From: Meiothermus sp.
GTDB taxonomy: Bacteria > Deinococcota > Deinococci > Deinococcales > Thermaceae
Length of the DNA: 64,000 nucleotides
NCBI GenBank assembly: GCA_026004095.1
Contig: BPIL01000003.1
Coordinates: forward strand, 1-64,000
Direction of reading: 5' to 3'
Shown in pieces: positions 1 to 64,000 of the stretch. A program made the position numbers and the translations under genes. Numbering within the stretch: the first letter of the stretch is position 1; each line of letters starts with the position of its first letter. The notes under the pieces were generated by a model. The model was not told where the DNA came from. It searched no databases and worked only from the letters and a program-made list of their open reading frames with translations.

Positions 1-508
1 ATTCTGACCGAGGTGCGGCGGGTGGGTTTGAAGCCGGAGGCGATTTTGCTCACCCATGCGCACTTCGATCACGTGGGGGCGGTAGCCCCGCTGGTAGAAG
101 CTTTGCAGCTACCGGTTTACCTGCACCCGGCCGACCTGCCGCTCTACCGAAGCGCAGCTTTGAGTGCGGCCCGCTGGGGTCTCTCCATTCCCCAGCCGCC
201 CGAACCCATCGAGCCCCTGGCCGAAGGGCAGACCCTGGACTTTGGCCTGGGCCTCGAGGTGCTGTTTCTACCCGGCCACGCGCCGGGGCATGTGGGCTTC
301 TACCGGCCCGGCTACCTGGTGAGCGGCGATGTGCTCTTCCGTGGGAGCATTGGCCGCTACGACCTGCCGGGCAGCGACCCCCAGGCGCTGTTTGCTTCCC
401 TCCAGCGCATCTACCAGGCTGCCGCCCGAAACGGTGGTCTACCCTGGGCATGGCCCCACCACCACCCTTGCAGAGGAGCTGGCGGGCAACCCCTACCTGG
501 CGGGCTGA
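1..508 (+). pseudogene. MBL-fold metallo-hydrolase (glyoxalase II-like), 5' end outside window, +1 frameshift near 417-418
   Basis: THAHFDHVGA metal motif, GHAPGHVGFY and SGDVLF in the first frame. Skipping one G at 417/418 restores IYQLPPETVVYPGHGPTTTLAEELAGNPYLAG-stop at 508. Confidence 0.8.
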
Positions 509-514
509 GCCGGG

Positions 515-1577
515 TCAGCGCAGGGCCCGCCCGGCCAGCAACACTGCCAGCAGCGAGACCCCCAGGGCCACCTCGAGGCCCCACAGGGGGCTTTGCCCGA
601 TGAAGGGTGGATATACCAGGCCGGCTACCGTCCCACCCAGGTAGAACGCCGCCACATAGGTGCTGCTCACCCCACTCCCGCCCCGCCCCGAGACCCCACC
701 GACAATGGCCTGGGCGCTGAAGATGCCGGCCATCATGATCACAAAGCCCACCAGAATCCACAAGGGCAGGTCGGGTAACTGCGCCAGCAGGCCCAGGGTG
801 ACCATACCAAAGGCCAGCCGGAAGGCCCTTACCTCACCCAGCCGTTTGACCAGTACACCAGCCAGGGCGCTGCCGGGAATGCCAGCCAGATAGGCGAAAA
901 ATATCCCCCCAATCTGGGCCTGCGACAGACCCAGGGCCTCGAGGCGGTAGGGCAGCAGGTTGGCTCACAAAAAAGTTCATGAAACAGCAGAGGGCAAAGC
1001 CCAGGGTGTACAGGGGCCAGGCCCGCAGGGTGTACTGGGGTGCGGGCAGGGCCAGGCGGTCGCGCGTGCGCAGCACCGCCCAGGCGATGACGGCCACCGG
1101 AAGGGCCAGCAAGACCATGGCCCAGCGCTCACCAAACCACTCGGCAAACAGTCCCCCCAGCCCCCGCCCCAGGCCCCCGCCCAGCACATTGCCGGCCACC
1201 CAGAACCCGGCCATCTGGGCGTGCTTGCGGGGATACAGCCGGGGCAGCAGGGCCAGCGAAAGCCCTGGAACGGCTGCCGCAAAGGCCCCCTGCAGGGTTC
1301 GGCAGAGCGTCCAGATTTCTAGGCTGGGCGCCAGCCCGGCCAGCACGCCAAACAGACCCACCCCCAGCAGCCCGCCGCCCATCACCATACCCGCCGGCAG
1401 GCGGAGGCGCGGCACCAGCGGTGAGAGCAGCACCAGCAGCACAAAGGGCAGGCTGATGCCCAAATGGGCGCTGCCGGGCGGGGTGCCGAACAGGCGTTCC
1501 AGGCCGGGGAGCATGGGCACCACCGCATACAGCGCTACGTAAAGCAGCGCGCCCGATGGAAGCAAGGCCCAGGCCAC
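515..1577 (-). pseudogene. MFS transporter, +1 frameshift near 962-963
   Basis: ORFs 834..1577 and 515..805 on the minus strand are two parts of one hydrophobic MFS-like protein. Removing one base in the GG at 962-963 joins them as ...MNFFVSNLLPYRLEALGLSQAQIGGIFFAYLAG...MVTLGLL... Confidence 0.75.
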
Positions 1578-1689
1578 GCCTAAAGCATATCCGGTTCTGC
1601 CGGGGCGGGGGGCCTGGATGTAACGCCGATCTATGTTTTAACGCTCATTCCTGTGGCATCCGGCCCGGAGGTTTTTCTACAATAGCCCC

Positions 1690-2625
1690 ATGTGGCAGCC
1701 GCTCGAACCGGTTGGATCCTGGCTCCACCGGCTGTATTGGCGTATGACCGTATTCGGAGGGGGGGCCCTGGCGCTAACCCAGTTTGTGGTGGGCACCGAC
1801 ACAGCCCGGTGGGTGTCCCTGATCTACCTTGGAACCATCCCCATCATACTGTCGCTAACCCAGCGCTACCCGCAGCCAGCGCTCATTACGCACCTGGGGA
1901 TAACCCTGGGGCTGCTGGTCTGGGCGGTGCAGCAGCCGGAGGCGGTCGTGCCTGGCTGGAATCAGGAGGTGATGTTTTACGCGGTCGCCACCCTGGCCAC
2001 CCTGGGCCTGACCGCGCTGGCCTTGTTTGGAGGGCCCTGGGTAATGCTGGGGAGCCTGATTGGTTTGGTGGCGCTGCTACCCCATCCCGAGTCGGGGCCT
2101 TACTGGGTGGTGTGGCCGCTGTGGGCCCTGGGGGGTTTGGTGGGGGTGGCGCTTTTCCAGGCTGTGCGCAACCTCGAGGTCACCCAGCGGGAGCTATCCC
2201 AGGTGGCCCTCTTCGACCGCCAGACCGGCCTGAGCACGCGCCTGGCCCTCGAGGTCGACTACGAACGCTACCAGGCCCTGGCCAGCCGCAGCGACCAGCC
2301 GCTGCTGTTCTCCTACTGGCTGCTCCCGGAGACCGGCCAGAACCTCCAGCTTTTGCAGGAGCTGGGGCAGATTATGCGCGAAGCGGTGCGGCAGGGGGAT
2401 GGGCTATACCGCATGGATGATCACCTGTTTTGCGGCCTGCACATTGGACTGGTGAGCGGGCACGAGCTGACCGAGCGCCTGAGCCAGCGGTTCGCCAACG
2501 CCCGGGTGGTCTGGGTGGCCTGCAACGGCCTGACCCTGGAGGAGGCCCTGCGCCAGGCCCAGGAGCTGCTGTATCGAAGCCACCGGCGGCCCCAGCAAAT
2601 CCACACCGGGATGCCCAGGGCCTAG
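1690..2625 (+). CDS. Membrane protein with degenerate GGDEF-like domain
   Basis: N-terminal TM segments, then FDRQTGLSTRLALE (GGDEF-family D-x-LTGL-x-NR-like motif) and RMDDHLFCGL where RxGGDEFxxL is expected. TACAAT 6 nt upstream of ATG. Confidence 0.6.
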   Translation: MWQPLEPVGSWLHRLYWRMTVFGGGALALTQFVVGTDTARWVSLIYLGTIPIILSLTQRYPQPALITHLGITLGLLVWAVQQPEAVVPGWNQEVMFYAVATLATLGLTALALFGGPWVMLGSLIGLVALLPHPESGPYWVVWPLWALGGLVGVALFQAVRNLEVTQRELSQVALFDRQTGLSTRLALEVDYERYQALASRSDQPLLFSYWLLPETGQNLQLLQELGQIMREAVRQGDGLYRMDDHLFCGLHIGLVSGHELTERLSQRFANARVVWVACNGLTLEEALRQAQELLYRSHRRPQQIHTGMPRA

Positions 2626-2721
2626 CGGTTTTAGGCGACTGCGCGGCGGGTTCCCCGGAACAGCACCCCGTAGGGGTTGGAGGATGCCACCGGCCCCGCG
2701 CCTTCGGGTAATCTGGGCGGG

Positions 2722-4893
2722 ATGTGGGTCTTGAAGGTTGCCCTGCCCTTGCCGCTCGAGCCGATGACCTACCTGCCCCCGCACGCCGACCCTCGAGCGG
2801 AGGTGCTGGGCTACCGGGTGGTGGTGCCCTGGCGCGGCGAGCTGCGGGTGGGCGTGGTGGTTGGGCGCGAAGAAGCTCCCCAGAAAGCCTTTGCGCTGCG
2901 GGAGGCCCTGGCCTACCTCGACGCGCAGCCCTGGCTGAACCCTGCAGCCCTCGAGTTTCTATTGTCCGCCGCCCGCGACAGCTTTTGTGCGGTGGGCGTT
3001 TTGCTCAACGACCTGCTGCCCTTCCTCGAGCCCCCCCTTACCCACCGGGTGCGGCTTGTGCCCGGGGCCGACCCGGCGGTGCTACCCGGAGGCCTGGAAG
3101 CCCTGGCCGCAGGCTGGCAGGAGGCCCAGGGCCTCGATCCCAAGCTGCTGGATTTTTTGCGTGAGGCCGGGGTTTTGCAGGAGGAGGTGGCTGAGCGGCG
3201 CACCCCGGCCCAGGCCCTGGTGGTGTTGCGCGAACCCGCGGAGGGCCTGAGCGAGAAGGCTAAAGCGGCCTGGTATGCCCTGCGCGACCTGCGCCAGGTG
3301 GAGAGCATGGCCGCGCTGGCTCGAGCCGCCGGGGTGGGGGTGGGGGTGGTGAAGGGCCTGCTCGAGAAGGGCTATATCGGGTTTGTGGAGGTAACGCCGG
3401 CCCTCGAGGCCGTTGCGGCGCGCGCGCTCGAGCCCCTGGAACTGCCCCTGTCGCCGGTGCGGCTGCAGGGGGGGCGGCTGTTGGAGCGGCTGCGGGCCCT
3501 GGCGGGCCTGGTGCAAAAGGGCCCGGCCCTGCTGCTCTTTCCCGAGGTCTCGCTGCTCAAAAAATGCCAGCCCTTCTTCCCCGAGGCCGCCGTTTTACAC
3601 GGCGAGATGAAAGCCGAGGAGCGCCGCTTGGTGTGGGGAAGGCTTATTCAGGGGGCGGCCAGGTGGGTGCTGGCGACCTATCAGGGGCTCTTGCTTCCGC
3701 TCGACTGGGAACGCATCGTGGTGGTGGAGGAGGCCGCCGAGGCCTACAAGCTTCCGGGGGGCTCGAGGGCCTTCGTGCCCCGGCTGGCCCGGCTGCGGGC
3801 CCAGGGGCTGGGGGTGCCCATCCACTACTGCTCGAGCGTCAACAGCCTGGAGGTCTGGGACGAACCATCCTACCTGCTGCCCCCGCCCCACCCGCGGCTG
3901 CACCTGCTGGATCTGCACCAGGAGCGGGGCTGGCCCCTGACCGGAGCCGCCATCGCCCTGTTGCAGCAGGTGCAGGAGAAAAAGCGCCAGGCCATTGTGC
4001 TCTCGGCCCGGCGGGGCTATAGCGCAGTGCTGCGCTGCAAGCAGTGCGACTGGAAGGCTATGTGCCCCAACTGCGCCCTGCCCCTGCGCTACCACAAGAG
4101 CGGGCGGCTGGGCCTCTTGCAATGCCACCAGTGCGGCCACGAGGAGAAAGCGCCCGAGCTATGCCCTAGCTGCCAGTCCGACGTTTTCGACCCCAGGGGG
4201 CCGGGGGTGGAGTGGCTTGTGGAGGCCCTGGGGCGGTACCTTCCCAGCCTGCCCCGCTACCGCTACACCGCCGAGGCCAAAGACGACCTGCGCCCCTTGC
4301 TGGCTGGCGAGCCGGGGGTGCTGGTGGGCACCACCGCCATTCTGCGGGGGCCGGTGCTGCCCGAGCTGGCGCTGGTGCTGCTGCCCTATGCCGATGGGTT
4401 TGTCCTCGAGACCGACTTTCGGGCGGTTGAGCGCTACCACCGGCTTTTGTGGCAGCTCACCGACCTGCACCCCCAGCGCCGCCCGCTGCTGGTGTTGCAG
4501 ACCTTTGAGCCGGGGCACGCCGCCCACCGGGCGCTCCAGGCCGCCAGCCCCCAGGGCTTTATGGAGGTTGAGTTGGCCCTGCGCCGCACCCTGGGTTACC
4601 CCCCGGCCAGCCGGATGGTGAAGCTCGAGGTGGCCCACCCCAAGGAGCCGGTGGCCCGCGATGCCATCTTTCGCTTAGCCCAGCTTCTCCAGGCCAGCGC
4701 CGAGCCAGGCGAGCTGCTGGGCCCGGCCCCGGCCCCTGTGGCCCGTCTGCGGGGCCAGTACGTGTTTCACCTGCTGCTCAAAAGCTCCGAAGAGCGAGTC
4801 CGGGCCCTGATGGCGAACCTGCCCCCGGTGCGCGGCGCGCGGCTCAGGATAGACCCCGATCCGCAAAGCTTTGTGGGACTGCTGGAGGACTGA
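2722..4893 (+). CDS. priA: Primosomal protein PriA (N') with degenerate helicase motifs
   Basis: N-terminal [15 protein letters not shown]; Cys-rich zinc-binding region [13 protein letters not shown]...[18 protein letters not shown]-terminal [14 protein letters not shown] typical of PriA. Confidence 0.9.
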
Positions 4894-5498
4894 TGCAAGG
4901 CATGGGTTTCGCCATCCGCCCCTATGAGCCGGCCGATCTGCCGCAGCTTTACCGGGTCTGTTTGCTAACCGGCGACAGCGGGGCCGATGCCAGCGGGTTA
5001 TACCGGGATGCCAGCCTGCTGGGCCACTTCTACGCGGCCCCTTACGCCGTTCACGAGCCCGACCTGGTTTTTGTGCTCACCGACCTCGAGGGGGTGTGCG
5101 GCTACGTGCTGGGCTGCTGCGACTCCCTCGAGTTCGCGGCCTGGATGGAGAGCGTGTGGCTACCGCCCCTGCGACAGAAGTACCCCCTGCCGCTCGAGGC
5201 CGATACCTCCAGGGATGCCGCCATGATCCGCCTGATTCACAAAGGCTATGTGCCCTCGAGCCTGGCCGATACCTACCCGGCCCACCTGCACATCGACCTG
5301 CTGCCCAGGGCCCAGGGGCAGGGGCAGGGCCGCAAGCTGATGGAGGTGTTTCTGGAGCGCCTGCGCCGGCTGGGGGTGCCGGGCGTGCACCTGGGGGTGG
5401 GCCGGCGCAACCTGGGCGCGGTGGCCTTCTACGAGCGGATGGGGTTTACGCGCCTGCAGACCTTTTCCTGGGGCTACGAGTACGGCTTGAAGCTTTAG
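4893..5498 (+). CDS. GNAT family N-acetyltransferase
   Basis: [28 protein letters not shown]...[23 protein letters not shown] motifs; overlaps priA stop. Confidence 0.8.
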
Positions 5499-5512
5499 CG
5501 CCGCAAGCCCAG

Positions 5513-6364
5513 CTAACCGGCGGCGATGAGGGCGATGGCCGCCAGCGAAAGCACCACCCCCATCACCTGGCCCTGGCCCAGCCGTTCTCGCAGCAGCGCC
5601 CAGGCCAGCACAGTGGTAAAGGCGGGGTATAGCGAGGAGATCACGGCGGCCACGTCCAGCCGCCCGGTCTGGGCCGCGACCAGAAAAAGCAGGTTGCCCC
5701 CGGCGTCCAGGAGTCCGGCCAGGCCCACCAGACCCAGGCTGGTGACCAGCCTGGCCTCCCGCCGCAAGAGACCCAGCCCCCCCACCAGCCCGAGCATCAG
5801 GGTGGTGGCGGTGAGCTTGGCCAGGGCCGAGGGCCAGAACAGGCCCTCTACCTGGTGAATCAGGGTGAAATACCCCCCAAACCCCAGACCCGCCAGGAAG
5901 GCGTAGATCAGCCCCCTCGAGGGGCCAGAAGCACCATCGGGACGCGCCGCCAGCCAGACGCCCAGCAGACCCACCCCAAAGCCCAGGAGCTGGGATGGCG
6001 TGGGATGGCCCTCGAGCACAAACCCCACCAGGGCCGCCAGCCCGGCCCCCACCACCCCGGCCACGGGGGCCGCCAGCCCCATCTGCCCGGCCTCGAAAGC
6101 CCGGTACAGAAACACCAGCCCTGCACAGCCCGCCAGCCCTGCGCCCAGGCTCCAGGGCACATCCTGCGCCTGAAAGGCCTCCCCGCGCAGCAGGGCCAGC
6201 AGAGTAAAAAGCAGCAAACCGGTGGCATGCACCAGCAAAGCAATCAGGTAGGGGTTGAGCCGGCGGGCCGCCACCCCTCCGCTAAAGTCGCCTGCGCCCC
6301 ACGAGATGGCCGAAAGCAGCGCAAAAGAAACCGCGAGCAGTTCGGGACTCATGAGCGCCAGCAT
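5513..6364 (-). CDS. EamA/DMT family transporter
   Basis: Ten-TM-like hydrophobic protein with EamA-like repeats (SAISWGAGDFSGG..., AAVISSLYPAFTTVLAWALLRERLGQGQVMGVVL). Confidence 0.8.
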   Translation of the reverse strand: MLALMSPELLAVSFALLSAISWGAGDFSGGVAARRLNPYLIALLVHATGLLLFTLLALLRGEAFQAQDVPWSLGAGLAGCAGLVFLYRAFEAGQMGLAAPVAGVVGAGLAALVGFVLEGHPTPSQLLGFGVGLLGVWLAARPDGASGPSRGLIYAFLAGLGFGGYFTLIHQVEGLFWPSALAKLTATTLMLGLVGGLGLLRREARLVTSLGLVGLAGLLDAGGNLLFLVAAQTGRLDVAAVISSLYPAFTTVLAWALLRERLGQGQVMGVVLSLAAIALIAAG

Positions 6365-6435
6365 ACGCTATGGCTGGGCAGCAAATGAGCTTTCTGGTCT
6401 TGAGCCTAAAGCCTGGGGCCCTTAGCCTATAGCCA

Positions 6436-7509
6436 GTGCGTCTGTTGCGCTTGCGGCAAAAAAACTTCCGAAACCTTTTCACCCCAGTTTTCGCGCCGGG
6501 GCCGGGCCTGACCACCGTGGTGGGGGGGAATGCCCAGGGCAAGACCAACCTGCTCGAGGCCATCGAGCTGGCCCTGGGTGGTGAGCTACGCAATGGCCTG
6601 GCCGAACGCATCGCCTTCGGCCAGGGAGAGGCCTGGCTACATGCCGAGATCGAGACCCAGTTTGGCAACAGCCGCCTGGAGGTAAAGCTGAGCCGCGAAG
6701 GCCGCGAGCACCGGCTCAACGAGGCCCCGGCCTCGCTGCGGGAGCTGGCCCAGCTGCCCGGTGCGGTGCTGCTGGGCCCCGACGACCTCGAGCTGGTGCT
6801 GGGCCCCCCGGAGGAACGCCGCCGGTTTCTGGATGTGCTGCTCTCACGCTTCTCGGCCCGCTACCGCTCAATGCTCAGCCAGTACAACCGGGCTTTGCAG
6901 CAGCGCAATGCCGTGCTAAAGAGTGGCTTTCGTCCGACCTCCAGGGGACAGGGCGAGGGTGCACCCAGCTCAACAAGGGCCTCCATCGGCATCTGGAACC
7001 ATGAACTGGTCAAGTATGGCAGCGAAATTCTTAGCCTGCGCCGCCGAATGCTGGCCAAGCTCACCCCCCTGGCCCGCGAGGCCTACCGCGAGCTGGCTCC
7101 GGGCGAACTGAACCTGGAGCTGTCTGAGACCACCGACCCGGATCGCTTTTTGCAAACCCTGGAGGATAACCTGCAAGACGACCTCCAGCGCGGGGCCACC
7201 AGCGTGGGGCCCCACCGCGATGATCTGGTTATTCTGCTCGAAGGGCGCGAGGCCGCGCGGTTTGGTAGTCGGGGCGAGTGCCGTAGCATCGCGCTGGCCC
7301 TCCGCCTGGCCGAACACCGCCTGCTCTGGCAACACTACGAGGAGGCCCCACTGCTGCTGGTAGACGAGTGGCACAGCGAGCTGGACAACCGCCGGCGCGG
7401 GGCCTTGCTGGCTTATGCCCAGAGCCTGCCACAGGCCATCCTGGCCGGCCTGGAAACCCCCGGCACCGGGGCCGTGATCGAGATTGAAGCCGGGGTGTGG
7501 AGCGTATGA
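6436..7509 (+). CDS. recF: DNA replication and repair protein RecF
   Basis: MRLLRLRQKNFRNL, Walker A GGNAQGKTNLLEAIELA, SVGPHRDDL, SRGECRSIALALRLAE, LLLVDEWHSELD. GTG start. Confidence 0.88.
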   Translation: MRLLRLRQKNFRNLFTPVFAPGPGLTTVVGGNAQGKTNLLEAIELALGGELRNGLAERIAFGQGEAWLHAEIETQFGNSRLEVKLSREGREHRLNEAPASLRELAQLPGAVLLGPDDLELVLGPPEERRRFLDVLLSRFSARYRSMLSQYNRALQQRNAVLKSGFRPTSRGQGEGAPSSTRASIGIWNHELVKYGSEILSLRRRMLAKLTPLAREAYRELAPGELNLELSETTDPDRFLQTLEDNLQDDLQRGATSVGPHRDDLVILLEGREAARFGSRGECRSIALALRLAEHRLLWQHYEEAPLLLVDEWHSELDNRRRGALLAYAQSLPQAILAGLETPGTGAVIEIEAGVWSV

Positions 7510-7871
7510 AGCCCGGGAGAGAAATAGATGCTTCATCGATCCAGGAGGCCCGGCGCGGGCTGGCCTGGGCCCTGCTGCTGGGCCTGGCCATCCTGGCTGT
7601 AATTGTGGTGGTGTTTATGGGCTTTGTGTTGGTGCGCCTGCTACCCTACGCCGAGGTTCTGGCGACCTCGAGCGGGCCTGTGACCCTGCCTTCGGGCGAG
7701 CGCCTGCACCCCTCCTGGCTGCGCGTGGCGGTTGCAACGTTTGCTGTCGCGCTGGGACTGGGCCTGGCCTCGCTCTGGGGTTTGGTCTGGCTGCGGCGGG
7801 TCTGGGCCAGGCCCCTGCCGGCTGCCAGCAAGAAGGCCCAGAAGAAACCCAAAAATAAACGCAAACGCTGA
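7497..7871 (+). CDS. Small membrane protein, unknown function
   Basis: ORF overlapping recF end, two TM segments and Lys/Arg-rich tail. Confidence 0.5.
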   Translation: MERMKPGREIDASSIQEARRGLAWALLLGLAILAVIVVVFMGFVLVRLLPYAEVLATSSGPVTLPSGERLHPSWLRVAVATFAVALGLGLASLWGLVWLRRVWARPLPAASKKAQKKPKNKRKR

Positions 7872-7880
7872 AAGACCCCC

Positions 7881-8621
7881 CTAGGCCAGGAGCAGCCGCA
7901 GGCCCCCCAGCAGGGCCAGCAAGAGCGCCATCCACTCGAAGGTGCTTTGCGGGATGTGGTTTAGCAGCCGGCGGCCTGCCAGGGCCCCCAGCACCACCGC
8001 GGGGGTTAGCCACAGGTTAAAGGCAAGCGACTCCCAGGTGATAAGGCCCAGGCCTACCGCAAAAGGCACCTTGAACAGGTTGACCACCAGGAAATACCAG
8101 GCGATGCTGCCCACCACCTCGAGCTTCCCCATCCGCATAGCCAGCATATAGATGAGCACAAAAGGCCCTGCCGCGTTGGCTACCATGGTGGTAAAACCAG
8201 CCGCCACGCCCATGCTGAGCGCAAAGGCGGGGTGGCGGGAAACCATCACGTCGTTTAGATTGCGGGCCTTGCGGTATAGCTGATACAGGGTCATGCCGGC
8301 CACAATGGCCCCGATCACCCGCTGCACCTGCGCGTCGTTGCTAAAGTAAAGCATCAATGTGCCCAGGCCCACCCCCACCGCTGTCCAGGGGAAAATTCGC
8401 ATGAGCGCTTGCCAGCGCACGTTGTTGCGCAGCATGCTGACAGCGATAAAGTCGGCGCAGATCAGCACCGGTAGCAAAGCGCCGGTGGCCTCGCGCGCCG
8501 GAATAATGCTGGCGAATAAAACCACGGCAATGGTCACCGCACCCGATAGACCGGCCTTGGAAGCACCCACCAGCCAGGCGGCCAGCAGGGCCACCGCCCA
8601 GGACTGGGGGCTGAGTTCCAC
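7881..8621 (-). CDS. Sulfite exporter TauE/SafE family protein
   Basis: Polytopic membrane protein; LVGASKAGLSGAVTIAVVLFASIIPAREATGALLPVLICADF and GVAAGFTTMVANAAGPFVLIYML typical of TauE/SafE. GTG start chosen at 8621. Confidence 0.85.
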   Translation of the reverse strand: MELSPQSWAVALLAAWLVGASKAGLSGAVTIAVVLFASIIPAREATGALLPVLICADFIAVSMLRNNVRWQALMRIFPWTAVGVGLGTLMLYFSNDAQVQRVIGAIVAGMTLYQLYRKARNLNDVMVSRHPAFALSMGVAAGFTTMVANAAGPFVLIYMLAMRMGKLEVVGSIAWYFLVVNLFKVPFAVGLGLITWESLAFNLWLTPAVVLGALAGRRLLNHIPQSTFEWMALLLALLGGLRLLLA

Positions 8622-8703
8622 ACCGCTACCATACCCTGGCCTGGCCCATTGGTGGGCTGGGTAGTAGCCAAGGGAGGGGCTTTTGCCTAGCCTGTAGTGA
8701 GGG

Positions 8704-9504
8704 ATGTCCAAGGCTCGTTCATCTGCCGAGATTGTCGCCCAAATTTTGCGCCAGAAAGGGCTGAGCAGCGGGGTTCGGCGAGGCCAGGCCCTGGCGCTGT
8801 GGCCCGAGATTGCCGGGCCGGCCCTGAGCGAGCTCACCGAGGCGGAGCGCCTGGAAGACGGGGTGCTGTTCGTGCGGGTGGTCGATGCGGTGGTGGCCCA
8901 CCAGCTTACCTACCTGCGGGAGGAGTTCCTCAGGCGCTACCAGGAGAAGCAGCCCGGACTGGTACAGGAGCTGCGCTTCTTGGTGGGAGCCGAGAAAAAA
9001 GCCAGGCCCAAAGAAAAGCCAAAAACCCTACCCAGGCTAGACCCCAAAGAAGAAGCCCGGCTGCAAGAGTTGGCCAAGCGCTCCCCGCAAGACCTCCAGG
9101 GGGTGATTCTCCGGGCTGGCAGGGCCATACTGCAAAGGCAGAAAGGCAACCCTCACCCGCCATGCCCCATCTGCGGCGCGCCCAGTCCGGTGCATCCTTG
9201 CAAATCCTGCCAGAGGCTGCTGGATGCGCCTACTGTGCAACGCGAGGCAACACACCTGACCCGTTTTCCCCTACGAGCGCGCCTCGAGGGCGAGCCCCTG
9301 CAGGCCGCTCGCTACCTGGCCCAGCAGAAGCTCGAGGCCCAGCTACGCGACCTGCTACCCCAGGTGATCCAGCAGCCCGAGCTGATGCCCATCCTGCAAG
9401 ACACCGCCCGGCGTTACCTGCAGCTTCGCACCGGTGAACAGGAGGTTCGAAGCCACCGCCACCTGCTACCCGATACCCTGGCCTCGCTGCTCAAAGAAGT
9501 ATGA
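8704..9504 (+). CDS. DUF721 (DciA-like) protein with C-terminal zinc-ribbon-like extension
   Basis: N-terminal ALWPEIAGPALSELTEAERLEDGVLFVRVVDAVVAHQLTYLREEFLRRY is DUF721-like; downstream CPICGAPSPVHPCKSC. Confidence 0.7.
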   Translation: MSKARSSAEIVAQILRQKGLSSGVRRGQALALWPEIAGPALSELTEAERLEDGVLFVRVVDAVVAHQLTYLREEFLRRYQEKQPGLVQELRFLVGAEKKARPKEKPKTLPRLDPKEEARLQELAKRSPQDLQGVILRAGRAILQRQKGNPHPPCPICGAPSPVHPCKSCQRLLDAPTVQREATHLTRFPLRARLEGEPLQAARYLAQQKLEAQLRDLLPQVIQQPELMPILQDTARRYLQLRTGEQEVRSHRHLLPDTLASLLKEV

Positions 9505-9582
9505 TGGTGGAGTCCGCAGCGCTTCCCTGGCCTGCCGCGAGGGATGCACAGCAAATGAACCGCGTTTGTTCTTGGAGGAAAC

Positions 9583-10542
9583 ATGGCAACCGAGACCAAA
9601 ACCAAAAGCGTTGGTGGCGATAGCAAAATGAAGGCCGGGCTCATCTGGTTCAACGGGCAGATGGTGCCCCAGGAAGAGGCCAAAGTCTCGGTACTGACCC
9701 ACGCTTTGCACTACGGAACCAGCATTTTTGAGGGCCTCCGGGCCTACAACACCCCCCAGGGCCCGGCCATCTTCCGCCTGCAGGAACACACCGAGCGCTT
9801 TTTTCACAGCGCCAAGGTCATGATGTTCGAGCTGCCCTTTAGCCCTGAGCAGATCAACCAGGCCATCCAGGAGGTCGTCCGGGCCAACGGCTATACAAGC
9901 TGCTACATCCGCCCGCTGGCCTGGATGGGGGCCCACACGTTGGGGGTGAACCCCCTGCCCAACAACCCAGCCGAGGTGATGATCGCGGCCTGGGAATGGG
10001 GCACCTACCTGGGTGAGGAGGCCGTGCGCAAGGGGGCCCGGCTGATTACCTCGTCCTGGGCTCGCTTCCCGGCCAACGTGATGCCCGGCAAGGCCAAGGT
10101 GGGAGGGAACTACGTCAACAGCGCCCTGGCCCGCGTGGAGGCCCAGCAGGCGGGGGCTGACGAGGCCCTGTTGCTCGACAAAGAAGGCTTTGTGGCCGAG
10201 GGGTCAGGAGAAAACATCTTCTTCATCCGCCATGGTGTGCTGTATGCGGTGGAGCACTCGGTTAACCTGATGGGCATCACCCGCGACTCGGTCATCACCA
10301 TTGCCCGCGACCTGGGCTACGAGGTGCGCGAGGTGCGGGCCACCCGCGACCAGCTCTACATGGCCGACGAGGTCTTTATGGTAGGCACAGCCGCCGAGGT
10401 TACGCCGGTCTCGTACCTGGATCACCGGGCCATTGGCACGGGTAAGGCCGGGGAGCACACCATGAAGATCAGGGCTGCCTATATGGACGTGGTGCACGGT
10501 AAAAATCCCAAGTACGCAGCCTGGCTGACCTATGTTAAGTAG
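9583..10542 (+). CDS. ilvE: Branched-chain amino acid aminotransferase
   Basis: GLIWFNGQMVPQEEAKVSVLTHALHYGTSIFEGLRAY; PLP site KVGGNYVNSALARVEAQQAGADEALLLD; EGSGENIFFIR. GGAGGA upstream of ATG. Confidence 0.95.
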   Translation: MATETKTKSVGGDSKMKAGLIWFNGQMVPQEEAKVSVLTHALHYGTSIFEGLRAYNTPQGPAIFRLQEHTERFFHSAKVMMFELPFSPEQINQAIQEVVRANGYTSCYIRPLAWMGAHTLGVNPLPNNPAEVMIAAWEWGTYLGEEAVRKGARLITSSWARFPANVMPGKAKVGGNYVNSALARVEAQQAGADEALLLDKEGFVAEGSGENIFFIRHGVLYAVEHSVNLMGITRDSVITIARDLGYEVREVRATRDQLYMADEVFMVGTAAEVTPVSYLDHRAIGTGKAGEHTMKIRAAYMDVVHGKNPKYAAWLTYVK

Positions 10543-10612
10543 GCCGAGCTGCGCCGACCCCAGTGGGCTCCCGCCCGGCTTTTTATCCAGCTCCTCGAGC
10601 CGCGATGGTTGA

Positions 10613-11797
10613 ATGGTGAAACCACTTTCGTTGCTGTTCCTAACCCTGTTTAATAGCATTCTGGGCTTATCGGTCTTGTTCCCTATCCTGGGGCCGCTTG
10701 CACGAGAGCTGGGTTTGAGCGAGGTGCAGGTGGGGTTGTTTTCCACCGGCTACGCCCTGATGCAGTTCATCCTGGCTGCCTACTGGGGGCGACGCAGTGA
10801 GGTGGTGGGGCGCAAACCCATCTTGCTGATGGGCATCCTGGGTTTTGCGGCCAGTTTTTTTTTGTTTGCGCTGTTCGCCTGGCTGGGCTACCAGCAGGTG
10901 CTTTCGGGCTGGGGGCTGTTTGCATGCCTGCTCTTCTCCAGGCTGTTGGGGGGTGCTTTCTCCTCGGCCACCCTGCCCACCGCCCAGGCCTACCTGGCCG
11001 ACATCACCCCGCGCGAACAGCGCACCCAGAACTTTGCCGTTTTGGGGGCTGCCTTTGGGCTTGGGGTGATTTTTGGCCCGGCCATCGGGGCGGGTTTGGC
11101 GCACTTTGGGCTGCTGGTGCCGGTGGTTTTTTCGGCCAGCCTGGCCTTACTGAACGCGCTTTTTGTCGGGCTGGCCCTGCCTGAGTCGCGCCGGCCGCTC
11201 GAGCGCACCCCAACCCCTCCCAGCCTCTCCTGGACTGATCCCCGCATCCGGCCTTTGCTCCTTATCGGCTTGAGCATCAACCTGGCCTCCATCGCCATGG
11301 AGCAGACTGTGGCCTTTTTGTACCAGGATCGCCTGGGACTCACCCCAGCCCAGACCGCCCAGACTGTCGGCCTGGCCCTGGTGATTTTTGGCATTGTGGG
11401 GGTACTGGTGCAGGGCTTCTGGGTGCGCACGGTCAGGTGGCCGCCCAGGGCGTTGCTGGGCCTTGGGCTGGCCCTGCTGTTGCTGGGCTACCTGGGCCTG
11501 GTGTTCGCGCCCAGCTTCGCCTGGCTCACCGCCTCGCTGGTCTTGCTGGGGCTGGGTTCGATGGCAACCCCGGGGCTCACGGCCGCCCAGTCGCTGGCGG
11601 TTTCCGACGACGAACAGGGGGTGGTGGCCGGTCTATCCAGCGCGGCCCAGGCCCTGGGGCGCATGCTGGGGCCGGTGGTGGGCACCTCTTTGTACGGGTT
11701 TTCCCCGGCCTATCCGTATGTGTTTTCCGCCATGCTGATCGGTCTGGCGCTTTTGTTTTTCCTGGCCCGACCGCAGCTAGCCAGTCAGCGGGAGTAG
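10613..11797 (+). CDS. MFS transporter (TetA-like)
   Basis: 12-TM-like; YWGRRSEVVGRKPILLMG loop motif; LADITPREQRTQNFAVLGAAFGLGVIFGPAIG. Confidence 0.88.
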   Translation: MVKPLSLLFLTLFNSILGLSVLFPILGPLARELGLSEVQVGLFSTGYALMQFILAAYWGRRSEVVGRKPILLMGILGFAASFFLFALFAWLGYQQVLSGWGLFACLLFSRLLGGAFSSATLPTAQAYLADITPREQRTQNFAVLGAAFGLGVIFGPAIGAGLAHFGLLVPVVFSASLALLNALFVGLALPESRRPLERTPTPPSLSWTDPRIRPLLLIGLSINLASIAMEQTVAFLYQDRLGLTPAQTAQTVGLALVIFGIVGVLVQGFWVRTVRWPPRALLGLGLALLLLGYLGLVFAPSFAWLTASLVLLGLGSMATPGLTAAQSLAVSDDEQGVVAGLSSAAQALGRMLGPVVGTSLYGFSPAYPYVFSAMLIGLALLFFLARPQLASQRE

Positions 11798-12595
11798 CCC
11801 GGCTTCCTCCAGCAGCCGCTGCAGCATCTCCAGATTGACCAGGGCGTGGCCCCTGGTGGTGTTGTTGAAGATGAACCAGACCTGGGTGGGGGTTTCGTGC
11901 TCCAAGGCGGCCTGCAGGGATCGCACCCAGAAGCGCAGCTCCTCCTCGCTGTAGCGGTAGTCGTGTCGCTCGGCCTGGTCTTTGCCTTCGTACCACTTTT
12001 CCTTGTTGCGCCCCGAGAGCCTGATGTAGGCGACCTCACCGGTGATGTGTAGCTGGTTTTTGGGCAGGCCGGGCAGGGGCGGGTAGTCGGTGCTGACCCA
12101 GATCAGGCCGGCTTGGCGGAAAGCCTGGCGCACTTCCTCGTTGTCCCAGGAGGCATGGCGAAACTCCACTGCCAGCCCGCCGGGGGCCAGGGTTTTATCG
12201 GCGAAGCGCTGGGCCAGGGCCGCCAAATACCTGCGGTTCTCGGGGGTGCGGTGAAAGCTCTGGGGAAACTGGGCTAAAAAAGGCCCCAGCACCCCGGCTT
12301 CGCGCAGGGGGGCCACCGACTCAAAAAGCCGCCGGTAGTCCTCGTCGCCGGCCTTGCGTTCGTGGGTCATGCTCTGGTGAATCTTGACCGCCCAGTGCAC
12401 CCGCCCTTCGCTGCGCTTTAGCATTCCAGCAAAGGCCTTGAGGCCGGGTATGTTGTAGAACGAGGAGTTCAGCTCCACGGCGTTGAAGTGGCGGGCGTAT
12501 ATCGAGAGCCACTGGTCTTTTTTGGCCTCGAGCGGGTACAAAAGGCCCACCCAGTCCTCGTTGGTGTAGCCGCCGGTGCCCAGGTAGATTTCCAC
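11777..12595 (-). CDS. DUF72 domain (YecE-like) protein
   Basis: IYLGTGGYTNEDWVGLLYP...YARHFNAVELNSSFYNIP...VEFRHASWDNEEV...WFIFNNTTRGHALVNLEML. Confidence 0.88.
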   Translation of the reverse strand: MEIYLGTGGYTNEDWVGLLYPLEAKKDQWLSIYARHFNAVELNSSFYNIPGLKAFAGMLKRSEGRVHWAVKIHQSMTHERKAGDEDYRRLFESVAPLREAGVLGPFLAQFPQSFHRTPENRRYLAALAQRFADKTLAPGGLAVEFRHASWDNEEVRQAFRQAGLIWVSTDYPPLPGLPKNQLHITGEVAYIRLSGRNKEKWYEGKDQAERHDYRYSEEELRFWVRSLQAALEHETPTQVWFIFNNTTRGHALVNLEMLQRLLEEAGLLPLTG

Positions 12596-12619
12596 CCCGC
12601 CTATTGTGGCACAGGAACC

Positions 12620-12650
12620 AAAAAAACGCGCCGCCCGCAGGTGGCGCGTT
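12620..12650 (-). terminator. Rho-independent terminator of glmS
   Basis: On minus strand AACGCGCC-loop-GGCGCGTT followed by T-run (AACGCGCC 12625-12632 pairs with GGCGCGTT 12643-12650; plus-strand A-run 12620-12626). Confidence 0.8.
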
Positions 12651-12663
12651 TATACGGGCGCAG

Positions 12664-14478
<1,815 letters not shown>

Positions 14479-14910
14479 CTTTTTACCTCATTTCCCTAAA
14501 CCATAGACCAACTGTCCGTTCAAGCCGCTGCTATTTGCACCAAACCTGGGGCCATACACCCCAAAGGCCACCCCTTACCGGCTGGATAAGGCCGGTGGGT
14601 GTGATGAATTTAGGCTGCTTTCTCCACCTGAACCCTGCCCATTGGCTGTCCGGCGCTCGCGCATCCGGCTTTCCCGCAGGGCTGCTCTGGCCGCTGGGCC
14701 AGCGGAGAGGGAGGGGTTCGCCCCCTGGCGGCATCCGCGGAACCACTCGATCTTTCGCAGTTGGCTGCTTATCTCGGCATGAGACCGCCACCTCGTAAGG
14801 TCGGTATCCGACCCCCTGCGCTCCTCACTTTGAGACCCAACCTCCTTTCCTGGGGCCTTAATAAACCCCAGCCCATTGTACAGTTTAATCGTCTGAGCGC
14901 CTGTTCATAC

Positions 14911-14940
14911 TTGACATCCCGATAAATACATGGGTATGAT
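14911..14940 (+). promoter_or_regulatory. Predicted sigma70-type promoter of slpA-like gene
   Basis: TTGACA (14911-14916), 18-nt spacer, TATGAT (14935-14940). Confidence 0.7.
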
Positions 14941-15133
14941 GCCCCCGGATGCGCAAGGTGAGAGCTTTTTGAGCCCCGTGAGTGGGGAGCCCGCTCTACC
15001 GAGCATCCGTTGCGGACGCTGGGGACTCTGGGAGAGGAAACACGGCAACTCGCCCCGCAAAACCCCGCGCCTCCGCAAAACCGGTTCTCGTGCGGCATCC
15101 ATCCGGAGGCCCGCGAGGCTTTGAGGAGGCAGA

Positions 15134-17935
15134 ATGAAGAAGAAGCTAGTAGTTTACTTGGCTGGGTTGCTGACCGTGCTCGGTCTAGGCTTCGGCCAGG
15201 CGCAGTTCTCCGACGTACCCGCCGGGCACTGGGCCAAAGAAGCCGTCGAGCGCATCGCGGCCTGCGGTCTTATCACGGGTTTCCCCGATGGAACCTTCCG
15301 TGGTAACACCAACCTGACCCGCTACCAGGCTGCCCTGATCTTCCAGCGCCTGCTGAACGAGATTCAGCAGGGCGGCGAGTGCGTGAAGGCCGATGGTAAG
15401 GGCCTGAGCGAGGAGGATCTGACCGCCATCCGCAACGCGGTGCAGGAGCTGGCCGCCGAGCTGGCCGCCCTGGGCGTGCGGGTATCGGCCCTGGAAGACA
15501 ACGCCGCTTCCAAGGACGACATTGCCCGTCTCGAGGCCGCCATCGAAGAACTCAAGGCTATGAAGGCTGAGCCCGCCGCCGGTATGGACGAAGCCGCCCT
15601 GGCCGATCTGGCCGACCGGGTGGAGGCCGCCAGCGTAGCCGCCGATACCGCCCTGGCCCAGGCCCAGGTGCTGGCCGAGCGCCTCGATGCCGTGGAAGGC
15701 GATGTGGCCGCCCTCAAGACCCAGGTGGAGGCCGACGCCGACAGCATCCGCGCCCTCAACGAGCTGGCCGTGCTCCTGAACCAGGACGTCCTCTCGCTGC
15801 AAGACCGCGTAACCGCCCTGGAGAAGCAGCTCGGCGACGTGGACTTCGAAAGCTTCGCCAACCGCGAAGACGTGAGCGCCATCCAGGAGTTCGCCACCGC
15901 CCTGCGCAGCGACCTGGTGCGCCTCTCCGACCGGGTGAGCGCCCTGGACACCCGGGTGGGGGCCCTGGATCAGCGCCTGACCGCTGTAGAAGGCACCCGC
16001 CCGACCCTGACCGGCTCGCTCTCGGCCACCTATGGCTATGCCACCAACACCGGCGGTAACTTCGACATCGACCGCCTCTTCCCGAACAACGCCCTGAGCT
16101 CCGGCACCGGTGCGGATGATAGCTCGGGTAACCGCATTCGCAACGCCTTCCGTCGTGGGGACTTCGACCAAACTTACACCTATGGCGGGGCCACCCTGAA
16201 CTTTGGTCTCAAGCCCACCGGCGGTGCCATCAGCGAGGTCAGCCTGGGTCTGAGCGCTGATCTGGTGAACTCGGGTGCAGCTCGTACCCTGGCCCTCAAC
16301 AGCGCCAGCGTCAAGGGCAGCCTCTCCGGCCAGGCCTTCAGCGTCACCTACAACAACGACGACAGCACCTTTAGCTTCAACCCCTACCTCTTCAACAACA
16401 GCACCGTGGGGGACTTGATCACCACCCGTGGCTTTGTGGCTACCCTGGATGCCAAAGCCTTCCCCCTGGCGCCTAAGTTCACCGTGGTGGCAGGTGAAGG
16501 GATTGACAGCACTTCAGTTCCGGCTGCAAGCCGCGTATGGGGAAGCGACCCCACCTACGGTGGTCTGCGGGCTGAACTCAACTTGCTGGGTATTACCACC
16601 GGCCTCAGCTACGCTGAGAACCGTGGTAACCGTTCGGCTTTTGGAGTGGACTACAAGGGTAGCCTCTTTGGGCTTGTGAACCTGGAAGGTGCCTATGTGG
16701 CCTCCACGCCCTTTGCCTTTACTCCCGACTTCTCCAACCAGCTCGTAACCGACCAGGCCTTCTACACCAAGATTGGGGTGAAGCTGGGTATCCTTGAGGC
16801 CAACTTCAACTACCGCGCCATTGACCCGCAATACAATAACGGTCAGGCTGGCCTGTCCTCGGCCTCCAGCTACTACTTCTTTGGGTTGGGTGGCAACGGC
16901 GAGGCCCCCTACGGCGCCAACAACATCGGCTTTGGTTTCGATGGTAAGCTGACCCTGTCCTTCTTGAATAACATCGAGGCGCGTGTCTTCTACGACAACT
17001 CCGCCGACTTTGCCACCCGCAGCCAGACCGCAGATACCCTCAGCTTGGGTGTCACTGTGCCGCTGTTCGCCGGCTTCAGCCTGAACGGCTTCTACAACAA
17101 CACCAACGTGAACGGTGGGCAGGTCTCCGCCGTTGCTGGCACCCAGTCGGGCCTCAACGGCAACTACAACTTCTACGTCTACAACAACCTGGACGCCCGC
17201 TGGTCGAGCGGCTGGGGTGTCAAGCTGGTGCATAGCGGCCGGGCCAGCAACGCGCTGGTTCCGAACCTGGATCTCAACCTGTGGTACCAGTCCTTCGCGG
17301 GCCCCGATGCCGGCACCGATATCTTGGCCAGTGCGGGCTACAACCTGAAGCTAGGCTTTATCTCGCTCAACCCCATCGTGCGCTACCACAGCTTTGCGGA
17401 TGCGGCAGGGGGCAACACTAACTTGTCCACCAATGCCCTCAAATACGGTATTGGCGTCAGCACCGACCCGCTGGGTATCCCCCTCAAGCCCAGCCTCGAG
17501 GGTGCCTTCGTGCAGCAGTCCATCACTGAAACTGCACCTGGCAGCAACTCCTCGAGCGAGCAATACTGGCGGGTGGGCCTCAACCTGAACGAGTTCCTGG
17601 CTACCGGGAGCGTCTTCAAGGTGGGCTATGCTCAGTACAGGGCGACCAACGTGGTATCGCCCCTCCCTGTGGGCGGTGCTCCGGCCCGCGGCTTCGGCAA
17701 CTTCCCCTTGAGCATCACCACCGACCGCGTCTTCAACTACCCCGGCGAGGTGCAGTACCCCTGGAACCTCACCGGCGGCTTCGGCACCAACTCGGGTAGC
17801 GTGACCGGTCTGTACCTCGAGTGGAAGTATGGCAACCTGACCATGGCAGCGGCCTCGGCCACCCTGGCGAACGGCTCGGGCGCGACTGTCAGCAATGGTA
17901 CGGGCTTCAAGATCAGCTACGAAGTGAAGTTCTAA
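15134..17935 (+). CDS. slpA: S-layer / outer-membrane SLH domain protein (SlpA-like)
   Basis: Signal peptide, SLH domain (FSDVPAGHWAKEAVERIAACGLITGFPDGTFRGNTNLTRYQAALIFQRLL), long Ala/Leu/Asp coiled-coil, beta-rich C-terminal region ending [12 protein letters not shown] upstream. Confidence 0.9.
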   Translation: MKKKLVVYLAGLLTVLGLGFGQAQFSDVPAGHWAKEAVERIAACGLITGFPDGTFRGNTNLTRYQAALIFQRLLNEIQQGGECVKADGKGLSEEDLTAIRNAVQELAAELAALGVRVSALEDNAASKDDIARLEAAIEELKAMKAEPAAGMDEAALADLADRVEAASVAADTALAQAQVLAERLDAVEGDVAALKTQVEADADSIRALNELAVLLNQDVLSLQDRVTALEKQLGDVDFESFANREDVSAIQEFATALRSDLVRLSDRVSALDTRVGALDQRLTAVEGTRPTLTGSLSATYGYATNTGGNFDIDRLFPNNALSSGTGADDSSGNRIRNAFRRGDFDQTYTYGGATLNFGLKPTGGAISEVSLGLSADLVNSGAARTLALNSASVKGSLSGQAFSVTYNNDDSTFSFNPYLFNNSTVGDLITTRGFVATLDAKAFPLAPKFTVVAGEGIDSTSVPAASRVWGSDPTYGGLRAELNLLGITTGLSYAENRGNRSAFGVDYKGSLFGLVNLEGAYVASTPFAFTPDFSNQLVTDQAFYTKIGVKLGILEANFNYRAIDPQYNNGQAGLSSASSYYFFGLGGNGEAPYGANNIGFGFDGKLTLSFLNNIEARVFYDNSADFATRSQTADTLSLGVTVPLFAGFSLNGFYNNTNVNGGQVSAVAGTQSGLNGNYNFYVYNNLDARWSSGWGVKLVHSGRASNALVPNLDLNLWYQSFAGPDAGTDILASAGYNLKLGFISLNPIVRYHSFADAAGGNTNLSTNALKYGIGVSTDPLGIPLKPSLEGAFVQQSITETAPGSNSSSEQYWRVGLNLNEFLATGSVFKVGYAQYRATNVVSPLPVGGAPARGFGNFPLSITTDRVFNYPGEVQYPWNLTGGFGTNSGSVTGLYLEWKYGNLTMAAASATLANGSGATVSNGTGFKISYEVKF

Positions 17936-17954
17936 ATACCGAACCCACTTCAAG

Positions 17955-17983
17955 CCCCGCCCGAAAGGGCGGGGTTCTTTTTT
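17955..17983 (+). terminator. Rho-independent terminator after slpA-like gene
   Basis: CCCCGCCC-GAAA-GGGCGGGG-TTCTTTTTT. Confidence 0.95.
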
Positions 17984-18381
17984 CAGGGCAGCAGCTCGAG
18001 CTTGATTCTGGCCTCCACCGCCCCAAAATGCCGGCGGTCGAGGGTGGCGATCTGCCCGATGCCAAGCTCCTCGGCTATGGCAATAACAGCAGCGTCCACG
18101 AAGCCCAGGCGGAGGCTTTCGTACTGCCGGTTCAGCTCCAAAACCCGCCAGTACCCGGCTTCGGAAAGATCGACTACCTGGTAAACCTGCGACCCGATGT
18201 CCTCGTAAAGCGCCATTTGGGCGGCCAGGCCCATGCGCCTACCCAGCAGATAATCCACCTCGGGGATGACCGGGGCCGGCAGCAGCAGTATTTCTCTTTC
18301 ATCCAGGAGACGGGCCACCGCGTGATGCCACTCATCGCGGCGGTTGTAATAGGCCACAAGGATGCCGCTATCCAGGAGCAT
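17983..18381 (-). CDS. PIN-domain toxin (VapC-like)
   Basis: LLDSGILVAYYNRRDEWH...VIPEVDYLLGRR...FVDAAVIAIAEELGIGQIATLDRRHF; overlaps upstream RHH gene by 1 nt. Confidence 0.85.
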   Translation of the reverse strand: MLLDSGILVAYYNRRDEWHHAVARLLDEREILLLPAPVIPEVDYLLGRRMGLAAQMALYEDIGSQVYQVVDLSEAGYWRVLELNRQYESLRLGFVDAAVIAIAEELGIGQIATLDRRHFGAVEARIKLELLP

Positions 18382-18617
18382 TAGCTGTTCTCCGGCTCGC
18401 CAAACCCCAGCTCGTCCAACACTTCTTCAAAGCGCTCGGCGTCGGTGGTGTGGCCGCTGTCGAAGGCGCCAACGTACCGGGAGCGCGGGCGTTTTGCGGT
18501 GATGCCTTTGCGCAGCACCTCGCGGATAATCTCGGCCATGGGCTTTTTTGTACGCCGGGCCTCGAGCTTGAGGAGGAGCTCGAGCTCGGGATCCAGGTAG
18601 ATGGTCGTCCGCTTCAT
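18381..18617 (-). CDS. Ribbon-helix-helix antitoxin (CopG/VapB-like)
   Basis: MKRTTIYLDPELELLLKLEARRTKKPMAEIIREVLRKGI. Confidence 0.85.
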   Translation of the reverse strand: MKRTTIYLDPELELLLKLEARRTKKPMAEIIREVLRKGITAKRPRSRYVGAFDSGHTTDAERFEEVLDELGFGEPENS

Positions 18618-18698
18618 ATGTTTATGTTAGCATACATCGCTCCGCACGGGGCGGGCTTGTGAAAGTCGGCCTGGATACCTAGGATATAAGGCGTGAGG

Positions 18699-18920
18699 AT
18701 GGTCACCGCGCACCAGGCTAAGCAGCGCTTTTCCGAACTGCTCGAGCGCGCCCACGCGGGGGAGGAGGTGGTGGTCTCGAAGTGCGGCAAACCCTACGCC
18801 AAACTGGCGCCCCTGGAGCCGGTGGACAAGGTGCCCCTGGGCTTCTTGAAAGGCAGCGTGGAGGACGCCTTCTTTGAGCCGCTGCCCGATGAAGCGCGGG
18901 TGCCGGGGATTGTATCCTAA
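18699..18920 (+). CDS. Phd/YefM-type antitoxin, solitary
   Basis: [39 protein letters not shown]; no toxin ORF follows, uvrB starts 16 nt downstream. Confidence 0.82.
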
Positions 18921-18936
18921 GGTGCCGGTTTTTCCG

Positions 18937-20937
18937 ATGTTCCGCTACCAAGGCCCCGAACCCAAAGGCGACCAGCCCCAGGCCATTGCCGCCCTCACCG
19001 AAGCCCTGCGCGATGGCGAGCGCTTTGTCACCCTCCTGGGCGCGACCGGCACCGGCAAGACCGTGACCATGGCCAAGGTGATCGAGGCCTTGCAGCGCCC
19101 GGCCTTGGTCATGGCCCCCAACAAGGTGCTGGCCGCGCAACTGGCGGCCGAGTTCCGCGAGCTTTTCCCCCAGAACGCGGTGGAGTTTTTTATCAGCTAC
19201 TACGACTACTACCAGCCCGAGGCCTACGTGCCGGGACGCGACCTGTACATCGAGAAAGACGCCAGCATCAACCCCGAGATCGAGCGGCTGCGCCACTCCA
19301 CCACCCGCAGCCTGCTCACCCGGCGCGACGTGATTGTGGTGGCCTCGGTCTCGGCTATCTACGGCCTGGGCAGCCCCGAGGACTACAAAAACATGAGCCT
19401 GGTGGTGGAGGTGGGGCAGGATTACCCCCGCGAGCGGCTGATCGAGCGGCTGGTGGACTTGCAGTACGAGCGGGGCGATCTGCAGCTTTCGGCCGGGCGC
19501 TTCAGGGCCAGGGGTGAGGTGCTCGAGGTCTGGCCGGCCTACGAAGAGGAGCCCATCCGCATCGAGCTGTTCGGCGACACCATCGACCGGGTGACGGTGG
19601 TGCACCCCGTGACGGGCGAACGCCTCAAAGATTTGCCGGGCTTTGTGCTGCTCTCGGCCACCCACTACGCCACCCCGGAGTGGCGGCTCAAGGAGGCCAT
19701 CCCGCAAATCCGGCGGGAACTGGAGGAGCGGCTTAGGGAGCTCGAGGCCGAGGGCAAGCTGCTGGAGGCCCAGCGGCTCAAGGAGCGCACCCTCTACGAC
19801 CTGGAGATGCTGGGGGTGATGGGCACCTGCCCCGGCATCGAGAACTACAGCCGGTTTTTGTCGGGCAAGGCCCCCGGCGAGCCGCCCTACACCCTGCTCG
19901 ACTACTTTCCCGAGGACTACCTGGTGCTCCTGGATGAGTCGCATGTGAGCGTGCCGCAGATCCGGGGGATGTACAACGGCGACCACATGCGCAAGAAAAC
20001 CCTGGTGGACTACGGCTTCCGCCTGCCCAGCGCCCTGGACAACCGCCCCCTCCGGTTCAACGAGTTTTTGGAGCGGGTGGGGCAGGTGGTGTTTGTCTCG
20101 GCCACGCCGGGGCCCTACGAGCTCGAGGTCTCGGGCCGGGTGGTGGAGCAGATCATCCGCCCCACCGGCCTCTTAGACCCCCGGGTGACGGTCAAACCCA
20201 CCGCCGGCCAGATCGAAGACCTGATGGGGGCCATCCGCACCCGCGCGGCCCGGGGCGAGCGCACCCTGGTGACCGTGCTCACGGTGCGCATGGCCGAGGA
20301 GCTCACCGCCTACCTGGTGGAGCACGGGGTGCGGGCCCGCTACCTGCACCACGAACTCGACGCCTTCGAGCGCCAGGCCCTGCTGCGCGACCTGCGGCTG
20401 GGCTACTTCGATGCCCTGGTGGGCATCAACCTGCTGCGCGAGGGCCTCGACCTGCCCGAGGTCTCGCTGGTGGCCATCCTGGATGCCGACAAGCAGGGCT
20501 TCCTGCGCTCCGAACGCTCCCTGATCCAGACCATCGGGCGGGCTGCCCGCAACGTGGGGGGCGAGGTGTTCCTCTACGCCGACACCGTGTCAGACGCTAT
20601 GAAGGCCGCCATTGAGGAGACCAACCGCCGCCGGGCCCTGCAGGAAGCCTACAACCTCGAGCACGGCATCACCCCCGCCACCGTGCAGAAGTCGGTGCGC
20701 AAGCTGGTCAAGCCCGAGGACTACGAGGCCGAGGCCGCCGAGGCAGTGCTGGACGACCCGGCGCTCTTACAGAGCCTGCTGGAGCAGCTCGAGACCGAGA
20801 TGTGGGCGGCCTCCGAGGCCCTCGACTTCGAGAAGGCCGCCAGCCTGCGCGACCAGATGCGGAGCCTCGAGGCCCGCATCAAAGGCCTGCCCGAACCCAC
20901 CACCGCCGGCAAAGCCCGGCGCCGCCGCAAGCGCTAA
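18937..20937 (+). CDS. uvrB: Excinuclease ABC subunit B
   Basis: [70 protein letters not shown]-terminal UVR motif. Confidence 0.98.
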
Positions 20938-21350
20938 CCGATAATCTCTTCAGGCTTGAAGAAAATACCAATTTCGCGCTGGGCGCTCTCCGGGCTGTCC
21001 GAGCCGTGGATCACGTTTTCGTCCACGGTGGTGGCAAAGTCGGCGCGGATGGTACCGGGGGCGGCTTCCCAGGGGCGGGTGGCCCCCATCAGGCGGCGCA
21101 TCTCGGCGATGACCCCCGGCCCCTCCACCACCATCGCCACCACCGGGCCGCTGGTGATGAAGTTGACCAGCCCCTCAAAGAAGGGCTTGCCCCTGTGCTC
21201 GCCGTAGTGGGTCTCGGCGGTCTCGCGGGGTATGACCATCTTCTTCATCGCCACAATCTTGAAGCCCTTGCGCTCGATGCGGTTGATAATCTCGCCGGTG
21301 AGGCCCCGGCGCACGCCGTCGGGTTTGACCATGATGTAGGTGCGTTCCAT
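20934..21350 (-). CDS. ndk: Nucleoside diphosphate kinase
   Basis: [22 protein letters not shown]...[20 protein letters not shown]. Confidence 0.97.
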
Positions 21351-21416
21351 ACCGCCCTAGAGTTTACACGCTGCCGGCCAATTGCAGAAGGTCGGCGCGG
21401 GGGCCCCCGCTGCCAT

Positions 21417-21445
21417 ATAAAGACCCTCCCCGCCTTGGGGGAGGG
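21417..21445 (-). terminator. Probable terminator of PpiC-like gene
   Basis: Minus strand CCCTCCCC-CAAGGC-GGGGAGGG-TCTTTATA. Confidence 0.6.
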
Positions 21446-21462
21446 CCACAAACAGTACGGGA

Positions 21463-23325
21463 TTAGCGGTTGGCCGGGGTGCTTTGATTGGTGCCAGGCT
21501 GGGACGAGTTGCCGCTGGGCTGGCTCTCGTTGGTCTTGGGCTGCTCTTGTTTGGGCTCTTCTTTGGGGGTCAGGGCGGTCAGCACCTTTTGCAGGTTGTT
21601 CTCTACCTTGGCGGCCTTGCGCACCTCCTCCAACCACTTCTGCGCGGCCTCGGCCCGGCGGCTGGCTAGTACCTGCTGGCGGGCTTCTTCCCTGACCTCC
21701 TCAAAGGGGCGCAGCACCTCGGCCTTGCGGTCGTTGACGATGAGCACCTGGAAGCTCCCGTCCTCGAGCTTCACCACCTCGCTCACCTCACCCAGCGGCC
21801 CTTTGGGGAAGGTGCCGCGGGTCAGGAAGACCAGCCGGTTGGGTACGGGGGGCATGGTGCCGGGGTTGACCACGCCATAATCCTGCACGGTGCCGTTGTT
21901 GGCCTTAGCCAGATCCTCGAGCTTGCCGCCTTTGAGGGCGGCGGCCCGGAAGGCATCGGCCTTGGCCTTGTCTTCCTTCTTGAAGTTCACCGCCTGCACC
22001 TTGGCCGAGGCCGGGATGGTGAAGTTGGCCAGGTTGGCGTCGTAGTACCTGCGCACCTCGGCTTCCGTCACAGTGATGTCGCGGGTTTTCCACTGCTGGG
22101 CCTGGGCGACCACATCGCTTTTGGAGCCGAAGAAGGGCTGGCCCAGGGTTTGGGCAAACTGGTAGGCCGCCTCCCGGCTGATGAGCTGTTCCAGCGTCTG
22201 GGGCATGAAGAACTGCACGGCCAGCTCCCCCAGGCCCTGCTGCAGAAGCTGGGGCACCTGCGGGTTGGCAAAGACCGACTGGGTTACCTCGGTCAGCTTG
22301 ATCTCGGTATCACCGACCTTAGCCACAACCGGGTTTTCAAATTTGTAGGTGGAGCCTTCGGCAAACTTCACGTTGGCCTTGGCCCGCAATTCTTCGATGT
22401 AGGCTTCCAGGGCGCCCTGGCCCTTGATGCGCTTGGCGTCTTCCTTGACCCGATCCTTGACCTCTTCAAACTTCACATCGCCCGCCGGGAGGTACTTCTC
22501 GACCTTCACGATGTAGAAGCGGCCCCCCGCCTCGATGGGTTTGCTGATCTGTCCGTCGCGCAGCTTGAAGACCGCCTCGGCCACCGCGTTGGGGAAGACC
22601 ACCCGGGTCACCGGGCCGGGCTCGCTCTGGCCGGCCTGGGCGCCCAGGGCCCCGCCCTGCTCGGCGTTCAGCTTGGAATTGGCCTTGGCGATGGCGGCAA
22701 AATCCGCGCCGGGAGCGGTCACCTCGGCGTAGATTTTGTCGGCGGTGGTCTTGTCATCCACCACAATCTGGCGGGCCTGCACCCGTTCTTCGTTTTTGTA
22801 CTGATCGCGGTTCAGCTCGAAGTACAGCCGCATCTCTTCTTCGGTCGGCTCGGCTTTTTTCTGGATTTCCTCTACCCGCTTATTGATGCGGATCTGGTCG
22901 CGCAACTCGTTGCGCAACTGCGAGTCGGTGTAGCCCACCTGGGTCAGGAAACGGTCGTAGTCTTCCTTCTTTTGCAGGCCGAAGCGCTCCTTGATGGTGT
23001 CGAGCTCTTTCTTGAGCTCCCCGCTGGAGACCCGCACGCGCGCGGTGTCCTGCAACAGCGCGGTGGTCACGATCATCCGATCGACGAAGTTGACCTCGGC
23101 CAGATTTTTCAGAAGACCCTGGGGGTTGGTGCTCAAAATGGGGTCACTCTGCTGGGCCCTGGCCAGATCCAGCTCGTAGACCGGGCGACCGTTCACGGTG
23201 AACTCGGTCTTGCCCTGGGTGCTGCGCTGGCCCTGGGGGGTAAAGAGCAGAACCGAACCCACCACAAAGGCCAGGGCCAGAACCCCGAAAATAACCGCAA
23301 CTACCCTTCTGTTGATTCCAAACAC
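21463..23325 (-). CDS. SurA/PpiD-like membrane-anchored peptidyl-prolyl isomerase / foldase
   Basis: N-terminal TM anchor; SurA-N-like helical region; parvulin-like segments (VQARQIVVDD...FAAIAKANSKLNAEQGGALG); Pro/Gln/Ser-rich tail. Confidence 0.8.
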   Translation of the reverse strand: MFGINRRVVAVIFGVLALAFVVGSVLLFTPQGQRSTQGKTEFTVNGRPVYELDLARAQQSDPILSTNPQGLLKNLAEVNFVDRMIVTTALLQDTARVRVSSGELKKELDTIKERFGLQKKEDYDRFLTQVGYTDSQLRNELRDQIRINKRVEEIQKKAEPTEEEMRLYFELNRDQYKNEERVQARQIVVDDKTTADKIYAEVTAPGADFAAIAKANSKLNAEQGGALGAQAGQSEPGPVTRVVFPNAVAEAVFKLRDGQISKPIEAGGRFYIVKVEKYLPAGDVKFEEVKDRVKEDAKRIKGQGALEAYIEELRAKANVKFAEGSTYKFENPVVAKVGDTEIKLTEVTQSVFANPQVPQLLQQGLGELAVQFFMPQTLEQLISREAAYQFAQTLGQPFFGSKSDVVAQAQQWKTRDITVTEAEVRRYYDANLANFTIPASAKVQAVNFKKEDKAKADAFRAAALKGGKLEDLAKANNGTVQDYGVVNPGTMPPVPNRLVFLTRGTFPKGPLGEVSEVVKLEDGSFQVLIVNDRKAEVLRPFEEVREEARQQVLASRRAEAAQKWLEEVRKAAKVENNLQKVLTALTPKEEPKQEQPKTNESQPSGNSSQPGTNQSTPANR

Positions 23326-23368
23326 TTGACTGCCTCCTCTATGCGGTGCTACCCTGCTTGGTGCTTAT

Positions 23369-23444
23369 GCACCCGTAGCTCAGTGGATAGAGCGTTCGCC
23401 TCCGGAGCGAAAGGTCACAGGTTCGAGTCCTGTCGGGTGCGCCA
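23369..23444 (+). tRNA. tRNA-Arg (anticodon CCG)
   Basis: Acceptor GCACCCG/CGGGTGC, D-arm GCTC..GAGC, anticodon arm TTCGC-CTCCGGA-GCGAA, T-arm ACAGG-TTCGAGT-CCTGT, encoded CCA. Confidence 0.97.
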
Positions 23445-23451
23445 GCTTCTT

Positions 23452-23479
23452 GGGGTCGGGCCTGGCCCGGCCCCTTTTT
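23452..23479 (+). terminator. Terminator downstream of tRNA-Arg
   Basis: GGGGtCGGGCC/GGCCCGgCCCC hairpin followed by TTTTT. Confidence 0.65.
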
Positions 23480-23581
23480 CCGGTAGCATCGCCCACCGAA
23501 CTCTTTGTACCCCGATAAGCTAAGACCCGGGTTAAGCATCAGCGAACCTACGCCAAGGGCCGATTGTAGCATACCTGGCCG

Positions 23582-24400
23582 GTGGTTTTGGAAGCGACGT
23601 CGCGATGGCCGGGGTTGCCCAGCGCTACAATTGGTACGGCGCGTTTTGTGCAGGGGTATGCAGAACCTTTCCTGGAGGAGCGATTTATAGAGGGGGTGGA
23701 TGATGCCGCCCGCCTGACCTGGCCGGGCAGCTTGCAGGCGGCAGCGGCGCTGCAAGCCGAGCTTGCTAGGGCCGTGGTGCTGGCCGGGAACCCCTGTGGG
23801 GCCCGGTATATCGCGGCCCTGGATGCCTCCCACCCGACCCGTTTTTCCAGGCAAAAAGGCCCCTCGGTGGCGGTGGCGGTCTTGTGGGACAGGCAGACGG
23901 GGGGGGTGCTCGAGGTCGCCGCAGCCCAGATGGACGCGGCCGAGCTCTTTCCCTACATTCCCGGCTACCTATCGTTCCGCGAGGCCCCGCTGTACCTGGC
24001 GGCCCTGGCCCGGCTATCCCGCCTGCCCGAGGTGCTCCTGGTGGACGGACAGGGCATCGCGCACCCCAGGCGGCTGGGCATTGCCGCCCACCTGGGGGTG
24101 CACCTGAACCTCCCAGCCCTAGGGGTTGCCAAAACCCTGCTTTGGGGCCGGCCAGAGGGTGTACTGCCTTTGGAGGCGGGTTCAGCGGTGCGCTTGCTGG
24201 ATGGGGGGGCGCAGATTGGCTGGCTTTTCCGTAGCCGCACTGGGGTTCGTCCGCTGGTGGTCTCGCCGGGCCACCGGGTGGGCATGGAAGAGAGCCTGGC
24301 TTTGGTGCGCTTGCTGATGGGGAAGACCCGCCTGCCCGAGCCCCTGCGCCAGGCCCACCTACACGCAGGGTTGCAGCGGCGGCAGGCCAATGTGAGGTGA
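23582..24400 (+). CDS. nfi: Endonuclease V (start uncertain)
   Basis: ARYIAALDAS, FPYIPGYLSFREAPLYLAAL, LLVDGQGIAHPRRLGIAAHLGV, ALGVAKTLL, SPGHRVGMEESLALV match endonuclease V. Confidence 0.88.
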   Translation: MVLEATSRWPGLPSATIGTARFVQGYAEPFLEERFIEGVDDAARLTWPGSLQAAAALQAELARAVVLAGNPCGARYIAALDASHPTRFSRQKGPSVAVAVLWDRQTGGVLEVAAAQMDAAELFPYIPGYLSFREAPLYLAALARLSRLPEVLLVDGQGIAHPRRLGIAAHLGVHLNLPALGVAKTLLWGRPEGVLPLEAGSAVRLLDGGAQIGWLFRSRTGVRPLVVSPGHRVGMEESLALVRLLMGKTRLPEPLRQAHLHAGLQRRQANVR

Positions 24401-24487
24401 GCCTACATTGGGCTGAACCCCCTAAGCTATGGTTTTTTACGTACTTTATTTCGTCAAGCAAGATGAGAAAACCCTAAGGAGGCTCGT

Positions 24488-25402
24488 ATGAGTAAAGTTT
24501 CTCGTCGCCAAGCCCTCAAGCTGCTGGGTGCTACCGGTGCGGTGGCGGCTGCCGGTACGATACCCACCATGGCTCAACAGGCGTCTGCGATGCCCAATGG
24601 GGCCGGCTTTTACCGGTTCAAACTGGGGGATTTTACCCTAACGGTTTTGAGCGACGGTCAGACCCCCCCTGGCAACGCCTTTCCCAACTGGGGGGCGAAC
24701 CCTGGCAGGCAGGCCGAGTTTGAAGCAGCCCTGCGGGAGAACTTCCTCGAGCCCACCCAGTTCATCAACAACTTCAACCCCATGGTCATCGACACCGGGC
24801 GGGCCAAGATTCTCATCGATACCGGCCGGGGCCAGGCCGGGCAACTGCTGAACAACCTGGCCAACGCCGGCTTGCGGCCTGCCGATATCAATATCGTCTT
24901 CATCACCCACGGCCACGGCGACCATATTGGCGGCCTGGTGCGGGATGGGCAGCCGGTGTTTGCCAACGCCCAGCACGTCATCGGCGAGACCGAGCTACAG
25001 TTCTGGCTCTCCCAGGCCACCCCACCCGCCAACCTGGTGGCCCTGCGCGACCGCTTTACCCGGGTGCGTCCTGGGGCCGAGATTGCCCCCGGCGTCACCG
25101 CAGTGGATACCCCGGGCCACACCGTAGGGCACCTGGCCGTACAGGTAACCTCGGGTGGACGGACGCTGTGGCACCTGGGCGATGCCGGGGGCCACTACAT
25201 CCTCTCCCTGCGCTTCCCCGATCACTACCTGGGCTTTGACAACAACCCCCAGCAGGCCGTGGCCACCCGGGCCCGGCTGTGGCAGGCCGCGGCGGCGGAG
25301 CGGATTATGGTGGTGGGCTACCACTTCGCCTGGCCGGGCGTGGGCTACGTGCGCCGCGCGGGCAACGCCTACGAGTTCGTGCCGGCCTTCTTCACTTTCT
25401 AG
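24488..25402 (+). CDS. Tat-exported MBL-fold metallo-hydrolase
   Basis: Twin-arginine leader SRRQALKLLGATGAVAAAG; metal motifs THGHGDHIGG, DTPGHTVGHLAV. Confidence 0.9.
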   Translation: MSKVSRRQALKLLGATGAVAAAGTIPTMAQQASAMPNGAGFYRFKLGDFTLTVLSDGQTPPGNAFPNWGANPGRQAEFEAALRENFLEPTQFINNFNPMVIDTGRAKILIDTGRGQAGQLLNNLANAGLRPADINIVFITHGHGDHIGGLVRDGQPVFANAQHVIGETELQFWLSQATPPANLVALRDRFTRVRPGAEIAPGVTAVDTPGHTVGHLAVQVTSGGRTLWHLGDAGGHYILSLRFPDHYLGFDNNPQQAVATRARLWQAAAAERIMVVGYHFAWPGVGYVRRAGNAYEFVPAFFTF

Positions 25403-26265
25403 AATCTACAAACCACCTTACCCAAATCAGGCACTGCAGTTATGTTTAGAGCATGAACCGCCGTGCTTACCCATCGGACGTCCGTGATGAGGAATGGGCT
25501 CTGGTGCTGCCCTATTTGACCCTCGCCCCGCTGGAAGCACCCCAGCGCAAGTACGACCTGCGCGAAGTGTTCAACGCCCTGCGCTGGATGGTTCGAACCG
25601 GTGCTCAGTGGGACTACCTGCCCCACGACTTCCCACCCCCCCATATCGTTCAGGCGCAAGCCTACCGCTGGATGAACCGGGGGGTCTTCGAAGACCTGGT
25701 ACACGACCTGCGCATGACCCTGCGAATGCTCCAGGGCAAAGCCGCCCATCCCAGCGCTGCCATCTACGATGCTCGCACCCTACAGTCCACCCCGCAAAGT
25801 GGGGAGCGGGCCGGATACGATGGGTACAAACGACGCAAGGGAAGCAAAGTTCACCTGGCGGTAGATACCCTGGGGCATCTGCTGGCCCTGGTAGTAACGG
25901 CGGCCAGTGAACAGGAACGGGCCCAGGTGGGAGCCCTCAGTCAACAGGTGCAGGAAGTGACGGGGGAGCAGGTGGAAGTGGCCTTTGTGGATCAGGGTTA
26001 CACTGGGGAGGAAGCGGCACAAGCGGCAGAGGCGGAAGGCATCGCCCTGTGTGTGGTCAAGGTGGAAGGGGCCAAACGAGGATTCGTGCTGCTGCCGAAG
26101 CGTTGGGTGGTGGAACGTTCGTTTGCCTGGACATCCCGGTTTCGCAGGCTGGCGCGAGACTATGAGCGGCTGGCTGAGACCTTGCGAGGTTGGCACTGGT
26201 TGGCTTTTTCGATTCTGATGACAGCGAAAACTGTGGAGCTTTTACGAACAGCTAGTTAGCAGGCT
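25403..26265 (+). mobile_element. IS5-family-like insertion sequence, about 863 bp, flanked by CTAG direct repeats
   Basis: Transposase ORF 25453..26259; candidate imperfect terminal inverted repeats AATCTACAAAC / AGCCTGCTAAC; CTAG at 25399-25402 and 26266-26269 as target duplication. Confidence 0.75.
25453..26259 (+). CDS. IS5-family-like transposase (DDE)
   Basis: [17 protein letters not shown]..., [78 protein letters not shown]. Confidence 0.95.
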
Positions 26266-26289
26266 CTAGGCCCCTTCCTGGAACCCCGG

Positions 26290-26317
26290 CCCCCTCGTGG
26301 TAAAGACCTCGAGGGGG
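26290..26317 (+). terminator. Hairpin/terminator downstream of IS (likely originally of the MBL-fold gene)
   Basis: CCCCCTC...GAGGGGG inverted repeat followed by TCTTATACTTTTG. Confidence 0.5.
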
Positions 26318-26352
26318 TCTTATACTTTTGTTACAACCCGAAGCGAGAGGAG

Positions 26353-27972
26353 ATGCCCATGCAGTCCACCATGATGGATTTTCCCCTGACCCTGCCGCAC
26401 CTTTTGGAGCGGGCCGGCAAGCTGTTTCCAAAGGAAGAAATTGTGACCCGGCTGCCCGACAAGTCGCTGCACCGCTACACCTTTGGCGATTTTTACCAGC
26501 GTTCGCGTAGGCTGGCCTCGGCCCTGCAAAAGGCCGGGCTGCAAAAGGGCGACCGCGTAGCCACCCTCTCCTGGAACACCTACGCCCACCTCGAGGCCTA
26601 CTTTGGCATCCCGGCGGCCGGGGGGGTGCTGCACCCGCTGAACCTGCGGCTGCACCCCTCCGATATCGCCTATATCATCAACCACGCCCAGGACAGGTTT
26701 TTGATCGTAGACGATGTGCTCTTGAAGCTGTATGAAGCGGTAAGGGAGCAGGTGAACCTGGAGAAGGTGATTGTGGTGCCCCTCTCAGGCCAGCCGGTGC
26801 CGGAGGGCTTCATGAGCTACGAGGACTTCCTGGCCACCGGCGACCCCGACTTCAGCTACCCCGCCCTCGAGGAGCGCGACGCCGCCGGGATGTGCTACAC
26901 CTCCGGTACCACCGGCAAGCCCAAGGGGGTGGTCTACTCGCACCGCTCCATTGCCCTGCACAGCCTGGCCTCGGCCCTGCCCGATGCCCTGAACCTGGCC
27001 GGCCACGATGTGCTGCTGCCGGTGGTGCCCATGTTCCACGTGCTGGCCTGGGGGCTGCCCTTCACCGGGGTGATGGTGGGCAGCAAGATGGTGCTGCCAG
27101 GGCCCCACCTCGACCCGGTGAGCCTGCTGGATCTGTTCGAGTCGGAACAGGTGACCAAGACCGCCGGGGTGCCCACCATCTGGCTGGGGGTGCTGCAAGC
27201 CCTCGAGAAAGAACCCACCCGCTGGAAGCTCAAACCGATGGAGATGGTGGTGGGGGGGAGCGCGGCCCCCGAGGCCATGATCCGGGCCTACGACCGCCTG
27301 GGCCACACCGTGCTGCACGCCTGGGGCATGACCGAGATGAGCCCGCTGGGCACCGTGAGCCGGCTCAAGCGCTACCTGCGGGGCGACCCGGCGCTCGAGT
27401 ACCGCTACCGGGCCCAGCAAGGCCTGCCCACCCCCTGGGTGGAGATCCGGGCGGTGGGTGAGCAGGGCGTGGTGCCCTGGGACGGGCAGTCGCTGGGCGA
27501 GCTGCAGGTGCGGGGGCCCTGGGTGGCCGCGAGCTACTACAACCTGGAAGAAGAGTCCGACAAGTGGACCCCCGACGGCTGGTTCCGTACCGGCGACGTG
27601 GTGGCGATTGACCCCGAGGGCTACATCCGCATTGCCGATCGCACCAAAGACCTGATCAAGTCCGGCGGCGAGTGGATCAGCTCGATTGACCTGGAGAACG
27701 CCCTGATGGCCCATCCGGCCGTCAAAGAGGCCGCGGTGATCGCCATACCCGACCCCAAGTGGGACGAGCGCCCGCTGGCCGCGGTGGTGCTCAAGGAGGG
27801 GGCTAGCGTTACCCCGGAGGAGCTGGCCCGGTTTTTGGAGCCTCGGTTTGCCAAGTGGTGGCTGCCGGATGCCTATGTCTTCCTGGACGAGATTCCCCGC
27901 ACCAGCACCGGCAAGTTCCTCAAGTCCAAGCTGCGGGAGCAGTTCAGGAACTACCGGCAAGTACCGCAGTAG
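26353..27972 (+). CDS. Long-chain fatty acid--CoA ligase (AMP-binding family)
   Basis: CYTSGTTGKPKGVVYSHRS, GWFRTGDVVAIDPEGYIRIADRTKDLIKSGGEWISSIDLE, TSTGKFLKSKLREQF. Confidence 0.95.
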   Translation: MPMQSTMMDFPLTLPHLLERAGKLFPKEEIVTRLPDKSLHRYTFGDFYQRSRRLASALQKAGLQKGDRVATLSWNTYAHLEAYFGIPAAGGVLHPLNLRLHPSDIAYIINHAQDRFLIVDDVLLKLYEAVREQVNLEKVIVVPLSGQPVPEGFMSYEDFLATGDPDFSYPALEERDAAGMCYTSGTTGKPKGVVYSHRSIALHSLASALPDALNLAGHDVLLPVVPMFHVLAWGLPFTGVMVGSKMVLPGPHLDPVSLLDLFESEQVTKTAGVPTIWLGVLQALEKEPTRWKLKPMEMVVGGSAAPEAMIRAYDRLGHTVLHAWGMTEMSPLGTVSRLKRYLRGDPALEYRYRAQQGLPTPWVEIRAVGEQGVVPWDGQSLGELQVRGPWVAASYYNLEEESDKWTPDGWFRTGDVVAIDPEGYIRIADRTKDLIKSGGEWISSIDLENALMAHPAVKEAAVIAIPDPKWDERPLAAVVLKEGASVTPEELARFLEPRFAKWWLPDAYVFLDEIPRTSTGKFLKSKLREQFRNYRQVPQ

Positions 27973-28007
27973 GAGGCCGTATAAACCCTGGATGAGGGCA
28001 TGCACCT

Positions 28008-28036
28008 TTGACAGCATCCATATGGAACAATACCAT
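28008..28036 (+). promoter_or_regulatory. Promoter of RES/Xre TA operon
   Basis: TTGACA (28008-28013), 17-nt spacer, TACCAT (28031-28036); TGTCC-6-GGACA inverted repeat at 28036-28051. Confidence 0.6.
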
Positions 28037-28043
28037 GTCCTTT

Positions 28044-28442
28044 ATGGGACAAACCGTTGGGTTGCGCTTCGACTTTTCGCCCGATGAGGTGGCCCGCGTG
28101 CGGGAGGGCCTGCCGGTTGAACTCATCGGAGAAATCGCGCAGCGGTATGGTCTGAGCCAGCAGGAGGTGCTCGAGGCTGCGGGCATTCCGCGCAGCAGTG
28201 CGCACCGATATAAGGGGTTTGGACGCCTGAACCGGGAGCAATCCAACCGGCTGTACAAGGTGATGTATCTGCTCCGGAGGGCGGAGGAACTCTTTGGCTC
28301 TGCTCGGCTGGCAGCAGGGTGGATGAATAGTCCCAAGCTGTTTTTACATGGTGCTAGCCCGCTGCAATACCTCGATACCGAGCCCGGTTTTAGGGCCGTT
28401 GAGCATCTGCTGGGGCGCCTGGAAGACGGCCTGGTGACATGA
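28044..28442 (+). CDS. Xre/MbcA/ParS-type (DUF2384-like) antitoxin
   Basis: YGLSQQEVLEAAGIPRSSAHRY...NREQSNRLYKVMYLLRRAEELFGSARLAAGWMNSPKLFLHGASPLQYLDTEPGFRAVEHLLGRLEDG; start re-assigned because the upstream start lies in the -35. Confidence 0.82.
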   Translation: MGQTVGLRFDFSPDEVARVREGLPVELIGEIAQRYGLSQQEVLEAAGIPRSSAHRYKGFGRLNREQSNRLYKVMYLLRRAEELFGSARLAAGWMNSPKLFLHGASPLQYLDTEPGFRAVEHLLGRLEDGLVT

Positions 28443-28897
28443 GGGCCTGGCGGATCACCTCGCGCAGATATGCCCATGCGGCTTTCACCGGTGAGGGAGC
28501 GGCCCGAAGTCCAGGCCGTTGGAACCAGAGCGGGGTTCCGGTGGTGTATTTGGCGGGGAGCCTTGCCACGGGAATTCTGGAAATCCTGGTGCACGTCACC
28601 GAACGGTCGTACCTGGCCGCTTTTGTGGCCATTGAGGTTGAAGTCCCCGACGCGCATATAGAGACCTTGCAGCATCTGCCGCCGGACTGGCAGCAACTGC
28701 CCGAACCCTACCCAGCGTCCACCCAGCAACTGGGTAGCGAGTGGGCGCAAAGCTTGCGTTCGCTGGCGCTCAAAGTGCCTTCGGCGGTCGTGCCTGTTGA
28801 GTTCAATTTGCTGCTCAACCCCAGACATCCAGCGATGTCTGAGATAAAGGTCGGTAAACCCCAAGACCTATGGCTCGACCCTCGGCTGCTGCGGTAG
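28439..28897 (+). CDS. RES-domain toxin
   Basis: MRAWRITSRRYAHAAFTGEGAARSPGRWNQSGVPVVYLAGSLATGILEILVHV: R..E..S residues of the RES family; overlaps antitoxin by 4 nt. Confidence 0.88.
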   Translation: MRAWRITSRRYAHAAFTGEGAARSPGRWNQSGVPVVYLAGSLATGILEILVHVTERSYLAAFVAIEVEVPDAHIETLQHLPPDWQQLPEPYPASTQQLGSEWAQSLRSLALKVPSAVVPVEFNLLLNPRHPAMSEIKVGKPQDLWLDPRLLR

Positions 28898-28963
28898 CAG
28901 CGCCCAGGTGGGTCGGCTGGTGAAGGTTGCCAGCTTGTCGTACAGAAGACGTATAGTCTAACC

Positions 28964-30325
28964 ATGTCCAGAACCGAAGCTATAGACCGCTACCTGCAAG
29001 AGCACCTCGAGGCCTACCTGCAAGAAACCATCCGCCTCTGCGCCCAGCCCAGCGTCTCGGCCACCGGCGAGGGGGTGCTGGAGTGCGCCCAACTGGTCGA
29101 ACAAATCTTGCAACAGCACGGCTTTGAGACCTGGAAGATCGAGGGCTACGGCAACCCGGTGGTGGTGGGCCGGGCTGCCGGGAAATCGGAGCGCACCCTG
29201 CTCTTTTACAACCACTACGACGTGCAGCCCCCCGAGCCCCTGGAGCTGTGGGACTCGCCCCCTTTTGCGCCGCAAATCCGCGAGGGTAAGCTCTTTGCCC
29301 GCGGGGCCAAGGACGACAAGGGCGAGTTTATGGCCCGCCTGGCTGCGGTGGAGGCGGTGCGGGCCGCGCATGGGGGCGAGCTGCCCTGCGGGGTGCTTTT
29401 CGTGGTGGAGGGCAACGAGGAGGTGGGCAGCCCCGGCATCGCCCGGTTCGTGCAGGATCACCTGGACTTGCTCAAATGCGACGGGGCCATCTGGGAGGAA
29501 GGGGGCATTGACTTTGAGGAACGGCCCGGCACCTCGCTGGGCCGGCGGGGGATTCTGGCTTTGGAGCTCGAGGTCGAGACCCTCTCGCGCGACGCCCATT
29601 CCGGCAACGCCCACATCCTGCCCAGCGCGGCCTGGCGGATGGTGCGGGTGCTGGCCGCTTTGAAAGACGAGAACGAGCGCATCCTGATTCCCGGCTTCTA
29701 CGACCATGTGCGGCCTGTCTCGGAACAGGACCTCGAGCTCTTGCGCAACCTGCCCGACCTCGAGGCCTACCTGCGCCAGAGCTTCGGGGTGCGGGGCTTT
29801 GTGAACAACCTGAGCGGTTTCGAGCTGCGCAAGGCCGTCTTCAACCCCACCTGCAACATCCAGGGCATCACCACCGGCTACCAGGGCCCGGGCACCAAGA
29901 CCGTGATTCCCGCCCGGGCCAAGGCCAAGCTCGACTTCCGCCTGGTGCCCGACCAGGATCCCACCGACATCCTCCAGAAGCTGCGGGCCCACCTCGACGC
30001 CGAGGGCTTCACCGATGTGCAGATCACCCACGCCGACTACATGTTCCCGGCCCGCTCCGACCCCCAGCACCCTTTGGTAGAGCTGGCGGCCCGCACAGCC
30101 CAGGAGGTCTACCAGAAGCCCTACCAACGCATCCCCCTCACCGGGGGCAGCTCGCCGGTGTACGCCTTTGCCGGGCCCCTGAACATCCCGGTCATCGACG
30201 CGGGGGTGGGCTACGGCATCACCAACCGCACCCACGCCCCCAACGAGAACATCCGCATCCAGGACTTCCACAACGCTGCCCGGCATATCGCCCGCATTCT
30301 GGACGGCTTTGCAGGCATCTTTTAG
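28964..30325 (+). CDS. M20 family peptidase / dipeptidase
   Basis: LLFYNHYDVQPPEPLELW, GRKDDKGEF-like ARGAKDDKGEFMAR, VVEGNEEVGSPG, dimerization domain, GGSSPVYAF. Confidence 0.92.
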   Translation: MSRTEAIDRYLQEHLEAYLQETIRLCAQPSVSATGEGVLECAQLVEQILQQHGFETWKIEGYGNPVVVGRAAGKSERTLLFYNHYDVQPPEPLELWDSPPFAPQIREGKLFARGAKDDKGEFMARLAAVEAVRAAHGGELPCGVLFVVEGNEEVGSPGIARFVQDHLDLLKCDGAIWEEGGIDFEERPGTSLGRRGILALELEVETLSRDAHSGNAHILPSAAWRMVRVLAALKDENERILIPGFYDHVRPVSEQDLELLRNLPDLEAYLRQSFGVRGFVNNLSGFELRKAVFNPTCNIQGITTGYQGPGTKTVIPARAKAKLDFRLVPDQDPTDILQKLRAHLDAEGFTDVQITHADYMFPARSDPQHPLVELAARTAQEVYQKPYQRIPLTGGSSPVYAFAGPLNIPVIDAGVGYGITNRTHAPNENIRIQDFHNAARHIARILDGFAGIF

Positions 30326-30344
30326 GCCGGCATACAATAGGCCT

Positions 30345-31241
30345 GTGATCCACATCCTCGACCTTCATGACCGCGCCCCCAGGGTAATTGCTTCGTTCCT
30401 GCTGGAAACCAGCCAGGGGCCGGTGCTCTTCGAGACCGGGCCGGAGTCGCGCTTCTCGGTGCTGCTGGATGGCCTCAACGCGCTGGGCTACGCCGCCTCC
30501 GACATTAAGCACGTCTTCGTGACCCACATCCACCTCGACCATGCGGGCGCCGCCTGGCGCATGGCCGAGCGGGGGGCGACCATCTACGTCCACCCCAAGG
30601 GGGCGCCGCACCTGGTAGACCCCAGCAAACTCTGGGCCTCGGCCAGCCGCATCTACGGCGACCGGATGGAAGAACTCTGGGGCCAGATGGGCCACGTGCC
30701 GGAGGGCCAGATCGAGATCGTTCAGGATGGTCAGGTGATCCGGATTGGCGAGGCCCAGATCGAGGCCCTCGAGACCCCCGGCCACGCCTACCACCACCAC
30801 GCCTACCGGATTGGCGAGGTGCTGATTGGCGGTGATGTAACCGGGGTCAAAATTGGGCGCGGCCCGGTGCTGCCCCCCTGCCCCCCGCCGGAGATTCACA
30901 TCGAAGCCTGGCGCGCCTCCCTTGCCCGGCTACGGGCCTTAAAGCTGAACAAGATTTACCTGACCCACTTTGGCGAGACCGAGGAGGTCGGGCCACACCT
31001 GGATGCGCTGGAGGCCCGGCTGCTGGAGTGGGCCGACTGGATCAAGCAACAGCTCAAGGCCGGCCTGACCCGTGAACAGATGGTGCAGGCCTTTGAGGCC
31101 TACGTGACCAACACCCTACGGGCTGCGGGGCTTTCGGAGGAGGAAGTTCGGGAGTACGAGTTTGCCGACCCCGCCTGGATGAGCGTGGATGGGCTGGTGC
31201 GCTACTGGAACAAGCACCACCCGGAAGAGGTGATGAGCTAG
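30345..31241 (+). CDS. MBL-fold metallo-hydrolase
   Basis: VTHIHLDHAGAAW, ETPGHAYHHHAYRIG, GGDV, THFGE; TACAAT 6 nt upstream of GTG. Confidence 0.9.
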   Translation: MIHILDLHDRAPRVIASFLLETSQGPVLFETGPESRFSVLLDGLNALGYAASDIKHVFVTHIHLDHAGAAWRMAERGATIYVHPKGAPHLVDPSKLWASASRIYGDRMEELWGQMGHVPEGQIEIVQDGQVIRIGEAQIEALETPGHAYHHHAYRIGEVLIGGDVTGVKIGRGPVLPPCPPPEIHIEAWRASLARLRALKLNKIYLTHFGETEEVGPHLDALEARLLEWADWIKQQLKAGLTREQMVQAFEAYVTNTLRAAGLSEEEVREYEFADPAWMSVDGLVRYWNKHHPEEVMS

Positions 31242-31409
31242 CGGGTTTGCGCCAAGACGCAACGACAACGGGGGGTATTGGCTGTGAGTAAATCTCCGCA
31301 AGGCCAGGCCCCTGGGCTGGCCATCCGGGACTCCTTCACCAAACCTACACATCTCGTTCGTTGCGCGTACATGCGCCTTGTCAAAGATGACCCGAGTGGA
31401 GGTGGCGTT

Positions 31410-32741
31410 TTGAAGAGACTACTCCCAACCATTGCAACCTTACTGGCCCTGGCCCCCCCGGTGCTAGCCCAGGGGCTTGATCTTTCCGATGCGCTCAAGG
31501 CCCTACCCAGCACCCTGGACTGGCAAAGCGCCGACCTCAACTACGAGAGCGCGGTGCGGCAGCTCGAGGCCGCCCTGGCTGCCCAGGGCCTCAAGCTCTC
31601 AGGTGGGGCCGACTACACCCTGCGCGAGGGTGGCGGCAGCGGCCTGACCGTTTCCGGCACTGCCAGCCTGGGGGTGCTGCCTTGGTCGAGCAGCGCCGAC
31701 GCCGTGCGCAGCGCTGAGCGGGCCCTGGAGCGGGCCGCCCTGACCCGGCGCGAGGCCCGGAATAACCTGTACATTGCCCTGCACACCCAGTACTTCAACT
31801 TACGCCAGGCCCAGGCCGACCTGGCCCTGGCCCAGGCCACCCTGGCCCTGCGCGAGCGCCAGCTACAGATTGTGACCGCCCAGAACCAGGCCGGCAGCGC
31901 CACCCTGAGCGATCTGCTCACCGCCCAGCAAAACCTGGACACAGCCCGCTCGAGCCTGCTGAGCGCCCAGGGGGCCCTCGAGCTGGCCCGGCTCACCCTG
32001 GCGGGCACCCTGGGTCTGAACCCCCAGCAGCTCGGCAACCCCACCACTGCCCCGGAGGAACCCAGCCTGCCCGATGAGGGCCTGGAAGCCCTGCTGCAAA
32101 GGGCTCTGGCCAGCCGCCCGGATGTGCTGCGGGCTCTGTCCCAGCTCCGCGACGCCGAAGAGAACCTGGCCAGCGCCGAGCGCAACCGCTTGATTCCCAA
32201 CGCTTCGATTAGTGTGGGCTACAGCGACAGCGGCAGCGGCAGCACGCTCTCGGCAGGCCTGAACTTCAAGAGCGGCACCGCTTCGCTCTCGGCGGCCCTG
32301 CCTGTGGGCCAGGCCACCAGCAGTACGCTGTCGCAGGGCTACAGCCTGGGTCTGTCGCTGAGCGTGCCCATCTTCGACCCTGTGAGCGACAGCAGCATTC
32401 GCACTGCCCAGACCGCTTTGCAGGCAGCCCGGCAGGCCCTGGAAACCGCCCGCAGGGCCGCCGAGCTGGATGTGCGGCAGAAGTATCAGAACCTGCAGAC
32501 CGCCCAGGCCGCCATTGCCGCAGCCAGGGCCGCTTTGAATACGGCCAACCAGAACCTGCGCACCGCCCAGGCCCGGCTCCAGGCCGGCACCGGTACCAGT
32601 GTGGAGGTGCAGGCAGCCCAGGTGAGCCAGCTTCAGGCCCAGCGCAACCTCGAGGCCGCCCTGATCCAGGCCCAACTGGCCGCCCTGGCCCTGCAAAATG
32701 CCCTGGGCGCCGACCTCACCGCAGCCCTTGGAGGAAAATAG
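31410..32741 (+). CDS. TolC family outer membrane protein 1
   Basis: Signal peptide MKRLLPTIATLLALAPPVLAQ (TTG start), long Ala/Gln/Leu coiled-coil TolC-type repeats. Confidence 0.85.
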   Translation: MKRLLPTIATLLALAPPVLAQGLDLSDALKALPSTLDWQSADLNYESAVRQLEAALAAQGLKLSGGADYTLREGGGSGLTVSGTASLGVLPWSSSADAVRSAERALERAALTRREARNNLYIALHTQYFNLRQAQADLALAQATLALRERQLQIVTAQNQAGSATLSDLLTAQQNLDTARSSLLSAQGALELARLTLAGTLGLNPQQLGNPTTAPEEPSLPDEGLEALLQRALASRPDVLRALSQLRDAEENLASAERNRLIPNASISVGYSDSGSGSTLSAGLNFKSGTASLSAALPVGQATSSTLSQGYSLGLSLSVPIFDPVSDSSIRTAQTALQAARQALETARRAAELDVRQKYQNLQTAQAAIAAARAALNTANQNLRTAQARLQAGTGTSVEVQAAQVSQLQAQRNLEAALIQAQLAALALQNALGADLTAALGGK

Positions 32742-33800
32742 ATGATTCGCTTCGCAAAACGCTTTTTTTGGCTACTGCCGATGCTGGTTTTTTCGGCTGG
32801 GCTGGCCCAGAACAGCCTGACCCTGGTACAGGCCCTTGCGCAGGCCTATAGCCGGGGCCCCTCGCTGCAAAGCGCCCAGGCCACCCTGCAAAACGCCACC
32901 CTCCAGCTCAACGCCCTCAAGGCCGACCCCAGCACCCTGATTGTGGCCCTCACCCAGGCCGAGCAGAACGCCCGGCTGGCCCAGGTCAACCTCGAGGCCA
33001 CCCGGCTCTCGGTGATGCAGAGCGTGGTGAACGCCTATACGAACCTCTACGAAGCCCAGCAGAACGTAGCCCTGTTCCAGGCCCAGGTGGCCCTGAACCA
33101 GCGCAACCTGGAGGTGGCCAAGGCCCGCCAGGCCGCGGGCAACGCCACCGCGCTGGACGTGGCCCGCGCCCAGACCACCCTGGACAGCTCGAGGCAGTCG
33201 CTCACCAACGCCCAGGCGCAGATACCGGTGCTGGCCGCCCAGCTCGCCGCACTCCTGGGCCTGAGCGACCTGGGCAACGTGACGGTGGCGGCCCCCCCGA
33301 ACCCGCCCGCTTTGGAAGCCAACCTCGAGGCCCTGCGCAACGGCCTGTTTGAGCGCCTCCCCAGCGTGCTGCAAGCCCAGCAGGCGGTGGAGCTTGCCCA
33401 GCTCAACGTTAAACTGGCCGACAACGACTATACCCCGGCGGTTCAGCTCAACACCGCCAAAACCAGCCTGGAAAACAACCTGCGCACCCTGCAAACCGCC
33501 CAGCAAAACGCCCAGACCAGCCTGACCAACGCCTACCAGGCTGCCCAGAGCGCCTACAAAAGCATCGCCCTAGCCCAGGCCAACCTCGCCAACGCCCAAA
33601 AGGTGGTGGAGCAGAGCCAGGCCGCCCTGCGGGCCGGCACCATCTCGGCCTTGCAGCTCCAAACCGATCAGGTCTCGCTTAAAAGCGCCGAGTACGCCCT
33701 GGTGCAGGCCATTGGCAGCTACTGGAGGGCCCTGGCGGCCTTCTCGGTGGCCGCCGGCCAGGACTTCACCGGCCTGGTGCGGGCGGCCAGTGCGCCCTAG
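32742..33800 (+). CDS. TolC family outer membrane protein 2
   Basis: Signal peptide FFWLLPMLVFSAGLAQ; TolC repeats (NTAKTSLENNLRTLQTAQQNAQ...); ATG directly abuts the stop of TolC 1. Confidence 0.82.
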   Translation: MIRFAKRFFWLLPMLVFSAGLAQNSLTLVQALAQAYSRGPSLQSAQATLQNATLQLNALKADPSTLIVALTQAEQNARLAQVNLEATRLSVMQSVVNAYTNLYEAQQNVALFQAQVALNQRNLEVAKARQAAGNATALDVARAQTTLDSSRQSLTNAQAQIPVLAAQLAALLGLSDLGNVTVAAPPNPPALEANLEALRNGLFERLPSVLQAQQAVELAQLNVKLADNDYTPAVQLNTAKTSLENNLRTLQTAQQNAQTSLTNAYQAAQSAYKSIALAQANLANAQKVVEQSQAALRAGTISALQLQTDQVSLKSAEYALVQAIGSYWRALAAFSVAAGQDFTGLVRAASAP

Positions 33801-33832
33801 CCCTTTGGAGTCCTAATCGAGGAGACGCAGGG

Positions 33833-33960
33833 ATGATAGACGGCCTCGAGCGAATCCAAGCCCGCAACCGACTGCTGCTGGAAGAGATGCGCCAGGAGGC
33901 TCCGCGGTTCATCGGGCTGCTCGAGGCCCAGGTCACCACCCTGCGCACCCTTGATATGCA
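33833..33960 (+). other. Possible truncated 5' remnant of a small helical protein gene
   Basis: GGAGACGCAGGGATG start context and coding-like MIDGLERIQARNRLLLEEMRQEAPRFIGLLEAQVTTLRTL; GC content and coding character are lost after about 33960. Confidence 0.35.
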
Positions 33961-34046
33961 AAATGCATCAAGCTTAGAGCAACCTTGGCCGAAGCATGGT
34001 TGGACGAGCGTGTCGGACCATTTGTTCTGCTGCTCCGTGAACCCCT

Positions 34047-34613
34047 TTAGCGAAGTAGAACTACAAGGTAAGGAAATAGCGTACCGCCCAGGTTTGCCCC
34101 GGAGTGCGCGGCCGCTGCGGCAAAATACCCGTACTTGCGGTACAGCAACCCGGCAAGCACACCAAAGAGCAGGGCGAATAGAAAACCAGGCCAACCTTTC
34201 AGTACATGCATCAGACCAAAAAACAGGCTGCTTATCGCCAATGCAACCGGGAAACCCATGCGGTTCATAAGGTTTTTGAGCATTATTTCGCGCATAAAGT
34301 ATTCTTCAAATAACGGCACGTAGATCATCAGCCGCAAAAGCGGCCAAGGCTCGAGCCGGGCCTCCAGCATTCTTCGGTGTTCTGCTTCTGGAATAGTGAA
34401 GTCGATGGTTAGAAGGTGGGGTATGGTGTAGGCGAGACCAAGCAGGAATGCCAGCGCTAGCTCCCTGGGCCGGGCTTGATGGAAAAAGAGAGACCGACGG
34501 TTAAGCAGTCGCTGTACTACCGTTATGACAATAACGGCCAGAAACAGATCGTTGCTTGTAACAGTCATACGATTGGAGCGGTTCGGCGGGCACGTGCTGT
34601 CCCACCGAACCAC
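34047..34613 (-). CDS. CPBP family glutamic-type intramembrane protease
   Basis: Three CPBP motifs present: EEYFMR (EExxxR), FGLMH (FxxxH), HSGAN (HxxxN/B) within TM segments. Confidence 0.88.
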   Translation of the reverse strand: MVRWDSTCPPNRSNRMTVTSNDLFLAVIVITVVQRLLNRRSLFFHQARPRELALAFLLGLAYTIPHLLTIDFTIPEAEHRRMLEARLEPWPLLRLMIYVPLFEEYFMREIMLKNLMNRMGFPVALAISSLFFGLMHVLKGWPGFLFALLFGVLAGLLYRKYGYFAAAAAHSGANLGGTLFPYLVVLLR

Positions 34614-34620
34614 CAGCGGC

Positions 34621-34971
34621 TTAGTAACCCATGCGCTCGCCAGCTCGATAAAGGTTGTGGGCCATTTGTTCCTGCGAGATCATGTAGGAGCTGCCCGGAG
34701 TTGCCCTGAACGTATACAGGCTATAGTCAACATCATGCAATCCAGTATGTGGTGAAGTCAGATTGCAGCAGCGGATGGTAATCGAACCATCGCCCCAAAC
34801 AAACGAATGTGTAGGGGGTGTATCCACCCTGACACTCGAGCGCGCGCCGTCAGCGGTCTCGAACCAGGTATACCTGTCGCCTGTCTCGGGGTTCACCGTA
34901 CTGTTCCACGAACCACCCTGGCCACCGTGGATTTGTTCGAGGTTCGTCGGTGGAATCTCAATCAACCTCAT
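34621..34971 (-). CDS. Putative double-glycine leader precursor protein (116 aa)
   Basis: MRLIEIPPTNLEQIHGG|QGGSWNST...: I(-12), L(-7), I(-4), G(-2), G(-1) of class II/C39 type leaders; GAGGAGGG SD 8 nt before ATG; 7 nt upstream of CPBP ORF. Confidence 0.65.
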   Translation of the reverse strand: MRLIEIPPTNLEQIHGGQGGSWNSTVNPETGDRYTWFETADGARSSVRVDTPPTHSFVWGDGSITIRCCNLTSPHTGLHDVDYSLYTFRATPGSSYMISQEQMAHNLYRAGERMGY

Positions 34972-35421
34972 CTTTTTACCCTCCTCTTTCACGCTTTATC
35001 CTGCTTGCTCGTTCTTCCTCAGCCAAAAATTCACTGCTGTGGTGCTACAGTACCCGCCCGTGCGGGCGGCATTGCCCCCTTCCTGTACAACAGGAGGCTA
35101 GTAAACCTCCAAAGAAAATGGAAGTGAAAAGTTACCGGTTTTGGAACCTGGGATTTTAATATTTCGTCAAGTTCCCGTGCAGGTAAGTGCTGGCCCTCAG
35201 GCTTTTATCACGAAGAGCACAACAACCTGTAGAGTCTGTTGGGGGAAGTAGCGAATGAAGCGCAGCGGGGATAGGTTGTTGAGATGTAAAAGGTTGAGGA
35301 GCACATCGTGGAAATACATCAGCCCAGCCGCCCCCTTGCGGCTGCGGCAAGCATCTTCACCAAATCTTCGCATGGCATACACCAAACATTGGATATCCTG
35401 GGAGAAACTCAAAGGGTGAAT

Positions 35422-36768
35422 ATGACTCAAGCCCGTTCCCGTATCCGCGTACCCTGGCTTTGGCTGGTTGTGGCTTTGGTGCTGGCCGGTCTGGGGGGTG
35501 CGGCCTACTGGTTTTTGCGGCCCAAGCCCACCAGCACCGCGCCTGCACTCGAGACCGCCACCGTGCAGCAGGGGGTGTTCCGGGTCTCGGTTTCGGGGCC
35601 GGGCACCCTCGAGGCCGTGCAGAGCCTCTCGGTTAAGCCCGCCGTGAACGGCACGGTGCTCAAGCTGCCCACCGTGGGCGACCGGGTGCAAAAAGGCCAG
35701 CTCATCGTGCAGCTCGACCCTACCGAGTATGCCCGCGCCCTGGAAAACGCCCGGCTGGCCTTGCAAAAGGCCCAGGCGACCCTCGACAAGCTCCGGGCCG
35801 ACCAGCAAAGCGCCCTGGCCTCAGCCCAGCAAAGCGTTTCCAGTGCCGAAGTGGCTTACGACAGCGCCCGGCGCGACCTCGAGGCCGCCCGCACCAACCT
35901 CGAGGCCACCCAGAAGCTTTTCGAGCTGGGGGGGGCCAGCGCCCAGAGCCTGCAAAGCGCGCGCGACACCTACGCCAAGGCCCAGGCCAGCCTGGAGATG
36001 GCCCGGGTTAACCTGAACACCGCGCGCCAGGCCCTGGCCCTGCGGAAAAACGCCGACGCACAAGAGCTGAGGAACGCCCAGATCGCCGTGGAGCAGGCCC
36101 GCCTCGATGTCAAAAACGCCGAGGAAAACCTGGCCAGCACCAAAATCTACGCCCCCTTCGACGGGGTGGTCTCGGAGGTCAACGCCCAGGTGGGGAGCAT
36201 CGGGGTGGGGGCCACGGTCAGCAACAGCACCGCCCTGCTCACCCTGATCGACGACAGCAGCGTCAACCTGCCGGTGCAGATTGACGAAAGCGAGATCGCC
36301 AAGGTCAAGGTGGGCCAGAAGGTGGAGGTGACCCTCGACGCCTTCAGCAACGAGACCTTCGAGGGGGTGGTGACGGCCATCTCGCCCAGCGCCACCATCC
36401 AGCAGAACATCGCGGTGTTTTATGTGACGGTGCGGATCGCCAACCCCGAGCGCAAGCTGCGGCCGGGCATGACCGCCGAGGGCGAGATTATCGCGGAGGA
36501 AATTCCCAATGCCCTGACCATCCCCAAGCGGGCGGTGCAGACCGTGCGCAACCGGGCCTATGTGGACGTGCTGCAGCCCGACGGCAGCAAGGAGACCGTG
36601 CGGGTGGTGCTGGGGCCCGACGATGGGGTGAACCAGGTGGTGCTGGAGGGCCTCGAGCCGCGCCAGACCGTGGTGCTGCCCAGCCGTGTCCGATCCACCT
36701 CCAGCAGCTCCAGCAACCAGGGCGGGCTGCGCCTGCCCCTGGGGGCCCCTCCGGGAGGTGGACGGTGA
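35422..36768 (+). CDS. HlyD/MacA-type periplasmic adaptor (membrane fusion) protein
   Basis: N-terminal TM; lipoyl-like VNGTVLKLPTVGDRVQKGQLIVQLDP; coiled-coil hairpin; IYAPFDGVVSEVNAQVGSIG; beta-barrel. Confidence 0.9.
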   Translation: MTQARSRIRVPWLWLVVALVLAGLGGAAYWFLRPKPTSTAPALETATVQQGVFRVSVSGPGTLEAVQSLSVKPAVNGTVLKLPTVGDRVQKGQLIVQLDPTEYARALENARLALQKAQATLDKLRADQQSALASAQQSVSSAEVAYDSARRDLEAARTNLEATQKLFELGGASAQSLQSARDTYAKAQASLEMARVNLNTARQALALRKNADAQELRNAQIAVEQARLDVKNAEENLASTKIYAPFDGVVSEVNAQVGSIGVGATVSNSTALLTLIDDSSVNLPVQIDESEIAKVKVGQKVEVTLDAFSNETFEGVVTAISPSATIQQNIAVFYVTVRIANPERKLRPGMTAEGEIIAEEIPNALTIPKRAVQTVRNRAYVDVLQPDGSKETVRVVLGPDDGVNQVVLEGLEPRQTVVLPSRVRSTSSSSSNQGGLRLPLGAPPGGGR

Positions 36769-37478
36769 CGGTGGTCTCCCTGCAGCAGGTGCGCAAGGTG
36801 TACAAGAGCGGGGCGCTCGAGTTTGAGGCCCTCAAGGGGGTTTCGCTGGAGATTCGCCAGGGCGAGATGGTGGCCCTGATGGGGCCCTCGGGCTCGGGCA
36901 AAACCACCCTGATGCAGATCATCGGCCTGCTCGACCGGCCCACCGAGGGGCGCTATATCCTGGCCGGGCGGGACGTCACCACCCTGACCGAAAACGAGCG
37001 GGCCGAGGTGCGCAACCAGGAGATCGGCTTTGTTTTTCAGGCTTTTCACCTGTTGCCGCGCCTGAGTGTGCTGGAAAACGTGGAGGTGCCCCTTACCTAC
37101 GCCGGTTATGGCCCCCAGGAGCGGCGGGAGCGGGCCCTCGAGGTGCTGCAAAAGGTGGGACTGGGCAACAAGCTCAAGAACCTGCCCTCCCAGCTTTCGG
37201 GCGGCCAGAAGCAGCGGGTGGCCATCGCCCGGGCCCTGACCATGCGCCCCTCCATCCTGCTGGCCGACGAGCCGACCGGCAACCTCGACTCCAAGACCGC
37301 CGTAGAGGTCATGCGGCTGTTTCAGGAGCTCAACGACGAGGGTACCAGCGTGATTATCGTGACCCACGAGCCCGATATCGCCGAGTACACCGGGCGCATC
37401 GTGCGCATCCGGGACGGACAGATCGAGTCCGACGGCCCCAACCCCCACCGCAAACGGGCTGTAGGAGGTGTGGCATGA
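36765..37478 (+). CDS. ABC transporter ATP-binding protein (MacB/LolD-like)
   Basis: [56 protein letters not shown]. Confidence 0.95.
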
Positions 37479-38770
37479 GTGTTTCAGTAATGGGCTCGGC
37501 TCCCCAAAAAGTTCGCTCCCACGTGGGTGGCATGAACCTCTGGCAGGTCTTCCGCATCGCCTGGCGCGCCATTCTGGGTAACCCCTTGCGCTCGGTGCTG
37601 ACCACCCTGGGGGTGATCATCGGGGTGGCGGCGGTGGTGGCCCTGACCATGGTGGGGCAGGGCTCCACGGCCAACATTACCCGCAGCCTGCAAAGCCTGG
37701 GCACCAACCTGATCACCATCGGCAGCAACACCGGGGGGCGGGGCGGGGGCTTTGGCCTGGTGCGCTTTGGCGGCCCCCAGACCATCACCCTGGCCGACGC
37801 CGAGGCGGTACAGTCGGCCTTTGCAGGCCGCATTGTCGGCATCGCCCCCACCCTGCAGAGCAACCAGCAGGTCAAGGTGGGGGCCAACAACCTCAACGTC
37901 ACCGTGATTGGCACCTGGCCCGACTACGCCAGCGTGCGCAACGCCCAGCCGGCCTCTGGAAGCTTCTTTAACGAGACCGACCTGCAAAGCCGCCGCCGGG
38001 TGGCGGTGATTGGGTATGGTATCGCCCAGGATCTGTTCGGCGGCCAGGATCCCCTGGGGCAGCGCATCCGCATTGCCGGTATCTCCTTTACGGTGGTGGG
38101 GGTGCTGCCCGACAAGGGCGACTCCGGCTTTGCCAGCCCCAACTACCAGGTGATGGTGCCGCTCTCGACCTACCTGCAGCGCCTGGCCCGCAGCAGCAGC
38201 ACCGGCGAGCCCAGGGTAAATGCCATCTATGTGCAGGCCCCCGATAAGGACTCACTCAGCCGCTTGCAGCAGGAACTCACCGACTTTATGGCCCAGCGCC
38301 GCAAAGTGACCGACCCCAGCGAGTACGACTTCAGCGTGCAGAACCAGGCCGACGCGCTGGCCTCGGTCAACCAGGTAACCCAGACCATGACCCTGTTCCT
38401 GGGCGGGGTGGCCGGGATCAGCCTGCTGGTGGGGGGCATCGGCATCATGAACATCATGCTGGTCTCGGTGACCGAGCGCACCCGCGAGATTGGCATCCGT
38501 AAGGCCCTGGGGGCCAAGCCCCGCGACATCCTGACCCAGTTTTTGGTGGAGTCGGTGGTGCTCTCGGTGGGGGGCGGTATCCTGGGCATCCTGCTGGGGC
38601 TGGCCATGGCCGGCAGTGTGGGGCAACTGCTGCGGGTGACCCCGGTCTTCGACCCCTTCAGCATGGTGCTGGCCTTCCTGTTCTCGGTGGCGGTGGGGGT
38701 GTTCTTTGGCTTTTACCCGGCCTCGAGGGCGGCCCGGCTCGACCCGGTGGAGTCGCTCAGGTACGAGTAG
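37475..38770 (+). CDS. ABC transporter permease (MacB/FtsX family)
   Basis: NPLRSVLTTLGVIIGVAAVVALTMVGQGS; GIMNIMLVSVTERTREIGIRKALGAKPRDIL; C-terminal YPASRAARLDPVESLRYE. Confidence 0.93.
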   Translation: MSVSVMGSAPQKVRSHVGGMNLWQVFRIAWRAILGNPLRSVLTTLGVIIGVAAVVALTMVGQGSTANITRSLQSLGTNLITIGSNTGGRGGGFGLVRFGGPQTITLADAEAVQSAFAGRIVGIAPTLQSNQQVKVGANNLNVTVIGTWPDYASVRNAQPASGSFFNETDLQSRRRVAVIGYGIAQDLFGGQDPLGQRIRIAGISFTVVGVLPDKGDSGFASPNYQVMVPLSTYLQRLARSSSTGEPRVNAIYVQAPDKDSLSRLQQELTDFMAQRRKVTDPSEYDFSVQNQADALASVNQVTQTMTLFLGGVAGISLLVGGIGIMNIMLVSVTERTREIGIRKALGAKPRDILTQFLVESVVLSVGGGILGILLGLAMAGSVGQLLRVTPVFDPFSMVLAFLFSVAVGVFFGFYPASRAARLDPVESLRYE

Positions 38771-38841
38771 CAATCGGTTAAGCCAAACTTTATCGCTTCT
38801 ACACAAAGCAATGGCAGACTGCAAGCGTTGGAGGCGTGCAC

Positions 38842-39387
38842 ATGAAAAGACTGATCGGCCTGCTAACCACACTGGCTCTGGGCTTGGCGCTGGCACAGGG
38901 TGGGCCGTCCAACCTCAGCCCGGAGATGCGGCAGCGGTTCGAGGCCTACCGTCCGGTGCTGGATCTGGTGGCCACGGTTGGGCTTTTGGACGAGCTGGAC
39001 AAGCAGCGGGGCTTGGCCTTTACCAAGGCCCAGGCCCAGAAGCTGCTGCCCATTCTGCGCGACCTGCAAAGCCGCACCGACCTCAAGCCCGCCGAGGCCA
39101 GCAAGATACTGAGCAACATCGAGGACAACATCCTCACCCCGGCCCAGCTTATGTGGATTGACCAGACCATCCTCCAGCAGCGGGAGGAGGCCCGCCAGCG
39201 GCGCGAGGCTGCCGGGCAGAACCCCCAGATGGGCCCGGGCAACCTTCAGGGGCAGCCGCGGGGGCCGGGCGGCCAGGGAGGTTTCTTCCAGGCGGTCGCC
39301 CAGGGCAAGCCCTACAACCCCTTCAAGGAGCAGCCCCGTGCGGCCGATAACCTCAAGAACCTGATCGCTTTGTTGTCCAGGAGGTAG
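38842..39387 (+). CDS. Secreted hypothetical protein
   Basis: Signal peptide MKRLIGLLTTLALGLALAQ; no recognised domain; follows the ABC operon. Confidence 0.6.
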   Translation: MKRLIGLLTTLALGLALAQGGPSNLSPEMRQRFEAYRPVLDLVATVGLLDELDKQRGLAFTKAQAQKLLPILRDLQSRTDLKPAEASKILSNIEDNILTPAQLMWIDQTILQQREEARQRREAAGQNPQMGPGNLQGQPRGPGGQGGFFQAVAQGKPYNPFKEQPRAADNLKNLIALLSRR

Positions 39388-39397
39388 TGGAACGATT

Positions 39398-39985
39398 ATG
39401 TGGAGACTTGTTGCCCTGTTGCTACTCTTCGGTTTGGCTTGGGCCCAGAGCCGGCTCGAGCTTGTCCCGGCCCAGAGCGAGGCCCGCTACCGGGTGCGTG
39501 AGCAGCTCGCTGGCGTCAACTTTCCCAGCGACGCGGTGGGGGTTAGCAAGCAGGTGCAGGGGGTGGTGCGGCTCGACCGGAACGGGCGGGCCCTCGAGGG
39601 CTCCCGCTTTACGGTGGATCTATCGGCCCTTACCAGCGACCAGGCCCGGCGCGACAACTACCTCCGGCGCAACACCCTCAACACCGCCCAGTACCCCCTG
39701 GCCGAGTTCGTGCCAAAGGAGGTGCGCGGCCTGAGCTTCCCGCTGCCCGCGAGCGGCAAGGCTACGGTGCAGGTTGTGGGTGACCTGAAGATTCGCGACG
39801 TGACCCGGAGCGTGACCTGGGAGGGTGAGGTGGAGTTCCGGGGCGACACAGCCATCCTGCAAGCCCGCACCAGCTTCACCTTCCGCGACTTTGGCCTGAC
39901 CCAGTCGCGGGTGCTGTCGGTGCTCAGTGTGGACGAGACCATCCGCCTCGAGGTGAGCTTTACCTTCCGGGTGCTGGAGCGCTAG
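39398..39985 (+). CDS. YceI family protein
   Basis: Signal peptide; EARYRVREQLAG..., GSRFTVDLSALTSDQARRDNYLRRNTLNTAQYPLAEFV, VVGDLKIRDVTRSVTWEGEVEF. Confidence 0.9.
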   Translation: MWRLVALLLLFGLAWAQSRLELVPAQSEARYRVREQLAGVNFPSDAVGVSKQVQGVVRLDRNGRALEGSRFTVDLSALTSDQARRDNYLRRNTLNTAQYPLAEFVPKEVRGLSFPLPASGKATVQVVGDLKIRDVTRSVTWEGEVEFRGDTAILQARTSFTFRDFGLTQSRVLSVLSVDETIRLEVSFTFRVLER

Positions 39986-40508
39986 AAAGCCCCTGCAAAA
40001 ACCTTTGCAGGCTGTGCAGCGAGTCGATGGGGGTGAGCAGCTCCAGGTGGTCGGGGGTGACCTCGAGGCCGGGGCGGATGACCTCGAGCCAGCCCACGTG
40101 CACCCCCAGCGGCTTTAGGGGCTTGCCGTGTAGCTGCGCGATGTGGTTGAGGTTCCAGGCCGCCAGAAGCTCGGCCAGGGTGCCCACCCCACCAGGCAGG
40201 GCCAGGCAGGCCACGCTCACGTCAATCAGCCGCTCGATGCGGGTGAACAGCGAGGAGGAGGGCAGCTCCAGATCCACATGCGGGTTGGGCCCGTTGCGCT
40301 GGGGGAACAGGCTGGGTGCGGTGATGCCCACCACCAGCCCCCCGGCCTCCTTGGCCCCCTGCGAGACGGCCTCCATGGCCCCGTTGTAGCCGCCGGTGGC
40401 TACGCCGAACCCGGCCTGGGCGATGGCCCGCCCCCAGGCCTGGGCTTCGACAAAAGCGGGTGTGCCCGGTTGTGCCCTCGACGAACCAAACACCGTAATG
40501 AGCTGCAT
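39960..40508 (-). CDS. LOG family / TIGR00725-like Rossmann protein
   Basis: TVFGSSRAQPG, GGYNGAMEAVSQGAKEAGG, LPGGVGTLAELLAAW. Confidence 0.85.
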   Translation of the reverse strand: MQLITVFGSSRAQPGTPAFVEAQAWGRAIAQAGFGVATGGYNGAMEAVSQGAKEAGGLVVGITAPSLFPQRNGPNPHVDLELPSSSLFTRIERLIDVSVACLALPGGVGTLAELLAAWNLNHIAQLHGKPLKPLGVHVGWLEVIRPGLEVTPDHLELLTPIDSLHSLQRFLQGLSSAPAPGR

Positions 40509-40602
40509 GCCTACAGTTTATCGTGGGTAGAAGGGCACGCTGGCGGGAATCTTGGCGTGGATTACCCACCTCCGACCGCCTTTTACGGGTATCCTGATGG
40601 GC

Positions 40603-41742
40603 GTGGAAGTTCTGGCGCTCATCTACCGCAACCTGCGGGCCCGGCCTGTTCGCAGCATCCTGACCCTGCTGGGAATTGTGGTTTCGACGGCCTCTATGGT
40701 GCTTTTTTTGTCGTTTGGCGAGGGGTTGCGTAAAGCCCTGGGAGCCGAGTTATCAACCGTGGGGCCTGCGGTGCTGGTCTTGCCGGAGGGGGTCGAAGCC
40801 TTTAGCCCCGGCTACCCAGAGCTGCGACCCGAAACGGTAGAGGCTCTGAAAGAATCTGCCTCCGAACTGGGTATCAGCCAGGTGATCCCCTATGTGGTGC
40901 TGACTCGAGGGGGGCTGGATCCCCAGACCGCTTTTGTCTTTCAGGGGATCCCCGAGGGGCTCAGCCCCCAAGCGCTGTACCCCAACCTTACCCTGGCCGC
41001 GGGCAGCCTGGTTCCAGGCCCCAAAGGTGCGGTGGTGGGTAGCCGCTTGGCTGAACGCAACCAACTCGGCCTTGGTAAGGTGCTGCGCCTCTCGCCCAGC
41101 ATCTCGCTGCGGGTAGAGGGTATTTTGAAGCCCAACGGGGGCCTCTCCGACAACATCATCTACGTTCCTTCTAGCGTCGTGCAGGAGGCCCTGGGCACAC
41201 GCAACTACACGGCAGCGGCGGTGGGTGTGCGGGAAGGATTCAAAGCCGACCAGGTGGCCGGGGCCATCAAGGCCCGGATCGCCGGGGTGAACGCCCAGAC
41301 CACCGGGGATGTGCTGCGCTTCGCCGAGCGCGCGGTGCGCATCTCCGATCTGGTGCGCTTTGGCATCAGCCTGGTGGCGCTGGTGGTGGGGGGCTTGCTG
41401 GTCGCCAACACCGTGATGATGTCGGTCTACGAGCGCATCCGGGAGTTTGGCCTGATGCGGGCCCTGGGGGCCAAGCAGGGTTTTATATTCGGGCTGGTGC
41501 TCCTGGAAGCCCTGCTGCTGGGGGTGGTGGGGGGGCTTCTGGGCCTGCTCCTGGGCCAGGCAGCCTCCGGGCTGGTGAACTGGTTCACCGGGCGCGAGGT
41601 GGGCCTGGCCCTCTCCGCCATCACCTTTCGCCTGGCCTTCTTCGCGCTCCTGGTGGCGGTGGTGCTGGGGTTGCTGGCTGGGTTTTTGCCGGCCCGAACC
41701 GCCAGCCGGCTCAAGGTGGTCGAGGCGCTGGGGAGGTTGTGA
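40603..41742 (+). CDS. ABC transporter permease (FtsX family)
   Basis: RARPVRSILTLLGIVVSTASMVLFLSFGEG; VYERIREFGLMRALGAKQGF; GTG start with TATCCT 7 nt upstream. Confidence 0.88.
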   Translation: MEVLALIYRNLRARPVRSILTLLGIVVSTASMVLFLSFGEGLRKALGAELSTVGPAVLVLPEGVEAFSPGYPELRPETVEALKESASELGISQVIPYVVLTRGGLDPQTAFVFQGIPEGLSPQALYPNLTLAAGSLVPGPKGAVVGSRLAERNQLGLGKVLRLSPSISLRVEGILKPNGGLSDNIIYVPSSVVQEALGTRNYTAAAVGVREGFKADQVAGAIKARIAGVNAQTTGDVLRFAERAVRISDLVRFGISLVALVVGGLLVANTVMMSVYERIREFGLMRALGAKQGFIFGLVLLEALLLGVVGGLLGLLLGQAASGLVNWFTGREVGLALSAITFRLAFFALLVAVVLGLLAGFLPARTASRLKVVEALGRL

Positions 41743-42443
41743 TGCTCGAGGCCATCAACCTGTACAAACGCTACCATCAGGGCGAGGTGGACGTGGTGGC
41801 GGTGGATCGCTTCAGCTACCGCTTTCCGGCTGGCCTGACCGCCATTGTGGGGCCTTCGGGCTCAGGCAAAACCACCCTCTTGAACCTGCTGGCCGGCTTT
41901 GATGTGCCCAGCGAGGGCGAGGTGTGGCTTGGCAACACCCCCTTTTCCACCCTGTCCGAGGACGCCCGCTCGGAGTTGCGCCTGAAGCACATGGGCTTTG
42001 TTTTTCAGCAGTGGAACCTGATTCCTACCCTGACCGCCCTGGAAAACGTGGCCTTCCCGATGATGCTGGCGGGTATCGGCCTCAAGGAGCGCACCGCCAG
42101 GGCCGCGGCACTGCTGGAAGCGGTGGGGCTGGGGCATCGGGTTAAGCACTGGCCCCACAAGCTATCGGGGGGGGAACAGCAGCGTGTAGCCATTGCCCGC
42201 GCCCTGGCCCTGAACCCCCCCATCCTGTTTGCCGACGAACCCACCGGCAACCTCGACTCGGCCTCGGGGGCCCGGGTGGTGGAGTTGCTTTTGCACCAGG
42301 CCCAGGAGGGCCGCACCGTGATTTTGGTGACGCACGACCTCGAGCTAGCCCGCCAGGCTGAGCGCGTCCTGCGGCTGCGGGATGGTCGGCTGATGGAAAT
42401 CGAAGAGGCCCCCGCCAGGCGATCGGCGGTCTCGAGCTGCTGA
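41742..42443 (+). CDS. ABC transporter ATP-binding protein
   Basis: [54 protein letters not shown]. Confidence 0.94.
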   Translation: MLEAINLYKRYHQGEVDVVAVDRFSYRFPAGLTAIVGPSGSGKTTLLNLLAGFDVPSEGEVWLGNTPFSTLSEDARSELRLKHMGFVFQQWNLIPTLTALENVAFPMMLAGIGLKERTARAAALLEAVGLGHRVKHWPHKLSGGEQQRVAIARALALNPPILFADEPTGNLDSASGARVVELLLHQAQEGRTVILVTHDLELARQAERVLRLRDGRLMEIEEAPARRSAVSSC

Positions 42444-42527
42444 TACCGCCTCCACTCACCTTTGCAAGGGAGGAGGGTTTGAGCCGATCGAGGGCCGGAT
42501 AGCCCGTACCGGCCGTCAAAAACTGCG

Positions 42528-43706
42528 CTAGCGGCGGCTTTTCTCCTCGATGTTGGACAGCAATAAGGCGCCGAGCCCAAACACCGCGGCCTGGGCAATC
42601 CAGCCCAGGGCGTAGCTGTTGCTGGAATCTACCAGCAAGCCAAACAGGGGCGGTGCAGCCGCGATGCCGATGGAGGTAAAAATCAGGCCAAACCCCACCA
42701 CCCGCCCTTCCCAGCCGGGGGGCGAAAGCTCGGTCAGAAGCGAAAAATGCAAGCCCTGCCAGCCCAGTGCGGTGGCCCCGTACAGCAGCACGATGAGGGT
42801 CTTGAACAGCAAGGGCGTGCCGGGGGGAAGCCAGGCCAGCACCAGCGCACTTAATCCGGCCAGCCCCACCATCATGACCAGCAGCGGCTTACGCTGGCCC
42901 CCCATCCTGTCCGATAGCCACGACCAGAATACCCGGCTAAAGGCCCCAGCTAACTGGGCAGCGGTGAGCAGGGCAGCGCCGGTGAGCTCAGGAACCCCGT
43001 ACTGCTCCTTGAGAAACAAAATCAGGTAGGTAATCATTACAAACTGCCCGGTTGGTAGGGTCACGCCGGCGGTGGCCGCCAGCAGGATGTTGCGTGAGCG
43101 CAACACCGTAGCCAGCCCTGGGGGGGTGGTTTTAGAGGGGGTTTTTGGCGCTGGGTTTTCCCGGTAGAGCCGGGCTGTAACCAGGGCGGCCAGTATGGCG
43201 ATGGCGGCCGCAACCACCGAGGCCCAGCGCCAATTGGTTTGATGGGCCACTGCTGGCAGGATGGCGGCGGCCAGGGCGCCTCCCAGGGGAACTGCCATCT
43301 GGCGCAGCCCAATTACCAGGCCGCGCCGCTCAGGCGGGAACGACTGGGCGACGGCGTGCGAGCCGGCGGGCGTGGCCGAGGCCACCACCAACCCCACCAG
43401 GAACAGAAACGGGATGAACATCCACTGGGACTTGGCCAACAGGGCAATGGCAACAGCGAGTCCAGCGCCTGCCAGGGTGCCCACAACCATCACCGTGCGG
43501 CTGCCCAGCTTGTCGGTGAGCCAGCCTGAAGGCAGCGAACCCAGCATGGTGCCGATGTAAACAAACGTGTTGAGCAGGCCTACAGCGGCCAGGGAAAGCT
43601 GTAGATCGGTGCGGATATAGGGGGCCAGGGTGGGGTAGGCCTGTCCAATCAGCGAGACGGCAGTTCCGGCAAACATGGCGGCGATGAGGACGGCCCAGGG
43701 CGACAT
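42528..43706 (-). CDS. MFS transporter
   Basis: LGSLPSGWLTDKLGSRTVMVVGTLAGAG; 12 TM pattern. Confidence 0.88.
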   Translation of the reverse strand: MSPWAVLIAAMFAGTAVSLIGQAYPTLAPYIRTDLQLSLAAVGLLNTFVYIGTMLGSLPSGWLTDKLGSRTVMVVGTLAGAGLAVAIALLAKSQWMFIPFLFLVGLVVASATPAGSHAVAQSFPPERRGLVIGLRQMAVPLGGALAAAILPAVAHQTNWRWASVVAAAIAILAALVTARLYRENPAPKTPSKTTPPGLATVLRSRNILLAATAGVTLPTGQFVMITYLILFLKEQYGVPELTGAALLTAAQLAGAFSRVFWSWLSDRMGGQRKPLLVMMVGLAGLSALVLAWLPPGTPLLFKTLIVLLYGATALGWQGLHFSLLTELSPPGWEGRVVGFGLIFTSIGIAAAPPLFGLLVDSSNSYALGWIAQAAVFGLGALLLSNIEEKSRR

Positions 43707-43791
43707 GCGGGCTTCAGGCTACCGCATTTAGCCAGATGCGTAAAACCGGGTCATGTGGGTTGGCTTGAAAGATCGGTAAACTGAAAAAAGA

Positions 43792-44676
43792 ATGCGCGAC
43801 CTCGACGCTCAAGAAACCTATCTGGCCGACCGCTTGGGGCTGGCTTTTGATCTGCGCGACCTGGTGGGTAGTGGGCCAGTCCCCCAGGCTAGGTACGCCC
43901 CGCCTTATGGGGTGGTGGGGTTTGGGGAGGGCTGGTGGGCGGCGCAGTTGGCGCGCGACTTTGCCCTGGAGCTTACCGCTACCGGTACGCAATTCGTGCT
44001 CGAGGGGGGCTACGACTTTGGCGGTGCGGCCGGGGCTGGGCTTTATGCAGCGGTGAGCGGTGCGGAGATCGTACGGCTGGGTTTTCGAGAGAATGTCGAG
44101 GTGGAGGTGCCGGCCCACCCCCTCGCCACCTACCGTTACCTGCGTTTTTTGCTGCTGGCCACAGGTCAGCAAGCTGAGCTGGCCCGCATTGACCGGGCTT
44201 TGCTTTTGGAGCGCGACCGCTTACGCCCCGAAGTAAGTCTGAGCAAAAATCCGGCCAAGTTTATGGCCTATTCGCTTCTGGAGCGCACCCCTATGTGGGT
44301 GGTGCCCGACCGTTATCCAGGCCTGGGCCAGGCCCTGCAACAAACCTTTAGCCGCATTGGTAAAAGCCTCTCCTTCACCCCCCCGCCCTCGGCGCTGGAG
44401 TTCTTTGTGACAGCGCTGGAGGCCCGCCACGAGCAGGGCGATCCCATTGCCGCTGTGCTGATGGGCGACGACGAGCGCCGAAGCTATGCCCAGGAAATCC
44501 TGGAAAGCCGGGTGGACACCCTCATCGAACTCCCCGAGCCTGAGGCCGAAGGCACCCTGGCCAAAGCCCTGTGCTACTGGTACCGGGTGGCCTGGGCCAG
44601 CTACTACCTGGCCTTGCTGTACGGGGTGGAGCCGGGCGACTGGGAGGTGCTGGACAACCTGCGGCAGGCCACCTGA
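43792..44676 (+). CDS. SIS / phosphoglucose-phosphomannose isomerase-like protein
   Basis: C-terminal half (NPAKFMAYSLLERTPMWVVPD..., YYLALLYGVEPGDWEVLDNLRQ) resembles the bifunctional PGI/PMI C-terminal domain. Confidence 0.5.
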   Translation: MRDLDAQETYLADRLGLAFDLRDLVGSGPVPQARYAPPYGVVGFGEGWWAAQLARDFALELTATGTQFVLEGGYDFGGAAGAGLYAAVSGAEIVRLGFRENVEVEVPAHPLATYRYLRFLLLATGQQAELARIDRALLLERDRLRPEVSLSKNPAKFMAYSLLERTPMWVVPDRYPGLGQALQQTFSRIGKSLSFTPPPSALEFFVTALEARHEQGDPIAAVLMGDDERRSYAQEILESRVDTLIELPEPEAEGTLAKALCYWYRVAWASYYLALLYGVEPGDWEVLDNLRQAT

Positions 44677-44787
44677 GGGTACGGGGTACGGCTGCAAAAG
44701 ACCGGGCCTGTCGAAGTGGTACACCCCAGCCAGGCTTTGATTCCTAAATCGCTTTTCCTGACCCGGCGGTCAGCGTATGCTCTTGGG

Positions 44788-45930
44788 GTGCTGCCGTTTT
44801 TACTTTCCTGGCTCCATGCTACCAACGACCTATTCGGTGCCTTTCTCACCCCTTTGCTGCCCAAACTCCAGGCCGCCTTTGGCGTGAGCTATGGGGCGGT
44901 ATCGCTGCTGGTGGCCTTGCAATCCCTCACCGGAAGCCTGTTGCAACCCCTGGCTGGGCTGGTGGCCGACCGATACGACCGCCGGGTTCTGGCCGCCCTG
45001 GGGCCTTTGCTGATGGCTTTGGGAGGGGGGTTGCTGGGCTTTTTTCCCAACCTCTGGGTGGCGGGGGCGGTGCTGGCCTTGTCGGGGTTGGGCTCGGCCC
45101 TGTTCCACTCGGCGGGGGCGGCTTTGGTGGGGCAGTACGCCGACCCGGCCCGGCGGGGCTTCTGGATGAGCTTTTTCGGTACCGGGGGTTACATTGGCCT
45201 TTCGCTGGGCCCCATCGTCTCACTCACCGCGGTTAATCAGGGGGGGCTACAGACCCTGGCCTGGTTCATTCCGCTGGCCCTGATCCCGGCTTTTTTGTTG
45301 CTGCGCCAGGCACCGCCTGCCCGGGTACAGACCAAACCCTCTTCCTTTCGGGATTTGGCTCGAGTTTTTCGGGGGCATGTGGCCCGCTTGTGGGCGGTTT
45401 CGACCCTGCGCAGCATCGTGTTTATGAGCTTCTCCACCACCATTCCGTTCTGGTTTCATCAGCGTGGTATCTCCGATGCCCAGGTGGCCCTCACCCTGTC
45501 GGTCTATAGCATCTCGGCCACCGTGGGGGCCTTTTTGGGTGGAACCCTCTCGGATCGGCTGGGCCGGCGCAACGTGCTGGTGGGAACCATGATCTTTGCC
45601 ATTCCGCTCTATGTTGCTTTGCTGGTGGTTCCGCCAGAAAACTGGTTCTATGTGGTGCTGCTGGCTACCACCGGCGCGCTGATGAACGCGGGCGTGCCGG
45701 TGGCGGTCACCATGGCCCAGGAGCACGAGCCAAGCCAGATGGCTACGGTCTCGGGGCTTTTGATGGGCTTTACCTGGGGTTTTGCTGGGCTGCTGTATGG
45801 GGTGGTGGGGCCGATTATCGAGCGGTATGGGGTGCTCGAGAGCCTGAGCGTGCTGGGTCTGCTGCTGGTGCCAGCCCTGACCTTGTCCCTGGCGGTGCGC
45901 GAGGTGCAGCCCCAGCCTCGAGCCGCCTAA
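44788..45930 (+). CDS. MFS transporter
   Basis: LPFLLSWLHATNDLFGAFLTPLLPKLQAAFGVSYG; GTG start chosen from TATGCT -10 at 44776-44781. Confidence 0.88.
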   Translation: MLPFLLSWLHATNDLFGAFLTPLLPKLQAAFGVSYGAVSLLVALQSLTGSLLQPLAGLVADRYDRRVLAALGPLLMALGGGLLGFFPNLWVAGAVLALSGLGSALFHSAGAALVGQYADPARRGFWMSFFGTGGYIGLSLGPIVSLTAVNQGGLQTLAWFIPLALIPAFLLLRQAPPARVQTKPSSFRDLARVFRGHVARLWAVSTLRSIVFMSFSTTIPFWFHQRGISDAQVALTLSVYSISATVGAFLGGTLSDRLGRRNVLVGTMIFAIPLYVALLVVPPENWFYVVLLATTGALMNAGVPVAVTMAQEHEPSQMATVSGLLMGFTWGFAGLLYGVVGPIIERYGVLESLSVLGLLLVPALTLSLAVREVQPQPRAA

Positions 45931-46041
45931 CCCCTATTTCAAAAGTTGGGCTGGGCCAGGTACAATAGCCTACACACTCCGAACCTAAGAGTAAGTGGAA
46001 AGGCTTGCCGCTTAGTACACCTGTTTTAGGAGGTGTTCGCT

Positions 46042-46479
46042 ATGACCAGCACAGTACGGCAATTGCTTCTGGCTAAGGGCAATACGGTATATGCCATCCC
46101 GCCCGAGGCCACGGTGTTTGAGGCCCTCGAGCGCATGGCCGCCTACGACGTGGGGGCCCTTATGGTGATGAAAGGCGACCAACTGGTGGGCATCTTCTCT
46201 GAGCGCGATTATGCCCGCAAGATCATCCTGATGGGCCGCATCTCCAAAGAAACCCGGGTGGAGGAGGTTATGACCAGCGACCTCATCACCGTGACCCCCG
46301 AGGCCACCATGGCCGACTGCATGAACCTCATGACCAGCCACCGTATACGCCACCTGCCGGTGCTCGAGGAGGGCCGGCTGGTGGGGGTAATTTCCATTGG
46401 GGACGTGGTGAAGGCCATCATGACCCAGCAGGAGTTTATGATTGCCGAGCTGGAAAGCTACATCACGGGCTCGCGCTAG
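46042..46479 (+). CDS. CBS-domain pair protein
   Basis: Two CBS repeats (YDVGALMVMKGDQLVGIFSERDYARK...; HRIRHLPVLEEGRLVGVISIGDVVKA). AGGAGGT SD. Confidence 0.93.
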   Translation: MTSTVRQLLLAKGNTVYAIPPEATVFEALERMAAYDVGALMVMKGDQLVGIFSERDYARKIILMGRISKETRVEEVMTSDLITVTPEATMADCMNLMTSHRIRHLPVLEEGRLVGVISIGDVVKAIMTQQEFMIAELESYITGSR

Positions 46480-46844
46480 CTTGCCCTGCGGCGATCTGGG
46501 GGCCCTATCAGCAGGTTCAGACCAAAACTGATCACCGAGAGCAAGATAGCTCCAATCAAGGCCCCACCAAAGCCCCGCACGTCCAGCGGAGTGAGGGCCG
46601 CCACAACCAGCAGAATTACGGCGTTGACCACCAGGGTAAACAACCCCAGGGTCAGGATGTTGAAGGGCAACGTAAGCAATAGCAGCACCGGTTTGAGCAG
46701 GGCGTTGGCCAGGCCAAAGATCAGCCCAGCCAGCAGATAATCACCCAGACCGCTTCCATGAGCGAAAAAGAGGCCGCCATAGAGCTGGGTTACGAGCCAC
46801 AGGGCCAGGGTGTTGAGCAGCAGACTTAGCAAGAAATCGCGCAT
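46476..46844 (-). CDS. Four-TM phage-holin-like family protein
   Basis: MRDFLLSLLLNTLALWLVTQLYGGLFF...FGLANALLKPVLLLLTLPFNILTLGLFTLVVNAVILLV pattern. Confidence 0.8.
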   Translation of the reverse strand: MRDFLLSLLLNTLALWLVTQLYGGLFFAHGSGLGDYLLAGLIFGLANALLKPVLLLLTLPFNILTLGLFTLVVNAVILLVVAALTPLDVRGFGGALIGAILLSVISFGLNLLIGPPDRRRAS

Positions 46845-46924
46845 AACCCAGGGTACACCCTGGGGGCCCGTTCGCATAGGTCGTTCGGAACCCCGCAAGG
46901 CTATGTCAGCCATCATGGCTGGGC

Positions 46925-47707
46925 TCATCGCCGAGGAAAGCGGAAGGCCAGCAGGATGAACAGCACCCCCAAAGCTGCGCTCAGGATAGCCCAGGGGGTG
47001 CGGCTCTGGGTGGCGCGGACGGGTTGCAAGACACCGCTTTGGTAGACCTGGTTTTGATCCTGGGAGAGCACGTCGACAGCGGCTGGGGCCTCTGCTGGCC
47101 CGTCCAGCGTCCATGCGCCTCCACCGGGGCGCACTGGGCGAAAGTGCCAGGGTGTGAAGGGATCGTAGAGCCCCACCGCCACGTAGTAGCCATAATCCCC
47201 TGGGGGCAGGTTGGAGGCAAGCTCGAGCCAGTCCCCATTCCTTGTAACCGACACGTTCTCGATGCGGCCATCAGGGCGGTGCTCTTCGGCTTTCCAGCCG
47301 GTGAGCAGGTAGGCCCAGTTCCACCCCTGCCCCGGCGGGGTTTTGAGGCCAGCCCCGGGTAGTTCTTCTTGTCCGCCCGGCGCGGTGTGGATGTAAATGC
47401 CAATGGTAGCCAGTGAGAAGCCATGGGGGGCGTGGTTGGGGTTGGGGTAACGGTGGAGCCTGACCCGAAGTACCAGCTTCTCCCCCCTGCGAAGGGCTTC
47501 GAAACCGGTCAGGTCAGCGAAACCGGCCTCGGCGAACAGCGGAGCGCGGGGATAGGCATAGCCCAGCCCATGGTCGTCACCTACGGGATCGGAGAAGAGA
47601 AACGGGATCATAGCGGGTGAACTCCCCTGCAATACCCAAGCAACCCACAGCAAGGGCTGCCTGAAATGCAAGGAACAGACGAGCCAGAGCGGCCCACAAG
47701 CCCACAC
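46925..47707 (-). CDS. Exported glucodextranase C-terminal-module-like protein with C-terminal TM anchor
   Basis: Hydrophobic N-terminus, FSDPVGDDHGLGYAYP signature, beta-rich body, C-terminal TM plus RFPRR. Start uncertain. Confidence 0.6.
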   Translation of the reverse strand: MWACGPLWLVCSLHFRQPLLWVAWVLQGSSPAMIPFLFSDPVGDDHGLGYAYPRAPLFAEAGFADLTGFEALRRGEKLVLRVRLHRYPNPNHAPHGFSLATIGIYIHTAPGGQEELPGAGLKTPPGQGWNWAYLLTGWKAEEHRPDGRIENVSVTRNGDWLELASNLPPGDYGYYVAVGLYDPFTPWHFRPVRPGGGAWTLDGPAEAPAAVDVLSQDQNQVYQSGVLQPVRATQSRTPWAILSAALGVLFILLAFRFPRR

Positions 47708-47739
47708 CCTACCCTTTGTGGGCCCCTATATCAAGAACC

Positions 47740-49065
47740 CTAGCACAGGTTAATCAGGGCCTTAACCAGGCGGGCGGGGTCGTGCTGGGCAAAACCAGGC
47801 TCCAAAAAATCCTCGGCCACAATCTGCACCCCCAACCCCTCGAAGCGCTTGGGATTGAAGCGCACGGGCACCTGGCCTTCGTTCTGATAGCGCTTGAGCA
47901 AATCTTCGGGGATGCGGGCGTTGTTGACCAGCACCACGTTGGGCCTGCGGCCCAGGTGCTGCTCGATGGCGTGAAAATGATCGTAGGCGTCCATGCCCTC
48001 GGTCTCGCCGCGCTCGCTCATGATGTTGACAATGTAGACCAGCTTGGCTGGAGACTGCTGAATGGCGATCTGGATGCCCTTGGGCAAAAAACTGGGAATC
48101 ACACTGGAATAGAGGCTGCCCGGCCCCAGCACGATCAAATCGGCTTTTTGCAGGGCGGTGATGGCCTCAGGCATGGCAGCCACCCCTGCGGGAACCAGCC
48201 CTACCTTGCGAATCCGACCGGGTTGTTCACGCAGGGCGGTTTCTCCCTGCACCCGCGTGCCATCCCCGCGTTCGGCCCAGAGGCGGGCCGCTTCGAAGGT
48301 GGCCGGCCATACCGCACCGCGCAGGCGCAGCACCTGGTTGGCCTGGCGCATGGCCTTGGCAAAATCGTTGTTGAGCTCCGATAGCGAGACCAGCATCAGG
48401 TTGCCAAAGGTGTGACCCTTAAGCTCCTCTCCTCGCTGAAAGCGATACTCCATCAGCTCTGGTAGCCCCTCCGCATCCGAAAGAGCGGCCAGGCAGTCCA
48501 CCAGATCACCCACCGCTGGAACCCCAAATGAGACCCGCAGACGCCCGGTCGAGCCGCCGTCGTCGGTGACTGCTACGATGGCGGTGATGTTAGCGGTTTC
48601 CATCTTGAGCCCCCGCAGCACGCGTGAAAGCCCGGTGCCTCCGCCCAGGGCCACAATGCGGGGGCCGGCCTCGAGCCGCCGGCGGATGTAAACCTGCTTG
48701 GAGACCGAGCCGGGATCGGTGATGGCCGAGAGCATGCTGCGGTTCATCCAGCGCAAGCCCATCAAAAACAGCACCAGGCCACCCATCAGCCAAAGCCCCC
48801 CTGAGATCCACAGCGGGATGGAAAAGTAGCCGGCCCAGCGGGTGGTCTGCAGGAACCAGGGTAAGAACGAGGTCTGCCAGGAGAGATGAACCACCCCGGT
48901 GAACATGCACAGCAGGCCCAGGGCCGCCAAAAACGCGTACCGCTTGACCCGCATGCCTGGTAGCAGCCAGCGCAGCGAGCTGAAAAAGCGGTCGTCGGCG
49001 GGGTGGGTGCGCAAGCCCTGGGTGAGGGTTTGCAGGTTGGGGCGCTTGGCCTTGTTCCAGAGCAT
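47740..49065 (-). CDS. yvcK: YvcK/CofD-like gluconeogenesis factor with N-terminal TM segments
   Basis: IVALGGGTGLSRVLRGLK, AVTDDGGSTGRLR, FGNLMLVSLSELNNDF, LIVLGPGSLYSSVIPSFL. Confidence 0.92.
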   Translation of the reverse strand: MLWNKAKRPNLQTLTQGLRTHPADDRFFSSLRWLLPGMRVKRYAFLAALGLLCMFTGVVHLSWQTSFLPWFLQTTRWAGYFSIPLWISGGLWLMGGLVLFLMGLRWMNRSMLSAITDPGSVSKQVYIRRRLEAGPRIVALGGGTGLSRVLRGLKMETANITAIVAVTDDGGSTGRLRVSFGVPAVGDLVDCLAALSDAEGLPELMEYRFQRGEELKGHTFGNLMLVSLSELNNDFAKAMRQANQVLRLRGAVWPATFEAARLWAERGDGTRVQGETALREQPGRIRKVGLVPAGVAAMPEAITALQKADLIVLGPGSLYSSVIPSFLPKGIQIAIQQSPAKLVYIVNIMSERGETEGMDAYDHFHAIEQHLGRRPNVVLVNNARIPEDLLKRYQNEGQVPVRFNPKRFEGLGVQIVAEDFLEPGFAQHDPARLVKALINLC

Positions 49066-49076
49066 GGCAGCCTCGC

Positions 49077-49907
49077 TCAGGTGTTCAGAGCCTTGTCCAG
49101 GTCGCGGTGCTCGAGCTCCACCCGAAAGCGGCTCGAGAGTTCCTGGGCCAACCGCTCCGCCACGGCCACACTGCGGTGCTGTCCACCGGTGCAACCGATG
49201 GCTACGGTGTAGGCGGCCCGTCCGGTCTGGCGGGCGCCATCCGCCGAAAGCCCGATGGTGGTTAGCAGGGTGCGGTAGAAGGGCTCGTGCTTCTTTTCCG
49301 AAAACACATAAGCCGCCACCTCTGGGTCGGTGCCCGGGCGCGATTTGAGCAGCGGGTCGTAGTGGGGGTTGGGCAGCGCCCGCACATCGAGCACCAGATC
49401 GGCATCCTGGGGCGGGCCCCATTTGAAGCCAAAGGAGAACAGGCGCAGCAGGAATCCCTCTTCTTCGCCCAGGGCGGCCTCGAGGGCCTCCTTGAGCTGG
49501 CGGGGGGTGCGCTCGGAGGTGTCAATTACCAGGTCGGCCCGGTCGCGCAGGGGGGCCAGGGCCAGGCGCTCTTCCTCAATCTCGCGCAGCAGGTTGCCCA
49601 TGCCCAGCGGGTGCAGGCGGCGCGAAAGGTTGTAGCGTTTGAGCAGGATATCGGACTTGGCCTCCAGGTAGATGATGAAGGGATGGAGCTGGGCCAGGAT
49701 GCTTTCCACCTCGCTCAGCAAATCCCGGGCCCGAATATCCAGCACCACCGCCACCTTATGGATGCCTCGAGCCTCAACGGTTCTGAGCAGCTCACTCCAA
49801 AGCTGCGGAGGGATGTTGTCTACCGAAAAATAGCCCAGGTCTTCCAGGGCCATCCGGGCCGAGGTCAGGCCGGCCCCGCTTTGTCCGCTTAGTACCACAA
49901 ACCGCAT
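49077..49907 (-). CDS. rapZ: RapZ-family protein with altered Walker A
   Basis: MRFVVLSGQSGAGLTSARMALEDLGYFSVDNIPPQLW; FGFKWGPPQDADLVLDVRALPNPHY; IGCTGGQHRSVAVAERLA. Confidence 0.92.
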   Translation of the reverse strand: MRFVVLSGQSGAGLTSARMALEDLGYFSVDNIPPQLWSELLRTVEARGIHKVAVVLDIRARDLLSEVESILAQLHPFIIYLEAKSDILLKRYNLSRRLHPLGMGNLLREIEEERLALAPLRDRADLVIDTSERTPRQLKEALEAALGEEEGFLLRLFSFGFKWGPPQDADLVLDVRALPNPHYDPLLKSRPGTDPEVAAYVFSEKKHEPFYRTLLTTIGLSADGARQTGRAAYTVAIGCTGGQHRSVAVAERLAQELSSRFRVELEHRDLDKALNT

Positions 49908-50121
49908 TGATTCACCTTTGGAAACAGGGCCATTCGTACCGTTTCCGCTCGAATCCCTCACCGCTATGCCTCAGAGGTGAAGGATGCGAGCCTACCAAAG
50001 GGAGTAGAAAGGCATGCCGGTGGTATCGTTTGGGCTTGCCGAAGTGCGCAGCGCATCCCCTGCCGGGCGAATCCACCTCCCAAGTATACCCTTGGCCTTT
50101 GCAAGGCATGGGTTACAAGGC

Positions 50122-50598
50122 CTACCTGATTTCTAAAAGCTCCACGTCAAAAACCAGGGCCGAGTTGGGGGGAATATCGGGGCTGGGGCTGCGCTCACCA
50201 TAGGCCAGGCTGGCCGGGATAATCAGCCGGCGCTGGCCGCCAACCCGCATCCCCACAATGCCCGAATCCCAGCCGGGAATGACCTGACCCGCCCCTAGGG
50301 TGAACTCGAAGGGGGTGCGGCCCGGCTGGCAGGAGGTGTCGAACTGCTTGCCGTCTACCAGCCGCCCGATGTAATGCACCCGCACGGTGTTGGAGGTGAT
50401 GGCCTGGGGGCCGCTACCTTCTTTAAGGTCTTCGATGCGGAGGGCGGTGACACCCTCGTTGGTCAGGCCGGTGGCTGCTGGGGGCTGGTTGTTGCAAAGC
50501 GTACCGTTGCGGCTGCCCGGGCGCTGCCCAAATAGAAAATAGGCCGCACCCAACAAAGCCAGCGCGATAACCACAGTGAGGAGGATGTTTCGGTTCAT
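50122..50598 (-). CDS. FKBP-type peptidyl-prolyl isomerase, membrane-anchored
   Basis: N-terminal TM; VRVHYIGRLVDGKQFDTS, FTLGAGQVIPGWDSGIVGMRVGGQRRLIIPASLAYG. Confidence 0.94.
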   Translation of the reverse strand: MNRNILLTVVIALALLGAAYFLFGQRPGSRNGTLCNNQPPAATGLTNEGVTALRIEDLKEGSGPQAITSNTVRVHYIGRLVDGKQFDTSCQPGRTPFEFTLGAGQVIPGWDSGIVGMRVGGQRRLIIPASLAYGERSPSPDIPPNSALVFDVELLEIR

Positions 50599-50642
50599 AC
50601 CGCTGCCCATTGTATGGGTTTTGCCCTGGCCTGGGGGTCGGC

Positions 50643-51671
50643 TCAGGCAGGTTGCTTCAGGGCGAGCTGCCCACAGGCCGCCCCTACGTCGCGCCCCCGG
50701 CTCCAGCGCACCGAGGTGGGGATGCCCTGCTGCTCCAGAATGGCGGCGAATTTCAGGATTCGCGCCCGGGGGGTGCCCTGGTGGGGGGCCCCCTCCCAGG
50801 GATTCCAGGGAATCAGGTTCATGTGGACGCTCAGGCCCTTAAAGTGCTGGGCCAGGGCCCGGGCCTGCCAGTCGTGGTCGTTGACGCCTCTGAGCAGGGT
50901 GTACTCCAGGGTGATGCGGCGTTTGGTCTTGGCGTAGTAGTGCCGCACAGCTTCCATAATTTCAGCGATGCTGTAGCGGTGGGCGGTGGGGATGATCTGC
51001 TGGCGGGTTTCGTCGTCGGGGGCGTGGAGCGATAGGGCCAGGCGCACCTCGAGCCCCCACTCGGCCATTTTGTAGATGCCCCGGGGAATCCCCACGGTCG
51101 AAAGGGTAATGCGGCGCGGGCTCATTGCCAGCCCCTCGGGGTGCAGCATGCGCTCGAGGGCTTTATATACGTTTTCCAGGTTCAGCAGCGGCTCGCCCAT
51201 GCCCATCAGCACCACGTTGCGGATCTCGCGGGGGGCGTGCCCCTGATGGTAAGCCGCAAATAGAATCTGATCCAGCATCTCGGCGGCGGTCAGGTTGCGC
51301 CCAAAGCCCATCCGGCCGGTAGCGCAAAAAGTGCAGCCCGCCGGACAGCCCACCATGCTGGAGATGCAGATGGTTTTACGGTTCAGATAGGGCATGTACA
51401 CGGCCTCGGTCTTCTGGCCGTCCAGCAGGGTGAACAGGTACTTGACCGAGCCGTCCTGGCTTGGGAAGGGGGCAACCTCGGCGAACTCCGAGATGCGGTA
51501 CTGCTCGGCCCACGCGGCGCGCAGGGCCTTGGGCAGGTCGGTCATCTCCTCCCACTGCCGCGCCCCCTTGGCATAGAGCCAGGCGGCCAGTTGCGCCCGG
51601 CGGTAGCCCTGGCCCGGAAGCTCTTCGATGGGCAGCGAAAGCAGGGGGGTTTGTTCTTGCGGCAAAAGCAT
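50643..51671 (-). CDS. rlmN: 23S rRNA (adenine-C2) methyltransferase RlmN
   Basis: SSMVGCPAGCTFCATGRMGFGRNLTAAEM, NVVLMGMGEPLLNLENV, ALSLHAPDDETRQQIIP. Confidence 0.95.
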   Translation of the reverse strand: MLLPQEQTPLLSLPIEELPGQGYRRAQLAAWLYAKGARQWEEMTDLPKALRAAWAEQYRISEFAEVAPFPSQDGSVKYLFTLLDGQKTEAVYMPYLNRKTICISSMVGCPAGCTFCATGRMGFGRNLTAAEMLDQILFAAYHQGHAPREIRNVVLMGMGEPLLNLENVYKALERMLHPEGLAMSPRRITLSTVGIPRGIYKMAEWGLEVRLALSLHAPDDETRQQIIPTAHRYSIAEIMEAVRHYYAKTKRRITLEYTLLRGVNDHDWQARALAQHFKGLSVHMNLIPWNPWEGAPHQGTPRARILKFAAILEQQGIPTSVRWSRGRDVGAACGQLALKQPA

Positions 51672-51766
51672 AACGCCTCAGTATAGCGGGCGTGACAGAT
51701 TCAGATGGTGGGCGGCTCGAGCTTCCAATACGGGCGGTTTTGTCAGCCGCCCGTATACTGGGGCAA

Positions 51767-52984
51767 ATGCGCGCTCACACCAACCCTTGGTATTTGGTGC
51801 TCTCCTCCTATTGGTTTGCCAGCAGTTTTAAGTGGTTCCTTATTCTGCTTGTGTTGCTGCCGGCGCGGGTGGCAGAGCTGGTGCCCGAACCTGAGCGGGC
51901 TACCCGCCTGGGCCTGCTGTTTGCCTTGGGCGCGGTGATGGCTTTCATCGGGCCGCCCATCTGGGGCTACATCTCCGATCGGGTGGGCCGCCGCATGCCA
52001 TTTTTAGCGATAGGAACCATTCTGACAGCGGGCTCGCTGCTCTGGATGGCCTATGCTGGCAGCTACTGGCAGTTGGTGGTGGCTTACCTGCTGCTGCAAC
52101 TGGCCGACGACATGGCTACCGGCCCCTACTCGGCCCTGATTCCCGACCTCACGGCCCGGCGCGAGCGGGGGGTGGCCTCGGGCTGGCTGGGTGCGCTCCA
52201 GGTGGGCGGCCAGGTGGTGGCGGGCGCAACGGGCTTCCTGCTGTCCAACCTTCAGTGGCAGTTCTTGCTGATTGCCCTGCTCAACCTGGTTGCGGCCGGG
52301 ATGGTTTTGAGCCTGATCCGCGAGGTGCCGGGATTAAAGCCCCAGCGCCGGGGCTTGTGGGAGAGCCTGGTGGCCCCCTGGCGCAGCGCCGATTTTCGCT
52401 GGGTCTGGTTTACGCGTTTTCTGGTTATGCTGGCCCAGTATGTGGTGCAAACCTACTTGCAGTACTACCTGGCCGATGTGGTGCAGATATTCCAGGCCTT
52501 CGGTCAAACCCTGGCGACCGAAGCCTTTCAGGCGGTGGCCCTGCTGGGCTTACTCATCTCGGTTGGAGCTGCGATGGCTGCGGTGCCGGCCGGGCGTTTG
52601 TCCGACCGGCATGGCCGTAAGCCCATTATCTATGTGTCCGGGGTGGGTCTGGCCTTGCTGATGCTGCCCATTTTGCTGCTGCCCCGTTACGATGTGCTGG
52701 TGGTGCTGGCCCTGGTGTTCGGGGTACTGTACGGGGCCTATCTGGCGGTGGACTGGGCCCTGGTCTCCGATGTGCTGCCCAACCCCCAGGCCCACGCCAC
52801 CGATATGGGCATCTGGCAGACCTCCATTGTGCTGCCGCAGGTTTTGGCGGGGGGTTTTGGGGCCATGCTGGATGCCTTCAACCGTCAAAGCTCTGGGCTG
52901 GGTTACACGGTGCTGTTCTTGGTGGCGGCGGTTTGTTTCGTGCTGGGTACCCTCCTGGTTCGCCAGATCCGCTCGGTGCGCTAA
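51767..52984 (+). CDS. MFS transporter
   Basis: GYISDRVGRRMPFLAIG; 12-TM pattern; TATACT 7 nt upstream of ATG. Confidence 0.88.
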   Translation: MRAHTNPWYLVLSSYWFASSFKWFLILLVLLPARVAELVPEPERATRLGLLFALGAVMAFIGPPIWGYISDRVGRRMPFLAIGTILTAGSLLWMAYAGSYWQLVVAYLLLQLADDMATGPYSALIPDLTARRERGVASGWLGALQVGGQVVAGATGFLLSNLQWQFLLIALLNLVAAGMVLSLIREVPGLKPQRRGLWESLVAPWRSADFRWVWFTRFLVMLAQYVVQTYLQYYLADVVQIFQAFGQTLATEAFQAVALLGLLISVGAAMAAVPAGRLSDRHGRKPIIYVSGVGLALLMLPILLLPRYDVLVVLALVFGVLYGAYLAVDWALVSDVLPNPQAHATDMGIWQTSIVLPQVLAGGFGAMLDAFNRQSSGLGYTVLFLVAAVCFVLGTLLVRQIRSVR

Positions 52985-53054
52985 GCCCCAGGATTTCAAT
53001 GGTTTTACTTGACAACCCAGGGGAGCTTAGCCATAGTTAGGAATGCGCTGTCCT

Positions 53055-53144
53055 GGAGGGATGGCTGAGTGGTTGAAAGCGGCGGTCTTGAAAACCGTTG
53101 TAGACGCAAGTCTACCGGGGGTTCGAATCCCTCTCCCTCCGCCA
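53055..53144 (+). tRNA. tRNA-Ser (anticodon TGA)
   Basis: GGAGGGA/TCCCTCC acceptor, CTTGAAA loop, long variable arm, encoded CCA. Confidence 0.96.
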
Positions 53145-53219
53145 GGCTATTTCATTTGCCAGGTTTTGTGCTAAAGTATCGCTTGCGGTTTTTGGGTTGA
53201 TACCCAGAACGGGACAGAT

Positions 53220-53314
53220 GGAGGGGTGGCCGAGTGGCTGAAGGCGGCGGTTTGCTAAACCGCTATAGGGAACGAAAGTCCCTATCGGGGGTTCGAATCC
53301 CCCCTCCTCCGCCA
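53220..53314 (+). tRNA. tRNA-Ser (anticodon GCT)
   Basis: GGAGGGG/CCTCCTCC acceptor, TTGCTAA loop, long variable arm, encoded CCA. Confidence 0.96.
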
Positions 53315-53340
53315 GCGTAAAACCGAGCAACCCGCATGGG

Positions 53341-53365
53341 GTTGGGGCCCAGGCCCCAACTTTTT
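53341..53365 (+). terminator. Terminator downstream of tRNA-Ser pair
   Basis: GTTGGGGCC-CA-GGCCCCAAC-TTTTT. Confidence 0.75.
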
Positions 53366-53422
53366 GCTTGGTGGCCTGCCCTGTACACCTGGCGTTGCTG
53401 ATTTGGTCTATGCTATAGCTCT

Positions 53423-53896
53423 ATGCACAACACCCTGTCAGCCCGTTTTGAGCTTTCGCTGGCCGGTTTGCCGCAGATTCTGGGCCCGGCCACCCCCGAG
53501 CAGCTACGCCAGCGCAGCCTGCCCGACAAATGGTCGGCCCACGAGAACTTGGCCCACCTGGCCCACTTCACCCTGGTCACCCAGGATCGCATGGCCCGCA
53601 TCCTGCGGGAGGAAGCCCCCCTCATCGAGCGGCTGAAGCCCGACACCGAACCGGTCTTTTTGCAGTTGGTAGAGCGCGCTCCGGAAGAGGTGATAACCCA
53701 GCTCAAAGAACTGCGGGCCCAGCTCAACCAGCAGGTAGCGGCCCTGAGCGAGGCCCAGCTCGAGCGCATTGGCATCCACAGCGCGGCCGGGCCCATGCCG
53801 CTACGGGCGTGGCTCGAGCTCTTCTTAGTGCACGAGGCCCACCACCTCTACCTGGCCTTCTGGCGCATCCGCGAGGTGCTGCAGATGGCCCGCTGA
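53423..53896 (+). CDS. DinB-like family protein
   Basis: KWSAHENLAHLAHFTLVTQDRMARIL...LELFLVHEAHHLYLAFWRIREV, metal His pattern of DinB/YfiT. Confidence 0.82.
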   Translation: MHNTLSARFELSLAGLPQILGPATPEQLRQRSLPDKWSAHENLAHLAHFTLVTQDRMARILREEAPLIERLKPDTEPVFLQLVERAPEEVITQLKELRAQLNQQVAALSEAQLERIGIHSAAGPMPLRAWLELFLVHEAHHLYLAFWRIREVLQMAR

Positions 53897-53898
53897 GT

Positions 53899-55011
53899 CT
53901 AGTGCACCCCCGCCTCGGTGATGGCCGCCGCCGAGTTACGGGCAAAACGCACATTTCCCCTGAACTCGGTGAGGTTGGTGGCGTTCACGTAGGTCATGGC
54001 GCTCTGCAGGCCTTCGCGCAGGCGGGCGATGGCCTCCTGGGCGGTGTGGTGGAAGGCCCGCAGGGTTTGCGAGGAGCCCTCGATGAAGTTGCGCTTCTCG
54101 GTTACCAGGGTGGAGGCCATGCCGTAGAGCAGAACGCCCTCGAGCCGCCCGTCTTTCTTGATGAGCACCTCGTCCTCGAAGCTGCCGGAGGCAAAGAACT
54201 TGCCCATCATCACCCCGTCGCTGTAGGCCAGGGCCTTCACAAAGTCGCCCGAGCTGTTGACCCCGCCGTCGGCGATAATCTGCACGTCGCTGTACCCCAC
54301 CACCGACTGGAACCGGCGAATTTCCTCCAGCAGCGAGAGCTGGCCCACCCCCACCCCGGTGTTGATGCGGGTGGTGCAGACCGAGCCCGGCCCCACCCCC
54401 ACCTTGAGGATGAAGTGGCGGAAGCCCGAGAGCTTCATCAGCCAGTAGGCGTAGGCGAAGCCCTCGATGGAGCCCACATTGCCCAGGATGACCCCGCTAT
54501 CAATGCCCAGCCCGCGAATCTTGGCCAGCACCGGCAGCACCGCCGCGTTGGCCCCGTGGGCGATGTCAATCGAGGCGAAAATCAGGTTGGGCTGGGCGAG
54601 GAGCTCGGCCAGAAACTCCTCTTTTTCATTGATGCCCAGAGCGGCCCCCACCAGGGCCGGGGCGCTGGCCTGCACGTCCCGGAGGCGCTCCTCGTTAGAA
54701 AGCCCCACCCTGGGCAGAATGTGCACCCCGCCGTTGCCCCCGTCCCATACGTCGCGGGCGAAGCGGCTGCGCATCATGCTCATGGAGGCCCCAAAAGCCG
54801 GGAAAATCTCGATGGTGCCTTTGGTGGTGTAAAAAAGCTGGCGCACATTTACCTGGCGGCGCGAGACCGGCTGGGTCAGAAAGGTGGGGATGATGGTTTT
54901 GTCGGCGAAGGTGTAGTAGGTTTCAAAACGCTCGTAGGGGTAGCGGGCCAGGTCGGCCTGGGTTTTTTCCAGGGCTTCCTGGGCGATTTCATCAAAAATT
55001 CCGTAGTTCAC
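53899..55011 (-). CDS. IMP dehydrogenase / GMP reductase family protein
   Basis: LKVGVGPGSVCTTRINTGVGVGQLS, VQIIADGGVNSSGDFVKALAYSDGVMMGKFFA. Confidence 0.88.
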   Translation of the reverse strand: MNYGIFDEIAQEALEKTQADLARYPYERFETYYTFADKTIIPTFLTQPVSRRQVNVRQLFYTTKGTIEIFPAFGASMSMMRSRFARDVWDGGNGGVHILPRVGLSNEERLRDVQASAPALVGAALGINEKEEFLAELLAQPNLIFASIDIAHGANAAVLPVLAKIRGLGIDSGVILGNVGSIEGFAYAYWLMKLSGFRHFILKVGVGPGSVCTTRINTGVGVGQLSLLEEIRRFQSVVGYSDVQIIADGGVNSSGDFVKALAYSDGVMMGKFFASGSFEDEVLIKKDGRLEGVLLYGMASTLVTEKRNFIEGSSQTLRAFHHTAQEAIARLREGLQSAMTYVNATNLTEFRGNVRFARNSAAAITEAGVH

Positions 55012-55214
55012 GGGCTAAAATTGTACTAAAGCCTGGACAGGGGGTCTACTACGCCCGCTACAGTGGGCTGGCTTTGCAAGAGGTGATGTCCGGCTCGAGG
55101 CCATTTCCCTTCGCTCGAGCGACCCGCCAACCCCGGTGTTTCGTTTGGAAATGACTGGTGGGGTTTGCTTGGCGGGGTATATTTTTTATGCTGGGTTAGT
55201 TTTGAGAGGCCACG

Positions 55215-57914
55215 ATGAAGACCGCCGAAATCCGCGAAAAATTTCTCCAGTTCTTCCAATCCAAGGGGCATCTGCGCCTGCCGAGCTTTAGCGTGGTGCC
55301 CCAGGACGACCCCACCCTGCTCTTCATCAACGCGGGCATGACCCCCCTCAAGCCCTACTTTCTGGGCAAAAAGCCGGTTTTCCCCGGCTACGAGGGCGAG
55401 TGGTACCGGGTGACCACCTGCCAGAAGAGCGTGCGCACCGGCGATATCGAGAACGTGGGGCGCACCAACCGCCACCAGACCGTTTTCGAGATGCTGGGCA
55501 ACTTCAGCTTTGGCGACTACTTCAAGAAAGAGGCCATCGAGTGGGCCTGGGAGTTCCTGACCGACCCCAAGTGGTTGGGGCTGGATCCGGCGCGCATTTA
55601 CGTGACCATCTACAAAGACGACGACGAGGCCTTTGAGCACTGGACGCGGGTGGGCGTACCCCCCGAAAAAATCCACCGCTTTGACGCCGACGAAAACTTC
55701 TGGCCGCAGAACGCCCCCACCAAAGGCCCCAACGGGCCGTGCGGGCCCTGCAGCGAGATCTACTACGACCGGGGGCCGGCTTTTGGCTCGGACACCTGGG
55801 CCGACTACTACGAGACCCGTGAGTCCAACCGCTTTGTGGAGCTCTGGAACCTGGTGTTTCCACAGTACGACCGCAAGGACGGCGGCGTGCTGGAGCCCCT
55901 CCCCAAGCCTAACATTGATACCGGTATGGGCCTTGCGCGCGTGGCTATGGTGCTGCAAGGCGTGACCGACTTCTACGAGACCGATGAGTTCCAGCCCCTG
56001 ATTGCCAAGATTGTGGAGCTGACCGGCATCAGTTACGAAGGCCCCAGCTCGGTGGCCCACCGGGTGATTGCCGAGCACGCCCGCGCCGTGACCTTCATCC
56101 TTTCGGATGGGGTGCACTTCTCCAATACCGGGCGCGGCTACGTGGTGCGCCGCCTGCTGCGCCGGGCGGTGCGCTTTGGCTATTTGCTGGGCCTGCGCGA
56201 GCCCTTCATGTACAAACTGGCCGAGGTGGTGGCCCAGGTGATGGGCGGGGTGTACCCGGAGCTAAAGGAGAACCTCGAGGGCGTGCAAAAACAGATCAAA
56301 ATTGAAGAAGAACAGTTTTTGCGCACGCTCGAGAGCGGCATCAAGCGCCTGGATGCGATGCTGGCCGGCCTCAAGCCGGGCGATACCCTGGCGGGCCGGG
56401 ATGCCTTTACCCTCTACGACACCTACGGTTTCCCCCTCGACTTAACCATCGAAATTGCCGGGGAGCATGGGGTTCAGGTGGACACCGAAGGCTTCGAGCA
56501 AGCCCTGGAGGAACAGCAGGAGCGGGCTCGAGCCGCTGCCGCCTTCAGCAAAGAGCTTTTCAAGAGATCCAACGAGGCCCTTGCAGCCCTGGCCGCCGAC
56601 TACGGGGGCACCAAGTTTGTGGGCTACGAGAGCCTCGAGGCCCAGGCCCAGGTCAAGCTGCTACTGGTGGGGGAGCAGACCATCGAGGAAGCGCCGGCCG
56701 GCACCGAGGTGCAGGTGGTGCTGGACAGAACCCCCTTCTACGCCGAAGGGGGCGGCCAGGTGGGGGATGCGGGCGTGCTGGAATGGGAAGGGGGCTGGGC
56801 CAGGGTCTCGACCACCCAGAAAAACCCCGACGGCATCTTTTTGCACATCGCGCGGGTGGAGGAGGGCACCCTCCAAGCGGGCTCGACGGTGCGGGCTTTG
56901 GTGGATCTGCACCGGCGCGATACCGAGAAAAACCACACCGCCACCCACCTGCTGCACGCCGCTTTGCGGGCGGTGCTGGGCCCCCATGCGCAGCAAAAAG
57001 GCAGCTATGTGGGGCCGGATCGGCTGCGCTTCGACTTCAGCCAGTTCGAGCCGATTGCCCCCAGGGATCTGGCCCGGATTGAGCTGCTGGTGAACCGCTG
57101 GATCCAGGCCGACTTCCCGGTGAGCTATGCCTACAAGCCCCTAGAGGAAGCCCGCAAAGAAGGGGCCATGGCCCTGTTTGGCGAAAAATATGGCGACGTG
57201 GTGCGGGTGGTGAGCGTGGAAGGGGCCATCGACAACGTGACCTCCAAGGAGCTTTGCGGCGGCTGCCATGTGCGGCGCACCGGTGAGATCGGGGCCTTTG
57301 TGATTGTGGCCGAGGAGTCGGTGGCGGCGGGGGTGCGGCGCATCGAGGCCCTGACCGGAACCGGGGCTACGCAGTACGTGCGCGAGATGCTGGACCGGCT
57401 GGGCGGCCTCTCCCGCGAGCTGGGGACGGCCCCCGAGCACCTGCTCGAGCGGGTGAGCAAGCTCCAGGACGAACTCAAGGCCCGCGAGAAAGAGATCGAA
57501 AAGCTGAGGCTGGAGCTGGCTCGAGCCCAGCTTGGGGGCAGCGCGGCGGGCCTCTCGCTCAAGGAGGCCAACGGCTACCGCTACCTGGCGGTCAGGCTCG
57601 AGGGCCTCGAGGCCGGGGCCTTGCGGGGTGCAGCCGACGAGCTGCTGGACAGGCACCAGGCCGACCTGGTGGCGGTGGGCTCGGGGCAGCACCTGGTGGT
57701 CAAGGTGGGCAAAAAGGCCCTGGAGAGGGGGCTGGATGCCGGTGCGGTGATGAAGAAGCTGTCGGCTGTTGCCGGCGGGCGCGGCGGCGGCAGGGGGGCG
57801 CTGGCCCAGGGCGGCGGCTTCGACCTGGACAAAGGCTTTTGGGGCGCTCGAGCAGGTGCTGGAATAGTGTTGGGACTCATCTGCATTTCTGGGCTGGAGG
57901 GGATAATAGGGTAG
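55215..57914 (+). CDS. alaS: Alanyl-tRNA synthetase, likely with +1 error near 57834 (true stop predicted about 57878)
   Basis: [65 protein letters not shown]-terminus becomes [14 protein letters not shown]-stop if one G is removed. Confidence 0.95.
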
Positions 57915-58326
57915 ATGCGGGTGGTGGCGCTGGACGTGGGGGAAGCCCGGATTGGCCTGGCCGTGGGCGAGATCGGCTCACCCTGGGCTTTTGGTCGGGG
58001 TTACCTGGTGCGCAAGAACCTCGAGGCCGACCTCGAGGCCCTGGCGGCCTTTCGCCGAGCGTGAACGGGCCGAGCGCTTTGTGGTGGGGCTGCCCCTGCG
58101 CACCGATGGCCGGCCCAGCGCCCAGGCCGAGCGGGTGCAGGCCCTGGTAGAGGCCATGCGTGGGCGGGGCCTGCAGATCGAACTGCTGGACGAGCGCTAC
58201 ACCACCAAGCTGGGGCAGAACCGGCTTAAACACGCCCCCAAGCGCATCCGGCAAGAGAAAGGCAAACTGGACGAAGCCGCGGCCATCGCCTTGCTGGAAT
58301 CATATCTGGCCCGTGTGGGACAGTAG
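57914..58326 (+). pseudogene. ruvX: YqgF/RuvX Holliday junction resolvase-like, interrupted by a +1 frameshift at 58050-58052
   Basis: [21 protein letters not shown] in one frame; [26 protein letters not shown]...[12 protein letters not shown]...[15 protein letters not shown] in the other. Confidence 0.88.
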
Positions 58327-58341
58327 CCGTGGAGTCTTGGT

Positions 58342-59394
58342 ATGGACGATAAGCCTACCCTGTCCGCTACCTCCCCCGACGAAGCCAGCAAGTCGCCGAC
58401 CCGCTGGGTTCTGCGGGGTGTGCTGCTTATGTTTGCGCTGGTGGTGGCGGTGCTGGGCTACGCCCTCTACCTGATGGGGCCCACCGGCGTCACCGCCCAG
58501 GTGCAGATTCCCAGGGGCAGCGGGGCGGTAGCTGTAGGCCGCATTCTCGAGCAGGCCGGGCTGGTGCGCTCGGGCTATCTGTTTGCCCAGTACCTGCGCT
58601 TTTCCGGCCAGGATAAAGCGCTCAAGCCTGGTTACTACCGGCTCGAGGGCAACGGTCTGCGGGCTGTCGCCCTGGCCATTACCGGCCAATCCCGCCCCCT
58701 TACGGTGCGCATCACCTTTCCCGAGGGCTGGCGGGCGGTGGATATGGCCCAGCGCCTGAGCGAAAACAACCTGGACGGTTCCAAATTCCTCGAGCTGGTC
58801 AACAACCCTCCCTCTGAGCTACGCCCTGCCGAGGCCAAAGGCCCCACCCTCGAGGGCTACCTCTTTCCCGCTACCTACGACTTCCCCCTCGACTTTACCC
58901 CCGAGGATGTTATCCGCACCATGACCCGCCGCATGGAACAGGAATTTACCCCCGCAGCCCAGGCCCGCCTGCAGCAGCTTGGCCTGCAAAGCATCCACGA
59001 CTGGGTCACGCTGGCCTCCATCGTGCAGGCTGAGGCGGCCAACTCGAGCGAGAAGCCGGTAATCGCCGGGGTTTTCCTCAACCGCCTGGAAATTGGTATG
59101 CCCCTGCAGGCCGACCCCACCGTGGCCTATGGCCTGGGTAAACGCCTGCCCGAACTCGATCGGGGCGCGGGCGACTTCGAAAAAGACACCCCCTACAACA
59201 CCTATACCCGGCGCGGCCTGCCCCCCGGTGCCATCGGCAACCCTGGCTCCGAGGCTTTGCAAGCGGTGCTTAACCCGGTGCGCACCAACGAAAAAGGCCA
59301 GAAGTACCTCTACTTCCTGCACGCCCAGGGGCGCTTGTTTCTGAATGTAGACTTCGAGGGACATCTGCGCGATACGGCGCGGTATTATCGCTGA
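58342..59394 (+). CDS. mltG: Endolytic transglycosylase MltG
   Basis: PEGWRAVDMAQRLSE, LASIVQAEAANSSEKPVIAGVFLNRLEIGMPLQADPTVAYGLG, YNTYTRRGLPPGAIGNPG. Confidence 0.95.
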   Translation: MDDKPTLSATSPDEASKSPTRWVLRGVLLMFALVVAVLGYALYLMGPTGVTAQVQIPRGSGAVAVGRILEQAGLVRSGYLFAQYLRFSGQDKALKPGYYRLEGNGLRAVALAITGQSRPLTVRITFPEGWRAVDMAQRLSENNLDGSKFLELVNNPPSELRPAEAKGPTLEGYLFPATYDFPLDFTPEDVIRTMTRRMEQEFTPAAQARLQQLGLQSIHDWVTLASIVQAEAANSSEKPVIAGVFLNRLEIGMPLQADPTVAYGLGKRLPELDRGAGDFEKDTPYNTYTRRGLPPGAIGNPGSEALQAVLNPVRTNEKGQKYLYFLHAQGRLFLNVDFEGHLRDTARYYR

Positions 59395-59412
59395 CGCTCT
59401 GGAATCGTGGGG

Positions 59413-59721
59413 CTAGTTGAGCCAGCGGCTGCGCTGATGGGGGCAGCGGGCCATCTCTGGGCACTTACGCCGGCCCTGGCGCAGAGCGGCCACCTCCGCG
59501 GGGTTGAGCAGCTCCTTGCACACAGCACAGCGCTGCCGCGACCCATTCAGCCAACGCATACCGCGCGAACGGATACGACCCTTCCAGCCGGGCGGCAGCA
59601 CCCCTTGCAAGACCCGCAAGAGAAAATAGAACACCAGCGCAACCAGCAACGCAGCGACCAGATAGTCCACGCCATCATCGTATGACAGGTGGTGGGTGAG
59701 GTGCCGAGGTAATTGCAGCAC
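59413..59721 (-). CDS. Small membrane protein with Cys-containing C-terminus
   Basis: One TM (VAALLVALVFYFLLRVLQGVLP) then CAVCKELLNPAEVAALRQGRRKCPEMARC; start uncertain. Confidence 0.5.
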   Translation of the reverse strand: MLQLPRHLTHHLSYDDGVDYLVAALLVALVFYFLLRVLQGVLPPGWKGRIRSRGMRWLNGSRQRCAVCKELLNPAEVAALRQGRRKCPEMARCPHQRSRWLN

Positions 59722-59770
59722 CCCTCCTTGTGTTCTTGTGAAAGAAGGGCCATATTAGGCGGGCTGTCTT

Positions 59771-61975
59771 ATGTTTGCTGCCCTGGCCCGTCTGGTTGTC
59801 CGCTACCCTGTACAGGTTGTCCTGGTCTGGCTGCTGCTGGTGTTGCTGGCCGTCCCAGCCGCCCGGCTGGCCCCGCAAAACCTGGCCGCCAACGCCAGCG
59901 ATGTGAAAAACAGCGAGGCCCAGAGGGTCTTGCAAATTTTGAACGAGTCCTTTGGCCTGCCCTCGGTTGATCGAACGGTGCTGGTAAGCGAGTCCAGCCT
60001 GCCCGCGCACGACCCCCGCTTTCGCCAGGCCTACAACCAACTGATCGCCCGGATCCAGAGCCTGGAGGGGGTGCTGCGCATCCACCGCTACGATGCGCCC
60101 AGCCCGCTCCAGCAACAAAGCCAGGACGGCAAAATAACCGCTACCCTGCTGGACACGCGTCTGGAGAACGGCGAGGCTGTGATCGAGGCTTTACGGCGTG
60201 AAGCTAAAGCCGCTCAGACACCCGAAATTCGCTTTTATGTCACCGGGGCCACCGCCGTCACCAAGGACTTTTTGCACCTGCTGGAGGCCGATGTCAAGCG
60301 CAGCGAGCTGATGGCCCTGCCCCTTACCGGGCTGGTGCTGCTCCTGGCCTTTGGCGCCCTGGTGGCGGCCGGGTTGCCCCTTTTGGTGGGGGTGGTGGCC
60401 ATCACCACCGGCCTGGCCTGCTTGTTTTTCTTGACGCTTGTGGGGGAGGTGAGCAGTTTTGCGCTTTCGGTGATTACCATGCTTTCGCTGGGGGCCGGCA
60501 TCGATTACGCCTTGCTGATGGTCAATCGCTTCCGTGAGGAACTGGCCGCGGGCCGCACGGCGCAGGCCGCCGCAGCCATCACCACCCAGACCGCCGGCCG
60601 TACGGTGGCCTCGAGCGGCCTGGTGGTGGCGATTGCCATGGGGGCCATGCTGGTGCCCGACCTGACCTTCATCCGTTCGATGGGGGTGGGCGGGGTGATG
60701 GCCATTGCCCTGACGGTGCTGGCTTCCGTCACCCTGCTCCCGGCCCTTCTGGCCTTGCTGGGCGAGCGGGTTAACGCGCCGCGCCGCTGGGCCTTCAAAC
60801 CCACCAGCAGTGGGAAGGTCAGCCCCTTCTGGGGTCGGTGGGCCAGCACGGTGATGCAGCGCCCCTGGATGTGGTCGTTTGGGGTGATGGGGCTGCTTTT
60901 GGCGCTGGCCTGGCCGGCCACCCAGATGAAACTGGGCTACACCGGCGCGTTTGGGCTGGGCCCTCATGTGGAGTCGCGCAAGGGCCTGGAACTCATCCGG
61001 CAGCTCGAGCTTGGGGGGGCGCTGGATGCCTTCGAGGTGCTGCTCGACCTGGGCGAGGAGGGCTTTACCCCCCAAAACCGGGCCCGCTGGCGGGCGCTCG
61101 AGCAGCGTATTTCCGCCTGGCCGGAGGTGCGGCTGGTGGTCTCGCCCTTCCTGGCGGGCAGGCTGGAAGGCCAGGGCGGGTTTGCCGAGCTGGTGGGTCT
61201 TACCAACCAGTACATCAGCCAGAACCGCCAGTACCTGCGTCTCACCGTAATCCCCAAGGATGCCGTCCAGGCCCCCAGCATCCCCGAATGGTATGCCCGT
61301 CTCAAGCAGGAAGCGCAGCAGGCCGGGTTTCAGCGGGTGCTGCTGGGCGGTGCCCCCATTGGCTCGATGGAGTTCACCCAGGCCCTGGTGGGGGCCATGC
61401 CCGCCGCCATCGGGACGGTTTTTGTGGCTACCTTCCTTTTGCTGGCGGTGGTCTTCCGCAGCCTGGTCATTCCGCTTAAGTCCATCCTGATGAACACCCT
61501 TACGGTGGGGGCGGCCTACGGCCTCATCACCCTGGTGTTTCAGGAAGGATTTGCGGCGGGGCTGGTGGGCGCGCCCACCGATGTAGGGGGCATTGACAGC
61601 TCGCTCCCAATCCTGATGTTTGCGGTGATTTTTGGGCTTTCCATGGACTATGAGATATTTCTGCTCTCCCGCGTGCAGGAGGCCCATCTGGCCGGGCTGG
61701 ACACCCCCCAGGCCGTGCGGTTTGCCCTCGAGCGCACCGCCGGGGTGATCAGCAGCGCCGCCCTGATCATGATTATCGTGTTCTCGGCCTTTGTGCTGGG
61801 GCAGGTGGTAGCCAACAAAACCATTGGTCTGGGGCTGGCGCTGGCGGTCTTCCTGGATGCTACCCTGGTGCGGCTGGTGCTGGTGCCAGCGGTGCTGGTG
61901 CTGGCGGGCCGGTGGAACTGGTGGCTGCCTGAGCCGCTCCGGCGGGTCATGCCCAAGGTACGCCTCGAGCTGTAG
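59771..61975 (+). CDS. MMPL family (RND-like) transporter
   Basis: Two sets of TM bundles with GAGIDYALLMVNRFREEL and FGLSMDYEIFLLSRVQEAH signatures. Confidence 0.93.
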   Translation: MFAALARLVVRYPVQVVLVWLLLVLLAVPAARLAPQNLAANASDVKNSEAQRVLQILNESFGLPSVDRTVLVSESSLPAHDPRFRQAYNQLIARIQSLEGVLRIHRYDAPSPLQQQSQDGKITATLLDTRLENGEAVIEALRREAKAAQTPEIRFYVTGATAVTKDFLHLLEADVKRSELMALPLTGLVLLLAFGALVAAGLPLLVGVVAITTGLACLFFLTLVGEVSSFALSVITMLSLGAGIDYALLMVNRFREELAAGRTAQAAAAITTQTAGRTVASSGLVVAIAMGAMLVPDLTFIRSMGVGGVMAIALTVLASVTLLPALLALLGERVNAPRRWAFKPTSSGKVSPFWGRWASTVMQRPWMWSFGVMGLLLALAWPATQMKLGYTGAFGLGPHVESRKGLELIRQLELGGALDAFEVLLDLGEEGFTPQNRARWRALEQRISAWPEVRLVVSPFLAGRLEGQGGFAELVGLTNQYISQNRQYLRLTVIPKDAVQAPSIPEWYARLKQEAQQAGFQRVLLGGAPIGSMEFTQALVGAMPAAIGTVFVATFLLLAVVFRSLVIPLKSILMNTLTVGAAYGLITLVFQEGFAAGLVGAPTDVGGIDSSLPILMFAVIFGLSMDYEIFLLSRVQEAHLAGLDTPQAVRFALERTAGVISSAALIMIIVFSAFVLGQVVANKTIGLGLALAVFLDATLVRLVLVPAVLVLAGRWNWWLPEPLRRVMPKVRLEL

Positions 61976-61987
61976 TTGCTTCCGGTA

Positions 61988-63148
61988 TCAGCGCTCCTGG
62001 GCCAGGTAACGCTCGAAGGCCAGCAGGGCCGGGTGGAGTGATTTCAGGGGCATAACCCCCAGCTTGACCAAAGCCCCCCCGCCCCGGGCCCCCAGCGGCT
62101 TGAGCACCTCCTCCCAGATGGTTTGCAGGTCTTCGCTGCGGCTGGGGTGCTTGAGCAGAACATAGCGGGCCTTGTCCTCGGCCTGGGCCACCAGCAGGGC
62201 CAGCACCCCCGGCCACTCGGCCAGGCGCTTGCCCACCATGTCCAGCACGCTATTGGGCACCTGGGCGGCTATGGTTTGCGTGGGGAACTCGGTCAGCAGG
62301 TCGCGCATGATGCGTTCGGCCAGCTCGTCCTTGAGCGCGGCGTTTTCGGCCCGCGCCCTGCGCCACTCCTCGCGCAGGTTGCCGATGGGTTTTTCGAGCT
62401 CGAGGGGGCTCGAGCTAAACCACTCCCCCAGGCGGGCCAGCAGGCGGTGCTCCTGCTCGAAGAGCTCGAGGGCCTCCCAGCCAGCCATAAAGTAGATGCG
62501 CGTGCCGCCTTTGTAGCGCTCGAACCGGGTTATTTTGATGGGCCCGGCCTCGCCGGTGCGGGCCACGTGCAGGCCGCCGCAGGCCACCTTGTCCCAGCCT
62601 TCGATCTCCACCACCCGGATAAGCCCGGTCACCTTGGGGGCGCGGCGCAGGCCGTGGGCCGGGGCCTCCGCGTCGTTGATGAAGTAGGTTCGCACCGCCG
62701 TGTTGGCATACACCGCCCAGTTGGCCAGGGCCTCGGCCTGACGGATCACCGCTTCGTCGGGTGCGCCGTCGAAGTCCATGGTGCAGACCGGGTTGAGCAT
62801 ATTGACGGCCACCACGTTCCAGCCTGCGGCCCGCAAAAAGGCCTGGCCCAGCATGTGCTCGGCGGTGTGGCGTTGCATGTGCCGGTAGCGCCGGGCCCAG
62901 TCGAGCTGGCCTACCACAAGCTGTCCTTCGGAAAGGGGGCTTTCCAGCCGGTGGATCACCTTGGCGTCCTCGAGCACCTCCAGCACCGCAACCCCCCCCA
63001 GGCGGCCCGTATCGCAGGCCTGGCCGCCCGAGGTGGGGTAGAAGAGGGTCTGATCGAGCACGGCGAAGTGCTTTTCGCCCTCGCTCCAGGCCCGCACCAC
63101 CCGGGCCTCAAACTGGCTTTCGTAGGGGCGATCCCAGTAAGCGCGCAC
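61988..63148 (-). CDS. AlaX/AlaS-like alanyl-tRNA editing protein with DHHA1-like C-terminus
   Basis: TLFYPTSGGQACDTG, RHTAEHMLGQAF (HxxxH), KVACGGLHVARTGE (CxxxH). Confidence 0.88.
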   Translation of the reverse strand: MRAYWDRPYESQFEARVVRAWSEGEKHFAVLDQTLFYPTSGGQACDTGRLGGVAVLEVLEDAKVIHRLESPLSEGQLVVGQLDWARRYRHMQRHTAEHMLGQAFLRAAGWNVVAVNMLNPVCTMDFDGAPDEAVIRQAEALANWAVYANTAVRTYFINDAEAPAHGLRRAPKVTGLIRVVEIEGWDKVACGGLHVARTGEAGPIKITRFERYKGGTRIYFMAGWEALELFEQEHRLLARLGEWFSSSPLELEKPIGNLREEWRRARAENAALKDELAERIMRDLLTEFPTQTIAAQVPNSVLDMVGKRLAEWPGVLALLVAQAEDKARYVLLKHPSRSEDLQTIWEEVLKPLGARGGGALVKLGVMPLKSLHPALLAFERYLAQER

Positions 63149-63170
63149 GCCGACAGCTTACCCAAAAACC

Positions 63171-64000
63171 TCAGGCCCCGCCCAGGTTGGGTTTGACCTT
63201 GGGCACAACGCGCGGGGGCTCTTTTTCCTCTTTGGGGGTTTCGCCGGCGGGCTCGAGGCGCTCCAGTTTCTCGCCTTCCACCACCCGTACAAACTCTTCG
63301 GCGTTCAGGGTCTCGCGCTCCAGCAGCGTCTGCGCGACCCGCTCGAGCACCTCCCTCTTTTCGGTGAGCAGGCCCAGCACCCGGTCGTGCTGCTCCTGCA
63401 ACAACTTTTGCACGGCCTCATCAATGCGCCGCGCGGTGTCCTCGGAGTACTGGCGGGTGTCGTAGCCGCCCAGGTAGGTGTCCTCGCGCACCTGGTAGGC
63501 CACCATGCCAAAGTCGGGGTGCATGCCCCACTCGGTAATCATGCGCCGGGCCAGGTCGGTGGCCTGGCGGAAGTCGTTCTCGGCCCCGGTGGTCACGTCG
63601 TCGAAAATGAGTTCCTCGGCCACCCGGCCTGCCAGGGCCACAGCGATCTGATCGGTCAGGCGCTTCTTGCTCCAGTGCAGGGTGTCCTGGCGGCTGGGCA
63701 TCATGAAGCCCATGGCCCGTCCCCGCGGCACAATGGTCACCTTGTGCACCTTGTCGGCGTGCTCGAGGAAGTGCGCCGCCAGCGCGTGCCCGGCCTCGTG
63801 GTAGGCGGTGACCTCGCGGTCTTTTTGGGTGATCACCAGGCTCTTTTTGGCGGGGCCCATCATCACCCGGTCGGCGGCTTCCTCCAGGTCTTTCATGGTG
63901 ATTTTTTTGCGGCCGTCGCGGGCGGCCAGCAGGGCCGCTTCGTTGAGCAGGTTTTCCAGATCGGCCCCCACAAAGCCGGGGGTGCGCTTGGCCAGCAGGG
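63171..64000 (-). CDS. ftsH: ATP-dependent zinc metalloprotease FtsH, partial (N-terminal part beyond window)
   Basis: TPGFVGADLENLLNEAALLAARDGRKKI, zinc motif AYHEAGHALAAHFL, FDDVTTGAENDFRQATDLARRMITEWGM. Confidence 0.97.
   Translation of the reverse strand, partial: LLAKRTPGFVGADLENLLNEAALLAARDGRKKITMKDLEEAADRVMMGPAKKSLVITQKDREVTAYHEAGHALAAHFLEHADKVHKVTIVPRGRAMGFMMPSRQDTLHWSKKRLTDQIAVALAGRVAEELIFDDVTTGAENDFRQATDLARRMITEWGMHPDFGMVAYQVREDTYLGGYDTRQYSEDTARRIDEAVQKLLQEQHDRVLGLLTEKREVLERVAQTLLERETLNAEEFVRVVEGEKLERLEPAGETPKEEKEPPRVVPKVKPNLGGA

Follow-up and report, generated by a model that had tools for sequence, protein, structure and literature searches.

A double-glycine (GG) leader protein and the CPBP membrane protein encoded directly after it in Meiothermus sp. 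are probably one dispersed cassette of a multi-cassette system centred on a complete peptidase-containing C39-ABC transporter (PCAT), in which the transporter would cleave and export a bacteriocin-like cargo in trans while the CPBP protein would provide immunity. The leader type, the one-to-one pairing with CPBP genes, a C39 transporter with intact motifs, a repeat array and a DNA footprint of that array are established by the sequence itself, and from them cleavage in trans by PCAT, killing activity and immunity are predicted. The window, by which we mean the whole analysed stretch of 64,000 nt, contains the pair as follows.

34621..34971, minus strand: GG-leader cargo ORF of 116 aa, made up of the 17-aa leader MRLIEIPPTNLEQIHGG and a 99-aa core with one CC pair
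34921..34971, minus strand: double-glycine (GG) leader of 17 aa, of the same length as 11 other leaders and first in profile rank
34047..34613, minus strand: CPBP (Abi/Rce1-like) membrane protein of 188 aa, the probable immunity partner, recognised by PF02517 and its motifs

The cargo starts with MRLIEIPPTNLEQIHGG followed by QGGSW, and the Shine-Dalgarno sequence GAGGAGGG is located just 5' of its ATG. With I at -12, L at -7 and I at -4 ahead of the GG, it has the short leader, the hydrophobic residues at -12/-7/-4 and the GG end of a GG-leader precursor. The ORF, its Shine-Dalgarno sequence and these leader residues had been named in the original prediction and were all verified. The description of a core of about 99 aa with a CC pair and no recognised family was also borne out, as RCCN is present in the core and the curated bacteriocin families of Pfam and NCBIfam gave no match to it; the core shows no resemblance to any known bacteriocin. 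A PDB sequence search with the cargo returned no credible match, sequence searches gave sub-threshold matches at E 0.01-0.1, and the single-sequence AlphaFold model was poor (pLDDT 39.9).

The downstream protein matches PF02517 (E 2.7e-18, 66.5 bits for a cut-off of 22.4) and contains EEYFMR, FGLMH and HSGAN, corresponding to EExxxR, FxxxH and HxxxN, so that its earlier assignment as a CPBP ORF with all three catalytic motifs stands. The reported 7-nt gap between the two genes holds for a GTG start at 34613 but not for an equally plausible in-frame ATG at 34568, which lies 45 nt further in and is also 5' of the first hydrophobic segment. Compared with the JDVT/Synerg/VPEID-CTERM CPBP proteases (MrtJ and others), the protein scored 31.2 bits, below the curated NCBIfam cut-offs of 75 and similar values. 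Its single-sequence AlphaFold model was poor as well (pLDDT 55.7). The window genome, which is 84% complete, has only two PF02517 matches, both of them after GG ORFs. Copies of the pair were sought in 120 relatives and in 111 genomes from the order and were found only in Meiothermus ruber DSM 1279 (G016), with 99% identity for the cargo and 98% for the CPBP protein; beyond the genus, no cargo relatives were detected in plasmids, phages, GTDB contigs, IMG/VR or the 111 genomes. Between the window genome and M. ruber, the CPBP gene has a dS of 0.048 and a dN of 0.010, which indicates that it is under constraint, and the cargo shows one change in total, which is too few to judge constraint.

The original prediction had noted that no C39 domain was visible and had proposed an undescribed maturation system without one. 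This is correct for the surroundings of the pair but not for the genome: PF03412 (C39) matched a 701-aa frame at G000:C3:184993 (E 4.0e-39), on the window's own contig and about 150 kb from the pair, so the cargo's own genome encodes a C39 peptidase/transporter. The C39 active-site motifs DCGPAC, NHYVV and ADP are intact, and the closest solved structure by sequence is PCAT 4ry2, which matched over the full length (E 1.4e-95). The proposal of maturation without C39 is therefore not supported; in addition, a 21-mer that is confined to the cassette array of this transporter and the stretch upstream of the window pair ties the two together (see below). The locus in the window genome (G000) is ordered PCAT, HlyD-type adaptor, LuxR-like gene, GG-leader ORF (MKVKELSVRETAGVFGG) and a gene for a protein of roughly 312 aa with CPBP motifs, and the same locus in G008 carries three GG-ORF/CPBP pairs (118+254, 96+241 and 91+266 aa). 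Scores of the Meiothermus PCAT against the named export families of NCBIfam remained below their cut-offs. Two further observations concern related genes. Another C39-like protein (L067, around 3.7-4.3 kb; L069, 4162-4791), which apparently has a signal peptide, is 209 aa long in M. ruber, whereas a stop breaks its reading frame in the window genome; its neighbours contain ELSDEEL-x-E-x-EG segments. In G053, a proline-rich GG-leader ORF (MIRELNVQEALETVGG) precedes a PCAT, HlyD and TolC-like set (L081, 7767-7931).

The GG-protein/CPBP pairing proved to be recurrent. The 111 genomes were scanned with a DNA pattern of the 17-aa leader, and examination of the ATG matches resembling these leaders yielded three cassettes in G006, one in G003 and three in Calidithermus roseus (G018). 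One of the G006 cassettes is beside an rpoB/rpoC-like pair, away from any array, the G003 cassette is preceded by another CPBP gene, and none of those in G018 shares a contig with PCAT. Counting the window cargo, the examined set comprises 12 distinct GG ORFs, all of them long (91-118 aa), and excludes a few further ATG pattern matches such as G006:C2:65321 and those in G058, G061 and G074. Directly downstream of every one of the 12, where the gene for an Abi-type immunity protein is expected, a membrane protein with CPBP motifs (EExxR/EExxxR, F/WxxxH and HxxxN) is encoded. PF02517 recognises nine of these partners at E<=0.014; the remaining three share about 30-44% identity among themselves or with members of the nine. 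The link between GG protein and CPBP protein that had been suggested for one locus in the window is thus found 12 times in Thermaceae. The leader is 17 aa long in the window cargo and in all 11 PCAT-linked or scattered cassettes. Exceptions to the pattern are an ORF with a 16-aa leader (MVRELSDVELEHTSGG), which has a 122-aa three-helix protein as its neighbour, and a short, repeated GG ORF of 54 aa that lacks a CPBP partner.

A search with leader profiles, together with the family search of the core, had been suggested as a check on the prediction. With a profile built exclusively from five GG ORFs of the distant PCAT locus, the cargo start scored 13.8 bits and ranked first among the 3518 candidate starts that the window contains (0.6 for the runner-up), and it remained first when the GG columns were removed. 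With a profile of 11 leaders, it was first with the GG columns and not first without them. This divergence of the window leader within the set, and a core unrelated to the other cores, would fit a coincidental GG leader beside an unrelated resident CPBP gene. We consider such a coincidence very improbable, given the profile rank, the arrangement with a downstream CPBP gene that is the same as in the 11 other cassettes and, above all, the exclusive 21-mer, which contradicts it.

Array cargos group in the same way as their CPBP proteins, with G008a/G003a/G006a together and G006b/G008b joined by the G018 set; for G006b and G008b, the cargos are 57% and the CPBP proteins 31% identical. The window pair stands apart from these groups. 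For cargo and CPBP protein alike, its nearest relative is the Calidithermus pair G018a, with z values over shuffles of 5.4 and 5.3, each the best of 11 comparisons, while the window core without its leader showed no significant relatedness to the other cores. The window CPBP protein has the canonical EExxxR as motif 1, whereas the other 11 of the 12 have EExxR (often EExxRxG), in which the spacing between glutamates and arginine is one residue shorter than usual (L064, L066, L133-L137). The window CPBP protein is therefore not an ordinary sister of the other partners. As a separate observation, different genomes have cargo C-terminal ends in common (L066/L134, ...DRPYWDPYGISEREGEKYS.GKAF; L066/L136, ...MDG.EIR.GDPYDR), the latter joining otherwise rather different cores; judged by these ends, the cargos are possibly modular.

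The connection between the window pair and the PCAT locus is written in the repeats. In G008, the cassettes follow direct repeats that are 260 and 139 nt long and combine the 3' end of luxR with the 54-aa GG ORF; such repeats are also present in the window genome and in M. ruber. One more feature of the window belongs to this family.

35120..35146, minus strand: footprint of the repeat found in the PCAT array (3' end of luxR), oriented like the cargo and about 150 nt 5' of it

An exact 22-nt piece of the array repeat is found here at 35121-35142. Allowing at most one mismatch, the repeat 21-mer occurs ten times in 18 genomes of the genus: eight occurrences are in PCAT arrays, and the remaining two are upstream of the window-type cassette, once each in the window genome and in M. 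ruber. Since the 21-mer is confined to the arrays and the position upstream of the window-type pair, the cassette descends from, or has recombined with, the array. The array itself looks like a recombination-driven cassette collection. Repeat arrays in front of GG/CPBP cassettes beside PCAT were observed at L066 (10559-16598), L064 (10455-13703) and L065 (10457-10821). A CPBP-like protein without a cargo ORF and without the EE..R motif 1 is encoded near the array (L065, 12982-13569, PF02517 E 1.1e-4 for this copy; L138, 3898-4566) and is a possible orphan immunity gene.

Instead of being toxins, the cargos could serve as exported signals or as surface proteins, with the CPBP protein aiding their release from, or turnover in, the membrane. 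The LuxR-type gene adjoining HlyD is in line with this, as are cores that are large for class II bacteriocins, but highly variable cassettes that are flanked by repeats and each have a single membrane partner, together with partners that occur alone, resemble toxin-immunity repertoires, and we rate this explanation as quite unlikely.

Two features describe the insertion site of the window pair.

33959..35343, no strand: inserted low-GC segment with approximate borders, 51-54% GC compared with about 65%, in the gap between a TolC-like and a MacA-like gene
33833..33958, plus strand: 5' part (MIDGLERIQARNRLLLEEM...) of a small conserved gene that is truncated next to the insert and has intact versions elsewhere

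The pair is within this insert of about 1.4 kb. Intact versions of the MIDGLERIQARNRLLLEEM... gene, of 53 and 75 aa, are present in G008 and G009. The MacA-like gene was found in all 18 genomes of the genus, and it adjoins the TolC-like gene in all five other genomes that place both, including M. ruber. Elsewhere the gap, which spans 33801-35350 in the window and was compared at L038-L042, is empty (G011) or holds a type IV restriction-like enzyme (G008), a 234-aa ORF (G009) or an unpaired CPBP gene (G002). Because its contents vary in this way, we regard the gap as a variable site of small size, and no evidence of function can be drawn from the exporter genes on its flanks. The adjacent TolC/MacAB genes were considered as exporter of the cargo and set aside, as they are present whatever fills the gap. 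No inverted repeats that could represent transposon ends were found around the insert, and defence-system models did not match the pair. The window pair seems to be a stray unit that split off from a larger set of its kind, located beside the matching export pump elsewhere in the genome of this hot-spring bacterium.

Cleavage after GG is an activity of C39 domains, and the GG is their signature. In the preferred reading, the 17-aa leader would direct the precursor to PCAT, whose C39 domain would cut after the GG, and PCAT with its HlyD adaptor would export the core of about 99 aa. The CPBP protein, made together with the cargo, would protect the producer from the core in the manner of Abi-type immunity, probably via its glutamate/histidine site. 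It had been left open at first whether the CPBP protein processes the cargo or protects against it; one diverged CPBP protein per cargo, together with lone CPBP genes, points to immunity and fits protection better than a shared GG processing function. CPBP-mediated GG cleavage is unlikely. The broader idea that each CPBP protein matures its own precursor, by the GG cut or a second cut, is one that we hold to be unlikely, albeit with several points in its favour: the active-site motifs are kept in all 12 partners, the pairing is strictly one to one, SagE and SilX have been proposed as peptide processors (PMC9298176), and cassettes are present in G003 and G006, in which no C39 gene was found. 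Set against these are the intact-motif C39 transporter of the window genome beside a cassette array, the GG as a C39 signature, and the persistence near cassettes of cargo-less CPBP genes, as would be expected of immunity genes. G006 still has the HlyD and LuxR genes, and the lack of a detected C39 gene in G003 and G006 may reflect loss, assembly gaps or CPBP-based processing. A combined scheme, in which repeat-driven shuffling in Thermaceae maintains a GG-protein repertoire and each CPBP protein protects and, where the C39 transporter is missing, replaces C39 in maturing its cargo, seems improbable to us.

If PCAT-dependent export with CPBP immunity is correct, Meiothermus and Calidithermus have a bacteriocin-like arsenal, for which no report was found in the literature searched. 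The 12 natural cargo/CPBP pairs would offer a test bed for the role of bacteriocin-linked CPBP proteins (immunity, processing or receptor), and the repeat array a model for the gain, shuffling and scattering of cassettes.

GG leader, transporter and Abi-type immunity are all of known kinds, and it is the repertoire in Deinococcota that appears to be undescribed. The leaders are close to the Gram-negative motif M[R/K]ELx3E[I/L]x2[I/V]xG[G/A], which, in the form quoted in PMC9200625, is two residues shorter. PCAT1-type C39-ABC transporters (PDB 4ry2) match the Meiothermus protein over the full length and have the C39 active-site motifs as well, but the Meiothermus gene belongs to a diderm host and has a gene for an HlyD adaptor next to it. 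Two systems provide counter-examples to the preferred reading. Caulobacter CdzABCDI also comprises type I secreted bacteriocin proteins, a diderm host, a membrane immunity protein and a nearby CaaX protease gene, but its cores are glycine zippers, its immunity protein is CdzI, and the CaaX gene is dispensable for killing (PMC5380434); production, but not immunity, depended on SilX, the CAAX protease of a bacteriocin locus (PMC9298176). Moraxella catarrhalis mcbABCI shows the same gene order, with a diderm host, an HlyD-like protein, an ABC exporter, a GG-leader bacteriocin of 77-101 aa and, right after it, a tested immunity gene; it is a single cassette, and the portion of that report consulted mentions neither a repeat array nor scattered cassettes (PMC2761928). 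For the CPBP partners, the closest parallels are SkkI, PlnI and PlnL, the Abi-family immunity proteins described in PMC8538875 with reference to Kjos 2010. Sakacin 23K/SkkI, plantaricin EF/PlnI and plantaricin JK/PlnL likewise combine a bacteriocin precursor with a CPBP/Abi membrane immunity protein, in that account in Gram-positive lactic acid bacteria and with short peptides (PMC8538875), whereas the Deinococcota cores are 74-101 aa long and 11 of their 12 partners have EExxR.
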